DNA of 64,000 bases from Alloprevotella sp. OH1205_COT-284 (GTDB lineage Bacteria > Bacteroidota > Bacteroidia > Bacteroidales > Bacteroidaceae): positions 1 through 64,000 of the forward strand of contig NZ_RQYI01000007.1 in NCBI RefSeq assembly GCF_003859795.1, given 5' to 3'. The first letter of the stretch is position 1. The number at the start of each line of letters is the position of its first letter. The notes under the pieces are model-generated. The model was not told where the DNA came from, searched no databases, and saw only the letters and a list, made by a program, of their open reading frames with translations. Made by a program: the position numbers and the translations under genes. This document shows positions 1 through 64,000 of this stretch, piece after piece.

Positions 1-64
1 GACCAAGACAAAAACTCGATTTTGAAACACCTAAATCGGAGTTCTACAAAAGAATATCATAATT

Positions 65-373
65 TTGCACTTGCTGGTTGACTCTACGATGGATTACCTC
101 TCGGCTATGCAGTTAGGCATCATCGCTTCGGACTGGCTTGTCCTTAATTCCGTTTCCAACGTGGAGAAGGCGGTGAAAGCCTTGCACGGCTATAATAGAA
201 TTGACTGCTTCCTCGACAATGACGATGCGGGGCGAAGGACTTTTCAGAGATTGCATGAGTGCTTCGGGGAGAAGGTCATCGACCGTTCCTCCCTGTATGC
301 CGACCATAAGGATTTGAATGAGTTTCTGCTTTCCAAGAATGCAGGGAACAATGTTATAACAACAAAACGATAA
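65..373 (+). CDS. TOPRIM-domain protein, TraP/primase-like, 5' end missing or frameshifted
   Basis: C-terminal half of a conjugative-element TOPRIM protein (the TraP/DNA-primase-like protein of CTnDOT-type elements). Visible are the VDSTMDYLS segment, at the place of the first acidic TOPRIM motif, and LDNDDAGRRTFQRL, the DxD-type second motif. The usual N-terminal part is absent: this frame has a stop at 32-34 and the only early starts are TTG 65 or ATG 89. Frame 1 is open from base 1 to a TGA at 79-81 and could be the upstream part of the same gene joined by a frameshift, or the end of something inserted there. The window begins here, so I cannot decide. Position before traQ and the lysozyme matches the traP-traQ order of such elements. 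Confidence 0.6.
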   Translation: MHLLVDSTMDYLSAMQLGIIASDWLVLNSVSNVEKAVKALHGYNRIDCFLDNDDAGRRTFQRLHECFGEKVIDRSSLYADHKDLNEFLLSKNAGNNVITTKR

Positions 374-379
374 TGAAAG

Positions 380-841
380 ATGAAAAAGAAAATATTGAAT
401 ACGATTTGGGTAATGGGAGTGCTTGCCCTCGCAGGGTTTTGTTTATCTGCTTGTAATCATGAGTTGGATATTCAGCAGGCGTACCCGTTCACGGTAGAGA
501 CAATGCCGGTGCAAAAGCATATTGTCAAAGGACAGACGGCGGAGATACGCTGCACGCTCAAACGGCAGGGACGGTTTGATGATGCACGCTATACCATTAG
601 GTACTTTCAGCCCGACGGGAAGGGGAGATTGAAGATGGATAACGGCACGGTTTTCAAGCCCAATGACCGTTACCCGCTTACGAAAGAGGAGTTCAGGCTA
701 TATTACACCTCCGTTTCCACCGACCAGCAGACGATAGACGTGTATGTGGAGGATAATTTCGGACAGACGGCAAAACTCTCGTTTGAGTTCAACAGCCAAA
801 GGGACGAGGAAAAGGAGAAACCGAATGAGAACAAGAAGTAA
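380..841 (+). CDS. traQ: Conjugative transposon protein TraQ (DUF3872-type lipoprotein)
   Basis: 153-residue protein with a lipoprotein signal peptide: a basic MKKK start, a hydrophobic stretch and a lipobox ending at Cys25 (FCLSAC). The rest is a beta-rich domain with a highly charged, Lys/Glu-rich tail. Size, signal and position after the TOPRIM gene and before the lysozyme fit TraQ of Bacteroidetes conjugative transposons; its biochemical role is not established. It overlaps the next gene by 17 bases, indicating translational coupling within the tra operon. Confidence 0.8.
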   Translation: MKKKILNTIWVMGVLALAGFCLSACNHELDIQQAYPFTVETMPVQKHIVKGQTAEIRCTLKRQGRFDDARYTIRYFQPDGKGRLKMDNGTVFKPNDRYPLTKEEFRLYYTSVSTDQQTIDVYVEDNFGQTAKLSFEFNSQRDEEKEKPNENKK

Positions 842-1334
842 ACTTGTTGTCTTGTGTCTTGTCTGCCTTTCCTGCTTACGGCTTTCCGCTCAGGACGGAA
901 GGAGTGCCCTGCTCTCGTTGCCACCTTTTGAGCGTGCTATTGTCTGTATCAAGTACTTCGAGGGCTTACATACTTGGAAGGAGTATCCCTATGTAGGTTA
1001 CGGACATCGGCTTCTGCCCGGAGAGCCGTTCACGGTGGCGATGACGGAACGGCAGGCGGATTCCTTGCTTCGGGCAGACCTGACGAAGCGTCTGACGATG
1101 TTTAAGGATTACGGCAAGGATGCCCTGCTGCTTGCCGTCTTGTCCTACAATGTCGGGACGGGCAGGTTGCTGGGATACGGGAAACACCTCAAAAGCAGAC
1201 TACTGCGGAAGATAGAGTCGGGCGACAGGAATTTCTACCGTGAATTTATCTCTTTCTGTCGATATAAGGGCAAAGTCCTCAGAGGACTGGTTAAACGACG
1301 AAGGGTGGAGTTTGCCCTGTTTTATGTACCCTGA
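825..1334 (+). CDS. Conjugative-element lysozyme, glycoside hydrolase family 24 type
   Basis: 169 residues when started at ATG 825, which directly precedes a signal peptide (MRTRSKLVVLCLVCLSCLRL); an upstream ATG at 744 in the same frame would place a long nonsense stretch in front of the signal and is rejected. The mature part has the T4-lysozyme-like pattern: a catalytic-type Glu in KYFEGLHTWKEYPYVGYGH, then the ALLLAVLSYNVGTGRLLG helix. It probably opens peptidoglycan locally so the mating apparatus can be assembled. It is the last tra gene here and is followed by a strong hairpin. Confidence 0.82.
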   Translation: MRTRSKLVVLCLVCLSCLRLSAQDGRSALLSLPPFERAIVCIKYFEGLHTWKEYPYVGYGHRLLPGEPFTVAMTERQADSLLRADLTKRLTMFKDYGKDALLLAVLSYNVGTGRLLGYGKHLKSRLLRKIESGDRNFYREFISFCRYKGKVLRGLVKRRRVEFALFYVP

Positions 1335-1340
1335 TTATCA

Positions 1341-1384
1341 AATACGCCTCTTGCGACATTTTTATGCTCCGCAAGAGGCGTATT
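1341..1384 (+). terminator. Hairpin terminator after the tra operon
   Basis: Perfect 15-bp inverted repeat (aatacgcctcttgcg, 1341-1355; complement 1370-1384) with a 14-base loop, followed by a T-rich stretch. It starts six bases after the lysozyme stop codon. Confidence 0.85.
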
Positions 1385-1420
1385 CTTGTTGTTTTATTCG
1401 CCTTTCTCGCTATGAATGAG

Positions 1421-1428
1421 TAACTTTG
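1421..1428 (+). promoter_or_regulatory. Promoter -7 box for hamAB
   Basis: TAACTTTG matches the Bacteroidetes -7 consensus TAnnTTTG and lies 26 bases before the hamA start codon, after the terminator. Hachiman therefore appears to have its own promoter rather than being read from tra. Confidence 0.6.
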
Positions 1429-1453
1429 CAAGAAATTCTGTAAGGTAAAATTT

Positions 1454-2293
1454 ATGAAACCTCACTTTTTCAATATCATAATTCATAAAGACGACACTTT
1501 CCCAGATTTACATGGAGTATGTGCAGGATTTGAAAGTCGTCAATGGAGAAAAGAACAATTAGTAGATTATCTTTTCGAATATCTGCCGGAATTTGCTTTG
1601 ACATATTCTGAATTTGAAAATCTTAGAGGAGAAAATGTAGTCGCCAAAATGCGACAAGTAGCCAAGAGCATTTATCAATCTGAAAAATTCAAAAATAGAG
1701 GTGAGTTTGGAGAGTTGTTATTGCACGCTATAATTCGTGAAACTTATAATACAGTTCCTGCAATCAGTAAGATATATTATAAAGATGCTCCAAACGATAC
1801 GGTAAAGGGATTCGACGCCGTGCATGTGGTGGTTACAGATGAGGCTTTAGAGCTGTGGTTGGGAGAAGCTAAGTTCTATGATAATATATACAATGCTATT
1901 TCTGACGTAATTAAAGAATTAAACCAACATATTGAAGTGAAGTATGTAAAAGATGAGTTTGTTGCCATTACTAATAAGATAGATGTAAATTGGCCGCATG
2001 CAGATAGATTAAAGACTTTACTTCATCCTCATACTTCATTAGATGATGTATTCCCAAATACATGTATTCCAGTACTGCTAACATATGATTCTAACACACT
2101 TGCAAAGTATAACTATAAGTGTGAAGAATATATTCAGGAAATAACAGAAGAGTTTCAGCGAATTCATAAAAACTTTTGTGATAAGTTAGGTGATTTCCCC
2201 TTGACAATACATCTATTTTTGTTCCCGCTAAATACGAAAGCGGAACTAATAAACTCCCTTGAGTCTAAACTTAAAATCTGGCAAAAGTTATGA
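1454..2293 (+). CDS. hamA: Hachiman anti-phage system effector nuclease HamA
   Basis: 279-residue protein of the HamA/DUF1837 family. The core shows a PD-(D/E)xK-like nuclease site: GFDAVHV in a strand before LWLGEAK, with Glu138 and Lys140 of the ExK motif falling at the positions I recall for studied HamA proteins. In Hachiman, HamA forms a complex with the helicase HamB and degrades DNA once the helicase senses damaged or phage DNA. The stop overlaps the hamB start (ATGA at 2290-2293), so the pair is translationally coupled. The gene is much more AT-rich than the tra genes before it and the accessory genes after it, so it looks like separately acquired cargo of the conjugative element. Confidence 0.9.
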   Translation: MKPHFFNIIIHKDDTFPDLHGVCAGFESRQWRKEQLVDYLFEYLPEFALTYSEFENLRGENVVAKMRQVAKSIYQSEKFKNRGEFGELLLHAIIRETYNTVPAISKIYYKDAPNDTVKGFDAVHVVVTDEALELWLGEAKFYDNIYNAISDVIKELNQHIEVKYVKDEFVAITNKIDVNWPHADRLKTLLHPHTSLDDVFPNTCIPVLLTYDSNTLAKYNYKCEEYIQEITEEFQRIHKNFCDKLGDFPLTIHLFLFPLNTKAELINSLESKLKIWQKL

Positions 2294-4410
2294 AAAAAGA
2301 AGAGTTGCGAACTATATTAAGAAGAAATTTTTCTGATGATACAGATAGATTTCAAATCATAAAAGAGGTTGAGATTCTCGTTGTAACCGAACAATCTGTT
2401 GGGCAGGAGTTTGTTCTGCGATTATTGTCAAGGATTGAGGATTTTCAAGGGATGGAGACAATGATTCATAGTTTGGTTCGTCAGGTAGGACTTTTTCCTT
2501 ATCTGGAAGAAGAAAATTTATCTTTAAAAGATACCATAGCCTATGAGGTACATCGTCCCTCTGGATTCAAAGAAAACATTGTTTTTCATCATGCACAAGC
2601 AGAAGTCTATTACACTCTTTTAAGAGGGGAAAATGTTGTTCTAAGTGCTCCTACAAGTTTTGGGAAAAGCCTTATTATTGATTCCATCATAGCCTCACAA
2701 CAACATTCAAATATCTTTATTATAGTTCCAACAATCGCATTGATTGATGAAACCCGAAAACGATTATCTAAATTTAAAGACTCATATAAAATAATCACTC
2801 ATCCAAGCCAGTCTTTTTCTCAACGTAATATTTTCATCTTGACTCAAGAAAGGGCAATAGAAATAATCCCCGATGTAAATGTAGACTTCTTTGTAATAGA
2901 TGAGTTCTACAAGTTAAGTCCTCAAAAAACTGATGAGGAAAGATGCCATGTTTTAAATCAAGTGTTCTATATGTTGGTAAAAAAAGATGCCCAATTCTAT
3001 CTTTTAGGACCCAATATAGAACAAGTGACAACCTCCTTATTGGATAACATCAAATTTAAATTTATAAAAACCGATTACAAGACTGTCGTCTCAGAACGCC
3101 ATCAGGTAAATCTGAAAAATGGAGAAGACTCTATTGAACGGCTTATTGAACTGAGTTCTTCTTTGGAAGATCCGACTTTAATTTTTTGTCAATCTCCGGC
3201 AAGTGCCAATAAAGTAGCCAAAGCATTTTTCAATAGTAATAAGTTTGAAAGGACAGATGAAAATAAGGATTTGGCTGATTGGTTAAGAAGTAATTATCAT
3301 TCCCAATGGATTCTACCAGATTGTTTGGAATATGGGATAGGCATACATCACGGGAAAATTCCACGAGCAATAGCCCAAAAATGTATCAAGCTGTTTAATG
3401 AAGGGAAAATCAGATACCTTATTTGTACATCCACTTTAATAGAGGGTGTAAATACAAAGGCAAAGAACGTAATCGTGTATGATAACAAAATTGCAAAAAC
3501 AAGATTTGATTATTTCACATTTAACAATATATGTGGTCGATCTGGCAGAATGTTTTCCCATTTCATCGGACATATTTATCTTTTTCACGAGCCACCTGTC
3601 GCCGAGTTGCCTTCAGTAGATTTCCCGATTTTCTCACAAACTGATGATGCTCCAGAAAAGCTACTGATTAATGTTGATATTGAAGATTTAAACGAATCCT
3701 CTAAACGGAAATTAGAGAAGTATTTTGAACAAGATGTTTTGTCTCAAGAGACATTAAAGAAAAATTCATATATAGATTTAGACAAACAGTTACAATTAGC
3801 AAGTTTCATTCAAAGCAGACTGAATAGAATTCATAGCTTAATGAAATGGGAACAGTATCCAACCAATGAGCAGCTTAAGTTAGCATGCCTGCTAATTTGG
3901 CAATCTTTTGTGGCCCCAAAGAATCGAATATATGGAGTGAGTTCTGGGAAACAGTTGCATTTCAGACTTAATCAATTTAGAGCAGCGGGAAGTATTAAGA
4001 ACTTTATTGCTACAATTATAGAAGCAGAAGATGCCCAAACTCCAGACTCTATTAACAATGCTATAGAGTTGGCTTTTGATATTCAGCGACATTGGATAAA
4101 TTTTCAATTTCCTCGTTATCTGATGAGTTTAGGAGATATTGCAAATGATATTTTCAGAAAGAACAACCTGCCTTTGTGTGATTACTCCTACTTTGCCAGT
4201 TTGGTTGAATGTTATTTTATGTCTCCTTATGTAATACCAATGGATGAGTATGGTTTGCCGATACAAATATCAAATAAGATTGGAGAAATAACTGAAATTT
4301 CTTCCAATATAGACGAGGCATTGGAGCAACTGCGCAGATTTATTCCATCTCAACGCAAATTCTCAAGTATAGAACGAGAATTTATTGAGGATTTTAAGAT
4401 ATACATATAG
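2290..4410 (+). CDS. hamB: Hachiman anti-phage system helicase HamB
   Basis: 706-residue superfamily 2 helicase. Motifs visible in order: Walker A APTSFGKS (about residues 119-126), a DEAH-box variant VIDEFYKLS (about 202-210), GIGIHHGKIPR and LICTSTLIEGVN in the second RecA-like domain, and the arginine-finger motif NICGRSGRMF (about 412-421). The C-terminal third is helical without a recognisable family. Known role: ATP-dependent DNA translocation and damage sensing that releases the HamA nuclease. The gene keeps the AT-rich composition of hamA. The DEFY variant in motif II keeps the essential Asp-Glu pair. Confidence 0.9.
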   Translation: MKKEELRTILRRNFSDDTDRFQIIKEVEILVVTEQSVGQEFVLRLLSRIEDFQGMETMIHSLVRQVGLFPYLEEENLSLKDTIAYEVHRPSGFKENIVFHHAQAEVYYTLLRGENVVLSAPTSFGKSLIIDSIIASQQHSNIFIIVPTIALIDETRKRLSKFKDSYKIITHPSQSFSQRNIFILTQERAIEIIPDVNVDFFVIDEFYKLSPQKTDEERCHVLNQVFYMLVKKDAQFYLLGPNIEQVTTSLLDNIKFKFIKTDYKTVVSERHQVNLKNGEDSIERLIELSSSLEDPTLIFCQSPASANKVAKAFFNSNKFERTDENKDLADWLRSNYHSQWILPDCLEYGIGIHHGKIPRAIAQKCIKLFNEGKIRYLICTSTLIEGVNTKAKNVIVYDNKIAKTRFDYFTFNNICGRSGRMFSHFIGHIYLFHEPPVAELPSVDFPIFSQTDDAPEKLLINVDIEDLNESSKRKLEKYFEQDVLSQETLKKNSYIDLDKQLQLASFIQSRLNRIHSLMKWEQYPTNEQLKLACLLIWQSFVAPKNRIYGVSSGKQLHFRLNQFRAAGSIKNFIATIIEAEDAQTPDSINNAIELAFDIQRHWINFQFPRYLMSLGDIANDIFRKNNLPLCDYSYFASLVECYFMSPYVIPMDEYGLPIQISNKIGEITEISSNIDEALEQLRRFIPSQRKFSSIEREFIEDFKIYI

Positions 4411-4466
4411 TTTCTTGCAATACATCTCATGAATTAGATACAAGATTGTTTTTATAGTGGCTTTTT

Positions 4467-4505
4467 GTTACTTTTGAGCCGTCTCAACTCACCGTCAAAA
4501 GTAAC
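4467..4505 (+). terminator. Inverted repeat after hamB
   Basis: gttacttttga (4467-4477) pairs with tcaaaagtaac (4495-4505). It sits between the convergent hamB and the accessory operon and may end hamAB transcription; the T-run is modest. Confidence 0.5.
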
Positions 4506-4571
4506 GAGGTATTTTTCATCGGGGTTTCTTTGCTCCTTTCTTTGTCCGCCCGAAGCTCACAAAAGAAAGGA

Positions 4572-4595
4572 GCGGTCGGCAAATCTGCCGACCGC
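4572..4595 (-). terminator. Terminator of the minus-strand accessory operon
   Basis: gcggtcggc / gccgaccgc stem with a short AAATCT loop, immediately downstream of the stop codon (4597-4599) of the last minus-strand gene. Confidence 0.65.
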
Positions 4596-4596
4596 T

Positions 4597-4827
4597 TTAC
4601 TCCGTCTGTTCTTCTTGAATGGTTATCCGTCCCGTCCTTATTTCGGGGTGGGTGGAGAAAGCCCAATTGATTTCCTCATCAGGAAGAGTGCTGTGAACGT
4701 TTCCGCCCATTACCAATCCGCAATCCTGAATGACCTTTTGCCGTGCTTCTTCTCTGCTCTCGGCAACCACTTCAAACACTCCCTCGAAAACGTATTGTGT
4801 CCGTACTCTATAAACTTTCTTCTTCAT
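4597..4827 (-). CDS. Small conjugative-element protein, unknown function
   Basis: 76 residues from ATG 4827 (MKKKVYRVRTQYVFEG); a TTG five codons upstream is less likely. One alpha-beta domain: the strand pattern YRVRTQYVFEGVFEVVAES followed by a helix REEARQKVIQ resembles small DUF-type proteins found in mobile elements. No catalytic motif. Last gene of the accessory operon, five bases from its upstream neighbour. Confidence 0.65.
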   Translation of the reverse strand: MKKKVYRVRTQYVFEGVFEVVAESREEARQKVIQDCGLVMGGNVHSTLPDEEINWAFSTHPEIRTGRITIQEEQTE

Positions 4828-4831
4828 ATTC

Positions 4832-5086
4832 TCAAAATTCAACCTTTAATAATCTGTGTTCCTTTGGCTCTCCATTGGATAACCTGCGATGGGTAAGCCA
4901 AAAATGGTGTGCGCCATAGCCGTATGCAAAGAACTTGTCAAGTTCCGTTTCTTCGGCTATCCGCTTGACGGCTGCCCTCAGTTCCTCTTCATTGGCGGAT
5001 AGAGTAATGGCATTGATTACCCTTATAAGGATATGAGGTATCTCGTCCGCCCAATTGCATACGATGCTTTCAATTTCTGCTTTCAT
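4832..5086 (-). CDS. Small conjugative-element protein, unknown function
   Basis: 84 residues, mostly helical and acidic, with an aromatic/His stretch FFAYGYGAHHFWLTHRR near the C-terminus. No recognised family. It sits between the PcfJ-like gene and the 76-residue gene, with short gaps on both sides typical of one operon. Confidence 0.65.
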   Translation of the reverse strand: MKAEIESIVCNWADEIPHILIRVINAITLSANEEELRAAVKRIAEETELDKFFAYGYGAHHFWLTHRRLSNGEPKEHRLLKVEF

Positions 5087-5113
5087 TACTGTGATAGTTT
5101 TATGGTTTGTACT

Positions 5114-6388
5114 TTATGCTGTTTGTCTCATTCGCTGACGGATTAGCCGTTTGTTGGCATTGACAAGGTTCACGATTTGGTCGTGATATTCTGTGTTTTG
5201 ATTGCATATGCCACGACTTTGCACCACTTTGAGCGTGTCCAAATTGACCTCAATCGTTTCTATCCGTCTGCCCTCAATGGTTGCCGAAAGAATAAGCGAG
5301 TTCTCTTTGAGATAGTAGGCATTATCGAACACGCAATGGTGCATTGCCACCCCCTCCTCCAAATGTTCCTGCACACTCTCCAAAACGTGGACTTGAATAG
5401 TGCCGTTTGTGAAACAAAGACCGAAGAACTTGGATTTGAGTTCGTGGAAACGCTTTTCATTCTCTATTGCCTTTTGGCGTTTCTTCTCCTTTTCTTCCTT
5501 TTCCCTCTGTTTGCGAAGTTCGCTTTGTCTGCGGTTGTGTTCCCTATGCAGGTCGGTGGGGCAAACATACTTCGGGCTGTGTATGTCCTTGCCCAGCCTG
5601 CGGAGCATATCCACATAGTCGCACCATATCGAAATGTCCTCTATGTCATAGCCGTTGCGAGTGGCTACTTTGTAGGACTGCCAACAAGCATCAAATGTCC
5701 TCGAATTATTAAGGAAGTATTTCAGATGCCCGGTTCTTCCAGCTTTCATCAATGTTTCCGCACGGCTGTCGGACAACAAGGCAGGAATGAGAACGGTCGG
5801 TGCGATGTCGTGAAAATCATTCTTAAATCCATTCCTGCGGAATGTGTCCGTCGCTTTGAACTTGGGATATATCGGGGAGTACGATATATGGCGATAGGCT
5901 TCGTTGTCGTTGCGGATTGCCATAGGCGAGCAATAGGAAAAGGTGTCGATGTATTTGCCCAATACTCTCTGAACGGCAATAATCGTCTTTCTTCCTTGTG
6001 CATTCCACCAATATTGACCAATTTCAATAACGCAGGACGTTGCTTTACAACCTTTCTCCATTTCCACAGAAAGGAGGAACATTCTTAGTATTTGGTACTC
6101 TCCACAAGTGGTAAGTATCGTAAAGTATTGCTTCTGCCTTATCTTGCGTTCAAAGGTTTCCCTAACCTGCAACCTTGCCCTGCAATGAGGGCAGGTGCAG
6201 ATGTCTGTCGGCTTCTCCATTGTCCAACTATGCCCACAATCCATACACGTTGTGCGACCTTTGGGCAGTCGATAGGCAAAGTGGTCTATACACTCACGAA
6301 AAGCCCATTTGCTCTGTGTCTTGGTTATCGGTCGCAGTTTTTTGCTCTCGGCAAGTACTGCCTTCTCAAATCTGTTTCTCGGTTTCAT
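5114..6388 (-). CDS. PcfJ-like conjugative-element protein
   Basis: 424 residues. The N-terminal region has a zinc-ribbon-like pair (CMDC, then CTCPHC, about residues 48-75). A Lys/Glu-rich coiled stretch follows at about 290-320, and then the PcfJ signature with MHHCVFDNAYY and LSATIEGRRIETIEVNL. PcfJ-domain proteins are common cargo of conjugative plasmids and transposons; their activity is not established. The zinc ribbon suggests nucleic acid binding. Transcribed with ArdA and PcfK-like genes. Confidence 0.8.
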   Translation of the reverse strand: MKPRNRFEKAVLAESKKLRPITKTQSKWAFRECIDHFAYRLPKGRTTCMDCGHSWTMEKPTDICTCPHCRARLQVRETFERKIRQKQYFTILTTCGEYQILRMFLLSVEMEKGCKATSCVIEIGQYWWNAQGRKTIIAVQRVLGKYIDTFSYCSPMAIRNDNEAYRHISYSPIYPKFKATDTFRRNGFKNDFHDIAPTVLIPALLSDSRAETLMKAGRTGHLKYFLNNSRTFDACWQSYKVATRNGYDIEDISIWCDYVDMLRRLGKDIHSPKYVCPTDLHREHNRRQSELRKQREKEEKEKKRQKAIENEKRFHELKSKFFGLCFTNGTIQVHVLESVQEHLEEGVAMHHCVFDNAYYLKENSLILSATIEGRRIETIEVNLDTLKVVQSRGICNQNTEYHDQIVNLVNANKRLIRQRMRQTA

Positions 6389-6404
6389 AATCTGTCCTCC
6401 TTAA

Positions 6405-6935
6405 TCAGTTGTTACGAAATACATAGCCGTCCTTATACCAAAAGTCCGTGTCGAAAAGGTCATCGGCATATTTGGAGAAGTCGAAGTAACTCAATGCAAA
6501 ATCGGATAATTCATTCTCCATTTTCGCAAGTTCCTCCGCAAAATCTTCCTTGCTTGCATAATTTCCGATGTAGTCGGATTGGAAAGATTTCACAAGGCTG
6601 TAAGCGTCTTGTGTGAGTTGGGCGTTGTTGCCGTCTGCCCACACCCAAAAGGCTTCTTTCTCCGTGTCGTTCAGTCTGTCCAACTCGTCCCGAAGTTCAA
6701 AGAAGGTTTCCTCCAAATGGCTCTCGGCTATCAGACCATCGGGGATTTCCTCCCACGCTTGGAACATATATTCAGGTTCTTCCTCGTCCTCGTGTATCTC
6801 GGCACAACGCTCCATAAAGCCGTCCAAATCGTAGAAGTCCGAAAGTTCCACCCATTCGCCCTGCAATGAGCTGTTGTTGTACTTGGCATAAGTGCCTACA
6901 TAGATACGTGCTTCGTTCAAATCCTTTGTGTCCAT
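6405..6935 (-). CDS. ardA: Antirestriction protein ArdA
   Basis: 176-residue strongly acidic protein. N-terminus ARIYVGTYAKYNNSSLQGEWVEL and the motif DYIGNYASKEDFAEELA are characteristic of ArdA, a DNA-mimic that blocks type I restriction-modification enzymes when a conjugative element enters a new host. ArdA proteins are typically about 165-180 residues. It lies between the PcfJ-like and PcfK-like genes. Confidence 0.93.
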   Translation of the reverse strand: MDTKDLNEARIYVGTYAKYNNSSLQGEWVELSDFYDLDGFMERCAEIHEDEEEPEYMFQAWEEIPDGLIAESHLEETFFELRDELDRLNDTEKEAFWVWADGNNAQLTQDAYSLVKSFQSDYIGNYASKEDFAEELAKMENELSDFALSYFDFSKYADDLFDTDFWYKDGYVFRNN

Positions 6936-6957
6936 TTTTCTTTCGTTGTTTAGAGGG

Positions 6958-7374
6958 TTAAAACTCGAATAATGAAGGTTGGGTTATCTGCTGTTCCACC
7001 TGCTTCTCCGCTTTTGGTTTCTTGGCGGTAAGTTTGCGGTATTCCTCCGCTTGGTATCGCTCGATAGCCTTTTTCCGTGCGTCTGCTTTTTCCTCCTCTG
7101 TAAGTTCGATAGTATGGTTTACCACGACTTGGCAGTTGATGGACTTGCCCACCTCGATGTTATCCTCATCGTAATAGTGAACGGCAAGGGAATATACCTC
7201 CTCATCGGACAGACCTGCACACTCCATTCTTTGAACTTCCGTCAAGATGTAGGTAATGCACTCGTCTATATTCTTGCTCTCCTTGCGGAAATTCTCCGCA
7301 AAGAGTTCATCGTATGATGCTCTCGTTTCCAAATAGTTTTGGATAACATCCTTGAAATGTTCTGTACCTTTCAT
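6958..7374 (-). CDS. PcfK-like protein (family related to the Cas9 inhibitor AcrIIA9)
   Basis: 138 residues from ATG 7374; the open frame extends further upstream but into the neighbouring gene. N-terminal MKGTEHFKDVIQNYLETRASYDELFAENF and the later VQRMECAGLSDEEVYSLAVHYYDEDNI stretch, a basic helical tail and a terminal PSLFEF motif fit the PcfK-like family. From general knowledge, the anti-CRISPR AcrIIA9 was described from PcfK-like proteins of gut mobile elements; whether this copy inhibits Cas9 is inference. The PSLFEF end resembles a short peptide for binding a partner such as the DNA sliding clamp. Confidence 0.75.
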   Translation of the reverse strand: MKGTEHFKDVIQNYLETRASYDELFAENFRKESKNIDECITYILTEVQRMECAGLSDEEVYSLAVHYYDEDNIEVGKSINCQVVVNHTIELTEEEKADARKKAIERYQAEEYRKLTAKKPKAEKQVEQQITQPSLFEF

Positions 7375-7391
7375 TGTCTTTGTTGTTTTTA

Positions 7392-7982
7392 TCAGTTGAA
7401 TAATGTTCCGTTGGATAGAAATTCGTAGTTGTTTGCTTCGCAACTCTCGGCAAAGGCTTCTTCGCTGAGTTGATATTCCATATCGTCCCTGCAAGCCTTG
7501 AAAAAGCCATTCAAACATCTGTCCATAAGTTCGTATAATGTGGTTTGGTCGGGAGATTTCAAAAAATCATATATAGGCTGTAATATCTCATAGTCCATAT
7601 AGTAGCCCGTCAGCACACAATCGTCCGTAACAAATACACGACTCTTGCGTTTTGTCTTGTAATTGTGTCCCCAAATGGTCTTAGGTAGATACAAGTCGTT
7701 CCAATAGTTATTGACAAGGTATTTCAGAAGTCTTGTTCCTTTCAGATTGTCTTCCTCCTCGCTGTAATGAGAAGTAAAACGATACCAATAGGTGCAACTA
7801 TCGTATGACCATCTATCCACTTTGATATTGAATATTCGTTCAAATGCTTGCAACGTGGCTCGGTTCTCTCTGTCCCAAGCATAGTCGTAATGTTCCGCCC
7901 AAAGGCTGTGTGCCTTCGCTTGTGCCTCTCTTGTCAGTTCGTGGAGGTTATATACCTCGTATGTTCTTGTTTCCGTCCTCAT
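7392..7982 (-). CDS. Conserved mobile-element protein, unknown function
   Basis: 196 residues. The opening MRTETRTYEVYNLHELTREAQAKA (a beta-strand followed by 'L(T/S)xxAxxKA') resembles a family of hypothetical phage and conjugative-element proteins. The rest is rich in Tyr, Trp and Asp. No catalytic motif is evident. Operon member with gaps of 12-18 bases to its neighbours. Confidence 0.65.
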   Translation of the reverse strand: MRTETRTYEVYNLHELTREAQAKAHSLWAEHYDYAWDRENRATLQAFERIFNIKVDRWSYDSCTYWYRFTSHYSEEEDNLKGTRLLKYLVNNYWNDLYLPKTIWGHNYKTKRKSRVFVTDDCVLTGYYMDYEILQPIYDFLKSPDQTTLYELMDRCLNGFFKACRDDMEYQLSEEAFAESCEANNYEFLSNGTLFN

Positions 7983-7994
7983 ATTCGTTTGATG

Positions 7995-8276
7995 TTATCG
8001 GGTTGTATTATTGATGATGTCTTCTCCGTTGTCCGCAAAGACCTCGATAGTCGGCTGTCCTCCATTTTCCTCTATGGATAGGTTTTCGGAGGTGTCATAC
8101 AAGGTTTCTCCGTCTGTGATGATGATTTTCTCATCATCCTCAAAGCAAAGCACGTCCTCACCTTGCCACGACTTGACAAGGGCAACGGCTTCCTCGTAAT
8201 TCTCGGCTGTTACTTCAAATCGGGTGCGTTCCCAACAAGTAACCTTTCTGTCTTGGTAAAATCTGAATGCTTCCAT
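7995..8276 (-). CDS. Small acidic conjugative-element protein
   Basis: 93 residues. N-terminal FRFYQDRKVTCWERTRFEVTAENYEEAVALVKSW is a strand-helix unit similar in style to the 76-residue protein at 4597-4827; the C-terminal half is very acidic. Function unknown; a DNA-mimic or antirestriction role is only a guess from the charge and neighbours. Confidence 0.6.
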   Translation of the reverse strand: MEAFRFYQDRKVTCWERTRFEVTAENYEEAVALVKSWQGEDVLCFEDDEKIIITDGETLYDTSENLSIEENGGQPTIEVFADNGEDIINNTTR

Positions 8277-8287
8277 TGTTCCTATTT

Positions 8288-8506
8288 TTAGATGGTTGCT
8301 AAAATGATTTCTTGGATATGAATGGGTTCAACTTCTGAAAAGAGATAGAGTATAAACTCCTTTCTGTCTTTCCGATTGAGTTCCTTGTATAGTTCCCCAA
8401 AGGCGGATATGTTCCCGTTTAGGTAAACCGATACCATATACTCGAAGATGTTGTCCACTTCGTAGTATCTGCATTGCTGTGCGATAGTTTTGCTTCTTCT
8501 TTTCAT
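8288..8506 (-). CDS. Small conjugative-element protein, unknown function
   Basis: 72 residues: a short basic N-terminus and then predicted helices (DNIFEYMVSVYLNG, KELNRKDRKEFILYLF). No recognised family. Start ATG 8506, 12 bases from the membrane-protein gene upstream. Confidence 0.55.
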   Translation of the reverse strand: MKRRSKTIAQQCRYYEVDNIFEYMVSVYLNGNISAFGELYKELNRKDRKEFILYLFSEVEPIHIQEIILATI

Positions 8507-8518
8507 ATATCTGTCTGT

Positions 8519-8728
8519 TTAAGAAATGAGTACCCAAAGTATTGTCCCGATGATGAGGGCATAAGCCAAGATGTATGCTGCGATTGCCAAAACGATGGTA
8601 AGGAGTAGCCGAATAAGGAATTTCCCTGCACATATCCCTGCCAGCCAAAGCCAGACGCTTCCGCCCCAAAGGAGAGACCCTGCGAGTGCAAGTGCCACCC
8701 AAATTGATATTTTGTATCTCAGTTTCAT
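8519..8728 (-). CDS. Small inner-membrane protein, two helices
   Basis: 69 residues with two clear hydrophobic segments (about 9-30 and 39-67), a basic N-terminus and no periplasmic domain. First gene of the accessory operon as read on the minus strand. Function unknown. Confidence 0.55.
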   Translation of the reverse strand: MKLRYKISIWVALALAGSLLWGGSVWLWLAGICAGKFLIRLLLTIVLAIAAYILAYALIIGTILWVLIS

Positions 8729-9142
8729 CTTGTCTGTTTTTTTTGATTTTATGCGGATTTTAGAGGTGAGGGAGTTGAGTTTCCATTTTCTTTTACCCTG
8801 CTTCTCGCATATCCGACATTTTTTTTATGCGTCTTTCCGTCGGGTCGGTCGTTTTCGTTTCAGTTGCGTAAAAAGGTAGGGCATAGGACAAACAAGGTTT
8901 TACGGCGAGAATACTACCTGCAATGAAATGGAAGTGTGGAGATTGTCGTCTAAACGGCTTGCCGCCCCGACCTTTTTTGTCCGTGGAAGCCCGGAACTAC
9001 CTTTGCCACTGACAACGAACAACCGATCCAGACATAATACACGGGCATAAGTGGAGGATGTGCAGACGGAGAAGCAGGGCGAGAACAAAAAACGCAGTCT
9101 TCTGAGACTGCATTTATCATAGAAACAGAATACACGGGAAAC

Positions 9143-9166
9143 AAAAAGCCGCCCCAATGGACGGCT
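9143..9166 (-). terminator. Terminator-like hairpin in the element end
   Basis: On the minus strand GCCGTCC-ATTG-GGGCGGC is followed by five T. No minus-strand gene is recognised upstream of it, so it could belong to a small RNA or to a gene lost at the junction. Confidence 0.45.
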
Positions 9167-9213
9167 TTACGAAAATAACTCGGAGAAAATTCTTTTTTCT
9201 CACGATATACCCT

Positions 9214-9221
9214 TATCTTTG
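9214..9221 (+). promoter_or_regulatory. Possible promoter -7 box near the element end
   Basis: TATCTTTG followed by GC matches TAnnTTTG. No gene is found downstream within 300 bases. CTnDOT-type elements also recombine at sites containing TTTGC, so it could belong to an attachment site instead. Confidence 0.3.
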
Positions 9222-9524
9222 CAATAGGTTATTCGAGTTATGCAAAGCGTTGTATATCATCGCGGAAGATAGGTCGCTAAATCATTACCTACTGCATTTC
9301 GTAACTCATAAGGCTGTTCATAGCCAATTACTTAGACCTAAATGATAGATTTTTTAAAAAAAACTTGATAGCCTTTTTTACATTCGTCTTGTCAAAACTG
9401 CGGATGTCTCTCCATGTTCCGGAGTCGGCTTTCGGATTGCAATGTGTTTGTCGTTTTTCGGTGTTTCATTTCTGATCATTTTCATTTTATGATTAAAACA
9501 TTCTTCTCTGTTTTCAATAGTTGA

Positions 9525-9569
9525 GAAGAAACCGCTTCTGCCCCGATGAAGGAGAGAAGCGGTTTCTTC
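9525..9569 (-). terminator. Hairpin downstream of the TonB receptor gene
   Basis: Perfect 15-bp inverted repeat gaagaaaccgcttct (9525-9539) / complement 9555-9569, 60 bases beyond the receptor stop codon; T-rich on both sides. Confidence 0.65.
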
Positions 9570-9630
9570 TTGTGATTTTTCTTTTGCACTGTGTGCGCTC
9601 GTCCTATGATCGTATAGGAGGGTGCAGACG

Positions 9631-11766
9631 TTAGAACTTCCAGCTTGCGCCGGCCATGATGAAGAAGCCGGGTTGCTCAACGTTGGCGATGTCGTAGAAA
9701 CGATGGGCGGTGAGGTTGTGGAAGTCGGCGAAGAAAGTGTGGCGCGCGGTTGTCCAATGGAGCCGGGCGTCGAGGCGTGCATGCGTGCCGTAGGCCGAGA
9801 GGCGGCCGGTGGGTTTGCGCGTTGCGCGGTCGATTTCTTGATAGTTGCCGTTGCGCTCTTGCAGGCGCAGCGTCCACGACGCTCCCAAGTGGGAAAAGAG
9901 GCGATGGTCAAGGACGGCGGTGAACTTGTGGCGCAGATATTCGAGGGCGTAGTTGGACTTGAAAATGACTTGGGTGTCCTTGCGGTTTTGATTCATCCAA
10001 GCATAGTCCAAACGGAGGCGGCGCAGAGGTTGGCGCGTGCCGAGGAGGAGGTCGCCGTTGAATTCGACGGTGGTGCCCGCTCCGTAGTTGTTGAGGCGGA
10101 AGTTGGTGGAGTAGAATTTGTCGTTGGCGGCATACATCACCCAGTCGATCATGTTGCTGCCGCGATGATAAAAGGCCGAAACGTCTACACTCACACCGGC
10201 CGCAGGCCGCCAGCGGCTGCCGAAACGGAAGGAGCTGTTTTCCTCGGGACGGAGGCCGACGTTGCCCTCCTGCGTGGGGCTTTTGTAGAAAAGGTCGGTG
10301 AAGGTGGGCAGGCGCAGGGCGCGATTCCACGAGGCGTAGAGCCGCCACGAGGGGGCGGGGCGATAGGCAATGTCGAGGCCGGGATAGAAGCGGAACTTGT
10401 GGTCTGCGGCGGTGTTGCGCTGTGCCAGCGTGCCGAGGGAGAGCGTCCAGCGGTCGAACACGAGGGTGTGTTCGAGGAAGTAGCTGAGGTTGGTGCGCGC
10501 GGCGTGTTTGGTGTAGTAGGCCGCTCCGCCGCCGATGTCGCTCACGCTGCCGTCGGGTTGAGGGGTGGGGATCTTGCCGGGAATGGTCACCCAAAGGGAG
10601 GGGGCAAGCGGTGTGCCGAGGTTGGTGGAGTAGATGCCTTCTTCGCGCATTTCCGCTCCGACGGCGGTGCGTCCCAACGCCCATTCCGTCCAAGCGTTCA
10701 GACCGAGGGTGAAGACATCGCCACGGTGGAAGTTTTCGGCCTTGTGGGTGTTGCGAATGAGTTGGAAGTGATCGACGTTGCGCAACCACGAGAGTTGGGG
10801 CGAAAGGCGAATGCGCCCTTTGGTTTCGCCTTTCAAGGAGAAGAGGGCGCGGTCGGTGGCTTCCCACTGATTGGGGTAGGCGGCGGAGTAGAAAGTGTTG
10901 GCTCCGAAACTGTTGGACGAAAGTCCGAACTGGGCGTCGAGGCGGAAGGCAGGGTCGTCGTAGCGAGTGGTGGCGAAGAGTTTTCCGCCGGTGAAGTCGC
11001 CGTTGTCCACCGCGCCGTCGGAGCGGCGATAGGAACTGCTGACGGAGGCCGAGAGTTTGCGCTCGCCCCATGTTTGTCGCCATGCGCCGCGCCCTTCGGC
11101 TTCGGCCGTGCCGTAGGATCCGCCGGCGGCACGCAACAGAAAGCCTTCGTCGGCGGAATGCGTCACGACATTGACGGCACCCGAAAAGGCCTGAGTGCCG
11201 AGCACGCGAGAGGCGGCGCCTTCGAGAATTTCGATGCGCTCGATGTCGCTCAGGTTGAGCGGAAAGTCGGCAGCGTTGTGCCCGGTCTGGGGATTGTTGA
11301 TGGGGATGCCGTTGACAAGAATGGTGATTTGGTCAAAGGTTCCGCCATTGATGGAGATGTCCGTTTGCATACCAAAACTTCCACGCTGGCGGACATCGAT
11401 GCCGGCGCAAAGTTTAAGAACGTCGTTGACACAGGTGACACCCGCCGCCGCGAGCTCTGCGCGGCCTAAGGTCATCACCCGGCGAGCTGCCACGGCGGCA
11501 GCCATGGGGGGGCGCGAAGCAGTGGTCACGGCTTCGGACAACTGCACATCGTCGTCGAGGGTGACGGCTTCCTCGGCATCGTCCGCTTGAAGGCGAACGG
11601 CCACCGCGCGGTCTGCACCGAGGCAGGGAGCGGCCGTGGAAAGCGTAGCCACCGTCAAGACGCCGATTTTCACCTCTTTACCTAAGGCAGCGAAGAGCGA
11701 ATAGCCCTTGCGGCCGAAGCGGCGAAAGAGGAAAGCAGCCCCTTGGGGAGATGGTTTTTGGAACAT
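9631..11766 (-). CDS. TonB-dependent outer-membrane receptor
   Basis: 711 residues from ATG 11766. The open frame continues upstream, but a -7 box at 11795-11802 makes the longer start impossible. There is an N-terminal hydrophobic signal, then a plug domain (VTCVNDVLKLCAGIDVRQRG, SINGGTFDQITILVNGIPINNPQTGHNAADFPL, IERIEILEGAASRVLGTQAFSGAVNVVT) and a 22-strand barrel ending in ASWKF. The overall layout is BtuB-like, but the leader is too short for a cobalamin riboswitch and no linked transport gene tells the substrate. It stands alone, back to back with the CNNM-type gene. Confidence 0.85.
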   Translation of the reverse strand: MFQKPSPQGAAFLFRRFGRKGYSLFAALGKEVKIGVLTVATLSTAAPCLGADRAVAVRLQADDAEEAVTLDDDVQLSEAVTTASRPPMAAAVAARRVMTLGRAELAAAGVTCVNDVLKLCAGIDVRQRGSFGMQTDISINGGTFDQITILVNGIPINNPQTGHNAADFPLNLSDIERIEILEGAASRVLGTQAFSGAVNVVTHSADEGFLLRAAGGSYGTAEAEGRGAWRQTWGERKLSASVSSSYRRSDGAVDNGDFTGGKLFATTRYDDPAFRLDAQFGLSSNSFGANTFYSAAYPNQWEATDRALFSLKGETKGRIRLSPQLSWLRNVDHFQLIRNTHKAENFHRGDVFTLGLNAWTEWALGRTAVGAEMREEGIYSTNLGTPLAPSLWVTIPGKIPTPQPDGSVSDIGGGAAYYTKHAARTNLSYFLEHTLVFDRWTLSLGTLAQRNTAADHKFRFYPGLDIAYRPAPSWRLYASWNRALRLPTFTDLFYKSPTQEGNVGLRPEENSSFRFGSRWRPAAGVSVDVSAFYHRGSNMIDWVMYAANDKFYSTNFRLNNYGAGTTVEFNGDLLLGTRQPLRRLRLDYAWMNQNRKDTQVIFKSNYALEYLRHKFTAVLDHRLFSHLGASWTLRLQERNGNYQEIDRATRKPTGRLSAYGTHARLDARLHWTTARHTFFADFHNLTAHRFYDIANVEQPGFFIMAGASWKF

Positions 11767-11794
11767 AAAACTGATAAATTTGAATGAAACGCGG

Positions 11795-11802
11795 CAAAGG
11801 TA
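11795..11802 (-). promoter_or_regulatory. Promoter -7 box for the TonB receptor
   Basis: TACCTTTG on the minus strand, 28 bases before the ATG at 11766. Fixes the start and implies a very short leader without riboswitch. Confidence 0.65.
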
Positions 11803-11846
11803 CAAAAAAAACGATGGGGAGATACACATTGTGTCAAAAAAAAGTG

Positions 11847-11854
11847 TAAATTTG
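11847..11854 (+). promoter_or_regulatory. Promoter -7 box for the CNNM/CorC-type gene
   Basis: TAAATTTG, with a TTGTG about 18 bases upstream as a possible -33 element. It overlaps the first possible GTG start, so translation must start downstream, at 11896. Confidence 0.65.
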
Positions 11855-11895
11855 TGCCCAAATCAATCGACACGCCGGTCGTGTCACAACACCTG

Positions 11896-12942
11896 ATGGG
11901 TCTACTGCTCTTTTATCTACTACTCTCCCTTTGTCTTTCTTCCTTATGCTCGGTGCTTGAAGCCGTATTGCTGGCCACGACCACTTCTTTTGCCACTCTC
12001 AAAGAAAAAGAAGGATCGAAAACGGCAACTTTGCTCAAACAATATAAAGCCGACATCGACCGCCCCATTGCGGCCATACTTTCGCTCAACACCATAGCCC
12101 ACACCGTGGGAGCGGCCGGTGTGGGAGCGCAAGCTGCCATTATCTGGGGCAACGATGCCGTGGGAGTGGCTTCGGCTGTGATGACGCTGCTGATTTTGGT
12201 GATTTCCGAAATCATTCCCAAAGTCATCGGAGCCACCTATTGGCGACAGCTCGCCCTCGGAGCGACACGCATCATTCGCGTGCTCATCTTCATCACCTAT
12301 CCCCTCGTGTTGCTCTCGAAACTCATCACCCATTTGTTCGCCCCCAACCAAACGCTGCTCTCCGTGAGTCGCGAAGAGGTGCAGGCCATGGTCAATGTGG
12401 GCGAGGAGGAAGGCGTCATCATGGCCAAGGAAAACAAGGCGATACAGAGCTTCTTGAAACTCGGCGAGGTCAAAGCCGAACAGATCATGACGCCCGCGCC
12501 CGTGGTGGCAACGGTCATCGAAACGATGACGCTCCAAGAATTTTACGAACACGGCGACGAACGCCTGCATGCGTACAGCCGCATCCCCGTCTACGACGAA
12601 GAGGAGGAATACATCAAGGGCTATGTGTTGCGTGCCGAGGTGCTCGAAGAGCTGTCGGAAGACCAATTCGGCAAGACGGTGTCCGATTTGATACGCCCCA
12701 TTCTCACCTTTCGCGACGACGAAACGGTGTCGAACATTTGGGAGAAGATGTTGGCCAAGAAAGAGCATATCTCCGTCATCATCGACGAATACGGCACCAT
12801 GCGCGGCATCGTCACCATGGAAGACGTGATCGAAACGATGCTCGGCGTCGAAATCGTGGACGAAAACGACGAGGCCGTCGATATGCAAGACATGGCGCGA
12901 GAAAAATGGCAACAGCAACAACAGTTGCAAACGGAGCCTTAA
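11896..12942 (+). CDS. CNNM/CorC-type membrane protein (DUF21 and CBS domains)
   Basis: 348 residues from ATG 11896. The DUF21 membrane domain occupies about residues 1-170 with several hydrophobic helices and the ISEIIPKVIGA motif. A CBS pair follows (VKAEQIMTPAPVVATV; RIPVYDEEEEYIKGYV; VIIDEYGTMRGIVTMEDVIETMLG). There is a Gln-rich tail but no CorC-HlyC C-terminal domain. Proteins of this family ('hemolysin family') are linked to magnesium or cobalt export and ion homeostasis; haemolysis itself is not implied. Single gene between its own promoter and a strong terminator. Confidence 0.88.
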   Translation: MGLLLFYLLLSLCLSSLCSVLEAVLLATTTSFATLKEKEGSKTATLLKQYKADIDRPIAAILSLNTIAHTVGAAGVGAQAAIIWGNDAVGVASAVMTLLILVISEIIPKVIGATYWRQLALGATRIIRVLIFITYPLVLLSKLITHLFAPNQTLLSVSREEVQAMVNVGEEEGVIMAKENKAIQSFLKLGEVKAEQIMTPAPVVATVIETMTLQEFYEHGDERLHAYSRIPVYDEEEEYIKGYVLRAEVLEELSEDQFGKTVSDLIRPILTFRDDETVSNIWEKMLAKKEHISVIIDEYGTMRGIVTMEDVIETMLGVEIVDENDEAVDMQDMAREKWQQQQQLQTEP

Positions 12943-12995
12943 AAAACGCCTCTGCCCCGATAAACCGAGCGGTTTGTCGGGGCAGAGGCGTTTTT
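12942..12995. terminator. Strong bidirectional-looking terminator
   Basis: 19-bp perfect stem (aaaaacgcctctgccccga, 12942-12960; complement 12977-12995) directly at the stop codon of the CNNM-type gene, with A-run before and T-run after, so it can serve both this gene and the convergent AraC gene. Confidence 0.85.
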
Positions 12996-13084
12996 AAGAA
13001 ACTATGCGATGCCGCAGTAGGCATGAGGGCTCAACCTTTCCGAACGTATTGGTTTTTCCGAGCACATCATTTCTTCCGAAAACT

Positions 13085-14218
13085 TCATCTTTTCCGAAAG
13101 CGTTTGCGATTGCGGTAGTACGAACTGGGCGACGAAAAGCCGGAACGGAAACAAAGGTCGTTGATCTTTATGTCGGGATGCTCCTTTTGGAGGCGGTCGG
13201 CATGGTCGATGCGCAGGCGATTGACGTATTCGGCAAAGGAGTGGTGCAACACCTCGTTGAAGGCTTGTTGCACATAGCGGCTGTTGGTGTTCAGACTGTG
13301 AGCCACGTCGCGCACTTTGAGCGTCGGATTCAAAAACAAAAGCTCTTGCTTCATCACCCGCTCGATGCGAACGGCCAGATCGTCGATAAATTGCGGCGCG
13401 CTTCGTTCGGACACTTCCGCCTCCGTGGCAGGGACTTCTTCATCGGCGGAGAAGTCGATGTCGGCATAAGAGAACACTTGCCGATAGCCCACATAGTTCA
13501 GCGCAAAAAGCAGGCACGAAAAGGAGAGGGAAATGAGGCCGAGCGGAAGAAGGGAGTGCGCAAAATAGTGGCGGCCGAGGGTATTGACACCAAAAGACAA
13601 GATGCCCGTAAACAGCATTAATTGCAACAACAGCTCGATGCTGTGCAGGCGTTTGTCCTCGATGTCGGAATAGATTGACTCCACCAAGCGGTTGTAGCGT
13701 CTTACCACCATTGTGCCGTAAACGATGCAGACGAGCACGCCTGCGGCAAAAAGATATTTGATCGTCAGGTGGATCACCGCCTGAACAAAGGTCAAGCCGC
13801 GAAGCCCCTCCCACGAATTGTTGTAAAGATGAACTTCGACGAAGCGGGCAATGTCGTTGCCGTCCATTGCCAGATAGACTCCGCCTACGGCAAGACCGAA
13901 GAATATGGGCGGCAGGAAGACGGCGATGTTGCGCTTGCGCGAGAAATCGCCCTCCGTAAGCTGGCAGAGATAGCGGAGGTAGAGCGGATAGACGGAGAGA
14001 TGACACACCGTGTAGATACTGTCGGTGATGGGAAGAAGCGTTTTGTGGCGATAGAAGAAAAAGACGTGTCCGGCATAGAGCAGGGTGGCAGCCAGCGTCC
14101 ATAGCCACAGCGAGCGGTGAGCACCCCGATTGCCGTATTCCAAGAGGTCGAGCGTCAGCATCACGAACCAAAAGGCGCAAACGACCATGGGGAGTATGAT
14201 GATGGTGGAGAGTAGCAT
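13085..14218 (-). CDS. Membrane-anchored AraC-family transcriptional regulator
   Basis: 377 residues. About residues 1-245 contain six to seven hydrophobic segments separated by short loops; about 275-377 are a two-HTH AraC domain (LKVRDVAHSLNTNSRYVQQAFNEVLHHSFAEYVN, then INDLCFRSGFSSPSSYYRNRKRF). This layout, a multi-helix sensor joined to an AraC DNA-binding domain, is frequent in Bacteroidetes. The signal is unknown. It is divergent from the secreted-protein gene at 14641, whose upstream region has a 16-bp direct repeat that is a candidate binding site. Confidence 0.85.
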   Translation of the reverse strand: MLLSTIIILPMVVCAFWFVMLTLDLLEYGNRGAHRSLWLWTLAATLLYAGHVFFFYRHKTLLPITDSIYTVCHLSVYPLYLRYLCQLTEGDFSRKRNIAVFLPPIFFGLAVGGVYLAMDGNDIARFVEVHLYNNSWEGLRGLTFVQAVIHLTIKYLFAAGVLVCIVYGTMVVRRYNRLVESIYSDIEDKRLHSIELLLQLMLFTGILSFGVNTLGRHYFAHSLLPLGLISLSFSCLLFALNYVGYRQVFSYADIDFSADEEVPATEAEVSERSAPQFIDDLAVRIERVMKQELLFLNPTLKVRDVAHSLNTNSRYVQQAFNEVLHHSFAEYVNRLRIDHADRLQKEHPDIKINDLCFRSGFSSPSSYYRNRKRFRKR

Positions 14219-14640
14219 AGGGCAATGTCCGAAGTTCGATGTTCGGCAGGATGTTTCGTTGTCCTTGCTTTTCGATGAACGATGAGCCGTGAACGGTGAG
14301 TCATGAATAAAACTCGGTTTTTCCGCCGATCCCGAAACTCCTGCTGTTTTGTTTCTTTCTTATTTTGCAAAGTTGGTTATTTTTATGATAGCAAACAACC
14401 GTTTTCCTTAATCTTTTGCTTTTACAACAAAAAAAGAGCTTGGGAGAGGTGGAAATCGTGAAAAAATCAAGAGAAATAGGCGTTTTTCCGAATTTGACAT
14501 ATTGTTTTCCGAATTTGACACACGTTTCATGGAGAAAAAAGCTATTTTTCGGGCATCATTCACAAGGGGCAGGCGAAAGCCGATGAGAATGCAACGGACA
14601 ACTCCGCCTCTTCATGCTTCACTCTTAAAATCTATACGCC
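14219..14640. other. Divergent intergenic region between AraC gene and secreted-protein gene
   Basis: Contains a probable minus-strand promoter for the AraC gene (CAACTTTG at 14368-14375, one mismatch to the -7 consensus, with TTTG at 14393-14396), short GTGAACGGTGAG-like repeats near 14270-14300, and the 16-bp direct repeat described separately. No gene. Confidence 0.5.
14484..14520 (+). repeat. Two 16-bp direct repeats spaced by exactly two helical turns
   Basis: ttttccgaatttgaca occurs at 14484-14499 and 14505-14520, a 21-base period. Identical half-sites on the same DNA face upstream of a gene are typical of AraC-family operators; the divergent AraC regulator is the obvious candidate ligand. 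Confidence 0.7.
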
Positions 14641-16482
14641 ATGAAACGGATTTTATTTCTTTTGTTTTTCGCTACATTCGGTAGCGCGTGGGCTTTTCAT
14701 CACCAAGAAGTAGAGATTGTTGCCGGCAGTAAGGGACTCGTTCCCGAAATTGCTTCCCTTCCCAAACCCGAGCCCGGGCATTTCGGAGGGCTGAGCTTAC
14801 AGCAAGTTGGGGCAACATTTCATATCAATCACTACTTGGAAATAGCCGAATTTAAGTTTCCTGTCGCCTCGACCTTGGGGGGAGAATATTACACGCTTGA
14901 ATATAAAATTGAAGGATCGGAATGGCTGACGTATATGGACTATAACGATCCCATAAAGCTCGATTACGATAACGCGTCTTTCCCTCTCCGCTCTTTGGTC
15001 ACTTTGTTTCGGTTGAAGATGCACGGCGGTTCGCAGGATGGTGCCGTTTCCAATGTGGTCACGGTCAAAAGACCCGCTCTTTTTGGGAATGTTTACACCA
15101 AAGTGCAAAGTTGGTGGCATAACATGAGTTATAACTACGTGGGAATAAAACAGAAAAAGCTGGACGTCACGGTGAAGGTGTACAACTCGAAAGGGGAAGA
15201 ACAAAACATCGAGAACGTCGAGCAGTACTATCGCTATGCGTGGTATCGGCGCAATCCTTATACTTACGACATGACGAAGATCGAAGGAGCCGATCAACCC
15301 GAATATGTGACTACGCCGGAAGATGTGGGCTATGAGATCGTGAACGAGGTGCGTGGCGACGACGAACATCTGAGTTTCCAACTCTTTGTTTCGCACGGAG
15401 TGATAAAGATCGGTGTTTTCTGTACGTTTGAAGAATTGGCTTGCGACGGTTTCATCTTGAAAACCGACTATATCCTGACCAAGCCGGAGGAAACCTTAAA
15501 AGTTTACAGTACTTTTGCAGAAGAACTTGTCGACATCAAGAAAGTTACAGAACTCTCTCCCGGTCGGTATCTTGTGCTTCTGCCTTACACTCTCAATGAT
15601 AGGTATGAAGTTAAGTCCATGGAAAATCCCGACGTGGAGTTGGTTAGGGGGTGGGTACTCCAAGAAGACGAAATAATGTGTCATCCCGTATTGAGTTCCA
15701 TGCTCACCAAACTTCGCATCACCGTGGAGAAAGACAAACAGCCGCAACAAGCCGAGGTGGATGTATTGGGGCGTGGCATCGAAGGTGACTTCTTCGTGGT
15801 GAAGACCGTTTCGACCGATCAAGCCGCTAACGACACCGTTTCTGTCGAGCTGTCTGCCGGCAAATACATTCTCAAAGCTCGAAATGCCGAAAAATTTCTT
15901 GACACTTATCATCCGTCGGCCGCTTTTTGGAACGAAGCAAAGGTCATACAGATCGATTGGTGGGGAGCCGAACCCATGACTTGTGCAATCGGCTCGTTGC
16001 CTCTTCCCGAACTCACGGGTACGGGTGTGATTGAAGGCAAGGTCAATTTCACGTCTTCTTCTCCAGCCACACGTTCCCAAGACGATTTTCCCATCTGTGC
16101 GGTTTATATGAAGAAAAAAGGAAGTGACTTCATGGCTCAAACCCACACGAATGCAGCGGGTGAATATCGTTTGGAGCATCTTCCTTTTGGAGAATACGAG
16201 GTGTTGGTCAATCTTGACAATTTCCTCTTGACGCAGGCACACAGTGTGGTGCTCAGCGAAGAGCAACCGGAAAAGAAAGGCTTGGACTATGTCGTGAGTG
16301 GGGGAAAAATCAAAATCGACCCGATTTCCGTTGTCGATGGCGCGACCTTGGTTTCTTCCGAAAGTGCAGCCTCGGTCTACGATTTGCAAGGTCGGAAAGT
16401 GGCCGGTTCGATGGCCGAACTGCGCGCCAAGCGTGTCGGCGGAGTCTATCTGCAAGGCGGCCGAAAAATTCTGATCCCTTAA
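14641..16482 (+). CDS. Secreted protein with carboxypeptidase-regulatory-like domain and sorting-type C-terminus
   Basis: 613 residues. Signal peptide at 1-18 (MKRILFLLFFATFGSAWA). The middle consists of beta-rich domains with no family I recognise. About residues 460-540 form a prealbumin-like fold (GVIEGKVNF ... TNAAGEYRLEHLPFGEYEVLVNLDNF). The end has a degenerate T9SS type-A-like pattern: VYDLQGRKV ... GVYLQGGRKILIP. It is probably exported and surface attached or released through the T9SS. Single gene. Confidence 0.7.
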   Translation: MKRILFLLFFATFGSAWAFHHQEVEIVAGSKGLVPEIASLPKPEPGHFGGLSLQQVGATFHINHYLEIAEFKFPVASTLGGEYYTLEYKIEGSEWLTYMDYNDPIKLDYDNASFPLRSLVTLFRLKMHGGSQDGAVSNVVTVKRPALFGNVYTKVQSWWHNMSYNYVGIKQKKLDVTVKVYNSKGEEQNIENVEQYYRYAWYRRNPYTYDMTKIEGADQPEYVTTPEDVGYEIVNEVRGDDEHLSFQLFVSHGVIKIGVFCTFEELACDGFILKTDYILTKPEETLKVYSTFAEELVDIKKVTELSPGRYLVLLPYTLNDRYEVKSMENPDVELVRGWVLQEDEIMCHPVLSSMLTKLRITVEKDKQPQQAEVDVLGRGIEGDFFVVKTVSTDQAANDTVSVELSAGKYILKARNAEKFLDTYHPSAAFWNEAKVIQIDWWGAEPMTCAIGSLPLPELTGTGVIEGKVNFTSSSPATRSQDDFPICAVYMKKKGSDFMAQTHTNAAGEYRLEHLPFGEYEVLVNLDNFLLTQAHSVVLSEEQPEKKGLDYVVSGGKIKIDPISVVDGATLVSSESAASVYDLQGRKVAGSMAELRAKRVGGVYLQGGRKILIP

Positions 16483-16494
16483 TCCTATTGAGGG

Positions 16495-16539
16495 CTTTCT
16501 GTTGAGACGTCGCGAAGCAAGGCCGACATCAACAGAAAG
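16495..16539 (+). terminator. Terminator after the secreted-protein gene
   Basis: ctttctgttga (16495-16505) pairs with tcaacagaaag (16529-16539), 13 bases after the stop codon. Confidence 0.6.
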
Positions 16540-16576
16540 ACCGTTTTGGATTATTGCCGTTCGCTAAAAAAGAGAT

Positions 16577-16629
16577 AGTAACGTTTGAATAGTCATTGCC
16601 GATTGCGGAAATACTATTCAAACGTTACT
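16577..16629 (-). terminator. 17-bp perfect inverted repeat, probable terminator of the porW operon
   Basis: agtaacgtttgaatagt at 16577-16593 pairs with its complement at 16613-16629 around a 19-base loop; on the minus strand it is followed by a T-run. It lies about 540 bases beyond the porW stop, so an independent RNA element is also possible. Confidence 0.5.
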
Positions 16630-16841
16630 GTTTCGAATGATTGCTGTCCGATAAATTTCTTTGCAAATCGTGAAATTTAGGTCAGTGATAGATTTTTCTA
16701 CTCGTTACTCCGTTTGTTCTACTCCTTGGGTAAGATGTGCCCCGACGCATTGAGGAATATCCCGAAAAAATGAAGAGGGCGTGAGGCCGTTCTTCGTGAA
16801 AGAAGCAACTTTCGGCCTCTACCGGGAGTTTTTCTTTTTTT

Positions 16842-17023
16842 TGTCTACATTGTCTACATTTCTTCTGTTAAGTCGCAGAAATTTAGATTATTGCGAGTGT
16901 AGACAACATGGGGAATAAACTACATTCGTTTGTACAACCTACACATCGCATCGGGATAGGATGCCGACGCCCGAAGTCACGACGATGCAGACAGTGTAGG
17001 TTTTCGAGAAAATTGTCTACATT
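16842..17023. repeat. Cluster of TGTCTACATT motifs
   Basis: TGTCTACATT occurs at 16842-16851 and again overlapping at 16851-16860, in reverse as TGTAGACAA at about 16908-16916, and again within ATTGTCTACATT at about 17013-17023. The phrase GTGTAGGTTTTCGAGAAAA near 16994 is echoed near 17132. Looks like a set of protein-binding sites or remnants of a repeat. Confidence 0.5.
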
Positions 17024-17169
17024 CCTTTTCGTCTGTCTATCATGTACTTAATCTCCTCTTATGTATATTGTTAAACCGCCATATACACTTGCATATTGCT
17101 GAATTTCAGCGATGTGCAAGGCGCAGTGTAGGTTTTTCGGCGATTTTACGAGAAAATCATAGAGGAAAG

Positions 17170-20100
17170 CTATTGATCGTCGTAATCCTCATAGGTGTTT
17201 TCTTGCGGCGTTTCGTCGTCAAGTCCGCTGTCTTTCTTTTGCGGCCGTTGCGTCTGTTCGTCGGGCAATTCGTCTTCGTAGATTTGCAGCGGTTGATCGC
17301 TGCCGGGCGGTTCGAAGTCGAGCGGCAGGTCGGGATTGATGCGGAGCGGCGAGAAGTTTTTGTCGTAGAAAGCGCGATAATCGTCGTAGGAGTAGAGCGT
17401 GCCGAGGAGTTTGAGGTTGTGCTCGCTGATGAGGACGATGCGGGCGTGGCGCAACATGATGCTCAATTCTCCGTCGCGAAAGAGGAGCTGGGTGTAGCGG
17501 TGTACGTCGTCGAAAGAAATAAATCCGCTCACGGCAAATCGTGTCAAACCCTCCGTGTGCTCTTTGGCGATGTCGAAACCGCGCGAGAGGAAACTCGAAA
17601 AATTGAAGCGTGCCAACGCGTAGAGCAACCGGTCGGCCGAGAGGCTGTCGGTGGGGTAGGCCACGAGGAACACAAAACGCGTTTCTTTTTCGGGATTGAG
17701 TTGCCGATCTTCTCCCGATGCCGCACTCTCGGCAGCCGTTTCGGAAACACGGCGTGCCCAAAGGCTGCTCAGCGAGTTGCTGCCGCCCGTCAGAGTGCGT
17801 CCGCTTTCGAGACCGCGGACAATCATGCCGGCCATTTCAGCCACGTCGCTCTTGGGATAGGTGGAGGCGAGGGTGCGCAGTTCGCGGGCGATGGTGTCGC
17901 GGGGGGCGGCGGAGAGCCGTGAGAGCGCATGGACGAGCATGAACTTCGGTCGATTGGCACCGGTGGGATAGCTGCGCGTGGAGATCTCGAAATTGGTCGA
18001 GACGAGGTCGGAGTTGCCGGCGAGATAGGCTTGGTAGGTGGCGCTGTAAAGAGAGTCTTCGAGCCGGCGGGCGTAGCGCGATTTATATTCAAAATCGGGA
18101 TCGACAACCACAGAAGTCATGGCATAGTCGGGGTAGTAGTCGGCGAGGGTTTGGCGGTATTGTTGGGCGTCGCTGTCCAGACCGCGGCGTTTGGCCAAAA
18201 GGAAAAGGTGGTAGTAGGCCTCGTCGAGGTGTTCGTAGGAGGGATATTGGCGCACCAAGCGAAGCAGTGTTTCCTCGGCGAGGGGCAGGTCTTCGAGTTT
18301 GTCCTTTTGGATGATGCCGGCGTGCAAAAGTCCGTCTTGTATGAGTCGGTGTGCCTCGGTTTGTGCTTCGGGCGAGAAGGGTAGGCGCGAGAGGTAGTGT
18401 TCGCGACGCATAGGGTCGCTTTCGGCTTGTGTTTCTTTTTGCGCATCGGGGGTGAGGGCAGCGTCGTCTTCGGGCGAGGTGATGCCCAAAAGTCGGTTGC
18501 GGTATTTTTCGAGGTCTTTGTCCACCTCGGCCACGCTCATTCCGGCGGCGGTGAGGCTGTCGCGGCGGGCATCGACGAGTGCGCGCAAGCTGTCTTCGGC
18601 GGCATAGTCGTAGGCTTCATCGGCGGCTGTGGCCACGACGGTGCGGTTGGAGCGTCGCCAGTCGTCTTCGTTTTTGCGGCGTCCCCATTGTTTGACAAAC
18701 GATTGTTTGCCTTGCAAGACGAGCCGGGAGTTGTAGAAATACCACGAACGATCGCCGTTGTCGATACGCGGCGCAGTCGATGCGGAGAGTTTGTTGTCGG
18801 GCAAGGATTCTCCGTTTTCTTCGGCCATGGCTCTTGCGATGCTGTCGGCCTTTTCTTTTCGGGCTTTGGCCTCTTTGCGCTTATATTCGGCAATGGCGAG
18901 GTCGATGACGCGATTGCGCTCCTCTTCGGGCATATTGACCAGCGAGAGGAGTGAGTCTTGCTCGAACACGACGGTGGTGTGTTCCACCAATTCGTCGAGA
19001 ATTTTGGAGCGACGTACAAGGGCGGCATAGTCGGCTCGGTCTTTGTCCAAAAGTCCGACGGCTTCGGTGAAGCAGGGTTGTGCTTTGTCGAAACGTCGGC
19101 GATCCCAATAAATACTGCCGAGGCGCAACAGCAAAACGCCTTTTTCGGGCGAAGCCTGCGTGGCGCGGTAGCGGCCGGTTTCGTAGGCTTCGATGGCGGC
19201 CGTGGTGTCGCGGCGGCTGAGGTGGATGTTGCCGATGGCGTAGAATATTTGGTCGAGGTAGTTGCTGTTGTTGTCGTTGCGTGCCATGCGCTTCAAGCGT
19301 TTCACCATCGCCTGTGCGCTTCGGGGAGTGGTGAGGGCTTCGGTCTGCAAAATGCGGGCATGGAAAGCCATTTCGTAAGGCGGATTTTGCGCCAAACAAC
19401 GATTTAAGGCCTGAAAAGCTTCGGTTTTTCGGTTGAGCGACAAGAGGGTTTGCGCCAAAGCGTAGTAGAGGCGTGCTTGGCGAAAGTTGCTGCGTTCGCC
19501 GTCGGCGGCTCGCTGCAAATAGGGTAAAGCCTCGGCGGCTCGCCGTTGGCGAAGGAGGAGGCCGGCCGTCGAAAGGTCGCGCTCATGCTGCAAGCGTTTG
19601 GAGAGGGGGCTGTTTCCGACGCGTCGCAAAGCGTCTTCGGCATCGTAAAACCAATTGGATTCGGCATAGCAGCGGGCAAGCCAAATGCGGGCTTCGTTTG
19701 CCACGTCGGGCTCGGCGGCGTAGAATCGTGTGATGTAGGCAAAGGTCGAGGCCGCGGCGAGAAAATCGCCTTGTTGAAACTGCGCCTTGCCCATGAGCAA
19801 CCATGCATTTTTCAAAAATGGGTTAAACTCCTTGCGCGACAAGTAGGCTTTCATGCGGGGCGACCGCTGCTTGTCGGCACTGACGACGGGGCGTTTTCGG
19901 ATGCTGTGGAGCTGAATAGCCTTTTCGCATTTGGTGATGGCGGTTTGGAAGTCGTTTTTGCCGAGCGAGCGCATTTTCTCATAGCCCACGGAGTAGAGCG
20001 GAAGGGCTTCGGTGTAGTTTTCGCGGAGGCCGTTGCGCTGCGCGTCTTCTCCTGCTTTGTAGGCCACGGTGGCGTTGTAAAACACGTTGTAGCGGGTGAC

Positions 20101-20238
20101 AAATGCTTGCCACCGGCGTGTGGTTGCCGTGTTTTGCTTCGTGGAGCACGATGCGAGCAGACCGCACAAAAAAGCGATATGGAGCAGACGACGAATGATG
20201 GGCGGAGAAGTTGAGAGGTGGTGAACCGTGAAACACAA
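17170..20238 (-). CDS. porW: Type IX secretion system lipoprotein PorW/SprE
   Basis: 1022 residues. Lipoprotein signal with lipobox LLASC (Cys31). Residues about 40-420 are tetratricopeptide repeats (for example KNAWLLMGKAQFQQGDFLAAASTFAYITRFY). A charged middle part is followed by further repeat-like helices, and the end is acidic. This matches PorW (Porphyromonas) / SprE (Flavobacterium), the periplasm-facing lipoprotein needed for T9SS secretion; the length is at the upper end of the family. Last gene of the operon beginning with dedA. It fits with T9SS-type cargo elsewhere in the window (S8 protease, metzincin). Confidence 0.85.
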   Translation of the reverse strand: MCFTVHHLSTSPPIIRRLLHIAFLCGLLASCSTKQNTATTRRWQAFVTRYNVFYNATVAYKAGEDAQRNGLRENYTEALPLYSVGYEKMRSLGKNDFQTAITKCEKAIQLHSIRKRPVVSADKQRSPRMKAYLSRKEFNPFLKNAWLLMGKAQFQQGDFLAAASTFAYITRFYAAEPDVANEARIWLARCYAESNWFYDAEDALRRVGNSPLSKRLQHERDLSTAGLLLRQRRAAEALPYLQRAADGERSNFRQARLYYALAQTLLSLNRKTEAFQALNRCLAQNPPYEMAFHARILQTEALTTPRSAQAMVKRLKRMARNDNNSNYLDQIFYAIGNIHLSRRDTTAAIEAYETGRYRATQASPEKGVLLLRLGSIYWDRRRFDKAQPCFTEAVGLLDKDRADYAALVRRSKILDELVEHTTVVFEQDSLLSLVNMPEEERNRVIDLAIAEYKRKEAKARKEKADSIARAMAEENGESLPDNKLSASTAPRIDNGDRSWYFYNSRLVLQGKQSFVKQWGRRKNEDDWRRSNRTVVATAADEAYDYAAEDSLRALVDARRDSLTAAGMSVAEVDKDLEKYRNRLLGITSPEDDAALTPDAQKETQAESDPMRREHYLSRLPFSPEAQTEAHRLIQDGLLHAGIIQKDKLEDLPLAEETLLRLVRQYPSYEHLDEAYYHLFLLAKRRGLDSDAQQYRQTLADYYPDYAMTSVVVDPDFEYKSRYARRLEDSLYSATYQAYLAGNSDLVSTNFEISTRSYPTGANRPKFMLVHALSRLSAAPRDTIARELRTLASTYPKSDVAEMAGMIVRGLESGRTLTGGSNSLSSLWARRVSETAAESAASGEDRQLNPEKETRFVFLVAYPTDSLSADRLLYALARFNFSSFLSRGFDIAKEHTEGLTRFAVSGFISFDDVHRYTQLLFRDGELSIMLRHARIVLISEHNLKLLGTLYSYDDYRAFYDKNFSPLRINPDLPLDFEPPGSDQPLQIYEDELPDEQTQRPQKKDSGLDDETPQENTYEDYDDQ

Positions 20239-20283
20239 AACGCGACGAAGTGCGAACAGCTCGAAGCGGAAAATCGGCAGGTC

Positions 20284-21105
20284 TTATTTTCTTAAACGCA
20301 AAAAAAACGGCTTTATTGTTCGTGCAAGGAAGTAGACCGAAACGCTCACCACGATGATGGCTGCGCCGGAGGGCACGTTGAGGGCGTAAGACAACCACAA
20401 CCCGGCAAGACAATCGGCAAACCCTACGATCATCGAGGCGATGACCATGCCGCGAAAACTGCGCGTGAAGAGGGCGGCGGTGAGTTGCGGAACGGAGAGG
20501 AGCGAAATGACCATGACGATGCCCACCATGCGCAGACAGCCCACGATGGTGAGGGCGGTGAGGGCGGTGAGGGTGATTTCGAGCGTGCGCACGGGGAGTC
20601 CTTGCGAAAAGGCGAAGTCACGGTCGTAGGCTATGGTGACGATGCTGCGTTCCAAAAAGAAAAAGAGCAATCCCGTGGCGAGCGTGAGTGCGCCCATTGC
20701 CCAAAGGTCGGCCGCAGAGATGCTGAGGATGTTGCCGAAAAGATAGGAGGGCAGGTCGGTCATGAAACCGGGGGCGAGATAGGCGAAAAGGATGCCCAAA
20801 CTCATGCCGAACGTCCAGATCATGGCCACCGCGCTGTCTTCGCGCACCTCGCGGCGGCGACTGAGCCAATCAATGCCCAAACCGCTCAGAAGTGCGAATA
20901 TCGCTGCGCCCAACACGGGAGAGAAACCGAAAAACGCACCCATTCCCACACCGCCCAACGAGGCGTGAGCCATGCCGCCGCCGGTGATGACGAGGCGACG
21001 GGTCACGACGTAGGTGCCGATCCAAGCGCAAAGCACACTCGAAAGCAAGGCACCGATGAGGGCATATTGAAAAAATGTGTAGGAAAGAAGCGAGCTCATG
21101 GGCAT
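20284..21105 (-). CDS. Zinc/manganese-type metal ABC transporter permease
   Basis: About 273 residues from ATG 21105 (an ATG two codons later is also possible). Eight or so membrane helices with family signatures VVTRRLVITGGGMAHASLGGVGMG and RMVGIVMVISLLSVPQLTAALF, typical of ZnuB/TroC/MntB permeases. Its ATPase and solute-binding partners are not adjacent. It lies between a small Cys-containing membrane protein and porW in an operon with 26- and 45-base gaps. Confidence 0.87.
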   Translation of the reverse strand: MPMSSLLSYTFFQYALIGALLSSVLCAWIGTYVVTRRLVITGGGMAHASLGGVGMGAFFGFSPVLGAAIFALLSGLGIDWLSRRREVREDSAVAMIWTFGMSLGILFAYLAPGFMTDLPSYLFGNILSISAADLWAMGALTLATGLLFFFLERSIVTIAYDRDFAFSQGLPVRTLEITLTALTALTIVGCLRMVGIVMVISLLSVPQLTAALFTRSFRGMVIASMIVGFADCLAGLWLSYALNVPSGAAIIVVSVSVYFLARTIKPFFLRLRK

Positions 21106-21131
21106 CGAAAATAAAACGAAACAAAAAACAA

Positions 21132-21557
21132 TCACACCTCAAAACGACGCTCGCCGACGAGAAGAAGCACGTCGTCTTTCAACTCGTAGGGCAGGCGGAT
21201 GCCGCGCAGTTGCAGCGAACGCACCCAGCCGGCCACTTCTTCGGAGCGGAGGGTGGTGAGGACTTCGTTGAACTCTTCGATTTCGGTCTCCGAATAGTCG
21301 TCGCACTCCCTGCCGCGAAAGCGATCCAGCTCCTCGTCTTCGTAGTATTCGATCTCTTTGCTCACGGCAGCCAAAAGACTGTCTTTTTCGCAAGTTTCGT
21401 GGCGGCCGCAGCAACCGGCCGCAGCTCCTTCGCGCACTTCGGGCATGTGGTCGATTTTGCCTTCTTTGATTTGCCGGCCATACCACCATTGGCGAATCAG
21501 TCCGGCCACGGCGGCTACGATGCCGAGCGCAACGATGAGCAGAAAAAGTTGTAACAC
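21132..21557 (-). CDS. Small membrane-anchored protein with Cys cluster
   Basis: 141 residues: one N-terminal helix (about 1-20), a Cys cluster CCGRHETC around residues 49-56, and an acidic C-terminal domain ending EVLTTLRSEEVAGWVRSLQLRGIRLP. A gene of this type between aroA and a metal permease is, to my recollection, conserved in Bacteroidales. The Cys/His cluster beside a metal permease suggests metal binding; that is inference. Confidence 0.65.
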   Translation of the reverse strand: MLQLFLLIVALGIVAAVAGLIRQWWYGRQIKEGKIDHMPEVREGAAAGCCGRHETCEKDSLLAAVSKEIEYYEDEELDRFRGRECDDYSETEIEEFNEVLTTLRSEEVAGWVRSLQLRGIRLPYELKDDVLLLVGERRFEV

Positions 21558-21647
21558 AGCGGTAGAGAATTGGAGGTGAAAAGATGAGAAGGGGAGGATG
21601 TTGCCGAAAGGGCGGTATTGTTTATCTCTTTCGGGAAGGGCGGCGGA

Positions 21648-22877
21648 TCAATTTTCGAGAGCGCGGAGTGCATCCCAAAACAAAGGGTAGGACTTGGAGA
21701 CGACTTCGGGGTTTTCGATTTCCACATCGGCTGCGCACAAGGCCGTCGGAGCGAAAGCCATGGCCATGCGGTGATCGTCGTAGGTGGCGACGGTTACGGC
21801 TCTGTGGCGAACGAGCTTCATTGTGTCGGCCGTCGGAGAAAAAGCCAGTTCTCCCTCGTTCGGCTCGGTGAGCACGAGGCCATATTTAGAAAGTTCGGTT
21901 TTGAGGGCGGCGATGCGGTCGGTCTCTTTTATTTTCAAACTTTTCAAACCGGTGAAGTGAAAAGCCTGTCCCAACATGGCGCAAGTCACCACTACGGCCT
22001 GCGCCAAATCGGGGGTGTCTGAAAAGTCGGCGCGATAGACATTCCCGACCGTTCTTTTCGTGCGTGTGAGTATTGCGCCTTCGTTGGTGAAGCGGGTGTA
22101 AACTCCCAGCGGTTCAAACAAGGTGCTACACGCCGCATCTCCCTGCATGCTCTCGCTCCGCAGTCCGTGCAGCAATACCCGTGCGTCGGGATCGGGGGAG
22201 AGTGCCGTCAGTTCGTACCAATAAGAGGCTGCGCTCCAATCGGGCTCGATCGTGTTGGTTGGGGGGCGGAGGTAGCCGGACGGAGATACGACGATTTCGT
22301 GTCCGTTTCGCCGCACTTTTGCTCCAAACTCCGTCATCTGTCGGAGCGTCATTTCCAAATAGGGGGCGGAGGCGATTTCGCCTTCCAACACCAAATGCAA
22401 CCCCTCGCTTAATGTAGGGCCGATCATCAATATCGCCGAGATATATTGCGAACTCACATCGGCGGCCATTCGCACAAGCCCCCCGCGCAAACGCCGTCCG
22501 CGGATGCGAAGCGGAGGAAAACCTTCTTCTTGCTCATAGGTGATTTCCGCGCCGAGCGTGCGCAACGCATTCACCAAAATGCCGATGGGGCGTTGGTGCA
22601 TGCGCCGAGTACCCGAAAGAACATGGGTTTCTCCTTCCCGGGTGGCATAGAAAGCGGTGAGAAAGCGCATGGCCGTTCCGGCCGCACCGATGTTGATTTC
22701 TTCGGGATTGTGGCGCAGGGCAGTCATCACGGCACGTGTGTCGTCGCAGTCGGACAGGCCTTCGGGTGCGGCAGACGATCCGGAGAGGGCGTTGAGAATG
22801 AGCGCACGAGCTGAGAGGCTTTTGCTTGCCGGCAGCGTCACTTCGGTGCGAAGAGTGGGAGAGAGGCGGATGTGCAT
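21648..22877 (-). CDS. aroA: 3-phosphoshikimate 1-carboxyvinyltransferase (EPSP synthase)
   Basis: 409 residues. Shikimate pathway: joins phosphoenolpyruvate to shikimate-3-phosphate. Signatures are PASKSLSARALIL at the N-terminus, GAAGTAMRFLTA in the PEP/glyphosate region, RPIGILVNALRTLGA, KETDRIAAL and the C-terminal DDHRMAMAFAPTAL. Relative to the E. coli enzyme, the usual NAGTAMRP is AAGTAMRF, so the residues matching Asn94 and Pro101 differ. Second gene of the dedA operon. Confidence 0.93.
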   Translation of the reverse strand: MHIRLSPTLRTEVTLPASKSLSARALILNALSGSSAAPEGLSDCDDTRAVMTALRHNPEEINIGAAGTAMRFLTAFYATREGETHVLSGTRRMHQRPIGILVNALRTLGAEITYEQEEGFPPLRIRGRRLRGGLVRMAADVSSQYISAILMIGPTLSEGLHLVLEGEIASAPYLEMTLRQMTEFGAKVRRNGHEIVVSPSGYLRPPTNTIEPDWSAASYWYELTALSPDPDARVLLHGLRSESMQGDAACSTLFEPLGVYTRFTNEGAILTRTKRTVGNVYRADFSDTPDLAQAVVVTCAMLGQAFHFTGLKSLKIKETDRIAALKTELSKYGLVLTEPNEGELAFSPTADTMKLVRHRAVTVATYDDHRMAMAFAPTALCAADVEIENPEVVSKSYPLFWDALRALEN

Positions 22878-22961
22878 GATGCGGAAAACGGCAGAATAAA
22901 AACGGAGATGCCCCCGATGGGAGCTTTCGGCAACGGAGAGGGGGCGAAGCGGTGGAGCGGC

Positions 22962-23600
22962 TTATTTCTTGGGAGCTTTCGAGGCTTTGTAGACGAGAAT
23001 GGCAATCACAAACGCCACGATAGCCATGAGCCCGTAGCCTATGATGTGACTGTATTCGCCGGCTTTGGCAACAACGGCCTCTTTGCTCTCCATGCCGGGC
23101 ACACGCGAAAGGGAGTAGCCGATGGCGGCCAAAACGATGTTCCACATGCCTGCGCCGATCGTGGTGTAGAGCAAAAACTTGCCGACGCCCATTTGAGCAA
23201 GTCCGGCAGGGATGCTGATCAGCTGACGGACGGCAGGAATCAAACGACCGACGAGTGTCGAAACAACGCCGTGTTTCCGAAAGAAAGTTTCGGCATTCTG
23301 CACTTTCTCCTCGTCCAAAAGGCACATGTGGCCGAGGCGGCTGCTGGCAAAACGATACACAAACGGCCGGCCGAGCCAAAGTGCAAGATAATAGTTGATC
23401 AATGCGCCGATGTCGGCACCGATAGTGGCAAAAACGACGACCCAAACAATGTTGAGATCGTCGCTTACGGCGGCCAACCAAGCTGCCGGAGGAACGATCA
23501 CCTCGGAAGGAAATGGGATGAATGAACTCTCAATGGCCATGAAAAGAGTGATGACCCAATAGTCGAGGTGTTCCAACACCCACGCAATGATGCTATCCAT
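22962..23600 (-). CDS. DedA family membrane protein
   Basis: 212 residues from ATG 23600; the -7 box at 23631-23638 excludes the longer frame. Hallmarks: FIPFPSEVIVPPAAWLA near the N-terminus, GADIGALINYYLALWLGR, FFRKHGVVSTLVGRLIPAVRQLISIPAGLAQM, and a final membrane helix. DedA proteins move lipid carriers or phospholipids across the inner membrane and support envelope homeostasis. First gene of the operon. Confidence 0.92.
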   Translation of the reverse strand: MDSIIAWVLEHLDYWVITLFMAIESSFIPFPSEVIVPPAAWLAAVSDDLNIVWVVVFATIGADIGALINYYLALWLGRPFVYRFASSRLGHMCLLDEEKVQNAETFFRKHGVVSTLVGRLIPAVRQLISIPAGLAQMGVGKFLLYTTIGAGMWNIVLAAIGYSLSRVPGMESKEAVVAKAGEYSHIIGYGLMAIVAFVIAILVYKASKAPKK

Positions 23601-23630
23601 AAAGTGGTTGAATTTATATTTAAGACCGAG

Positions 23631-23638
23631 CAAAGGTA
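23631..23638 (-). promoter_or_regulatory. Promoter -7 box of the dedA-aroA-porW operon
   Basis: TACCTTTG on the minus strand, 30 bases before the dedA ATG. The five genes downstream have gaps of about 26-91 bases and no internal terminator is seen. Confidence 0.65.
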
Positions 23639-23749
23639 CGAAAAAAACATAGGCAACCCAAGTGGCCGCCTGCGTTTTGTGGTCTGTTTGCCTGCTTCGG
23701 CATTTTTCCGTTGGGCGGAGTGGGGTTAATTGTATTCATGTGGAGAATT

Positions 23750-24271
23750 TTAATTGTCCAAGATAAATATAAGTGCAATAGAACCCACTACTAATAATGC
23801 CATGAATAAACAAGCCAAAATACCTATATATTTTCCATATGTTATACCCCTATCGATGAAATCAATTGCATTGGGATAGTCATGATTGTTTATTTTGAGT
23901 CTTACTTTAATGATTTCTCTGACATCCGTTAGTCCTTTGTATATGCCTAAGTATAGGAGTACTACACATATAAAAACAAATATTGTGATGATGCACAAAA
24001 ATACCGATATGATCATCTTGTTGGAATGATTTATTGAGGTGTTAGATACATATGCTATGATCAATGAGATCATGAAAGTATAAAAATACACTCCTCGTTC
24101 CAATATAAATCGAGCTTCTTTTAGTGAGTCCAATAGGATTAGTAAAAGTAATTTTGTTTTCTCAAAATTACCGTCGGGGGTATCATCGGTAGAGCTCTCT
24201 TCTTTTAAAGAGCTCTGCTCCTGTTTTATCTGTTTTAGAATAGAAAATAAAGAAAAAAAGAAATCGGACAT
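23750..24271 (-). CDS. AT-rich orphan membrane protein, unknown function
   Basis: 173 residues: a charged N-terminus (about 1-40), a helix (LLLILLDSLKEARFILERG), two membrane segments at about 62-82 and 87-110, a cytoplasmic loop and a third segment near 148-171. I recognise no family. It and its upstream flank are clearly more AT-rich than the adjoining genes, which suggests recent acquisition. No partner gene is adjacent. Confidence 0.6.
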   Translation of the reverse strand: MSDFFFSLFSILKQIKQEQSSLKEESSTDDTPDGNFEKTKLLLLILLDSLKEARFILERGVYFYTFMISLIIAYVSNTSINHSNKMIISVFLCIITIFVFICVVLLYLGIYKGLTDVREIIKVRLKINNHDYPNAIDFIDRGITYGKYIGILACLFMALLVVGSIALIFILDN

Positions 24272-24763
24272 AATAGGCTTAAATTAACAACAGCAATATT
24301 CTGAATTATTTCTGATTTATTCAAGGAAATCTTAGTTTTTTTATGTTAAGTGTGAAAATGAACGAATTCTTTTCTTGTTTGAACTAATATAAATTAAAGA
24401 TGATTTTGGAATGATTTTCGGTTTGAAATATTTGTTGTTTTTATGCACGGAGAGAAACGGGATAATTTCGGGCGGAGGGACAGGATGGATTGAAAGCGAC
24501 TTTGAAGCGCATGTCTAAGTAGGAGAAGCAGAAAGGAGGAGGATGGCATGCTCTTTCCGTTGGTTAAGTTTTTTTGTGGAAGATATTGTTTTTCAGTAAC
24601 TAATTTCTTGATTGGAAGATGATGGAAAAAGACGAATGGAAATCCTATGGCGTGCTTGTTTGGGTTCTGTAAAAATAATAAAATGTTCAGTTTTTCTTGT
24701 TAGGGTACGGAAAAAAAGACTACTTTTGCAATCTGATTATATTTTTCTATTTTACCTCTTCTT
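24272..24763. other. AT-rich intergenic region
   Basis: Apart from the promoter of the AraC gene at its right end I see nothing: no hairpin with T-run, no open frame with coding character. Confidence 0.5.
24721..24728 (+). promoter_or_regulatory. Promoter -7 box of the AraC gene
   Basis: TACTTTTG, 35 bases before the ATG at 24764. Confidence 0.65.
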
Positions 24764-25651
24764 ATGAACAAGAACAAAGAATATATTCATGTGGCCTTAC
24801 ACGATGTACTTCCCTATGCCAATACGCTGAGTTTGGGCGAAGACGATTTGCTCATCGTTGACGATGTGCGCCGCATAGATTTTGAGAACAGGGCTTTGCA
24901 GACCGGTTTTTTTACTATCGGCTATTGTACGAGAGGAGAGGCACGTTTCAAACTGAACGGTAGGCAGATGTGTCTGTATCCCGGATGTCTTTTTGTTTCG
25001 TTGGGGCAGCAAGTGATTGAAGACGGGCATTATAGCGATGATTTCCAAGTGGTGGCCGTGTTGCAGAGTCATCAGTTTGTGCAGGAAATTCTCATGTCGA
25101 TGCTCAACCTTTGGCCTTATCTGCTGTATTTGCTTGAAAATCCCGTGATCACCCTGCAAGACGAAGAGCAACGGTGGATATGGCGCGATTATCTGTTGTT
25201 GCTTCAACGCTTGAAAAACAAAACCCACACTTTCCGTCGCGAAGCCATTCTTTCGATTTTGCAGGCTTTCTATTTGGACATTTGCCATTTTCTCGAACAG
25301 AGATGTTCTCAGCGTTCGACCTCGAACTCGCGCACCTACGATGTATTTTATCGCTTCATGCAGCTGTTGGCACAAAACTATAAGCGTGAACGCGAAGTGG
25401 CGTGGTATGCCGCGCAACTGCAACTCACACCCAAATATCTCTCAGAGGTGGTGAAGAACGTGAGCGGACGCACCGTCAGCCAATGGGTTTCGACCGTGGT
25501 GGTCATGGAAATCAAGAGTATGCTTCGTAACACCAATTTGAGTGTCAAGGAGATTTCCATAAAAATGAACTTCCCCAATCAAAGTTTTATGGGAAAATAT
25601 TTCAAAAACATCACGCAACGCTCGCCGTTGGAATATCGAAAAGAGAAATAA
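24764..25651 (+). CDS. AraC-family transcriptional regulator (soluble)
   Basis: 295 residues. N-terminal cupin-like sensing part (about 20-110, FFTIGYCTRGEARFKLNGRQM, then LYPGCLFVSLGQQ). C-terminal double helix-turn-helix (about 200-295: EVAWYAAQLQLTPKYLSEVVKNVSGRTVSQWV, then VKEISIKMNFPNQSFMGKYFKNITQRSPLEYRK). No adjacent target gene is evident. Single gene between its promoter and a hairpin. Confidence 0.88.
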   Translation: MNKNKEYIHVALHDVLPYANTLSLGEDDLLIVDDVRRIDFENRALQTGFFTIGYCTRGEARFKLNGRQMCLYPGCLFVSLGQQVIEDGHYSDDFQVVAVLQSHQFVQEILMSMLNLWPYLLYLLENPVITLQDEEQRWIWRDYLLLLQRLKNKTHTFRREAILSILQAFYLDICHFLEQRCSQRSTSNSRTYDVFYRFMQLLAQNYKREREVAWYAAQLQLTPKYLSEVVKNVSGRTVSQWVSTVVVMEIKSMLRNTNLSVKEISIKMNFPNQSFMGKYFKNITQRSPLEYRKEK

Positions 25652-25658
25652 TACGACA

Positions 25659-25703
25659 GTGTCCGATAAAAGTTTTGTTGTCCGAAAAACTTTTGTCGGA
25701 CAC
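25659..25703 (+). terminator. Terminator after the AraC gene
   Basis: gtgtccgataaaagttt (25659-25675) pairs with aaacttttgtcggacac (25687-25703), then CTTTTCG. Confidence 0.7.
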
Positions 25704-25830
25704 TTTTCGTTGGCAACGCCGCTGTCGGAAAATGTCGGCCGCCGCTCTCCGGAAACGGCATCTTTTCGGAACGACAATTTCGCTTCTGCCGCTCTGTCGG
25801 CCGGTTGCCGTTTCGGTTTTCGGCATGCCT

Positions 25831-26345
25831 CCGATGAAACCGCCCTTTTCGGCCGTTTTCTCCCCTAAGTTTTGTGTTTTTGCCGTTTTGCCTCCGCTAA
25901 ATCGGCTATCTTGTTGAATTTCTGCGTGTTTCTTGCGAAGGCAAAGCAGAGGTTTGCCTTCACGGGAATTTGTAATTGTTTGAAAGTCAGTGTAACTACG
26001 GTGAAGGCAAAATACTCTTTTTGCTTCCGCCTCCTTTCACTGTTGCGCGGCGAAAAACGGCCTTTTTCGAGGCTGTGAAAGCAAAAAAACGAAACAAGGA
26101 GTTGATTTACAGTTGTTTGGAGATGCGATCTTTCGTTTTGCCTTCACTTGCCTTCACCGTAAGATGGCTGAAATTCAGCGATTTGAATCGTTTAGCGGAG
26201 GCAGCGGAAGCAAAAAACAAACACAAGTGTATGCGCGTGCGCGCGAGAGAGGCTGGTCGAGGGGGCTGAAAGGAGGCAGATTTCACAGCCTCAGAGGAAG
26301 AAAATTCTATCTCCAATGTAGAAATTTCCGCATTGGAGGCAGTGT
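25831..26345 (-). repeat. Dispersed composite repeat, copy A (inverted)
   Basis: About 515 bases, minus orientation. Read on the minus strand: four 22-nt units (26345 to about 26258), the alternating CG box near 26233-26245, the hairpins with TTGCCTTC/GAAGGCAA arms, and the GGGCGGTTTCATCGG end at 25831-25845. Short open frames inside are rich in repeated KAKxxFAFT-like strings, an artefact of the repeats. It lies between the AraC gene and the convergent dprA. The rest of this 0.9-kb gap (26346-26484) shows nothing recognisable. Confidence 0.8.
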
Positions 26346-26484
26346 CGTGTCGGGCTGATCTGTTGGGGGAGCGATGGCGACGGCTGCGCACGCCCGCAAC
26401 TTGAAGGCGGGAGCGGGGCAATGCGTATTTGTCGGTGTGGCCGCGTCGTGTGAGGCATGAGGCGCGGGCGGAGCTTTCGAGATC

Positions 26485-26532
26485 GACAGCCGCATCAAAT
26501 TTCTGTTCGGAAGTTTGATGCGGCTGTCTTTT
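26485..26532 (-). terminator. Terminator of the pgi-dprA operon
   Basis: gacagccgcatcaaa / tttgatgcggctgtc perfect 15-bp stem downstream of the dprA stop codon, with T-runs. Confidence 0.75.
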
Positions 26533-26589
26533 GTTTTCGATGGGTGTGAGGGGGGGAAGGGGCGGCGTGGCACGGCGATCGGTGGGGGC

Positions 26590-27699
26590 TTATCGGGGCA
26601 ACAGGCGATAGCGTCCGCCGGGGAGCAGGGCGACCACTCCGGTCATTTCGAGTTCAAACAGGTGTGTCTGTATTGTGCCGAGGTCGAGATTGGTGGCCAT
26701 GCAAAGCTGGGAAACGGTGAGACCGTCGGTGGGGCGCAGGGCGTCTGCCACTTTTTGCTGTTCGGGCGATAGTTCGGAAAAGAGATCGAGCTGAACGGCT
26801 GCTTTTCGCTTGTTTTTGGGGCTCCACCCGAGCAGGTCGAGCAGATCTTGTGCCGATGTGATCAACTCGGCAGCCCGATCGCGAATGAGGCGGTTGCACC
26901 CCTCGCTGTACGGGTCGTTGGTTCGTCCGGGAAAGGCGCATACCAAGCGGTCGTAGTCCAAGGCCAAATGTGCGGTGATGAGTGCGCCGCCTTTTTCGGC
27001 ACTCTCCACAACGACGGTGGCATCGCTCATGCCGGCGACGATGCGGTTTCGGCGCACGAAATGTCCGGCCAAAGGGCGTGTTTGCGAAACGTATTCCGTC
27101 AGTATGCCGCCGCGGTCAATCATCTGCGTGGCCGTGTCGCGATGCAGGGAGGGGTAGATGCGGTCAAGGCCGTGTGCCAAAACGCCGACGGTGGAGAGGT
27201 CGTTGGCCAGACATTCGCGATGAGCATGAATGTCGATGCCATAGGCCAAGCCGCTCACGACGAGCACGTCGGGAAGCAGACGGGCAAGGTCGGCGCAGAG
27301 CATGCGGCAAAGGTCTTTGCCATAGGGAGTGATGCGCCGGGTACCAACGATCGAGAGCGTGCGAGCGGCATTGAGATCGGCCGTTCCGCGATAGAAGATG
27401 ACAGCCGGGGCATCGGGGCATTCTGCCAATCTTCGCGGATAGTCGGGGTGGGTGATCGGAAGGATTTTGATGTTGTGCTTCTCGCAGAAGGCTAATTCAC
27501 GCTCGGCGCGGACAAGGGCTTCTCCGGCGTGTTCGGACATCGCTCCCATGAGGTGGCGGCGCATTTGAGGGTGAATTTCCGATAGTGCGCTTTCAGACGA
27601 TCGAAAGATGTTTTCGGGCGAGACCGAATGGCGCAGCAGTTCGAGTGTTTGCGCCTGCGTGATGCCGCGCATCAGGGTGAGAGCAAGGGTGTGGAGCAT
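26590..27699 (-). CDS. dprA: DNA-processing protein DprA
   Basis: 369 residues. Rossmann-like core with LSIVGTRRITPYGKD, VVSGLAYGIDIHAHRECLA, VGVLAHGLDRIYP, HFVRRNRIVAGMSDATVVVESAEKGGALITA, followed by a C-terminal winged-helix (LTVSQLCMATNLDLGTIQTHLFELEMTGVV). DprA loads RecA on incoming single-stranded DNA during natural transformation. Third gene after pgi and the HAD phosphatase. Confidence 0.95.
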   Translation of the reverse strand: MLHTLALTLMRGITQAQTLELLRHSVSPENIFRSSESALSEIHPQMRRHLMGAMSEHAGEALVRAERELAFCEKHNIKILPITHPDYPRRLAECPDAPAVIFYRGTADLNAARTLSIVGTRRITPYGKDLCRMLCADLARLLPDVLVVSGLAYGIDIHAHRECLANDLSTVGVLAHGLDRIYPSLHRDTATQMIDRGGILTEYVSQTRPLAGHFVRRNRIVAGMSDATVVVESAEKGGALITAHLALDYDRLVCAFPGRTNDPYSEGCNRLIRDRAAELITSAQDLLDLLGWSPKNKRKAAVQLDLFSELSPEQQKVADALRPTDGLTVSQLCMATNLDLGTIQTHLFELEMTGVVALLPGGRYRLLPR

Positions 27700-27732
27700 G
27701 GAGGGGGGCGTTTTCCGGTAGCCGTGAACGGA

Positions 27733-28548
27733 CTAACGAGGAGTGAGATGTTTGCGCAACATTGTCCAGTTTTCGCCCAATGCCGACATGGAGGGAAAGA
27801 GCAGAGAAGCCCCTTCTCGGAGTAATGCCGATTCGGGCAACGGGCCTGTGTTTACACCGATGGTGAAGATACCGGCTGCCACGGCGGCACGCACGCCGAG
27901 GGGGGCGTTTTCGACCACGACGGCTTCCCACGGACGCAGGCCGCCGGCGGGGAGTTGCAGGGCGGCGGCCGATTTTTCGAGCCCCATGAGGTAGGGCTCG
28001 GGGTGGGGTTTGCCGTGGCGCACGTCGAGCGAAGACACTGTGCGTTCCGGTGCAAAAAATCCGGGATAGTGAGTAGTGAGCCTTTCGAGCAGACTGGCTT
28101 GTCCGCTGCCTGTCACGACGGCGATGAGCAGGCCGTCGTCGGCCACTTGCTGCAACACTTCCTGCGCTCCCTGCATTTTGGGGGCTTCCGGCCGTGTGTT
28201 GAATTCTTCACACTTGCGGGCATAGATCCGTTCTACTTCTTGGGGCGTTGTGTCACGTCCGAATTGTCTTTGCGTGAGCACGTTGATGGTGGTGTATGCC
28301 GTTCGGCCTTCGTTCATGTAGGCGTCTTCTTCGGTCATGTGCAATCCAAACTCGCTGCATACCTTCGCCCACGATGCGGCGTGGCCTTTCATCGAGTCGA
28401 ACAACACGCCGTCCATGTCGAACAGCACGGCTTTGACGGGCAGGCGACCGGCGGCGGTGTCGAAGCCTTCGGCACGGGCTTCGGCGGCCGATTGGGGGTG
28501 TGCCTCCCAGTATTGCCGTATGGATTTTAGGATGAGTTCTTGTGTCAT
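27733..28548 (-). CDS. HAD-superfamily phosphatase, beta-phosphoglucomutase-like
   Basis: 271 residues. HAD motif I FDMDGVLFDS with nucleophile Asp44 and Asp46, motif II VVTGSGQ, motif III Lys in HGKPHPEPY, motif IV VVENAPLGVRAA. A four-helix cap follows motif I, as in subfamily IA enzymes. The first ~38 residues are an unusual N-terminal extension; a later start is possible. Sugar-phosphate hydrolase or mutase activity is inferred from the family and from its position between pgi and dprA. Confidence 0.85.
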   Translation of the reverse strand: MTQELILKSIRQYWEAHPQSAAEARAEGFDTAAGRLPVKAVLFDMDGVLFDSMKGHAASWAKVCSEFGLHMTEEDAYMNEGRTAYTTINVLTQRQFGRDTTPQEVERIYARKCEEFNTRPEAPKMQGAQEVLQQVADDGLLIAVVTGSGQASLLERLTTHYPGFFAPERTVSSLDVRHGKPHPEPYLMGLEKSAAALQLPAGGLRPWEAVVVENAPLGVRAAVAAGIFTIGVNTGPLPESALLREGASLLFPSMSALGENWTMLRKHLTPR

Positions 28549-28613
28549 AGATAGAAAACCATCGACCCACCCCGAAGTCGGGGAGGGTCGAGAGCGATAA
28601 AAAGTGTGAGAGA

Positions 28614-29945
28614 TCAGAGGCGTGCTTTGAGGGCTTCGGTTTCGGCTTCGTAGCCGGGCTTGCCGAGCAGGGCAAACATGTTCTTTTTGTAAGCCTCCAC
28701 GCCGGGTTGGTCGAAGGGATTGACGTTGAGCAGCAAACCGCTGATGCCACAGGCGCGTTCAAAGAAGTAGATGAGCTGTCCGAGGTAGTACTCGTTGAGT
28801 TCGGGCATGACGATGCGCAGGTTGGGCACTCCGCCGTCGACGTGCGCCAAAAGGGTGCCGAGCTCTGCCATTTTGTTGACTTCGTCCACGCGTTTTCCGG
28901 CCAAGAAGTTGAGGCCGTCGAGGTTTTCCTCGTCGTGGGGCACGAGCACGGTGTGACGAGGTTTTTCCACCGAAATGACGGTTTCAAAAATGGTGCGTTC
29001 GCCCTCTTGTATCCACTGTCCCATGGAGTGGAGGTCGGTGGTGAAATCGACTGCGGCGGGGAAGATGCCCACGCCGTCCTTGCCTTCGCTTTCGCCGTAG
29101 AGCTGTTTCCACCACTCGTTCATGAAGTGGAGTTTGGGCTGATAGTTGACGAGGATTTCAATCTTCTTTCCGGCACGATAGAGGGCGTTGCGCACGGCGG
29201 CATATCGGGTGGCGATGTTGTCGTCGGAGCTGCATTCGGCTTCCATGTCGGCGGCTCCTTTGACCAAGGCGTCGAGGTCGAAACCGGCGCAGGCAATGGG
29301 GAGAAGGCCGACGGGGGTGAGCACTGAGAAGCGGCCGCCCACGTTGTCGGGAATGACGAAGGAGGTGTAGCCCTCTTGGTCGGCGGTGGTGCGTGCTGCG
29401 CCTTTGGCGGCATCGGTCACGGCCACGATCACCTTGCGCGCCGTTTCTTTGCCGCGTTGGTCTTCGCATTGCTTTTTGAGCAGGCGGAAGGCGAGAGCGG
29501 TTTCGGTGGTGGTGCCGCTCTTGGAGATGTTGATCACGCCGAACTTGCGGTGGCGGAGATAGGCCGAGAGTTCGGCAAGATAGTCTTCGCCGATGTTGTT
29601 TCCGGCAAAGAGCATGATGGGGTTGCTGCCGTCGTTGGCGAGCCATTCAAACTGGTTGCCGAGGGCTTCGATCACGGCACGCGCGCCGAGATACGAACCG
29701 CCGATGCCGGCCACAACGATCGTGTCGCAGTGTTCGCGCAGCGTGGCGGCACAGGCTTTGATTTCGGCCAAAAAGTCGGGGGTGATGCCCGACGGCAGGT
29801 GCATCCAACCGAGGAAGTCGTTGCCGGGGCAGGTTTGTTGTTCGAGAGCTTGTTGGGCAGCCGGAACGGCGGCTTTCACTTCGTCAAGCAGGCCTTCGGG
29901 CAAGAAAGCGGTGGCTTTGTCGAGTTCTAAGCGAATAGCATTCAT
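28614..29945 (-). CDS. pgi: Glucose-6-phosphate isomerase
   Basis: 443 residues, the shorter bacterial form. Converts glucose-6-phosphate to fructose-6-phosphate. Motifs: [51 protein letters not shown], and the C-terminal [20 protein letters not shown]. Promoter at 30121-30128. Confidence 0.96.
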
Positions 29946-30303
29946 GTTTTTGTGTGAGATCGTTAAGTTCTATATGGTTGTGTCGGTTTCTCGCCGGGAC
30001 TTCTCGGCGGTGTTTTCGGCGGAGATCTCCGAAAGGGCGAAAGCGATCGGCGAGAGAGAAAGGGCGGCGAAATGATGTTTCGGCATCAACGGAGTTGCGA
30101 AAAATCAGCTTTCGGCCGAACAAAATTACATATAGTTTGCCGCCGAACCAAGCGTTTGCCGATAAAAACGGCCTATGATTGAGGATTATGCGCCTTGTTG
30201 CTTTCGCCGATTGGCAACGAATGAAAACAACGGCCGGAAGGCCGTGCCAAAATGTGATTTTTGACGCGGCCTCCCGACGTAGGGTGAAAGTGGGTGTTTG
30301 GGA
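29946..30303. other. Leader of pgi and 3' flank of the sulfur-protein gene
   Basis: Contains the minus-strand pgi promoter and a GC-rich leader of about 170 bases. No gene. Confidence 0.5.
30121..30128 (-). promoter_or_regulatory. Promoter -7 box of pgi operon
   Basis: TAATTTTG on the minus strand, about 175 bases before the pgi ATG, implying a long leader. Confidence 0.55.
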
Positions 30304-32766
30304 TCAGATGAAGAGGTTCAGACCGGCTTGTTCGGCGCGTTCCATGTAGGTCGCCACGCCGCCGATGCCGACGCCGTCGAGCAGTTCTTCCGAAGAAATG
30401 CCCATCATGTCCATCGACATCTGGCAGGCAATAAACTCCACGCCGTTGTCCAGAGCCTGTTGGCGCAACTCCTCCAACTGGCTGACGCCTTTGCGCCTCA
30501 TGATGTGGCGCATGAGGCGGTCGCCGATGCCGAGCATACTCATTTTCGACATGTGCAGGCTGCGCGAGTCGGCCGGCAGCATCCACGAGAACATCTTGCC
30601 GAAGATGTCTTTTTCCACGATGGGCTTGTTTTCTTTCTTGATGACGTTCAAGCCCCAAAAAGTAAAGAAAATTGATACGGGAGTGCCGGTTGCGGCTGCG
30701 CCGTTGGCCAACACAAAAGTGGCCAGAGCCTTGTCGAGATCATCGGAAAACATGATGAACGTTTTTCCCTTTCCGCGTGTCGGTTCTCCGATGATGCAAC
30801 TCGTGGATGGGCGTTTTTCGATCTCTACGATAAACGTACCCTTTTCTTCTCGTCGTCCGATGAGTTCGTGCCCCGTGCTCTTGCACCACGCCCGGGCATC
30901 TCGTGCAAAGCCGGGGTCGGTGGCGTGTACTTCGAGGTGTGCGCCCACGGGGGCATTGTCTACGGCTTTTTTCAACTGCAAGATCGGGCCGGGGCATTGC
31001 AAACCGCAGGCATCGACCTTGATGACTTCGGCGGCCGGTGCGCCGCAGGGCTTGCACGGTGCGCAAATGGCAGAGGCGCAGGCGTCGGCACACAGTTCCG
31101 AAACGTGCTTGGTGACCGTGGAATAGAGCTTGTAGCCACCCGAAAGGTTGCGTACGTCCGAGAAGCCGCGCGAAAGGAGAATGCGCTGGGCGAGATAGCC
31201 GCGCAAACCTATGGCGCAGAAAATGATGATGCGCTTGTCGCGCGGAACTTCGTCGAGGCGGTCGCGCAAATCGTCGAGCGGTATGTTTGTCGCCCCTTCG
31301 ATAGTGCCGAGGGCAAACTCTTCGGCGGTGCGCACGTCGAGCAGCAGGGTGTCTTTGCGTGCTTCGGGAGTTTGTCGGGCAAGGGCTTGCAGCTCGTGCC
31401 AATAGACCACGGGCATTTTGCCGTTGAGAATGTTCATACCCGTATAGGCTGCAATGGCCACGGGGTCTTTGGCCGAGGAGAAGGGCGGGGCATAGCAGTG
31501 TTCCGTTTCGAGGAGGTCGTGCAAAGTGCCTTTTCGCTTGATGATTTGTGCGATTTGGTCGATGCGCTTGTCCACGCCGTCAGTTCCCACGCATTGTGCG
31601 CCGTAGATGCGTCCGTCGGTGGGCGAGAACGTGAGTTTCAGCGTGAGCGGACAAGCTCCGGGGTAGTATCCGGCGTGCGATCCCGATTGCGTGGTGCTGC
31701 TCAGGTAGTCGATGCCTTCGCGCTTCAAGGCTTTGGCCGGCAGGCCGGTGGCTGCCACGGTGATGTCAAAGATCTTGGCAATGGCCGTTCCGATGGAGCC
31801 TTCGTAGGTGAGGTGATTGCCTTGCACCATGTTGTCGGCCACGATGCGGCCTTGTCGGTTGGCCGGGCCGGCGAGGAAGTTGAGCCACGGCTTTCCGGTG
31901 ACGGGGTGGGTGAACTCGATCGCGTCGCCCACGGCATACACGTCCTTGGCCGAGGTTTCGAGATATTCATTGACTTTGATGCCTCGTTCGCCGAGAGCAA
32001 TGCCGGCCATTTGTGCCAATTCCGTGGACGGCCGCACGCCGATGGAGAGCAATACGAGGTCGGCCGCGATGCAACGTCCGTCGCCGAGGCAAACCGAAAG
32101 GCGGTCGCCGTTTTGCTCGAAACGCTCGACGGCGGTTTCGAGATGAAGATTTACGCCGCGCTCCGCCAAATGCTGGTGTGCATAAGAGGCGATGGAGAAA
32201 TCGACAGGTGCCAACACCTGATTGCCCATTTCCACAAGGCTCACTTCGATACCTGCCGCGTGGAGATTTTCGGCCATTTCAAGACCGATAAATCCGCCGC
32301 CCACCACCACGGCCTGTTTCACTCCGCCACGGTCGATGTATTGTTTGATGCGGTCAGTGTCGTCGACGTTGCGCAGTGTGAAGATGCCGGGCAGGTCGAT
32401 GCCGGGCAGGGGCGGGCGAACGGGCACTGCACCGGGCGAAAGCAGGAGCTTGTCGTAGCTTTCGGTGTATTGGCTGCCGTCGGCACGGCGAACGGTCACT
32501 TGTTTTTGTGCGGTGTCGATGGCCACGGCCTCGTTTTCGGGGCGCACGTCGATGGCAAACCGTCTGCCGAAACTTTCGGGTGTTTGGAGAAAGAGCTTGT
32601 CGCGTTCGGCAATGGTGCCGCCGATGTAGTAGGGCAGTCCGCAGTTGGCATAGGAAATATATTTTCCTTTTTCGAGCAATATGATGTCGGCAAATTCGTC
32701 CGAACGGCGTATTCTTGCGGCGGCGGTGGCTCCTCCGGCCACGCCTCCGATGATGATGTGTTTCAA
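30304..32766 (-). CDS. Multidomain CoA-disulfide-reductase-like protein: FAD/NAD(P) oxidoreductase, rhodanese, TusA and DsrE domains
   Basis: 820 residues. About 1-450: pyridine nucleotide-disulfide oxidoreductase (HIIIGGVAGGATAAARIRR; redox Cys42 in YANCGLPYYIGG; VVVGGGFIGLEMAENL; DVYAVGDAIEF). About 460-555: rhodanese domain with FCAIGLRGYLAQ holding the sulfur-accepting Cys. About 590-660: TusA-like VDACGLQCPGPILQLKKAVD. About 680-820: DsrE-like domain including MSMDMMGISSEELLDG. All parts act on persulfide sulfur or CoA disulfides, so the chain probably reduces CoA-per/disulfides and passes sulfane sulfur between domains in the cytoplasm. Single gene. Confidence 0.88.
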   Translation of the reverse strand: MKHIIIGGVAGGATAAARIRRSDEFADIILLEKGKYISYANCGLPYYIGGTIAERDKLFLQTPESFGRRFAIDVRPENEAVAIDTAQKQVTVRRADGSQYTESYDKLLLSPGAVPVRPPLPGIDLPGIFTLRNVDDTDRIKQYIDRGGVKQAVVVGGGFIGLEMAENLHAAGIEVSLVEMGNQVLAPVDFSIASYAHQHLAERGVNLHLETAVERFEQNGDRLSVCLGDGRCIAADLVLLSIGVRPSTELAQMAGIALGERGIKVNEYLETSAKDVYAVGDAIEFTHPVTGKPWLNFLAGPANRQGRIVADNMVQGNHLTYEGSIGTAIAKIFDITVAATGLPAKALKREGIDYLSSTTQSGSHAGYYPGACPLTLKLTFSPTDGRIYGAQCVGTDGVDKRIDQIAQIIKRKGTLHDLLETEHCYAPPFSSAKDPVAIAAYTGMNILNGKMPVVYWHELQALARQTPEARKDTLLLDVRTAEEFALGTIEGATNIPLDDLRDRLDEVPRDKRIIIFCAIGLRGYLAQRILLSRGFSDVRNLSGGYKLYSTVTKHVSELCADACASAICAPCKPCGAPAAEVIKVDACGLQCPGPILQLKKAVDNAPVGAHLEVHATDPGFARDARAWCKSTGHELIGRREEKGTFIVEIEKRPSTSCIIGEPTRGKGKTFIMFSDDLDKALATFVLANGAAATGTPVSIFFTFWGLNVIKKENKPIVEKDIFGKMFSWMLPADSRSLHMSKMSMLGIGDRLMRHIMRRKGVSQLEELRQQALDNGVEFIACQMSMDMMGISSEELLDGVGIGGVATYMERAEQAGLNLFI

Positions 32767-33064
32767 GAGTTTGGGGATTTATGAGTGAATGATGACGCAA
32801 AGATAGCGATTAAAATCGAAACACAAATATTGTATATCTTCCTTTGTCAAGTTTTTCCTTGATAATCGAGCGATAATCTGCTCTTGAAATGTTCGGAACT
32901 CAAACAAAACGCCCATAATTCATCGGCAAAGGTTTTGTTCGTTGGCTAAGTTTGGGTAATTTAGCGGGTCACAAATTCAATAAGGGACAATTCTCCCGAG
33001 GGCAACTTTTCGGAGCAGGGAGCAACCTTTGCCGCCGTTCGATTTTGGTTTTATTGATATTTGG
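32767..33064. other. Divergent region between the sulfur-protein gene and the sigma-fusion gene
   Basis: Holds the minus-strand promoter at 32798-32805 and, at its right border, the conserved bipartite element before the sigma-fusion gene. Nothing else recognised. Confidence 0.5.
32798..32805 (-). promoter_or_regulatory. Promoter -7 box of the CoA-disulfide-reductase-like gene
   Basis: TATCTTTG on the minus strand, 31 bases before the ATG at 32766. Confidence 0.65.
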
Positions 33065-33099
33065 GCATGCAGTCATTGGGATATGGTCGTATCTATATT
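33065..33099 (+). promoter_or_regulatory. Predicted ECF-type promoter, site 1
   Basis: GCATGCAGTC (33065-33074), 14 bases, GTATCTATATT (33089-33099). The same two boxes with identical spacing occur at 34803-34837. Its end lies 25 bases before the chosen ATG 33124. It does not resemble the housekeeping TTTG/TAnnTTTG promoter, so an alternative sigma factor is implied; the sigma domain encoded just downstream is the natural candidate. Confidence 0.65.
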
Positions 33100-33123
33100 A
33101 TAATGGCGCATAAGACATCACTT

Positions 33124-34785
33124 ATGGAATTGAAGATAAAAGCATTGGTAGAAAAGGCACAACAAGGCGATGCAGAGGCTTTCGGCATGTTGTATCGGCT
33201 GTTTTACCCGAAGATGAAGGGGATTTGCATAAAAATCTTGAAAGACAACAAGGACGCGGCAGACGATCTTGTTCAAGATGCTTTTATTCTTGCCCTGATG
33301 TCGGTGAAGGACTTGAAAAACACCCGGAGGTTCGGTCAGTGGCTGACCAGCATTACGACCAATCTCGCTCTCAAATATCAGGAAAAATGTCAGAAAGTAC
33401 AATTTGTGTCTTTGTCAAACAGAGAAGAGGACGTAGAAGAAGAGGTTGAGGCGGAATGTGTTTCGGAGCTTTCCCTGTCGTATGAAGAGGTCATGGCCGC
33501 GGTTGAAAAGTTGCCGGAGGGATACGGTAAGGTTTTCAAAATGTCGGTATTGGACGGGCTTTCACATCAAGAAATAGCCCAAATCCTCAATATCGCCCCA
33601 CACAGTTCCTCATCGCAGTTGGCAAGGGCGAGAGGCATGCTCCGAAATATCTTGAACATCAAGGTCTTGTCCGTTCTTGTTTTGGCTTGGGTGGGCGTTT
33701 ATGAATACAAACTCCTCATCAACAAAGAGCAGGTTGCTTCCGAAAGCAACACACGTTTGGCAAGAAAAGACACTGTCAGGAAAGTGGAAAAACACAAGCT
33801 AACTCCCACCGTCGGAGAGCCGCCGGCCGCAGATGTCGCTTCAAGGCATGCCGAAAAAACAGCTGCAAACAGCAGGCCGATCGAACGCAATGCAGGCATC
33901 GCTTCCACTTCTTTTGATGCCATTGCCGACAGCCTTGACATTAAAGTCCGGTTGGCGGAAAACACCACAGACGGCATCTTGTTGCCCGATAGCATTGTCG
34001 CGCCGCACAAAGCATGGGAAAACTTTATTGGCGAAGAAAACGGAAAGAAAAGCAATCGGTGGCAATTTCTTGCTGCCGGATCGCTCGGTACGGCTCTCAT
34101 ACAAAATGCCTATAAGCTCATCGTCAATCAGGGAAGTCTGGTGGCCGATCCGACAACGTCTTATTTTTCCACATGGGAAGAATATGCCAAACATCTCCGT
34201 TATACGGCCACGGAAGACGCGCCCGAAACAATGGCCATGAAGAACATCGCCGACCACAATTCGGGAAAAATCACAGAGACCGAGCATCACCGTAAGCCGA
34301 TGACGATAGGGATTGCCGTAAACAAAGAAATAGGCCGACGTTGGAGTTTCGAAACCGGACTTCGCTACTCGTTCTTGAAATCGAAATTCGTTTTGGGCAC
34401 GGGAGAATATCGTGTTGATAAGCAGCAAAGCCTGCACTATGTCGGCGTCCCCGTTAAGTTGTCATATCGGTTGGCGGGAGATCGGGAAATGTCTGCATAC
34501 GGATCTGCCGGAGTGACCGTCCGCATACCCGTTTCGGGCACAATTTCCGCTGATTACATCACGGGGGGAACTGCCTCTTATTCCGTCCGCCGGAAAATTG
34601 CTCCGCCTTTGCTGTGGACGGTGAACACCAATCTCGGAGTGCAATACCGCTTGACACCCCGATTGAGCTTGTTTGCAGAACCGACACTCAACTGGCATCT
34701 TTCCCATGAGAGCACCACGAAAAACGCTTGGACGGAACGGCCGTTCACCTTCACCCTTCCGGTCGGACTGAGGTTCGGTTGGTGA
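33124..34785 (+). CDS. ECF sigma factor fused to a transmembrane helix and an outer-membrane beta-barrel
   Basis: 553 residues from ATG 33124. This start begins like a normal ECF sigma factor (MELKIKALVEKAQQGDAEAFGMLY) and lies downstream of the promoter element; earlier in-frame starts (33067, 33103) would overlap it. Residues about 8-75 are sigma region 2 (DDLVQDAFILALMSV, WLTSITTNLALKYQEK). About 115-178 are region 4 with its helix-turn-helix (LSHQEIAQILNIAPHSSSSQLARARGMLR). Then, with no intervening anti-sigma domain, comes a membrane helix (about 181-199, VLSVLVLAWVGVYEYKLLI), a hydrophilic linker (about 200-310) and a C-terminal 8-stranded-type barrel (HYVGVPVKLSYRL, LSLFAEPTLNWHL, FTLPVGLRFGW). 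The predicted chain spans cytoplasm, inner membrane, periplasm and outer membrane. The barrel resembles those of dual-membrane-spanning anti-sigma factors (Dma) known from Bacteroides, which are normally separate from the sigma factor. Confidence 0.85.
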   Translation: MELKIKALVEKAQQGDAEAFGMLYRLFYPKMKGICIKILKDNKDAADDLVQDAFILALMSVKDLKNTRRFGQWLTSITTNLALKYQEKCQKVQFVSLSNREEDVEEEVEAECVSELSLSYEEVMAAVEKLPEGYGKVFKMSVLDGLSHQEIAQILNIAPHSSSSQLARARGMLRNILNIKVLSVLVLAWVGVYEYKLLINKEQVASESNTRLARKDTVRKVEKHKLTPTVGEPPAADVASRHAEKTAANSRPIERNAGIASTSFDAIADSLDIKVRLAENTTDGILLPDSIVAPHKAWENFIGEENGKKSNRWQFLAAGSLGTALIQNAYKLIVNQGSLVADPTTSYFSTWEEYAKHLRYTATEDAPETMAMKNIADHNSGKITETEHHRKPMTIGIAVNKEIGRRWSFETGLRYSFLKSKFVLGTGEYRVDKQQSLHYVGVPVKLSYRLAGDREMSAYGSAGVTVRIPVSGTISADYITGGTASYSVRRKIAPPLLWTVNTNLGVQYRLTPRLSLFAEPTLNWHLSHESTTKNAWTERPFTFTLPVGLRFGW

Positions 34786-34802
34786 AAATAATGTCGTCGT
34801 TT

Positions 34803-34837
34803 GCATGCAGTCTTTTGATTGGGGCGGTATCTATATT
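34803..34837 (+). promoter_or_regulatory. Predicted ECF-type promoter, site 2
   Basis: GCATGCAGTC (34803-34812), 14 bases, GTATCTATATT (34827-34837), 33 bases before the methyltransferase ATG and 17 bases after the sigma-fusion stop. Same boxes and spacing as site 1. Confidence 0.65.
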
Positions 34838-34869
34838 GAAAAATAAAGCCCCGATTAAAACAGTAGAAC

Positions 34870-35676
34870 ATGCAAAAAAGACACACGGACAGACAACAAT
34901 ATTTTCGCGATTTGGAAGCGACATCCGATGCATACTATGTCGGCTATGTTTCCGATTACATCAAACTCACTTCAAACACCCGCGTCTTGGAAGTGGGCTG
35001 TGGCGAAGGGGGCAATCTCGCCCCTTTTGCCAGATTGGGCTGTGAGGTCACGGGAATTGACATAGCGGAATGTAGGATAGAAGATGCCCGAAAATACTTC
35101 GCCTCGGTGGGCGGCAATGCCACATTTGTTTGCAGTGATTTTATGAAGTGTGCCACACCGCAGAGCGAGGAAGACAAGTTTGATGTCATCCTCCTGCATG
35201 ATGTGATAGAGCATGTTCCGGTTAAAGACGAGTTTCTCAAACATTTAATCTCTTTTCTCAAAACAGCGGGCATACTGTTTGTCGGTTTTCCGGCATGGCA
35301 GATGCCCTTCGGCGGACATCAGCAGATATGCAGAAGCCCGCTTTGTTCACACTTGCCGTTCATTCATTTGCTCCCCAATCCGCTGTATCTGTCTTTGCTC
35401 AAATTGTGTCGCGAAACGGAGGGCACAATCAAAGAACTGATGAGCATAAAGGCATGCAAAACAAGCATTGAACTTTTTGAAACTTTGGCGAAAGCATGCG
35501 GATATGCCGTCATCAACAAGCAGTATTGGTTGATCAACCCGCACTATAAGCAAAAGTTCAACCTCTCTCCTCGCCTTTTGCCCCGACCGATGTGGAGGTT
35601 GAAGCACATCAGAAACTTTTTCACCACATCGTGTTGGTATGTGCTCGGCAAGCAGGCGGAAGAAACCGAAAAATGA
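34870..35676 (+). CDS. Class I SAM-dependent methyltransferase
   Basis: 268 residues. Motif I VLEVGCGEGGNLAPFARLGCEVTGIDIAE and motif DVILLHDVIEHV mark a class I Rossmann-fold methyltransferase of the UbiE/SAM type (Methyltransf_11/23-like). The C-terminal part is rich in Leu, His and Pro and is not typical of a known substrate class. Substrate unknown. It has its own copy of the ECF-type promoter element, so it is probably the target of the preceding membrane-tethered sigma factor; that suggests a role in an envelope response (for example lipid or quinone methylation), which is inference. Confidence 0.85.
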   Translation: MQKRHTDRQQYFRDLEATSDAYYVGYVSDYIKLTSNTRVLEVGCGEGGNLAPFARLGCEVTGIDIAECRIEDARKYFASVGGNATFVCSDFMKCATPQSEEDKFDVILLHDVIEHVPVKDEFLKHLISFLKTAGILFVGFPAWQMPFGGHQQICRSPLCSHLPFIHLLPNPLYLSLLKLCRETEGTIKELMSIKACKTSIELFETLAKACGYAVINKQYWLINPHYKQKFNLSPRLLPRPMWRLKHIRNFFTTSCWYVLGKQAEETEK

Positions 35677-35920
35677 GGCAGTCATGTTTTGGTGCGGCTG
35701 TTGTCGCCGATCGTCTTTTGGAGATTGCCCGCTCCCTCTCTTCCGGCCGCCGTCGACGACCGCCGTTTCCAATCTTCCGCTGTCGTGCATGGGGCCTCCG
35801 GCAATGCGTTGGCAAATGTCCTTGCCTTTTCCGATGCCGTTTGACATGGCTTGAAACAACCATTGCTCTCCGGCATCGAAGCAGGCGACAGACAACAACG
35901 CAACTGCCTGTGCGGTGGGA

Positions 35921-36436
35921 AACTCTACCTGCGAGGTGGAGTTTTTTATCTCCAATGTGGGAATTTCTACCTCCAAGGTAATGAATTTCATCTCCTGCGA
36001 AATCGAGAAAAACGGACTCCCTCGCGCGCACGCGCGTATACCTATTCATTGTTTTTTGCTTTCACTGCCTTCGCAAAAACGCCTTCGGTGTTGATTTTCA
36101 GAGTGTTTCGTGCGAAGGCAAATGAAGGCAAACTTTCAGATCCGGTTGCAACCGATTGAAAACCATGTCATTGTGTCGCATTTTTGCTTTCACCGCCTCC
36201 GAAAGCGGCGGTTTTCTCGCGGAAGCAGCGGAAGGAGGTGAAGGCAAAGGGGAATTTTGCCTTCACCGTAGTTATACTGATTTTCAATGAGTTGAAAAAT
36301 CCATTTTCTTTTTGCCTTCACTTGCCTTCGCACGAAACGCTCTGAAAATCAACCCCGAAGGCATTTTTGCGAAGGCAAAACGGCAAAAAACAAAAAAAAT
36401 AGGGTGGAAAAACGCTCAAAAAGGGCGGTTTCATCG
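35921..36436 (+). repeat. Dispersed composite repeat, copy B
   Basis: About 516 bases. Four 22-nt units at 35921-36007 (for example tttctacctccaaggtaatgaa at 35964-35985 is one unit), CG box CTCGCGCGCACGCGCG near 36021-36036, three hairpins with GCCTTC arms, end GGGCGGTTTCATCG at 36423-36436. The loop of the first hairpin is nearly the reverse complement of the loop of the third. It lies between convergent methyltransferase and thiamine pyrophosphokinase genes; 35677-35920 shows nothing else, and 36437-36604 holds a terminator. Confidence 0.82.
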
Positions 36437-36490
36437 ACGACGACGACCGAGGGAAACTGTCCCAAGGGGGAGGAGCGAACACAGCAAAAA

Positions 36491-36528
36491 CAGACTGCGC
36501 CAAGAGCATGGTGTCTTGACGCAGTCTG
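36491..36528 (-). terminator. Terminator of the thiamine salvage operon
   Basis: cagactgcg...tcttgacgcagtctg stem (36491-36528) downstream of the thiamine pyrophosphokinase stop codon, with A-run giving a T-run on the minus strand. Confidence 0.65.
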
Positions 36529-36604
36529 TTGAGAAGCGGTGTGTGGATCGGTGCATGTTGTGCTACCCGGCGAAAGAGTGGCGCGACATGCTCCGATGAG
36601 CATT

Positions 36605-37249
36605 TTAGGGTTTGTCGCACTGTCGGTCGGGTTCGGCGACGTAGACCAGAAATTTGCCGCGCGCATCGATTTGCACTTCCCGACGGGTGGCTACGTTGAG
36701 TGTGCCTTGCCACAGCCGGGTGAAGTCGTAGAGGGGATATTGCAGACCGGTAGCAGAGAAATAGGAGGCTCCGAAATTGAAAATCGAGATTTCGCGCCCG
36801 ATTTCGATTTCGAGGCGGAGTTGATCGCGGCAGGGATAGAAGGTGCCGTAGTCGCTCACCATGCGAATGGCCGGGGCTTCTCCTTGTGTCACGGGGAGCA
36901 GGTCGGCATAGTCCATGAGGAGGGCGATGTTGGCCACGGAGTGGTCTTCGCGCAGGCCGGTTGCGCCGAGAATGGTGATGTCGCGACGGCCGAGGGCGAG
37001 GCAATGTTTCACGGTTTTCGTGAGATCATTGGTTTCCTGCTCGGCGATGCGGACGATGCGGTCGGCGTAGCGGTGGCGAACCTCCGCATTGACGGAATCT
37101 CCGTCGCCGACGATGACGTCGGGCACGAAGCCGGCTTGCACGCAGCTGTTGGCCGCACCGTCGCAGCAGGCGATGAAATCGGCCGAGCGGAGGAGGGCAA
37201 GCGCGCGTTCGGTTTTGGGAAAGAGGCCGGCGGCAAGAACGATGGTCAT
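36605..37249 (-). CDS. Thiamine pyrophosphokinase
   Basis: 214 residues. Transfers pyrophosphate from ATP to thiamine, giving TPP. N-terminal motif FIACCDGAANSC, PDVIVGDGDSV (usually GDFDS), EQETNDLTKTV, TILGATGLREDHSVANIALL. C-terminal binding domain with beta-rich ISIFNFGASYFSATGLQYPL. Three bases after the pnuT stop codon, so cotranscribed with transporter and receptor genes under the TPP riboswitch. Confidence 0.92.
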   Translation of the reverse strand: MTIVLAAGLFPKTERALALLRSADFIACCDGAANSCVQAGFVPDVIVGDGDSVNAEVRHRYADRIVRIAEQETNDLTKTVKHCLALGRRDITILGATGLREDHSVANIALLMDYADLLPVTQGEAPAIRMVSDYGTFYPCRDQLRLEIEIGREISIFNFGASYFSATGLQYPLYDFTRLWQGTLNVATRREVQIDARGKFLVYVAEPDRQCDKP

Positions 37250-37252
37250 ACG

Positions 37253-37936
37253 CTATGCGGAAACGGCGGAGGGTTGTTGGGCGCGTTGAAGTTTGCGCCA
37301 GTTGAAATAGCCCATAACGGCCACGATGCCGTAGACGGTGAAGAGGGCTGCCCATTGATAGAGGTCGCTCACGATTTGCATGTAGACGAACACCGTGTTG
37401 ACAACGACCCAAAGAATCCACTGTTCGAGATATTTCTTGGAGAGCAACCACATACCCACGAAGCTCAGTGAGGTGGCAAAGGCGTCGGCAAGAGGAGTGC
37501 GGGGAGTGGCGACGGGCAGGTTGAAGTTGAACATACCGTTGAGTGCGGTGATGATTTGCTCGACGTTGAGCAGGAAGAGGTAGAGCGTGCCGCAGATGAC
37601 GGTCACCGTGAGCAGGAGGCGGGGGTAGAGCCGGGAGGGAATGTTGGTAATGGTGAAGACATTGCCGCTTCCCTCATTTTCGTCTTTGGGAGTAAAGAAC
37701 ACCATTTTCACGCCCACGATGAGATAGTAGGTGAAGAGGGCGGCCGAGGCGTAGTTGCCTTTGAGCAAAAAGAGGTAGACGAAGGGAATGGCGTTGATAA
37801 TGGCCACGTGCCAAAAGAGCGGTCGGGCTTTGTATTGGAGATAGAGATAGACCAGACCGATGAGTGTGCCGAAGATTTCGACGTAGCCGTTGAAAGTCAT
37901 TGCGCAGAGCGTGTCTGCAATCGAGTTGATGTTCAT
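37253..37936 (-). CDS. pnuT: Thiamine transporter PnuT (PnuC family)
   Basis: 227 residues from ATG 37936; the open frame runs far upstream, but only this start gives a normal PnuC-type protein (MNINSIADTLCAMTFNGYVE). About seven membrane helices, with LVYLYLQYKARPLFWH and PFVYLFLLKGNYASAALFTYYLI. PnuT proteins allow facilitated uptake of thiamine, which is then trapped by phosphorylation; here the kinase gene follows directly. Confidence 0.9.
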   Translation of the reverse strand: MNINSIADTLCAMTFNGYVEIFGTLIGLVYLYLQYKARPLFWHVAIINAIPFVYLFLLKGNYASAALFTYYLIVGVKMVFFTPKDENEGSGNVFTITNIPSRLYPRLLLTVTVICGTLYLFLLNVEQIITALNGMFNFNLPVATPRTPLADAFATSLSFVGMWLLSKKYLEQWILWVVVNTVFVYMQIVSDLYQWAALFTVYGIVAVMGYFNWRKLQRAQQPSAVSA

Positions 37937-38069
37937 GTTGTTTTTTAAGTATTGATGTGTGTGAATGATGCGAGTGTGCGGGCAGCGGCGAGAGGAGATG
38001 CTTTGGGCATGAGGCATGATGCCGTGATGCTGCGGTGACTGCGGATCGCTCCTGCCGGTCGATAAATGC

Positions 38070-38107
38070 GGAAAAGATTGCCTTCTTTGCAGACGACAAT
38101 CTTTTCC
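38070..38107 (-). promoter_or_regulatory. Stem-loop between thiamine receptor and pnuT
   Basis: ggaaaagattg (38070-38080) pairs with caatcttttcc (38097-38107). No T-run follows on the minus strand, so it may protect or stabilise the upstream receptor mRNA or weaken read-through into pnuT rather than terminate fully. Confidence 0.5.
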
Positions 38108-38154
38108 GAACGGTGTCAAAATAGGTATGTTGGCAGCGGTTTTCGCAGTGGCGA

Positions 38155-40335
38155 TCAGAACTTCACGCCGATGTTCACCAAGAAGTTGGTGCCGGCCATG
38201 GGGTAGAAGCGCGGATCGCTGCCGAGGGTGCGGGTGGCAGGATCGGCCATGTAGGTTTGCGAATAACCGTTGGTTTCGTATTTCTCGTTGAAGAGATTGT
38301 AGACGGTGGCGCCGACGGTCATTTCTTTCACGCCGCGAAAACAGAAGGTGTAGGAGGCGTTGAGGTGAGAAACGAAGTAGGCGTCGAGGGAGTTTTCGCG
38401 CATCTTCATGTTGTCGAGGTATTGGCGGCCTACGTATTGAGAGGTGAGCGATGCCGAGAAACCTCCGTGGTTGAAGGTGAAGCGATTGTTGAAAGTGGTC
38501 GAGGGCGAAAACGAGATGTCTGTGTCGCCGATGTGGTGCGTGTATTCGTTGTAGTCCCCGTCGTAGAGATAGGCGGTGTAGTCTTTGATGCGGTTGGCAC
38601 TGAGGGTGAGGTTGGCGTCCCAGCGGAAGAAGGGGCAGGGCAGCCAAGCTCCCGAAAGCTCGATGCCTGCGCGGTGGCTGTCGGCCACGTTTTCCACTAC
38701 GGCCTCGCCGATTTCGTTGTAGCGACCGTTGAGCACGAATTGGTTTTTATACTGCATCCAATATCCGTTCACCGCAGCTTCAAAGGTGCGGCCGGTGTAG
38801 GTGTAGCCCGCTTCGTAGTCAAAGAGGCGTTCCGACTTGGGGGAGTGATCGGGGGAGTAGCTTTCCTGATAGGAGTTGCGTGTCGGCTCGCGACGTGCCA
38901 CACTGAACGAGGCATAAACCCTGTGGTCGGGACGAATGTTCCACACACCGCCGAACTTGGGGTTGAAGAAGTGGAACTTCTTGTCGATGTCCAACACGGG
39001 GCGTTTGTCCGAAGTGCCGTTGATGCGGTAGTCGATGAAGCGATATTGCACGTCGGCAAAGAGGTTTACGGTCGGCAAAACGGCGTAGTGGGCGCGAAGA
39101 TACACATTTCCGTCTAATTTCTCGCCCTTGTTGCGATAATATTCGTGATTGGGACGCAAATTTCCTACATAATTTTTGACCCAGAGTACATTTCCGAAGT
39201 GGTCGTTCTCAAAGTTGTTGAGGCCTGCGCCGCCCGTCACGTCCCAAGCTCCCTCCTTGTAGTTGAGAGAGAAAAGTCCGCCGTAGAAGTGGTTTTGGAG
39301 GTGTTTGCGGCGAATGAGGTCAGACTTTTTCTGCTCGATGGCGTCGAGGGTGTAGGAGGCAAGGCCGTATTCGGTGAGCTTGCGATTTTTTTTGTATTCC
39401 TCATAGTAGCCTTCGCCGTAGGTGTAGTGGAGGGCGGCCGAGAGGCTCCAAGCCGGAGAGAGCTTCTGCGTGAGCAAAGCCTGTGCGTGTTGCTGGAAAT
39501 AGATGTCGTTTTGGTCGTCGTAGAAGAGGTTGAGCTTCTTGTCGATCAGGCCGTTGGGATTGTAGGTGCGGTGGGTCGAGAGTTGTTCGCGACTGATGCC
39601 GTCCCAAGCGTGATAGGTCTTTTCCTTGCCGCCGTAGGCAATGAGTTTGAGCATCGTTCCGCCGTTGAAATAAGTGCCCTGCGTGAAGTAAGAACCCATT
39701 TGTGCGGAGGAGCGGTCGCGATAGCCGTCGGAGGCGAGATAGGACACGCGTGCGTCGAATGCCCAGCGGTGGTTGAGGCGTCCGGTGCCGACTTTGAGGG
39801 TGTTTTTCGTCGTGTTAAACGAACCGTAGGAGGCGTTTACCGAAGCATAGGGCAGGAGCGAAGCCTTGTCGGTGAGCATGTTGATGCTCGCGCCGAATGC
39901 ACCTGCGCCATTGGTGGAGGTGCCGACGCCGCGTTGGAGCTGTATGTCTTGGAGCGAGGAGGCGAAATCGGGCACGTCTACCCAATAGAACACATGGCTT
40001 TCGGGGTCGTTGAGGGGGATGCCGTTGTTGGTGATGTTGATGCGTGTGCCGTCGGTGCCGCGCACGCGGATGTTGGTGTAGCCGATGCCGGTGCCGGCGT
40101 CGGAGGTGGCGACCACGCTCGGCAGGGTGGAGAGCAGGAAGGGGATGTCCTGCCCGTGGTTGATGCGTTCGAGGGCGGCTTTGTCCAAATTGGAGTAGGC
40201 GATGGGCGACTTTTTGGTCGCACGGTTCGTCACCACTTGGGCTTCTCCCAATATGTTCACACGAATCGTATCGACGCCTTGCGCCGACACGGCAGTGGCG
40301 GCTGCACAGCAGCCCGCCAAAACAAATTTCTTCAT
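38155..40335 (-). CDS. TonB-dependent thiamine receptor under TPP riboswitch control
   Basis: 726 residues: signal peptide (1-19), plug domain (about 40-170: ERINHGQDIPFLLSTLPSVVATSDAGTGIGYTNIRVRGTDGTRINITNNGIPLNDPESH), and a 22-strand barrel ending in VNIGVKF. The riboswitch immediately upstream and the following pnuT and kinase genes make thiamine, or a thiamine form, the likely ligand. This is the outer-membrane member of the Bacteroidetes thiamine salvage locus. Confidence 0.9.
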   Translation of the reverse strand: MKKFVLAGCCAAATAVSAQGVDTIRVNILGEAQVVTNRATKKSPIAYSNLDKAALERINHGQDIPFLLSTLPSVVATSDAGTGIGYTNIRVRGTDGTRINITNNGIPLNDPESHVFYWVDVPDFASSLQDIQLQRGVGTSTNGAGAFGASINMLTDKASLLPYASVNASYGSFNTTKNTLKVGTGRLNHRWAFDARVSYLASDGYRDRSSAQMGSYFTQGTYFNGGTMLKLIAYGGKEKTYHAWDGISREQLSTHRTYNPNGLIDKKLNLFYDDQNDIYFQQHAQALLTQKLSPAWSLSAALHYTYGEGYYEEYKKNRKLTEYGLASYTLDAIEQKKSDLIRRKHLQNHFYGGLFSLNYKEGAWDVTGGAGLNNFENDHFGNVLWVKNYVGNLRPNHEYYRNKGEKLDGNVYLRAHYAVLPTVNLFADVQYRFIDYRINGTSDKRPVLDIDKKFHFFNPKFGGVWNIRPDHRVYASFSVARREPTRNSYQESYSPDHSPKSERLFDYEAGYTYTGRTFEAAVNGYWMQYKNQFVLNGRYNEIGEAVVENVADSHRAGIELSGAWLPCPFFRWDANLTLSANRIKDYTAYLYDGDYNEYTHHIGDTDISFSPSTTFNNRFTFNHGGFSASLTSQYVGRQYLDNMKMRENSLDAYFVSHLNASYTFCFRGVKEMTVGATVYNLFNEKYETNGYSQTYMADPATRTLGSDPRFYPMAGTNFLVNIGVKF

Positions 40336-40342
40336 AAAATTA

Positions 40343-40424
40343 CTTTTAATTACTACGCCGGCATTATCCGGATCAGTTCATAGGGTATGATCTCAGCCTG
40401 AAAGAGTAAGGCACCCCTTAAAGA
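40343..40424 (-). ncRNA. TPP (thi-box) riboswitch
   Basis: On the minus strand: GGGGTGCC, then GGCTGAGATCATACCC, then GAACTGATCCGGATAATGCCGGCGTAG, the conserved THI-element core. P1 can form from CTTTAA (5' side) and TTAAAG (3' side). Only seven bases separate its 3' end from the receptor ATG, so the ribosome binding site lies in or at P1, which points to translational control. Confidence 0.95.
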
Positions 40425-40431
40425 GATGTGG

Positions 40432-40439
40432 CAAAGATA
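40432..40439 (-). promoter_or_regulatory. Promoter -7 box of the thiamine operon
   Basis: TATCTTTG on the minus strand; transcription would start within a few bases of the riboswitch 5' end. Confidence 0.7.
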
Positions 40440-40535
40440 GGCATTTAATTTTGTTGCAAAGGCGGAAAGGCGGCGAAATGCGGCGTGCGAGATCAGATAA
40501 GAAGCGTTTTTGGGCTTTTGTTGTCGAACTTTTCT

Positions 40536-40543
40536 TATCTTTG
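40536..40543 (+). promoter_or_regulatory. Promoter -7 box of the transglutaminase-like gene
   Basis: TATCTTTG, 32 bases before the ATG at 40576; excludes the upstream in-frame start at 40510. Confidence 0.7.
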
Positions 40544-40575
40544 CCACACCAAGTTTGCATCTTAGCCTTCATCGT

Positions 40576-41811
40576 ATGAAAAAGAATTTTCTTTTTATCT
40601 GCTTCGTGCTGCTGTCTTGTTTTTCGCTTGCGGCACAAAATCCTTCGGAATCTTTCACGAAACTGTTTGCACGTTTCAAAGAAATGGCGGTGGTTTATGA
40701 GGAATGTCGTGCCCGAAATGACTACGAAGGTATGTCGCGAGCCTTGAAAGAGCAAATCGCTTTGTTGGAAAAAGTCGAGCCGGCAGGCGAGGGAGCGAAC
40801 GACCGTGAGATGCGAGAAAAGCTCTTGGCCAATCAATATTATAATCTTGCCTGTGCGTATGCTTTGAAAAGCAAGTCGAAAGCAGCCGTCGAGGCTTTCC
40901 GAAAGGCCGTTGAGCATGGTTTCAAAAACTATCGGCATACTTGCAATGATCCCGATTTGGCGAGCATTCGCGAAGACCGCCGTTTTCGTAAATTGTTGGG
41001 GCGCATCATTCAATACGACAACCTCCACATGCTGAGAACTGCCCGCTCCTATCGCAGAGAGCAGACGGACTCTCTGCCGAATTTCACCTATCAGTCGGCG
41101 TCGGATCACAATTTGAAAGCCGTGAGAGAACGCTTCCGCCTCGACTCGATAGCCGGCAGTGGCGATGAGGTTTCAAAAATCATGAATGTCATGACTTTTG
41201 TACACAACAACATCCGCCACGACGGCAGCAACTACGCGCTGTGCGAGTTCAACGCCAACGATATTTACAACTACCACAAGGCGACGGGAATGGGAGTGAA
41301 TTGCAGGCATCTGGCCATGATGCTCAATGAAATGTATCTCTCGTTGGGGATACCCTCGCGATATGTGACCTGCATGCCCAAAGATCCGAACGATGGCGAT
41401 TGCCATGTCATCGTTGCCGTTTATTCCGCTCAGTTGGGGAAATGGCTTTGGATCGACCCCTCGTTTAATGCCTATGTCAAGGATGAGAACGGACATTTGC
41501 TGAGCATTGCCGAAGTGCGCGAACGGCTTATCGACGGTCGGCCGGTTGTGCTCAACGAAGATGCGAATTGGAACAACAAAGTCAAACAGACGAAGGAGGA
41601 GTATTTGGAAAACTATATGGCCAAAAACCTTTACTATTTCATTTGTGCGGAGCAGAGCCGTTTCAATGCCGAAAGTCGCTATCGCTATACGGGGATTCGT
41701 TATGTGGCACTGTTGCCCGAGGGATTTGAAACGCAAAGCGTGAGCGGCGACATGTATACCGTGACAAGCGACGCGGAATACTTTTGGCAACCTCCTTCTT
41801 CTGCCAAATAG
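40576..41811 (+). CDS. Secreted transglutaminase-like protein with TPR N-terminus
   Basis: 411 residues from ATG 40576; signal peptide 1-19 (MKKNFLFICFVLLSCFSLA). Residues about 30-125 look like a short tetratricopeptide region (NLACAYALKSKSKAAVEAFRKAVEHGF). The transglutaminase-like core has Cys243 (GVNCRHLAMMLNEMYL), His277 (DGDCHVIVAVYS) and Asp294 (WLWIDPSFNAY), a complete catalytic triad. It could act as a periplasmic protease, amidase or cross-linker; substrate unknown. Followed 42 bases later by the HhH gene. Confidence 0.82.
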   Translation: MKKNFLFICFVLLSCFSLAAQNPSESFTKLFARFKEMAVVYEECRARNDYEGMSRALKEQIALLEKVEPAGEGANDREMREKLLANQYYNLACAYALKSKSKAAVEAFRKAVEHGFKNYRHTCNDPDLASIREDRRFRKLLGRIIQYDNLHMLRTARSYRREQTDSLPNFTYQSASDHNLKAVRERFRLDSIAGSGDEVSKIMNVMTFVHNNIRHDGSNYALCEFNANDIYNYHKATGMGVNCRHLAMMLNEMYLSLGIPSRYVTCMPKDPNDGDCHVIVAVYSAQLGKWLWIDPSFNAYVKDENGHLLSIAEVRERLIDGRPVVLNEDANWNNKVKQTKEEYLENYMAKNLYYFICAEQSRFNAESRYRYTGIRYVALLPEGFETQSVSGDMYTVTSDAEYFWQPPSSAK

Positions 41812-41853
41812 CCGACAGAGGTTCATAGCCCTCCTATTTTCCACTCTTTTTCC

Positions 41854-42654
41854 ATGAAACATTCACGCCCTTCTTTTGGTCGCGAGATGCGCATCGGCCT
41901 TTTTGTGTTGGTCGGTGTATTGCTTGTCGTGGCAGGTTGGCGTTGGTGCATACCTTTCGGCGAAAAATCCTCTTCGACATCGGCCGAAGCGAAGATTTCG
42001 GCGGAAGAGCTGATCGAAATCAAGCGTTTTGAGCAACAACGCCTTGCCGACTCGTCGCGTCGTCAAGAGCAACGCAGAGCGCAGTGGAAACGGTGGCGAG
42101 AAGCGCGCGAAAAAAGAGCGACGGCGCGTGATCGGCGTCAAGCCGACTACGAAGCCCGGCGTCGGCAGTGGGCGGAAGAAAAAGCCCTGCGATCGGCGGA
42201 AAGAGCCCGGCGGCAGGCACGCTACGACAGTTTGCGCCGCCTCCGTCCCGAAAAACTGCCGGCAGGTTCGTGGGTGGATCTCAACGAGGCCGACACGCTC
42301 CTGCTGCAACGCATTCCCGGCATAGGGCGCGGTTATGCCCGAGCCATTGTGGGTTATCGGGAGCGAATGGGCGGTTTTGTTTCGACGCGTCAGGTGCTCG
42401 AAATCGAGAGATTGCCGGCAGGCATCGACGCATGGTTTCGAGTAGAGCATTTGCCAAATATTCGGCAGATACCCCTCAATCGCGCCACGTTCAAAGAATT
42501 GTTGCGACATCCTTATCTCAACTACGATCAGGTGAAAGCCATTGTTGAGCATCGCCGAAAACGGGGCGATCTGCGAGATTGGCGCGACTTGGGCAACAGT
42601 CCGCATTTCTCAGACTTTGATTTTCGGAGGCTTCAACCTTATTTCCGATTTTGA
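41854..42654 (+). CDS. Membrane-anchored helix-hairpin-helix protein, ComEA-like
   Basis: 266 residues. One N-terminal membrane helix (about 13-33), a long Arg/Glu-rich coiled-coil stretch (about 50-140), then tandem helix-hairpin-helix units (VDLNEADTLLLQRIPGIGRGYARAIVGYRERMGGF; IPLNRATFKELLRHPYLNYDQVKAIVEHRRKRGDL). ComEA-like proteins bind incoming DNA at the membrane during natural transformation. Together with dprA this hints at competence, though the genes are unlinked. Confidence 0.85.
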   Translation: MKHSRPSFGREMRIGLFVLVGVLLVVAGWRWCIPFGEKSSSTSAEAKISAEELIEIKRFEQQRLADSSRRQEQRRAQWKRWREAREKRATARDRRQADYEARRRQWAEEKALRSAERARRQARYDSLRRLRPEKLPAGSWVDLNEADTLLLQRIPGIGRGYARAIVGYRERMGGFVSTRQVLEIERLPAGIDAWFRVEHLPNIRQIPLNRATFKELLRHPYLNYDQVKAIVEHRRKRGDLRDWRDLGNSPHFSDFDFRRLQPYFRF

Positions 42655-42844
42655 CAAGCTGATTTTTCTTTGTGATTATGAGTCATGGCGTCCGTGGAAC
42701 AGACTGCTTCGAGTGGAGAGGGCGATATTGCAAGGCGGGCACTCTGTGTCTGCCGGTTACTTTTTCGGTAAAAACTATTCGTTATTTAGAAAATCCTATC
42801 CGTTAGATACTATTTACTGAGTGACGAGTGTTTTTGAGAGAAGA

Positions 42845-42882
42845 TGAAAACGACTTTCTCAGGCTGTGGAGAAAGTCGTTTT
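42845..42882 (+). terminator. Terminator after the HhH gene
   Basis: gaaaacgactttct (42845-42858) pairs with agaaagtcgttttc (42869-42882), followed by TTCGTTTTTTTG. Confidence 0.85.
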
Positions 42883-42969
42883 CTTCGTTTTTTTGTTGAG
42901 GATGGCAAATTGTGCCGACGTTTTTTGTTTCTTTTGTGGTCAATGTCTCTTCTTTTTGTTTGAAAAATG

Positions 42970-42977
42970 TATCTTTG
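42970..42977 (+). promoter_or_regulatory. Promoter -7 box upstream of the metzincin gene
   Basis: TATCTTTG followed by CCC; about 235 bases upstream of ATG 43213, implying a long untranslated leader. Confidence 0.5.
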
Positions 42978-43212
42978 CCCACGCTTAATGGAGATTCGCA
43001 CTTTCTTCGATTCTCGAAACATTGTTTTCAAACGACAGTAAAAACACACCAACTCTTTTGTTTTCGGCAGAAGATACGTAAGTTTTTTCTTATCTCTTTC
43101 GCCTCTTTTTACTTTTTCGGTATAGAGGGGAGTTCTTTCGATGAAAGAGGGATAGGCTTTGAGAATTTATCCTCATTTAATATATATAATATTCAAAAAC
43201 AACATTTCAACA

Positions 43213-46200
43213 ATGAAGTCCAAGTTCTTTTTATTCGGACATGTATTGTTCTCTTTGTTTTTCGGTGGTTTTTTTTTCATGGGAAAAGCACAGACAACTT
43301 TTCATGACCCTTATCCCGATGAGCAACTTTCTGTTTGTGGAGCGAGCTGTTCTGGTAATATCGAAGTAATAAAATCACGAAACTTTATTAAAGGTTTTCC
43401 TTCATATCAAAAGCCGGAAAGAATACCGGAGGATTTTATTTTCAAGGGAAATAATCAAACTTATGTGTTTAGATTAGCCGCTTGTGTCACGGCATTTTAC
43501 TTTAATGGCCACTTCAAACAAGATATGGCCGAAGTTTACAAATATTGGGATGATTTGGAGAAACAGCTAAATCTTATCTATGAACGTGATTGTGGCATCC
43601 GATTTCAAATTATAAGAAATGAAAAACTTGTTTTTTCGGAAGATCCTTCTTTTGAAACTACCACTAAGACACGCATCCTCAATAGTATTCTCGGAGAAGA
43701 TAACTATGAAGTCGGTATATTTTTGCAGGCTCCAACAGGAACAATGGCCGGGTATGCTCTCGTAGGAGGAGTGTATAATCAATCTTTGAAAGGAGAAGCA
43801 CGATCAACAATCTCTTATTCTACGATCGCACATGAGATAGGACACCTTTTCGGAGCTTCTCATCCGCATGAGAAAGATGATGCCAAAATAACTGAACAAG
43901 GGTTGGGCTTTTCAATTATGAGTTATGGTTCACCACGTACATTCTTTTCGTTGGCATCCATCAAAAGTATTCGATCTTCTTTGAAAGTGTTGGGGTATTT
44001 CAAAGAAAAGGAACGTAAAAACTATGTGCCGGGCAGTATTTCGTATCAAAATGCACCTTATGTAATTCTTCAAAATGAGGAGTTGCCACAGCTTGACGAA
44101 AAGGCGGTGAAAAGAGAGTATGTCGTGACAAAAGGAACGAGATACCAATTCTATATCCCCGTTAAAAATAAAAATAAACAAGGCTTTTTTTATCATGCCC
44201 ATCCCTATGATGTTGCTTCGTGGGGAGGTGAAACGAATTTATTGCAACGTCTTTATGCTCCATCTGACGAAAATGTAGTGATGTATCATCCTCGTTATCT
44301 CGCGGCTCGTAAAAATGCCAATGATAATTGGGAGGAGCAGTTGTTGAAATATTCAGACCAGTATAAGCCGGGAACTTATACCTATATGCTTTCTGCTTTT
44401 TACAAAGGGCATCATGATGTCGTTAAGACGAGTTTGCGCATCGTAGATGGAGAGAAGTTTCAAATAAACACAGTGAAGATGAAAGAAAACGGCTTCTTTG
44501 ATTATGCTATTCCCGGTAAGACGCCGATAAAACTTTCGTGGACTACTTGTCAGTCTCTTTATGGCAAAAATAGTAAAGTGCGTATTTTGCTATCCACCGA
44601 TTTTGGAAAGACATTCAAATATGTTTTGGCTGATGAGGAGCCCAACGATGGCTTTTGGGAAGGAGTTTTTCCTTATGTGAAAATAGATAGAGTGGATTAT
44701 CCCGAAGTAGGGGAAATACGTGGAGGAGTGATTAAAATAGAGGTCATAGGCGAAGCGGCCTATGCCTTGTCTCACGAAGTGCCTTATTGGGTGTCGAATA
44801 AGGTGATTCTTACCGGAGGTGTCACTACCGATATGGAGAAAGCTGTTTCTTTTTCTCCTACTCCTAATGTCTATAAAGAACTCGATTCAGAAGATCAAGT
44901 GCCGAAGATCGAAACTTTAACCGCAAGCTTTCAAGGACGATCAAAAACAGTCGAAGGAGTAGAGAACAGAGTTGGCAACACCATTTATAGAAAATGGACT
45001 ACGACTCTCGGAAGTAACATTTCCACTTATACTCAGGTGATTAAGATAAAACAGAGAATAGATGAAAATGCAGTGATTTATGATAAGGCAAACGCACTTT
45101 CAAGGCCGGCTCTTGATGTTTATCGAAATTTCGGAAAATTAGGTTATCCCAAGGTTCAATGTAAAGAGGGACTTCATTTCAGAGAAAAGTTTGAACAAAT
45201 TTTCACCCGAGAAGGAAAATTAAAAGTAGGTTTCACCAAGCAAGAATGTGATGAATTGGAATATGCCTTGATTGCCTTGGGAAAAATCTCCGATGAAGAT
45301 ATTGTTATGCCCACCGTAGGGAGAAAATATAAGATCGCCAGCTATCACAATGTTTATGACAAAGAACGTTGGTTCTTTCTCAGTCCCGATGGAAAGGGAG
45401 GAGAAGCACTACATATGAATCAACCGGATAAAGGAGCCGAGTGGTCGTGTGAGATGATTGATAGTCTGTATCGTTTCACGGCCGACGGGCAGATGTTGAC
45501 CTTGCAAGGCACATCGCATGGTCTTAATGGAATGAAAATTGTACGTGGATATACTTGGGGGGCGTTTAGTTTCATCAGTGGTCGAAAATATCCTCGTATT
45601 GCGCGCGTCTATTCGAAAGGTGAACGCATTGATTTTGCAGAATCTCGCGAAGAGAGATTAAACATTGAAGACAAAATAAACAGACGTGACATAATTATTT
45701 CAACCGATTTCCAATTATTACCCGTAGAAGAAACATACGATGTGTATTATCGCACATCGGAAAAAATGTTGCCTTATGCATATTTACCCATGAAAGGAGA
45801 TATTGAACCTTTCGGGGCATTTCCGGGGAAAAGCATGACATCGCTGGGTGATAACCTATATAAAATAACTATCCCTACAACGCATTCCACCGATGAAATC
45901 ACATTTAGTGAGGGAGAACATCGAATCACGGCACGCCTTATTGGGAAAAGTGCTACTTACGAGGCTTCCGGAAAGCGAGTGTATCGTTTGTCCATGTCTG
46001 CCGAAAAAATGAGTACGCTTTTCTTGGACTATCCCGTGGCAGTGCCGCAAGATGTTACGGCTTATACAGCCACCGCCGAGCGCGTATCCGAACGGCAATA
46101 TGCCTTGAAGTTGATTCGCCTTTCGGGGTCGACACTTCCGGCCTACACGCCTGTTATTTTGAAAGCAAAGGCAACGAAAGATTATGACTTCTTGGAAATC

Positions 46201-47373
46201 GACTACACGCCGCTTCCTGTTGAAACGGGGTGTTTGCTGGGAACCATAAGTGAATTGACGGAATCGAACTTCAACGAAGATTATTTTTATTTTGCTTTGG
46301 GAGAGAACAAAACTGTTGCTACGCATGGAGCAGGGCAAGAGGTGAATGTTTTCCCTCACACAAAAAAAATGGAAGCCAACACGGCATATCTCCGCATTTA
46401 TAAAAATGACAACAACTGGAAGATAGCCTCTGTTGTGCTCGATGAAACGGAGTTTACAAAGCTGACCGGCAACGGAACTCTTGACAATCCCTACACGATA
46501 GACGACATCAAGCGTTTGGAAACAACAACAGAAAACGTTTGGGTGAAAGGACGCATACGCGGAGGATGGAAAAATGCCGACGGAGAAGTGGAGCAGCAAG
46601 TGGGAGAATTCATGGCGATTGGCGTAGATAAAAACGTCATACCTGTTTATGTTCCCGAAAATGCACGTCAAGGAGTCAATAACATGAGAGAGAAGTACGT
46701 GCTTGTGCAAGGCCGTTTTGGAGCTTGTTTGGGCAGTGTCGGGATTGATCGCAACCGATTGAAGACTCTCGACTATCAGGAAACGATCAAAATCGGAAAG
46801 GTCGGCTATGTTACCTATTACAGTCCTTATGCCCTGCAATTGCCGAAGGGTGTGAAAGCTGCCGTAGTGATCGAAACCGAAGGTAATGCTGTTAAATGCG
46901 ATTGGAATACATACTCCGACCCCTCGGTGGTGATACCGCCCGAAACCCCGGTGATCTTCAAAGGTGAACAGGGAGTATACGAACTCAAAACTTCGTTCTC
47001 GACTCCTACTCGCGCTGAGCGCAATTTGTTGAAAGGAAGTTTGACGGATAAAATCTTAAACGATCCTAACACCAAGTATTATAAGTTTTCGCAAGGTGTT
47101 GACGGACTCGGCTTCTATTTCGATATGCCCGGAGGAAGTGGACTGTTGACTTCTGCAAGAAAGGCTTATCTCACTATACCTTCGGATTACGCAGCTTCAA
47201 GTAGATTTTTGCTTGAAGATGATTTCGTAACCGCCATTGTAAATGAGTATGCCGGCAGAGACCTTGAAGCGAAAATCTACGGCATCGGTGGAAATTATGT
47301 GGGTATGATGAGAGACTTTGACAAGTTGCCTGCCGGAATTTATATTATCAATGGCAAAAAAGTGATGAAATAG
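43213..47373 (+). CDS. Large secreted metzincin-type zinc metalloprotease
   Basis: 1386 residues from ATG 43213 (MKSKFFLFGHVLFSLFFGG is the signal peptide; an upstream in-frame start at 43159 would hide it). The catalytic domain has the full metzincin zinc site HEIGHLFGASH (residues 207-217) and a Met-turn SIMSYG (Met236). Beta-rich modules follow over about 1000 residues. The C-terminus AKIYGIGGNYVG ... DKLPAGIYIINGKKVMK resembles the T9SS-type or Prevotella-type C-terminal signal, so export through T9SS is likely. Probably degrades host or competitor proteins; specificity unknown. The 5' half is more AT-rich than neighbouring genes. Confidence 0.85.
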   Translation: MKSKFFLFGHVLFSLFFGGFFFMGKAQTTFHDPYPDEQLSVCGASCSGNIEVIKSRNFIKGFPSYQKPERIPEDFIFKGNNQTYVFRLAACVTAFYFNGHFKQDMAEVYKYWDDLEKQLNLIYERDCGIRFQIIRNEKLVFSEDPSFETTTKTRILNSILGEDNYEVGIFLQAPTGTMAGYALVGGVYNQSLKGEARSTISYSTIAHEIGHLFGASHPHEKDDAKITEQGLGFSIMSYGSPRTFFSLASIKSIRSSLKVLGYFKEKERKNYVPGSISYQNAPYVILQNEELPQLDEKAVKREYVVTKGTRYQFYIPVKNKNKQGFFYHAHPYDVASWGGETNLLQRLYAPSDENVVMYHPRYLAARKNANDNWEEQLLKYSDQYKPGTYTYMLSAFYKGHHDVVKTSLRIVDGEKFQINTVKMKENGFFDYAIPGKTPIKLSWTTCQSLYGKNSKVRILLSTDFGKTFKYVLADEEPNDGFWEGVFPYVKIDRVDYPEVGEIRGGVIKIEVIGEAAYALSHEVPYWVSNKVILTGGVTTDMEKAVSFSPTPNVYKELDSEDQVPKIETLTASFQGRSKTVEGVENRVGNTIYRKWTTTLGSNISTYTQVIKIKQRIDENAVIYDKANALSRPALDVYRNFGKLGYPKVQCKEGLHFREKFEQIFTREGKLKVGFTKQECDELEYALIALGKISDEDIVMPTVGRKYKIASYHNVYDKERWFFLSPDGKGGEALHMNQPDKGAEWSCEMIDSLYRFTADGQMLTLQGTSHGLNGMKIVRGYTWGAFSFISGRKYPRIARVYSKGERIDFAESREERLNIEDKINRRDIIISTDFQLLPVEETYDVYYRTSEKMLPYAYLPMKGDIEPFGAFPGKSMTSLGDNLYKITIPTTHSTDEITFSEGEHRITARLIGKSATYEASGKRVYRLSMSAEKMSTLFLDYPVAVPQDVTAYTATAERVSERQYALKLIRLSGSTLPAYTPVILKAKATKDYDFLEIDYTPLPVETGCLLGTISELTESNFNEDYFYFALGENKTVATHGAGQEVNVFPHTKKMEANTAYLRIYKNDNNWKIASVVLDETEFTKLTGNGTLDNPYTIDDIKRLETTTENVWVKGRIRGGWKNADGEVEQQVGEFMAIGVDKNVIPVYVPENARQGVNNMREKYVLVQGRFGACLGSVGIDRNRLKTLDYQETIKIGKVGYVTYYSPYALQLPKGVKAAVVIETEGNAVKCDWNTYSDPSVVIPPETPVIFKGEQGVYELKTSFSTPTRAERNLLKGSLTDKILNDPNTKYYKFSQGVDGLGFYFDMPGGSGLLTSARKAYLTIPSDYAASSRFLLEDDFVTAIVNEYAGRDLEAKIYGIGGNYVGMMRDFDKLPAGIYIINGKKVMK

Positions 47374-47451
47374 TCTGATCGTGGCAAACGGACATCTCGC
47401 GACAAGAGGTTGCCGTAAATCCATTTTTTTCGTCCGATCCGACAATATTTC

Positions 47452-47494
47452 AGCCCTCTTTCTCGTTTTCAAATCAGAAGCGAGAGGGAGGGCT
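47452..47494 (+). terminator. Terminator after the metzincin gene
   Basis: agccctctttctcg (47452-47465) pairs with cgagagggagggct (47481-47494), then TTTTG. Confidence 0.7.
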
Positions 47495-47565
47495 TTTGAT
47501 TGTCGTGAAAATCCGCCGTTGTCATTATTTTTCAGACAAAACACGTGGAATATAGGAGAAATGAG

Positions 47566-47573
47566 TAAATTTG
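47566..47573 (+). promoter_or_regulatory. Promoter -7 box of the HD-domain gene
   Basis: TAAATTTG, 22 bases before the ATG at 47596. Confidence 0.65.
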
Positions 47574-47595
47574 CACGATAAAGCGTATTTGTATT

Positions 47596-48132
47596 ATGCT
47601 CCACGAAACTCTCATCCCCAAATACTATCCGCAGGATAACGAACTGAGGAGATTGTTGCTTCGACACAGTCGGCAGGTGGCGGAGCGGGCGGTGGCCATT
47701 ATCGACCGACATCCCGAACTGGGAGCGGATCGACATTTCGTTTACGAAGCCGCCATGCTTCACGACATCGGGATTTTTCTGACCCATGCGCCTCGCATTC
47801 ACTGTCACGGACAAGCCGCTTATTTGCAACACGGATGGCTGGGGGCGGAACTCATGCGTCGCGAGGGCTTCCCCGATTTTGCCCGCGTTTGCGAACGGCA
47901 TACGGGTACGGGCTTGACGCGGCAGCAAATCGAAGAGCAACAGCTTGCGCTGCCTTTGCAAGACTTTCTGCCCGAAACGATAGAGGAAATCATCGTGTGC
48001 TACGCAGACAAGTTTTATTCCAAAAGTCATATTGACCGCGAGTGTACGGTCGAGCAAGCCGCCCAAAGTCTGTTGCGTTTCGGAGAAGAGGGCGTTGAGA
48101 AGTTTTTGGGTTGGGCGGCCATGTTTGAATGA
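47596..48132 (+). CDS. HD-domain phosphohydrolase (HDIG type)
   Basis: 178 residues. Metal-binding HD signature: His in LLLRHSRQVAERA, AAMLHDIGIF (the His-Asp pair), then GHGQAAYLQ-like and ERHTGTGLTRQQIEEQQL. Small stand-alone HD hydrolases of this kind (phosphohydrolase family) act on nucleotides or other phosphoesters; the substrate is not evident. Located 133 bases upstream of lptD. Confidence 0.87.
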   Translation: MLHETLIPKYYPQDNELRRLLLRHSRQVAERAVAIIDRHPELGADRHFVYEAAMLHDIGIFLTHAPRIHCHGQAAYLQHGWLGAELMRREGFPDFARVCERHTGTGLTRQQIEEQQLALPLQDFLPETIEEIIVCYADKFYSKSHIDRECTVEQAAQSLLRFGEEGVEKFLGWAAMFE

Positions 48133-48265
48133 TGCCGGCATCGCTCCCCACGTTCGGCCGCTTTGTCTGTGCCTCTCCGTGAGATGCACGAGAGGGTGCG
48201 CCGCTTTTCAACACCACGGACAACGACCAACTACTGAACCGTAATTTCACAAAGCACTGTTTCTT

Positions 48266-51217
48266 TTGCCACGCAAATCTTTTCATATCTTTCTCTCTTT
48301 CGTTGCGACGCTCATATTGTCGGGCGTTGTTGCCGGATGTGCTCTTCGGCAGGAAAACGAGTCCCTGCCGGTTTTGCCGGCGGGGCAAGACGCGTCGTTT
48401 TCCGTGACCGACACTTCGCTCGCGGCTTTCAAGGACACGTCCGAAACGCTTGCCGAAATTTTGCAACGGCAAGACTCCGCGGCCAACCCGAGCTTGAAGC
48501 CCGTCGATATGCCGAAAGACAGCGCGACCTTTGCTGCGTTGATCGACAGTTTGCGATACACATTGAAAAAAGACACCGTGATCGCCGTGACCAACAAGGC
48601 AGACACGTTGCGGACGGACAGTGTGCGCCGTTCGGCTTCGGGCATCGAAGCCCCCATTGACTACAACGCCGCAGACTCCCTCGTGTATGATGCCGAAACG
48701 GGATTTGCCCATCTTTTCGGCAGTGCCAAGGTTAGCTATCAGAATATGGAGCTGACCGCAGAACACATCACGATGAACATGGACTCCTCGTTGGTGCATG
48801 CCGTCGGTGTGATGGATACGACTGCGAAAGAGTTGAAAGGAACGCCGGTCTACAAGCAGGGCAGCGAAAACTATGAAAGCGAACGCATGTCGTTTAATTT
48901 CAAAACCAAAAAAGGATTTATTCAAAACGTGAAGACCACGCAGGGCAACGGCTTTTTGCGCAGTGTGAACTCCAAGCGGTCGAACGATGGCTATTTCTAT
49001 CTTGAAAATGCGAAATACACCACTTGCGATGCCGATTGTCCGCACTTCTACCTGCAACTCACGCGGGCGAAAATCAATCCGGGCAAAGAAACGTTTTTCG
49101 GCCCTGCCAATCTGGTCGTGGCCGACGTTCCCCTGCCTTTGGCCATCCCTTTCGGCTTCTTTCCTTTCAACAAAAGCTACTCTTCCGGCTTGATCATGCC
49201 GACTTATGGAGATGAAACGGCGCGCGGATTTTACTTGCGCGACGGAGGATACTATTTTGCCATCAGCGACCGCATCGACCTCAAACTTTTGGGCGAAATC
49301 TATACCAAAGGTTCGTGGGGAGTGTCGGCCGAGAGCAATTATGCCAAACGCTATAAGTATCGTGGCAATATGTTTGTGTCCTATCTGACGACTGTCAATG
49401 GAGATAAAAACATGCCCGACTACTCGAAAACAACGAGCCTCAAAGTGCAGTGGACACATTCGAGCGACCCGAAAGCCAATCCCAACACCTCGTTTTCGGC
49501 GCGTGTGAATTTTGCCACCCAAAACTATGAGAAAAACAATCTCACCTCGCTATACAATCCGCTTTCTTACACCCAATCCACGCGCGCATCGTCTATCAGT
49601 TTCACCCACAGCATTCCCTCCATAGGGCTGAACATATCCGGATCGTCGAACATCACGCAAAATCTGCGCGACTCCTCCATGGCCGTCACTCTGCCCGATT
49701 TGTCCGTTTCGGTATCGCGCTTCTATCCGTTTCGCCGTAAGCGCATAGTCGGTTCGGAGCGGTGGTACGAGAAAATCTCGATGTCCTACACGGCACAGAT
49801 CAGCAACTCCATCAACACCAAGGAGGACTTGCTTTTTCAATCCAATCTGATCAAAGACTGGCGCAACGGCATTCAGCAACGCGTGCCTATCGATGCCACG
49901 TTCCAACTCTTTAAGTTTATCAACATTTCTCCCTCCGTCAGTCTGAATGACCGTATCTACATGAAGCGCGAAAAGCGTTCGTGGGACGAACAGCGACAGA
50001 CAGAGAAACGAGACACGGAATATGGGCTTTACAACCTCTACGATTGGAATGCCTCGGTGTCGGCCAACACCACCCTCTATGGTTTCTACAAGCCTTGGCG
50101 TAAACTGTTTGGCGATCGCATCAATGCCATTCGCCATGTCGTCAAACCGTCGGTGAGTTTCACTTATGCTCCCGATTTCACGAACGAGTCTTACGGCTAC
50201 ACCACGCACTATGTCAAAACCGATGCACAGGGCAATGTTTCGACGGTATCCTATTCTCCCTATGCCAATGCGCTCTATTCTTATCCCTCCTCTCGCCGGC
50301 AGGGAAGCATCAGCATGAGCCTTTCCAACAACTTGGAGATGAAGATGAAATCAGACAAAGACACGACGGGCTATCGCAAAATTTCGCTCATCGACGAACT
50401 TTCCGGAACGCTCTCCTATAATCTCGCTGCCAAGACTCGCCCATGGAGCGACCTCTCCATGCGTGTTCGCATGAAACTCAGTAAGAGCTACACCTTCTCG
50501 ATGGCAGCGCAATTTGCTACTTATGCCTATGAGATGGACGCCAAAGGAAAGGTATATGTCGGAGAGCGAACGGAGTGGAGCTACGGACGATTCGGACGCT
50601 TTCAAGGCATGAGCCAAAACCTTTCCTATACGCTCAACAATCAGAAGATGATGACCTTCTTCGGCCTGCTCGCCGGACGTGGGTGGGACAAGGTTTTCGG
50701 TTCCGAAAAAGAAACGGAAGAACGTCGCGACGACAAAGACGATGTCGATAGTGAGGACGTCAATGTCGATCCGATACTGAAACGGTCGGCCAAGAAAGTG
50801 GAGAAAAAAGCCAAGGCGACCGTGGACGAAGACGGGTATCTCGTTTTTTCCATGCCGTGGAGTCTCACCTTTTCCTACGGCGTGACGATGAGGGAAGACC
50901 GCAGCAAGCCGATCAACACGCGCCGTATGCGCTACCCCTTCGCTTTCACACAAACGCTCAACGCCTCCGGCAACATCTCTTTGGCGAAAGGTTGGAACAT
51001 CTCGTTTTCGTCGGGCTACGACTTTAACTACAAGCAGATCTCGATGACCACGGCCTCGTTGTCGCGCGACTTGCATTGCTTCGAAATGTCGTGCAACATC
51101 GTTCTCCGTCCTTACTCCTCCTTCAACTTCTCCTTCCGCGCCCGTGCCTCCGAACTGGCCGATGCCTTGCGCTACGAGAAGAGAAGTTCTTATTCTTCCA
51201 ACATAGATTGGTATTAA
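48266..51217 (+). CDS. lptD: LPS-assembly outer-membrane protein LptD (Bacteroidetes type)
   Basis: 983 residues. The upstream in-frame stop at 48242-48244 leaves TTG 48266 as the only reasonable start, giving a signal peptide (about 8-24) with a lipobox-like VVAGC. A disordered Ser/Asp-rich stretch precedes the OstA/LptA-like domain (about 130-250: DSLVYDAETGFAHLFGSAKVSYQNMELTAEHITMNMDSS). The LptD barrel domain then carries the hallmark PLPLAIPFGFFPFNKSYSSGLIMPTYGDE. The end (SYSSNIDWY) is a typical barrel strand with a terminal aromatic. It inserts lipopolysaccharide into the outer leaflet. Confidence 0.9.
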   Translation: MPRKSFHIFLSFVATLILSGVVAGCALRQENESLPVLPAGQDASFSVTDTSLAAFKDTSETLAEILQRQDSAANPSLKPVDMPKDSATFAALIDSLRYTLKKDTVIAVTNKADTLRTDSVRRSASGIEAPIDYNAADSLVYDAETGFAHLFGSAKVSYQNMELTAEHITMNMDSSLVHAVGVMDTTAKELKGTPVYKQGSENYESERMSFNFKTKKGFIQNVKTTQGNGFLRSVNSKRSNDGYFYLENAKYTTCDADCPHFYLQLTRAKINPGKETFFGPANLVVADVPLPLAIPFGFFPFNKSYSSGLIMPTYGDETARGFYLRDGGYYFAISDRIDLKLLGEIYTKGSWGVSAESNYAKRYKYRGNMFVSYLTTVNGDKNMPDYSKTTSLKVQWTHSSDPKANPNTSFSARVNFATQNYEKNNLTSLYNPLSYTQSTRASSISFTHSIPSIGLNISGSSNITQNLRDSSMAVTLPDLSVSVSRFYPFRRKRIVGSERWYEKISMSYTAQISNSINTKEDLLFQSNLIKDWRNGIQQRVPIDATFQLFKFINISPSVSLNDRIYMKREKRSWDEQRQTEKRDTEYGLYNLYDWNASVSANTTLYGFYKPWRKLFGDRINAIRHVVKPSVSFTYAPDFTNESYGYTTHYVKTDAQGNVSTVSYSPYANALYSYPSSRRQGSISMSLSNNLEMKMKSDKDTTGYRKISLIDELSGTLSYNLAAKTRPWSDLSMRVRMKLSKSYTFSMAAQFATYAYEMDAKGKVYVGERTEWSYGRFGRFQGMSQNLSYTLNNQKMMTFFGLLAGRGWDKVFGSEKETEERRDDKDDVDSEDVNVDPILKRSAKKVEKKAKATVDEDGYLVFSMPWSLTFSYGVTMREDRSKPINTRRMRYPFAFTQTLNASGNISLAKGWNISFSSGYDFNYKQISMTTASLSRDLHCFEMSCNIVLRPYSSFNFSFRARASELADALRYEKRSSYSSNIDWY

Positions 51218-51310
51218 CGGCGACGGGAGGCCACGAATGCTTCCGACGATGCTTCTCGCCCCTTTGTCGCGATCGTTTCCCCCATAAAAAACTCTAACAC
51301 CCTATCAGCT

Positions 51311-52030
51311 ATGAAAAAAATCACCCTTTTTCTCCTTTCGGCCACCCTTCTCTTCGGAATGGGGCTGACCTCTTGCGACCCTTCCGGCAGCAGTGAGTAC
51401 CACACCACCTCCTTTGCGCCTTTGCACCCGCAGGGCAAAATTTGGTATGCCGATCAGCAACTCGACTCCTTGTCCGTCGTCAGCTCCGACTCTTGGCGGC
51501 TCACTCCCCGCTATGCCGACGGCCTCCAATGGTTTCTGGTCTCTCCCGACCAAAAAGAAGTACCTGCCGGCTACATCGTTTCGACGATGTTGAAGTTTAC
51601 CGTTTCGCCCAACACCACAGGAAAAGTGCGCAACGGCGACATCGGAGTCAGCACCTCATACGCCCAAAACGGCACGTTGCGCATGCCCGTCTGTCAGCTG
51701 CCCTATCTCCACATCTTGCGTCCGGCTCGCATCAATCCGTCCGAACCGTTTCAACCCTATTTCGGCGAAACGCTGGCCGAAACAGCCGGTACGGCGCGCC
51801 TTGACTTCATGGTCTACGACAGCGACTCGGCCGCTCACACGTTGGTTTCCGACGCCGATTGGCTCATTGTACCGGAGAAAAATGCACATCCGGCAGCAGG
51901 CAGACACCAGATAGACCTTGGCGTGCTCGCCAATCCTACGACGCAAAAGCGCACGGCTCGCGTGACCCTCACTTCGGCCGGCATCAGCACCGTCATCACC
52001 TATGAACAAAAAGCAAAGCTCAACCTCTGA
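51311..52030 (+). CDS. Lipoprotein with BACON-like domain
   Basis: 239 residues. Lipobox LTSC with Cys22. Two beta-sandwich stretches; the last (ADWLIVPEKNAHPAAGRHQIDLGVLANPTTQKRTARVTLTSAGISTVITYEQ) has the pattern of BACON domains, which are frequent in Bacteroidetes surface lipoproteins. Function unknown. 93 bases after lptD. Confidence 0.7.
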   Translation: MKKITLFLLSATLLFGMGLTSCDPSGSSEYHTTSFAPLHPQGKIWYADQQLDSLSVVSSDSWRLTPRYADGLQWFLVSPDQKEVPAGYIVSTMLKFTVSPNTTGKVRNGDIGVSTSYAQNGTLRMPVCQLPYLHILRPARINPSEPFQPYFGETLAETAGTARLDFMVYDSDSAAHTLVSDADWLIVPEKNAHPAAGRHQIDLGVLANPTTQKRTARVTLTSAGISTVITYEQKAKLNL

Positions 52031-52071
52031 GTGTTTTTGCCTTCAAATCGGATAATGCTCCTATCCCCATG

Positions 52072-52096
52072 CGGCGTTGCGGTTTTGGCAACGCCG
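52072..52096 (+). terminator. Terminator after the BACON-like lipoprotein gene
   Basis: cggcgttgc-ggttttg-gcaacgccg stem followed by TTTTTC. Confidence 0.8.
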
Positions 52097-52366
52097 TTTT
52101 TCTGCAATGATCGTTGGCCGGCGCAATCGTGAAAGCTCCCCGATAGGTTTCGGGCAGTTGGCGTCGTCCGATAGCAAAAGAGGAGGCTAAGAGGAAAAGT
52201 AGGGCAGTAGCGATCGACATTGAGGGCTGCGATAGAATCCTCACCGTCGCCGTTGGGAGCACCATTGCAGGCAATCGGAGCAACCCGCCTTTCGGTCGAG
52301 GCACCACGGTTTACGATTGAAGGATCGCCCTCTCCGTCCGAAGTTTCACCGTCGCCGTTGGAAGCA

Positions 52367-52880
52367 CTACTTCCTCTGAGTTGAGAAAAACTTCCTCTGA
52401 GGTAGGAATTTTTTCCTCAAAGGTAAGGACATCCCCCTCCCACCGAAGCGGAAAATCTGCTCTCTCGCGCGCACGCGCGTATACCTAATGCTTGTATTTT
52501 TGCCTTCACTGCCTCCGCTAAAAGGAGTAATGTCTTGTAAATCAAAAAGATATTAGCGAAGGCAAGTGAAGGCAAAAAGAAAAAGGGCTTTGCAAATGTT
52601 TGAAATACAGTTTGTTGCGACGCATTTTTGCTTTCACCTCCCCCGAAAGAGGAGGTTTTCGTGCGGAAGAGGCGGAAGGAGGTGAAGGCAAAAGGGGGAT
52701 TTTGCCTTCACCGTAGTTATTCTGATTTTCAGTCGGTTGCAAACTCTATTTTCTTTTTGCCTTCACTTGCCTTCGCACGAAACGCTCTGAAAATCAACCT
52801 CGAAGGCGTTTTTGCGAAGGCAAAACGGCAAAAAACAAAAAAAGGGTGGAAAAACGCTCAAAAAGGGCGGTTTCATCGGC
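52367..52880 (+). repeat. Dispersed composite repeat, copy C
   Basis: About 514 bases. Three to four 22-nt units at about 52367-52452 (for example aacttcctctgaggtaggaa begins one), CG box near 52464-52478, hairpin I 52497-52577, hairpin II 52625-52693, hairpin III 52756-52834, end GGGCGGTTTCATCGG at 52865-52879. Hairpin III and the tail are nearly identical to copy B. It lies 275 bases before the S8 protease gene. Elsewhere in this 1.1-kb gap: a terminator, and the phrase CACCGTCGCCGTTGG repeated near 52240 and 52348. No gene. Confidence 0.82.
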
Positions 52881-53155
52881 CGCACGACGGCGAGACAGGC
52901 AGAAGCAGAGGAGCCGGGGGAAGGCGGAGGTGTCGCGAACTGTCGGACACTCGGCTTTTGTGATAAAAAAGCCTCTTGCCGGCGTTTAAGTTGCGTTTTT
53001 ACTCCGAAAAAGCCGCAAAAGGCCAGAAAAGACGAAAAAGATTTCTTTGTTTTATTTTTTCTTCGTAAAATTGTGCGCTGAAATGCTTTTTCGACACAAA
53101 AACTTTCCGACAGCGACGCAACTCTTGTGTCGCTGACTCTTTCAAAAAATATGAT

Positions 53156-55387
53156 ATGAAGAAAAATCTACTCTTAGCCGCATTCTTCTTGTCGGCCACG
53201 CTCTCCACGGCGCAAAATGTGGAAACCCGTTCCAAATTCAATCCCGATCTGTCGCTCTTGATGAACCGCTATCGTCATGCCGCCACTTCCGACCAACGTG
53301 TGGTGCGTGCGGTCGGGGCTTCTGCGAAAAAAAACGATTTGGAACGTGTAAAGCTCATCATCGAGGCCGAAAACTCGCGTCTGATTTCCGAACGTCTGAC
53401 AGCTGCCGGCTTCGCCAATGCCGTCATCACCGAACATACGCTCACCACCGAACTTCCGGCAACCTTTGTCGATAGTCTGGCGGCAATGCCCGAAGTGCGG
53501 CACATTGCTTTGTCGAAGCGTTTGAAGAGAAACATGGATAAAGCGCGCGACATATCGGGAGTGGATAAAGTACACAAAGGCACCGAGCTCGAAACCCCTT
53601 TTACGGGAAAAGGCGTCATTCTCGGTGTCATCGACCAGGGTTTTGAATATCGTCATCCGGCTTTCAACGACAAAAACGGAAAATCTCGCGTTCGCAGCGT
53701 ATGGGAGGTTTCCGACTCTTTGAAAAAGCCGACCGACGTGCTGCCCCTCATCGGAGAAAAGACGAAGAGCAGCCACGCCACACACGTCACCGGAATTGCA
53801 GCCGGTATGGCCGTGAACAACAACAACCTGCAAGGCGTTGCGCCCGAAGCGGAAATCATCATGATCCCCTCCGAGCTGACGGAAGATGAAGTCTTGAAAG
53901 GCGTGAGTTATATCAAAGAATTTGCCGACAAAGAGAAAAAGCCTTGGGTGGTCAATATGAGCTTCGGCTCTCAGCTCGGGCCTCACGACGGCACACAGCT
54001 GTACGACAAAACGCTCGACGGTTTCACCGGAAAAGGGGCTTTTCTCGTGGCGGCCATCGGCAATGAGGAACAAGACAAAATCCACACCATGGCCACCATC
54101 AAGAAAGGCGATGTGCGCTACGTCATTTTTGAAGAGCCTGTGGTGGATCGTGATGAGGCCGAAATCCTTTTCGCGCTTTGGAACCAAACGGCCGATGGCA
54201 AAGAACACCTGAAAATCACTCCCGTTCTTTTGGCCAATGATGAGTTGCTCGAACCCGATGCAAACTTTTGGAAAGAAGCGATGACCAATGAAAAAGCCAT
54301 TATTGCGGGTGAGGTCGTGCCTGAAAACAAGAAGCAGACTTTCATGGGCTATTTCCCCTGCAAAGAGTTTGAGGAGTTTTTTGCCGCCAAATATCCCCAA
54401 CATGCTCCCGACCAATATTTTGAAGTTCTTCCCGCGCTCAAAATAGAACTGAACGACGACGAAACCGAGCCTCAGACTTTCCACATTTGGTTGGCAGACA
54501 ATCGAGGCTCCATTTCCTCTTTGGCTACTTTCGAGGGCAAGGAGCAAGAAATGCTCCGCCCCGTGGACGGCTATCGCGTGGGCGAAGGAGCGGCCTGCGT
54601 ACCTTCGGCCATTGCCGTCGGTTCTTACAACAGCCGCTCCCGCTGGTATAGCACTTTCCACAAAGAGTCGATGGACGGAACCAACGGAGTGGGCAAAATC
54701 AATGAAATCAGCAAGTTCTCTTGTTCGGGTCCTTTCTTGGGAAAAGAACTCAAACCTGCCATTTGCGCTCCCGGCGCCTTTATCAATAGCGCATTCAATA
54801 AGTATGACGAAGAGCTCATAGACGCCCAAGGCGACTATGTGGGAGAGCGCATTACCCGCAAGGAAACCGTGAACAAGGAAGACTTCTACTACGGCATGTA
54901 TGAGGGAACTTCGATGGCTGCTCCTTTTGTGTCGGGAGTGCTCTGCCTGTGGTTGCAGGCCAATCCCAATTTGGACTACAACACCGTAATGGAGATTTTC
55001 CGTAAGACCGCCATTCGCGACCAATATACGGGCAGTGAAGAGTGGACACCTCGTCGCGGATATGGCAAGATCGATGCCTATGCCGGTTTGAAAGAGGCTT
55101 TGCGCATGTATGATCCGAACGGCATCGAAGCTGTGGCCAACACCGAAGCTCCGGTGAGCATTCAGAAAGGCACGGACGATTGGAAGATACTCTTCAACAA
55201 CCCCGAACGTCAGGCCGTTATTCGTGTTTACACCACCGCCGGCCGTATGGTCGAAACCCGCCGTTTGCAAAAAGTGGCGCAAGGGCATGAAGAGGTGCTT
55301 CGCCTCGACGCGCTCACCCCCGGCGCATACCTCGTGAACATTGCCACTGCCGGCAGCAACATCACGCGTCGTGTGTTGGTGAAATAA
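53156..55387 (+). CDS. Secreted S8 (subtilisin-like) serine protease with T9SS sorting domain
   Basis: 743 residues. Signal peptide 1-19. Catalytic triad: Asp160 (VILGVIDQGFEYRHPAF), His207 (SSHATHVTGIAAGM, Ala replacing the usual Gly of HGTHVAG) and Ser586 (GTSMAAPFVSGVL). The oxyanion Asn is in LVAAIGNEE. A large insertion separates His and Ser regions (about 300-510), as in many Bacteroidetes subtilases. The C-terminal 70 residues are a type A T9SS sorting domain (VIRVYTTAGRMVETRRL ... LTPGAYLVNIATAGSNITRRVLVK). Exported and probably anchored on the cell surface. Confidence 0.92.
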   Translation: MKKNLLLAAFFLSATLSTAQNVETRSKFNPDLSLLMNRYRHAATSDQRVVRAVGASAKKNDLERVKLIIEAENSRLISERLTAAGFANAVITEHTLTTELPATFVDSLAAMPEVRHIALSKRLKRNMDKARDISGVDKVHKGTELETPFTGKGVILGVIDQGFEYRHPAFNDKNGKSRVRSVWEVSDSLKKPTDVLPLIGEKTKSSHATHVTGIAAGMAVNNNNLQGVAPEAEIIMIPSELTEDEVLKGVSYIKEFADKEKKPWVVNMSFGSQLGPHDGTQLYDKTLDGFTGKGAFLVAAIGNEEQDKIHTMATIKKGDVRYVIFEEPVVDRDEAEILFALWNQTADGKEHLKITPVLLANDELLEPDANFWKEAMTNEKAIIAGEVVPENKKQTFMGYFPCKEFEEFFAAKYPQHAPDQYFEVLPALKIELNDDETEPQTFHIWLADNRGSISSLATFEGKEQEMLRPVDGYRVGEGAACVPSAIAVGSYNSRSRWYSTFHKESMDGTNGVGKINEISKFSCSGPFLGKELKPAICAPGAFINSAFNKYDEELIDAQGDYVGERITRKETVNKEDFYYGMYEGTSMAAPFVSGVLCLWLQANPNLDYNTVMEIFRKTAIRDQYTGSEEWTPRRGYGKIDAYAGLKEALRMYDPNGIEAVANTEAPVSIQKGTDDWKILFNNPERQAVIRVYTTAGRMVETRRLQKVAQGHEEVLRLDALTPGAYLVNIATAGSNITRRVLVK

Positions 55388-55415
55388 TCGTTTCTCCCTC
55401 ACTCATATTTCAACA

Positions 55416-55457
55416 AAAAACCGTGGTAAAACAACTTGCTGTTTTACCACGGTTTTT
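55416..55457 (+). terminator. Terminator after the S8 protease gene
   Basis: aaaaaccgtggtaaaac (55416-55432) pairs perfectly with gttttaccacggttttt (55441-55457). Confidence 0.85.
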
Positions 55458-55500
55458 GTGTTGTCGTTTGTCGTTTTATCCCCCGTAATTTCCCAAAAGG

Positions 55501-55551
55501 CACATCCTCATGCCGAGGTGCGGAATACAGCGATTACGGCATGAGGATGTG
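55501..55551 (-). terminator. Inverted repeat after the DUF4369 gene
   Basis: cacatcctcatgccg (55501-55515) pairs perfectly with cggcatgaggatgtg (55537-55551) around a 21-base loop, 24 bases beyond the stop codon of the minus-strand gene. Confidence 0.6.
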
Positions 55552-55574
55552 TGTTCGAGTGAAAGAGCGAAGTG

Positions 55575-56300
55575 TTATTTTCGACGGCCTTTTTTTGTGG
55601 TGGGGATTGGTCGGTTGTAGCCGGCCATGGCCAAATAGTTGCGTATGGCCGGGCTGCGGAAAAACGACGGGGGAGCATTTTCGGCGATGCGTTGCAGCGG
55701 TTCGGTCATGGTGGGGAAGAGGAGCTGTCCGGCCATTTGCATGAAATATCCGGGACCGAGGGCGTTTGTGCTGTTGTCGAGCACGAATTGTACCTCCATG
55801 TCTTCAATTTTCTTGACAATGGCCAGGCGTTCCGGTTCGAGGCGTCTGACCACCTCTGCCATCGGCACTCCTTCGTAGAGCAGCTTGCGTGCCGTTCGGT
55901 CGAGTTCCCACAATTCGTTGTCGTAGCGAGATCGTTTTTTCATGAAGTCGGTAAGACGCTCGTTGAGCGGGCTTCCCGTGACGGTTTGTCCGTAGTTGTC
56001 GACCTGCATGAGCAGTTCGCCGCCTTCGAGCACAATGGGCATCAGCTTTTCGTTGCCCATGTAGACTTCGGCCATGGCGATGCTGTCTACGCTGCCGCCG
56101 AAAGTGAAGCGTCCGTGTATCACTTCGCAGGAGTCGATGTCTACGACATGGCTTTGGGAGTCCACGAAATTGGTGATGCGCAAATACAATTTTTGTCCGT
56201 CAAGACATGCCAACGAGGAGTTTCCGTCGATGCTGTATTGCGATGCGCAGGAAGTGAGCGCAAGCAGGGTCGTGGCGATATAAGTGATCGGGCGCATCAT
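55575..56300 (-). CDS. DUF4369-type lipoprotein
   Basis: 241 residues. Lipobox TSC with Cys18; an N-terminal DUF4369-like beta-sandwich (LYLRITNFVDSQSHVVDIDSCEVIHGRFTFGGSVDSIAMAEVY) typical of Bacteroidetes periplasmic proteins, often fused to thioredoxin domains; here there is only a helical C-terminal part with no CxxC. The tail is basic (TTKKGRRK). Function unknown; the MM start may begin at 56300 or 56297. Confidence 0.75.
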   Translation of the reverse strand: MMRPITYIATTLLALTSCASQYSIDGNSSLACLDGQKLYLRITNFVDSQSHVVDIDSCEVIHGRFTFGGSVDSIAMAEVYMGNEKLMPIVLEGGELLMQVDNYGQTVTGSPLNERLTDFMKKRSRYDNELWELDRTARKLLYEGVPMAEVVRRLEPERLAIVKKIEDMEVQFVLDNSTNALGPGYFMQMAGQLLFPTMTEPLQRIAENAPPSFFRSPAIRNYLAMAGYNRPIPTTKKGRRK

Positions 56301-56339
56301 CTCGGTGAAGATGGTTACGAAATGGGGATTGATTTAATG

Positions 56340-56347
56340 CAAATGTA
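56340..56347 (-). promoter_or_regulatory. Promoter -7 box of the DUF4369 gene
   Basis: TACATTTG on the minus strand, 39 bases before the start codon. Confidence 0.6.
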
Positions 56348-56795
56348 CGCGAACTTTATCGAAATCCCAAACAAGAGGTCGAAAGACTGAGGGGAAAATA
56401 ACTTTCTTTTGACTTTTCGCGCCAAAATCAGAAGCTGTGTTGCAACTTTTTGCAGTTGTTTTTCGCCCGAGCTCTTTTTTGCCCTTTTTGTCGGCGGTTT
56501 GGAGAGGTGTGCAGGGGTATTCAGATCTTTTTCAAAGGGATGTGGAGCTTTGTTTATGAGGTGGTTTTGTCGTTTTTTATTTGATTTCTTTCTTTCGGAC
56601 ACTACGTCTATCGCCGATTGGGGCGGCGGTAATCGGGTCGGCGTTGCAGCTTGGTGGCAGTCCGCTTTTTCTTGCTGTCTGTTTGGGCGGAATTTATCCG
56701 ATGCTTTCGGAGGTGTTTGCCCTGCGGAAGGAGGTCGGGAGCGACCTTCACGATTTCTTAATCGTTTGTTGAGGGCGAGATCGTAAAAAGCGATG

Positions 56796-56803
56796 TATTT
56801 TTG
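56796..56803 (+). promoter_or_regulatory. Promoter -7 box of the phosphate transporter gene
   Basis: TATTTTTG followed by CAG, 51 bases before ATG 56855. Confidence 0.6.
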
Positions 56804-56854
56804 CAGCGTCTAAATCTGCGAAATCTTCATTCAACTTAATTTCTTTTCTTTTTT

Positions 56855-59107
56855 ATGGAAACTTTGTTTCTCGGAATTGTCATTTTTCTCTTCGTTTTGG
56901 CCGCTTTCGACCTCTATGTCGGGGTGAGCAACGACGCCGTGAATTTTCTCAACTCGGCCATCGGCTCGAAGTCGGCCAAGTATCGCACCATTGTTTGGGT
57001 GGCCGCCGTCGGCGTGTTTACCGGTTGCGTGCTTTCCAACGGTATGATGGACATTGCTCGCCACGGTATTTTTCATCCGGGGCAGTTCTCGTTTGAAGAG
57101 GTGATGATCATTTATGTCGCGGTTATGGTGACCGACATCGTCCTGCTCGACATTTTCAACTCCTTTGGCATGCCCACTTCGACCACCGTTTCCATGGTGT
57201 TTGAACTCCTTGGCGCGGCCTTTGCCTTCACCATGATAAAGCTCATGGGCGACGATGCACTCGCCTTTGGCGACTATCTCAACAGCGACAAGGCCATACA
57301 GGTTATTCTCGGCGTGTTTTTGAGCGTTCCGCTCGCCTTTACGTTCGGCGTGGTGGTGCAGTCTTTGGCTCGCGTGATTTTTACGTTCAACTACAAATCC
57401 CGGATGCGCTATTTCATCGGTCTTTTCGGCGGAGTGGCCATCACGAGCATTCTTTATTTCATGCTTTTCAAAGGAATGAAAGACCTCTCCGTCATGACGC
57501 CCGACGTGAAAGCCGCCATGTCTGACCGTCTTGGAGTGATCCTTGTGGGATGTTTTGTGGCTTTCTCGGCGATTTGTCAGCTTTTGCACTGGGTCGGTGT
57601 CAATGTTTTCAAAGTCATTGTTCTGATCGGCACGCTTTCTCTCGCCACTGCTTTTGCCGGCAACGACTTGGTCAATTTCATCGGAGTCCCCCTTGCCGGC
57701 ATGTCGGCTTACCTCGATTTTTCGGCCAATGGAGGTGGCGATTTTTCGGGTTTCATGATGACCGGTTTGAAGGAAAGCGCACAGACGCCTTTCTACTTCC
57801 TCTTTGGTGCGGGTGCTATCATGGTCGTGGCCTTGCTGACCTCCAAAAAAGCGCAGCGCGTCACGAAGACCGAAGTCGGCCTTTCTTCCAAACAAGAGGG
57901 CGAGGAACTCTTCGGGTCGAGTGTGGCGGCACGCAGCATCGTCCGCTTTTCCACGCGTGTCATCGGCAGTGTTTCCGCCGCCACGCCCGAGCCCGTGAAA
58001 CAATGGGTCAATGGCCGTTTCGCCCCCGTGTCCGAAGATCCGCAATATGCCGGCGCGGCCTACGATCTCGTGCGCGCTTCCGTCAATCTCTGCATGGCCT
58101 CGCTGCTCATCGCCTTGGGCACGTCGCTCAAATTGCCCCTTTCCACCACCTTCGTCACCTTCATGGTGGCAATGGGCACGTCTTTGGCCGATCGTGCTTG
58201 GACGCGTGAGAGTGCCGTGTTTCGCATCACGGGAGTGTTGAGTGTCATCGGCGGCTGGTTCATGACGGCCGGTGCGGCTTTCGGAGCCTGTTTTGTCGTG
58301 GCCTGCGCAATGTATTTCGGCGGAATGCCCGTCACTTTCGGTCTGATCCTTCTCGCCCTCGCGTTGGTGGTGCATTCGCAAATCAGATTTGGCAAGAAGC
58401 AAGCCGAAGAGAAGCAGGGCGACACCCTCTTCCAAACCATTATGGCTTGCGACGACCCTGCTGCCGTCAATACTATGCTCAGCAAGCACCTCACGGTGAG
58501 CGTGGCCGAACAGCTCGATTATTTCGGCGGCGCGCTGACCAAATCGACCGACGGCCTCTTTTCCGAAACGCGCCGACAGCTTCGTCGTGTGGAACGCGAT
58601 TTGGAATCAACGAAGCGCGAACTGAAAAACCTGCGCCGTCGCGAAACCCTCTGTTTGCGCCGTGCCGACAATTTCGTCGGAACACGTTTGAGCACTCCCT
58701 TCCACCTTGTCCACAACAATCTCCGACAGATGCTCTCCGGCCTGATGCGTATCAACGATCCCGCCCTCGAACACGTAGAAAACAATTTCGTGCCCGTCGA
58801 AGTCCGCTATGCCGAGCGTTTCTGCGCCATTCGCGACAAGTTTGTGGCCGAAATCTCGGAGATCACCGCCGACATGCGTGCCGATCGCCGTTCCACGATC
58901 AACACCCATAAACAACGCTGCGAGGCGTTGAGAGAGGAGTTTCGCGTTTTCCGCCACGAGGTGCTCGATGCGGTGCAAAACTCCCAAAACGCCGTCAATC
59001 TCACCACCGCCAACCTCTTGCTGCACATCATTCAAGAGAGCGAACAGTTGGTGAAAGAGGTGCGCTCGGCCATCAACAACCTCCGCCGCTACTACGAAGT
59101 GATGTAA
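56855..59107 (+). CDS. PiT-family inorganic phosphate transporter with PhoU-like tail
   Basis: 750 residues. Two PiT repeats with the signatures GVSNDAVNFLNSAIGSKSAKYRT and AGNDLVNFIGVPLAG, plus FGMPTSTTVSMVFELLGA and LGTSLKLPLSTTFVTFMVAMGTSLADRAW. There are about ten membrane helices over residues 1-520. The last ~220 residues form a soluble coiled-coil, PhoU-like region (RRQLRRVERDLESTKRELKNLRRRETLCLRRADNFV), a fusion common in Bacteroidetes and presumed regulatory. Ion-coupled phosphate uptake. Confidence 0.93.
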   Translation: METLFLGIVIFLFVLAAFDLYVGVSNDAVNFLNSAIGSKSAKYRTIVWVAAVGVFTGCVLSNGMMDIARHGIFHPGQFSFEEVMIIYVAVMVTDIVLLDIFNSFGMPTSTTVSMVFELLGAAFAFTMIKLMGDDALAFGDYLNSDKAIQVILGVFLSVPLAFTFGVVVQSLARVIFTFNYKSRMRYFIGLFGGVAITSILYFMLFKGMKDLSVMTPDVKAAMSDRLGVILVGCFVAFSAICQLLHWVGVNVFKVIVLIGTLSLATAFAGNDLVNFIGVPLAGMSAYLDFSANGGGDFSGFMMTGLKESAQTPFYFLFGAGAIMVVALLTSKKAQRVTKTEVGLSSKQEGEELFGSSVAARSIVRFSTRVIGSVSAATPEPVKQWVNGRFAPVSEDPQYAGAAYDLVRASVNLCMASLLIALGTSLKLPLSTTFVTFMVAMGTSLADRAWTRESAVFRITGVLSVIGGWFMTAGAAFGACFVVACAMYFGGMPVTFGLILLALALVVHSQIRFGKKQAEEKQGDTLFQTIMACDDPAAVNTMLSKHLTVSVAEQLDYFGGALTKSTDGLFSETRRQLRRVERDLESTKRELKNLRRRETLCLRRADNFVGTRLSTPFHLVHNNLRQMLSGLMRINDPALEHVENNFVPVEVRYAERFCAIRDKFVAEISEITADMRADRRSTINTHKQRCEALREEFRVFRHEVLDAVQNSQNAVNLTTANLLLHIIQESEQLVKEVRSAINNLRRYYEVM

Positions 59108-59194
59108 GCCGTCGGCTCGTGGTGCGGAAAGCTCCTCTTCCCGTCCGATGAACACAGGTGTGCCCCGTGTGTTGCAAAAATCATTATCTTCAAA

Positions 59195-59233
59195 GCCTCC
59201 GAGTTCGCCAAAACCGCGGTCGAACCCGGAGGC
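59195..59233 (+). terminator. Terminator after the phosphate transporter gene
   Basis: gcctccgagttcg (59195-59207) pairs with cgaacccggaggc (59221-59233), one mismatch, followed by CTGCTTTT. Confidence 0.7.
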
Positions 59234-59367
59234 CTGCTTTTGAAATCCGGCTCTGCACCCGCGACACGCAGACCGGAAGCCGTCGCGCGGCGTTTTCGGC
59301 GGAAAATAAAAGGTTGCCAAAATTTCATTTTTCTTTCCAAAGCCTTATCGATATGTTGTTTTTTGAG

Positions 59368-59375
59368 TATATTTG
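59368..59375 (+). promoter_or_regulatory. Promoter -7 box of the kinase gene
   Basis: TATATTTG followed by CCC, 30 bases before ATG 59406. Confidence 0.65.
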
Positions 59376-59405
59376 CCCTCAAATTATAACACTATACGCT
59401 AATCT

Positions 59406-60497
59406 ATGGATCAAAAAATGAAAGAAATCGTTGCCCATTTTTGCATTCGGGGCAATGTCACCGACATCAAACCCCTCGGAAACGGTTTGATCAACACCAC
59501 CTACCAAGTGCTCACCGAGGGCGACACTCCCGACTACGTTCTGCAAAACGTCAATGTGGCCATTTTCCCCGACATGGATTTGTTGATGAACAACATCGTT
59601 GAGGTCACGACCCATATTCGCAAAAAGCTCGAAGCCGCCGGCACCGACGACATCGACCGCAAAGTCCTTACGTTCGTCCAAGCCAACGACGGCAAATACT
59701 ATCATTTCGACGGAGAGAAATATTGGCGCATGATGGTGCTCATTCCCGACACGATCTCCAAAACCGGCGTCAGTCTCGAAAGTGCCTATGTCGTGGGCGA
59801 AACCTTTGCGCAATTCCAAGCCATGTTGGCCGACATTCCGGCGCAACTCGGCGAAACGATCAAAGACTTCCACAACATCGAGTGGAGATTGCAGCAACTG
59901 GCCGATGCCGTGCGCGACAACAAGGCCGGCCGCGTCAATGACCCCATCGTACAAGAAATCTTGGGAGAAGTCAATCGCCGCGCCGAGGAGTATTCCAAGA
60001 GCGAACGCCTCTATCGCGAGGGAAAACTGCCCAAACGCATCTGCCACTGCGACACGAAAGTGGACAACATCCTTTTCGACAAAAACGACAACGTCCTCTG
60101 CGTCATCGACCTCGACACCGTGATGCCGTCGTTCGTCTTCTCCGATTTCGGCGACTTCCTCCGCTCCGCCGCCAACACCACTCGCGAGGACGACCCCGTC
60201 ACCGACAACGTAGGCTTCAACTTTGACGTTTTCAAGGCCTTCACCAAAGGCTATTTGAAAGGCGCACGTTGTTTCCTCACCCCCGTTGAAATCGAAAATC
60301 TCCCCTACGCCACCGCCCTCTTCCCCTACATGCAGACGGTGCGCTTCTTTGCCGACTATCTCAACGGCGACACTTACTTCAAAGTGCAATATCCCGAACA
60401 CAACCTCGACCGCACCAAAAACCAACTCCGACTCCTGCAATGCGTTGAAGCCGCTTTCCCGAAAATGGAAGCTTTCATCAAGGAGCAACTGGCCTGA
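59406..60497 (+). CDS. Aminoglycoside-phosphotransferase-fold kinase, NahK-like
   Basis: 363 residues. APH-type kinase: KPLGNGLINTTYQVLT (phosphate loop), VLQNVN, ICHCDTKVDNILFD (catalytic loop; HCDTKxDN replaces the usual HGDxxxxN) and VIDLDTVMPSFVFSDFGDFLRS (metal-binding Asp). The sequence fits the N-acetylhexosamine 1-kinase type found in bacteria that use mucin or milk glycans. Sugar specificity is inference. Single gene with its own promoter and terminator. Confidence 0.82.
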   Translation: MDQKMKEIVAHFCIRGNVTDIKPLGNGLINTTYQVLTEGDTPDYVLQNVNVAIFPDMDLLMNNIVEVTTHIRKKLEAAGTDDIDRKVLTFVQANDGKYYHFDGEKYWRMMVLIPDTISKTGVSLESAYVVGETFAQFQAMLADIPAQLGETIKDFHNIEWRLQQLADAVRDNKAGRVNDPIVQEILGEVNRRAEEYSKSERLYREGKLPKRICHCDTKVDNILFDKNDNVLCVIDLDTVMPSFVFSDFGDFLRSAANTTREDDPVTDNVGFNFDVFKAFTKGYLKGARCFLTPVEIENLPYATALFPYMQTVRFFADYLNGDTYFKVQYPEHNLDRTKNQLRLLQCVEAAFPKMEAFIKEQLA

Positions 60498-60520
60498 TGA
60501 GTCGAACGACAACACCGCAG

Positions 60521-60548
60521 GGGGCGGAAGTCGAAAGGCTTCCGCCCC
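60521..60548 (+). terminator. Terminator after the kinase gene
   Basis: ggggcggaag-tcgaaagg-cttccgcccc perfect stem, 24 bases after the stop codon. Confidence 0.8.
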
Positions 60549-60683
60549 TCATTGTGCGGAGGGGCGTTTCGCGTGCCGGAAAGACGGTTGCCAATGCGAA
60601 AAACCGCGTCTTTCTTTCTTGTCGAAGACACGAATTTTGAGGCCGTGGCAGCGTCGCAATTTGGGCATAAACAAATAAAATAC

Positions 60684-60691
60684 TATTTTTG
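60684..60691 (+). promoter_or_regulatory. Promoter -7 box of the DUF5606 gene
   Basis: TATTTTTG followed by CAG, 46 bases before ATG 60738; places the start downstream of an otherwise longer frame. Confidence 0.6.
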
Positions 60692-60737
60692 CAGTCAGTT
60701 TTTTAAGCATTCACACATCAATACAAAACTTCTACTC

Positions 60738-61184
60738 ATGCAAGACACCATTCTCGCCATAGCCGGCAAGCCCGGTCTTTACAAACTCGTGGCTCGTGGA
60801 AACGGCAATCTCATTGTCGAAAGACTCGACGAAACCCGTCGTCGTATGCCGGTCGGAGCACGCGATCGCGTCACCTCTCTCGGCGACGTTTCCATGTACA
60901 CCGAGGCCGACGACGTGGCACTCATGCAAGTGCTGCAAAACATCTGCGACGCGCTCGACGGAAAAGAAACCGAATTTACCCATAAAACAGCCACCGATGC
61001 CCAACTCCAAGACTTCATGGACAACATCGCCCTGCCGGCGTGGGATCGCGATCGGGTTTATGTCAGCGACATTCGCAAACTCGTGCAATGGTACAATCTC
61101 CTGATCAAGGCCGGCTATCAGCGTTTTGTTGCCCCCGCCGAAGCGCAGGCTCCGGCAGAGGAGGGCAGTGATTCGGCCGAATAA
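60738..61184 (+). CDS. DUF5606-type protein
   Basis: 148 residues from ATG 60738 (MQDTILAIAGKPGLYKLVARGNGNLIVERLDETRRRMPV). This opening, with an SH3-like strand pattern and a helical second half, is the conserved Bacteroidetes DUF5606 protein. The tail is acidic and disordered (about 133-148). Function unknown; cytoplasmic. Confidence 0.8.
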   Translation: MQDTILAIAGKPGLYKLVARGNGNLIVERLDETRRRMPVGARDRVTSLGDVSMYTEADDVALMQVLQNICDALDGKETEFTHKTATDAQLQDFMDNIALPAWDRDRVYVSDIRKLVQWYNLLIKAGYQRFVAPAEAQAPAEEGSDSAE

Positions 61185-61284
61185 CGAAATAAGAAAAGGC
61201 TTTTGCCCCGCTTCTTCAAACCGTGTTTGTTGGCGGAAGCGATGCCGGCGAAAGAGCAAAAGGTCGATCAGACCTCAACGGAAG

Positions 61285-61357
61285 CGCAAGCTTCAAAGTT
61301 TTCAAACAAGCGGATTTTCGATGTATGAGAAAACTTTGGAGCTTGCGTGTTTTTTTG
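61285..61357 (+). terminator. Terminator after the DUF5606 gene
   Basis: cgcaagcttcaaagttttc (61285-61303) pairs with aaaactttggagcttgcg (61330-61347), one mismatch, followed by TGTTTTTTT. Confidence 0.8.
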
Positions 61358-61455
61358 TCCGATGACCGATATTTCTCCGTTGCGCGAAACTTGCGGATCG
61401 GGGCTTCCCCTCATCGGCCGCCGCTTGTTGGGTGAAGCCACTGCGAGGAAGCGGT

Positions 61456-61949
61456 GACTACATGGGAGGTAGGCGAAACGAGCTCAGAGGTAGGAATTTC
61501 TACATGGCTCGCAGTATCGCCGAAACGGCACGCTCTCGCGCGCACGCGCGCGTTCCCTGTAAATGTATTTTGCTTCCGCTGCCTTCGCAAATCGAGGTAA
61601 CTTTTTGGCTGTCAGATTGTTCTCGGTGAAGGCAAGTGAAGGCAAACCTGCAAGAAGACTTCGCATAACGCTGATAGACAGAGAAATAAAACGTTTTTTT
61701 GCTTTCACAATGTGTCGAAACCCTGTGTTTTCCACTCAAATTGCGGAAGGAGGTGAAGGCAAAAGGGATTTTTGCTTTCACCGTATGTGGTGTGATTTTC
61801 AATGTGTTGAAAAATGGCCGATGCGTTTGCTTCCGCTTTGCCTTCGCACGGAAGATGCACAAAATCAGCGAGATAGATGATTTAGCGGAAGCAAAACGGC
61901 AAAAACAAAAAAAAGGGGGTGAAACGCCCGAAAACGGCGGTTTCATCGG
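61456..61949 (+). repeat. Dispersed composite repeat, copy D
   Basis: About 494 bases. About three 22-nt units from 61456 (gactacatgggaggtaggcg begins the first), CG box CTCTCGCGCGCACGCGCG near 61533-61550, GCCTTC-armed hairpins with loops different from copies B and C, end GGCGGTTTCATCGG at 61936-61949. It lies between the convergent DUF5606 and DUF6965-like genes. Flanks (61358-61455, 61950-62062) hold nothing recognisable. Confidence 0.78.
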
Positions 61950-62062
61950 TGTCGTGTTTTTTGTCGGGCGTGTGTTTCGCCTTTTCGTGCCCCAACGAGA
62001 GCGGAGGGCGGAGGCAGAGAGCGCAATGAGGACAAAAGTAGCTCCTTTCATGAGTGGACGAC

Positions 62063-62104
62063 AAAGGCGGCTCCTTCCCGATGAGGTGGGAAGAAACCGC
62101 CTTT
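62063..62104 (-). terminator. Hairpin downstream of the DUF6965-like gene
   Basis: aaaggcgg-ctccttccc ... gggaagaaa-ccgccttt imperfect stem, on the 3' side of the minus-strand gene. Confidence 0.5.
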
Positions 62105-62203
62105 TCGGCTCTCGGTCGGCGGTCGGCTGCCTTGCTTCGCGCGATGGAGATTGCCGCGCAACGATGCCGATGTTTCAAAGGCTTTCCGGTGGCGGGGGAG
62201 AGG

Positions 62204-62455
62204 CTATTGGAAACCCTCGGCTTCCAAATGCTCGCGAATGCGAAAGAGATGGTGTATTTGGCCGGAGTAGGCGGGTTTTTCGTGGCAGAGAACCACAAAT
62301 TCGAGATAAAGTTTCACGGTGCGGCGAAGGTCGGGGATGTTGCCTCGTTTGCCCATGTCAAGGGAGGGAGGCAGGCGGTCGAGGCGGTCTGTGAACCATT
62401 GGAGCAGCTCTTGGATTTCGTGGGGAGGATAGATTTTCTGATAGGGTTTGGGCAT
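62204..62455 (-). CDS. Small DUF6965-like protein
   Basis: 83 residues from ATG 62455 (MPKPYQKIYPPHEIQELLQWF); the -7 box at 62516-62523 excludes the longer frame. Helical, with IPDLRRTVKLYLEFVVLCHEKPAYSGQIHHLFRIREHLE, resembling a small Bacteroidetes family (DUF6965-type). Function unknown. Confidence 0.7.
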   Translation of the reverse strand: MPKPYQKIYPPHEIQELLQWFTDRLDRLPPSLDMGKRGNIPDLRRTVKLYLEFVVLCHEKPAYSGQIHHLFRIREHLEAEGFQ

Positions 62456-62515
62456 GAGATAGGCAGGTTGAAAAGAGGAAAAACGAAGCGTAAGTTTTTG
62501 CCAACTTACAGCGTA

Positions 62516-62523
62516 CAAAATTA
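62516..62523 (-). promoter_or_regulatory. Promoter -7 box of the DUF6965-like gene
   Basis: TAATTTTG on the minus strand, about 60 bases before the start codon. Confidence 0.55.
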
Positions 62524-62607
62524 CATTTTTTCCTGCATATATGTAATAGAAACGCGGAAAAATCGGAAAAATAATTGACGTTTTTTGGGAAGCAAGAGAA
62601 TAATGCT

Positions 62608-62615
62608 TATATTTG
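62608..62615 (+). promoter_or_regulatory. Promoter -7 box of ilvD
   Basis: TATATTTG followed by CAA; the leader to ATG 62756 is about 135 bases, long enough for an attenuator, but I see no clear leader peptide or hairpin. Confidence 0.6.
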
Positions 62616-62755
62616 CAAAATCAAGCATCCTCTCGATTTGTCTTGCAAAATCGGAGAGGGCGTTGTCTTTTGCAAGCGAGGGTCGAACAAGTGTCAAACG
62701 ATGCTGCCGGCCGAGGATTGCGATGTCAAAACTAAACTCTATTCCTTTGAACTCC

Positions 62756-64000
62756 ATGAAGATCCCTCTGAGAAGCGCGGCCTGCACCGAAGGTCGCAGA
62801 ATGGCCGGTGCTCGTGCACTGTGGGTGGCCAACGGCATGAAACGCGAACAGTTTGGCCGACCCATCATTGCGGTGGTCAACTCTTTCTCGCAGTTTGTGC
62901 CCGGACACACTCATCTCCACGAGGCCGGACAGATGGTGAAAGCCGAAATAGAAAGAATGGGATGCTATGCCGCCGAGTTCAACACCATCGCCATCGACGA
63001 CGGCATCGCCATGGGACACGACGGCATGCTCTATTCCCTGCCCTCGCGCGACATCATTGCCGACTCGGTGGAATACGTGGTCAATGCCCACAAGGCCGAC
63101 GCCATGATCTGTATTTCCAACTGCGACAAAATCACGCCCGGCATGCTCATGGCCGCCTTGCGCCTCAATATACCGACGGTGTTCGTGAGCGGCGGCCCCA
63201 TGGAAGCCGGAAACGTGGGCGGCGAAAAGGCCGACCTCGTCACCGCCATGGTCAAAGGGGCAGATGCCTCCGTGAGCGACAAGGAGTTGGAGGAGATTGA
63301 GCGCAAGGCCTGTCCGGGCTGCGGTTCGTGTTCGGGCATGTTCACCGCCAACTCCATGAATTCGCTCACCGAAGCCATCGGGCTTTCGCTCCCCGGCAAC
63401 GGCACCATATTGGCCACGCACAGCGAACGCATCGAATTGATGAAACGAGCCGCCCGACAAATCGTGACCAATTCCTTGGCCTACTACGAGAGGGGCGATG
63501 CCTCCGTTTTGCCGCGCAGCATCGCCACGCGCAGCGCGTTTCTCAACGCCATGACGCTCGACATCGCCATGGGCGGTTCGACCAACACCATACTCCACCT
63601 CTTGGCCGTGGCACAGGAGGGCGAGGTAGACTTCGCGATGAACGACATCGACCGTCTGAGCCGTTGCGTGCCGTGTGTGTGCAAACTCGCGCCCAACACC
63701 GTCAAATACAGCATGCAGGATTGCGGCCGTGCCGGAGGCATACTCGGCATCATGGGCGAACTGGCCAAGGCCGACCTGCTCGACCTCTCTTGCCGCCGCG
63801 CCGACGGCCTCACCCTCGGCGAAGCCTTGCGCCACTACGACATCACGGGGACGACCGTGAGCGACGATGCACTCCGCATCTACGGCAGTGCTCCGTGCGG
63901 CGTGTTTTGCAACACGCTCGGTGCTCACGACAGCCGCTGGACGACACTCGACACCGACCGCCGGGAGGGGTGCATCCGTGCCGTGGAGCATGCCTACACG
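62756..64000 (+). CDS. ilvD: Dihydroxy-acid dehydratase, 3' end beyond the window
   Basis: First 415 residues of IlvD; the family is about 560-610 residues. The frame is open to the last base. Catalyses the dehydration of 2,3-dihydroxy-acids in valine, leucine and isoleucine synthesis, using an iron-sulfur cluster. Motifs: [54 protein letters not shown] and [19 protein letters not shown] with the cluster cysteines. Start chosen at ATG 62756 by comparison with the family; ATG 62723 in the same frame would add eleven residues. It probably opens an ilv operon to the right. Confidence 0.93.

Follow-up and report, generated by a model that had tools for sequence, protein, structure and literature searches.

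The 64,000-nt stretch of DNA that was analyzed (hereafter, the window) carries at positions 33124 to 34785 of the forward strand a single intact open reading frame for a 553-aa protein in which an ECF sigma factor, a membrane helix, a disordered linker, and an outer-membrane beta-barrel follow one another. This architecture, assigned here to the Dma3 type, is evident from the frame itself, Pfam matches, an AlphaFold2 model, Foldseek searches, and full-length homologs. Sigma region 2 comprises residues 2 to 91 (positions 33127 to 33396, plus strand, like all the following parts) and matches the Pfam family Sigma70_r2 (PF04542) at residues 23 to 85 with an E value of 1.2e-8. Sigma region 4 comprises residues 120 to 175 (33481 to 33648), matches Sigma70_r4_2 (PF08281) at residues 121 to 171 with an E value of 1.1e-13, and contains the helix-turn-helix motif HSSSSQLxRA, whose columns (H160 to A169) are invariant in the 54 aligned members of the fusion family. 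The membrane helix occupies approximately residues 176 to 197 (33649 to 33714) and contains a glycine in the window protein. The original prediction placed its start two to three residues after region 4; the close junction holds, with the distance slightly larger, as the most hydrophobic 17-residue segment begins at residue 176, about 5 residues past the Pfam end of region 4. The predicted disordered periplasmic linker (residues 208 to 307, positions 33745 to 34044) has pLDDT values under 50, and the barrel (residues 313 to 553, positions 34060 to 34782) ends in a tryptophan. The Pfam match of the barrel to OMP_b-brl_2 (PF13568; residues 393 to 515, E value of 3.5e-5) is marginal, being slightly below the curated cut-off.

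The AlphaFold2 model, calculated from a 54-sequence alignment of homologs, places all these parts in one chain, with the region 2 helices at residues 2 to 91, region 4 from residue 120, disorder at residues 208 to 307, and the barrel at residues 313 to 552; for most of the sigma and barrel parts, pLDDT exceeds 90. Region 4 ends in a helix that runs on without a break as the membrane helix (together residues 159 to 206). In Foldseek searches with this model, the sigma half matched E. coli sigmaE (1or7, E value of 7.7e-8) and the barrel half matched OmpA barrels (e.g., 9fzc, E value of 3.1e-4). The sigma part thus has the ECF make-up, consisting of regions 2 and 4 only in the ECF fold (Pfam, Foldseek), and is followed by a single membrane helix and a long disordered tether (hydropathy, model). 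The full-chain structure prediction that had been proposed as a check therefore returned the sigma factor, the continuous helix, the disorder, and the barrel together, and the predicted uninterrupted frame encoding all of them was confirmed.

The gene downstream of the fusion, and its predicted output, encodes a 268-aa class I SAM-dependent methyltransferase (34870 to 35676, plus strand; Pfam Methyltransf_31/25/23/11). On the other side, a minus-strand frame of 820 aa (30304 to 32766) reads, with domains assigned by eye, like a disulfide oxidoreductase with rhodanese, TusA-like, and DsrE-like parts. Both the fusion gene and the methyltransferase gene are preceded by promoter-like elements, supported by a genome scan and by conservation. 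The element of the fusion gene (33068 to 33097, plus strand) consists of TGCAGTCATT (33068 to 33077) and TATCTATA (33090 to 33097), and that of the next gene (34806 to 34835, plus strand) consists of TGCAGTCTTT (34806 to 34815) and TATCTATA (34828 to 34835). The two are very similar, each having TGCAGTC[A/T]TT and then TATCTATA 15 nt past the final C of TGCAGTC, and they are the only matches in the 2.3-Mb genome at up to 3 mismatches.

Homologs of the fusion protein were collected by scanning one genome per species with an alignment as the query, which yielded 368 relatives, the best 80 of which were kept as named loci; a scan of genome contigs with one sequence gave no match, whereas the alignment-based scan of contigs succeeded. 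End-to-end homologs are present in the same genus as the window, and nearly all of the best 80 of the 368 relatives are single open frames (approximately 78 of the 80 are unbroken across the junction, at 30 to 52% identity). Full-length fusions are found in isolates of Segatella copri, Leyella stercorea, Hallella colorans, and Bacteroides faecis, the last with two copies. The homolog search suggested by the original prediction thus recovered the same fusion many times over, and the alignments describe a broad family whose members come from Prevotella-like species and some species of Bacteroides. Among 81 fusion homologs, the hydrophobic stretch begins 9 to 17 residues past HSSSSQL, within the helix that ends region 4; the membrane helix contains proline in 73 and glycine in 7 more (80 of 81 have either); and the C-terminal residue is Trp in 77 and Phe in 3, a terminal Trp or Phe being suited to a barrel assembled by BAM. 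A tree built from sigma domains, examined for grouping with the Dma-associated ECF21 sigma factors, put the fusions to one side of a branch with a support of 46/99 and the split sigmas in a cluster of their own, the deep branching being unresolved; such support allows a single origin of the fusions but does not prove it.

Several loci depart from this pattern. In an isolate of Alloprevotella oral taxon 473 (L039, 9010 to 9070, minus strand; L130, around 6507), a TGA codon falls precisely at the junction of region 4 with the membrane helix, at a site that is Trp in its relative G041, and the remainder of the barrel frame is intact; the gene may have split naturally, the sigma factor may have been set free, or the stop may be an error. 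The fusion genes of Bacteroides heparinolyticus (L090, around 7107), with a frame break in the barrel, and of L041 (6105), with a frame break past the membrane helix, look like decaying copies. A sigma domain was also seen in a 407-aa frame (L050, 3603 to 4826, minus strand) that adjoins another gene; the long C-terminal extension of this frame is unrelated, and the arrangement may be a sigma fusion of another kind.

The promoter-like elements are conserved along with the fusions. Among the best 80 of the 368 relatives, the fusion gene was preceded by an element with no more than one mismatch to TGCAGTCWTT at 73 of 77 loci, and the adjacent downstream gene at 65 of 78, compared to 47 of 2743 (1.7%) random windows of equal size. 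In most of the 138 elements, the -10 part lies 14 to 16 nt past TGCAGTC; its sequence depends on the clade (TATCTATA or GGACTATATA), and the -35 part hardly varies. The exact bipartite pattern had 25 matches in 15 whole genomes, all of them at fusion loci by their coordinates, and the reversed pattern, used as a control, had none in the same 15 genomes. Taken by itself and with one mismatch allowed, the 10-base core TGCAGTCWTT occurs in the window at chance level and was not used as evidence; a third exact core at position 57357 of the window lacks the -10 part and was not taken as an element. The evidence was accordingly restricted to the bipartite, position-specific element; generic scans for sigma-70 promoters and terminators performed at chance level. 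The natural reading of the paired elements would be that the fused sigma factor drives its own gene and one neighboring operon. The link between the elements and the sigma factor is one of co-occurrence, and the invariance of the recognition-helix motif HSSSSQLxRA would fit an almost invariant -35 part.

The genes that follow the fusion differ between lineages. Among the best 80 of the 368 relatives, the next gene encodes a radical SAM/SPASM protein together with a Gfo/Idh-type oxidoreductase in 33 of 79 loci and the radical SAM protein alone in 5 more; a relative of the window methyltransferase is found on the same strand in 20 of 79 loci and in convergent orientation in 7. Several of the latter loci have elements on both strands, before the methyltransferase gene and before a further gene, and in other loci small lipoprotein-like or other genes take the place of the output gene. 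B. faecis has two fusions, one with each of the main outputs. Judged from these comparisons, the sensor and the promoter persist while the output varies; family and structure searches for the pathway of the output genes returned superfamily names alone. Two fusion systems with the same TGCAGTC -35 part and different outputs were seen in one genome in three cases (L085 and L087 of B. faecis, L053 and L062, and L060 and L063), making cross-talk between them possible. In six loci (L073, L075, L078, L079, L081, and L082), the convergent methyltransferase gene is accompanied by an (F)TEVCVANIDQT-like gene with a TGCAGTC element of its own upstream, whose product is perhaps a lamin-tail-type surface protein.

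Split pairs of separate sigma and Dma genes are plentiful in the relatives. The split Dma proteins have approximately 45 N-terminal residues with the consensus DYSEPxPxxGWExLExEL, followed by a membrane helix without a central proline. When the fusion proteins were compared with 11 split Dma proteins by hhalign (probability of 100, E value of 2.6e-41), the barrel alone aligned; the barrel of the fusion, OmpA-like in fold according to Foldseek, is thus homologous to Dma barrels. The N-terminal modules differ: the fusion has no counterpart of the DYSEPxPxxGWExLExEL module and so lacks the anti-sigma module of the strict Dma proteins (Dma1 and Dma2), and it has, at its N-terminus, the sigma domain that substitutes for a separate cognate sigma factor and that defines the sigma-bearing kind in PMC13088901 (Pfam, Foldseek). 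Because only the barrel aligns and the anti-sigma module is absent, the barrel can be assigned to the Dma kind, with the sigma domain replacing the anti-sigma module, as had been predicted for this locus. Bacteroides sigma open frames of 614 to 661 aa, considered as longer fusions, proved to be ordinary adjacent split sigma/Dma pairs, and a second Dma-like gene was sought in the genome of the window (C8, C16) and not found. In most of the split sigma/Dma pairs of the Bacteroides-type loci L178 to L186 and L188, the sigma gene is preceded by a related element, TGCAGTATT, which suggests that the -35 part could be shared across a wider group.

The accompanying claim that no such fused form had been described is wrong, because Dma3 of Bacteroides thetaiotaomicron, reported in 2026 (PMC13088901; locus bt_2778-2779), bears its cognate sigma domain at its own N-terminus and, for that reason, is not located beside a separate sigma gene. 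The passages on Dma3 in that paper cite Pardue et al. (2024, PNAS). Dma3 is upregulated in dma1 and dma2 mutants, and deletion of dma3 did not reverse their vesicle phenotype (PMC13088901); BT_2778 has been listed elsewhere as a sigma-70 family sigma factor that is mildly iron responsive (PMC10434189). A search for BT_2778 in 120 genomes of the genus of B. faecis gave matches in 4 genomes, none identifiable as BT_2778. The earlier reading was right in outline, with its novelty reduced by Dma3.

The fusion protein probably works as a Dma3-type one-protein trans-envelope switch, a membrane-tethered sigma factor that is released by proteolysis and drives its own gene and the neighboring operon. 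The barrel would reside in the outer membrane, the disordered linker would cross the periplasm, and the single helix would anchor the ECF sigma domain at the inner membrane. Anchoring itself would hold the sigma factor back, an inference drawn because the membrane helix continues the -35-recognizing helix and the protein has no anti-sigma domain. A change at the barrel or in the outer membrane would expose the linker or the membrane helix to a first proteolytic cut, a last cut by the site-2 protease RseP would free the sigma domain, and the freed sigma factor would read TGCAGTC-type promoters, i.e., its own, providing positive feedback, and that of the adjacent operon, represented in the window by the methyltransferase gene. 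The proline or glycine in 80 of 81 membrane helices, unlike the helices of the split Dma proteins, would fit a substrate of a site-2 protease, and an M50 protease is present in the genome of the window; such proteases are near universal, and the conserved proline could have other reasons. IutY, a sigma factor with a fused membrane anchor that is released by Prc and RseP (PMC8999054), may serve as a precedent.

The main rival reading, improbable but deserving consideration, is that the sigma factor works while tethered, like ToxR or CadC, with a signal from the barrel shifting its conformation or distance so that the polymerase is recruited at the membrane without proteolysis. A single chain joining signal and promoter would have no need of a protease, and in the window the fusion gene lies directly beside its promoter and its target, as would suit a membrane-held activator. 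However, in the model the -35-recognition helix runs straight into the membrane helix, so that DNA and polymerase would have little space to bind; the residue that breaks the helix is conserved, the proline leaning towards release over tethered action; and the characterized fused sigma factor, IutY, is released by proteolysis (PMC8999054). Considerably less probable is that the two halves act separately, after a constitutive cut or translation in two pieces, the barrel being only a structural protein or a membrane sink. The in-frame TGA at the exact junction in the one isolate of Alloprevotella oral taxon 473, where the halves may be separate, counts against release from a single chain, and the fusion gene of G059 has a frameshift past the membrane helix; yet the frame is kept across the junction by approximately 78 of the 80 named relatives, despite an identity of 30 to 52%. 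Slightly less probable still is that another sigma factor reads the elements and the fused domain serves as a decoy or acts like an anti-sigma factor on a separate sigma factor. Split sigma genes of Bacteroides do have a related element, TGCAGTATTT, upstream, so that related sigmas may read similar sites, but the only two sites in the genome of the window are both at the fusion locus, a closely related split sigma factor was sought in that genome and not found, and an invariant recognition helix is what would be expected of an active DNA-binding sigma factor. Finally, an assembly or frameshift artifact joining two genes, such as the sequencing error at about 33650 to 33670 named at the outset as a refuting possibility, is already refuted by the comparative data: the genome is in 93 contigs, but relatives in the genus and approximately 80 named loci, including those of the S. 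copri, L. stercorea, H. colorans, and B. faecis isolates, have the same fusion, mostly in single frames, and the sigma-bearing Dma3 has already been published.

The release of a tethered sigma factor, preferred here, opens a broader view, put forward tentatively and at somewhat less than even confidence, of a self-contained envelope switch in which one protein serves as sensor, tether, and sigma factor and is restrained by anchoring alone, in which a fixed promoter code (TGCAGTC plus TATCTATA or GGACTATATA) couples feedback to one operon, and in which the outputs have been exchanged between lineages, the sensor and the promoter being retained. The literature examined gives the sigma-bearing Dma a few sentences and reports no phenotype, promoter, or target for it; as far as that literature shows, the spread across the family, the promoter code, and the local variation in output seem to be new. 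The comparison predicts a promoter sequence and a target gene for each family member, so that the path from an outer-membrane event to a promoter could be tested with one protein and one reporter. The products of the methyltransferase and radical SAM genes, once found, would reveal what these gut bacteria alter in response.

In FecI/FecR/FecA cell-surface signaling, as in the proposed switch, an outer-membrane event controls an ECF sigma factor, but there the task is divided among three proteins and the receptor is a TonB-dependent transporter. IutY of Pseudomonas putida (ECF243) and the actinobacterial ECF48, ECF52, and ECF53 proteins share with the fusion a sigma domain joined to a membrane anchor; unlike it, they include a fused anti-sigma domain and lack an outer-membrane barrel, and IutY receives its signal from a separate TonB-dependent receptor system (PMC8999054). 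The split Dma proteins have a homologous barrel, a membrane helix, and a disordered linker in common with the fusion but combine them with a cytoplasmic anti-sigma module acting on a separate sigma factor, whereas the fusion has the sigma factor in the chain and lacks that module. Dma3 (BT_2778) is the nearest counterpart, likened by description and not by sequence; PMC13088901 gives no promoter, output gene, or phenotype for it. Both are Dma family members with an N-terminal cognate sigma domain and no separate adjoining sigma gene, and the window protein is another member of this known, barely studied, sigma-bearing Dma3 type.
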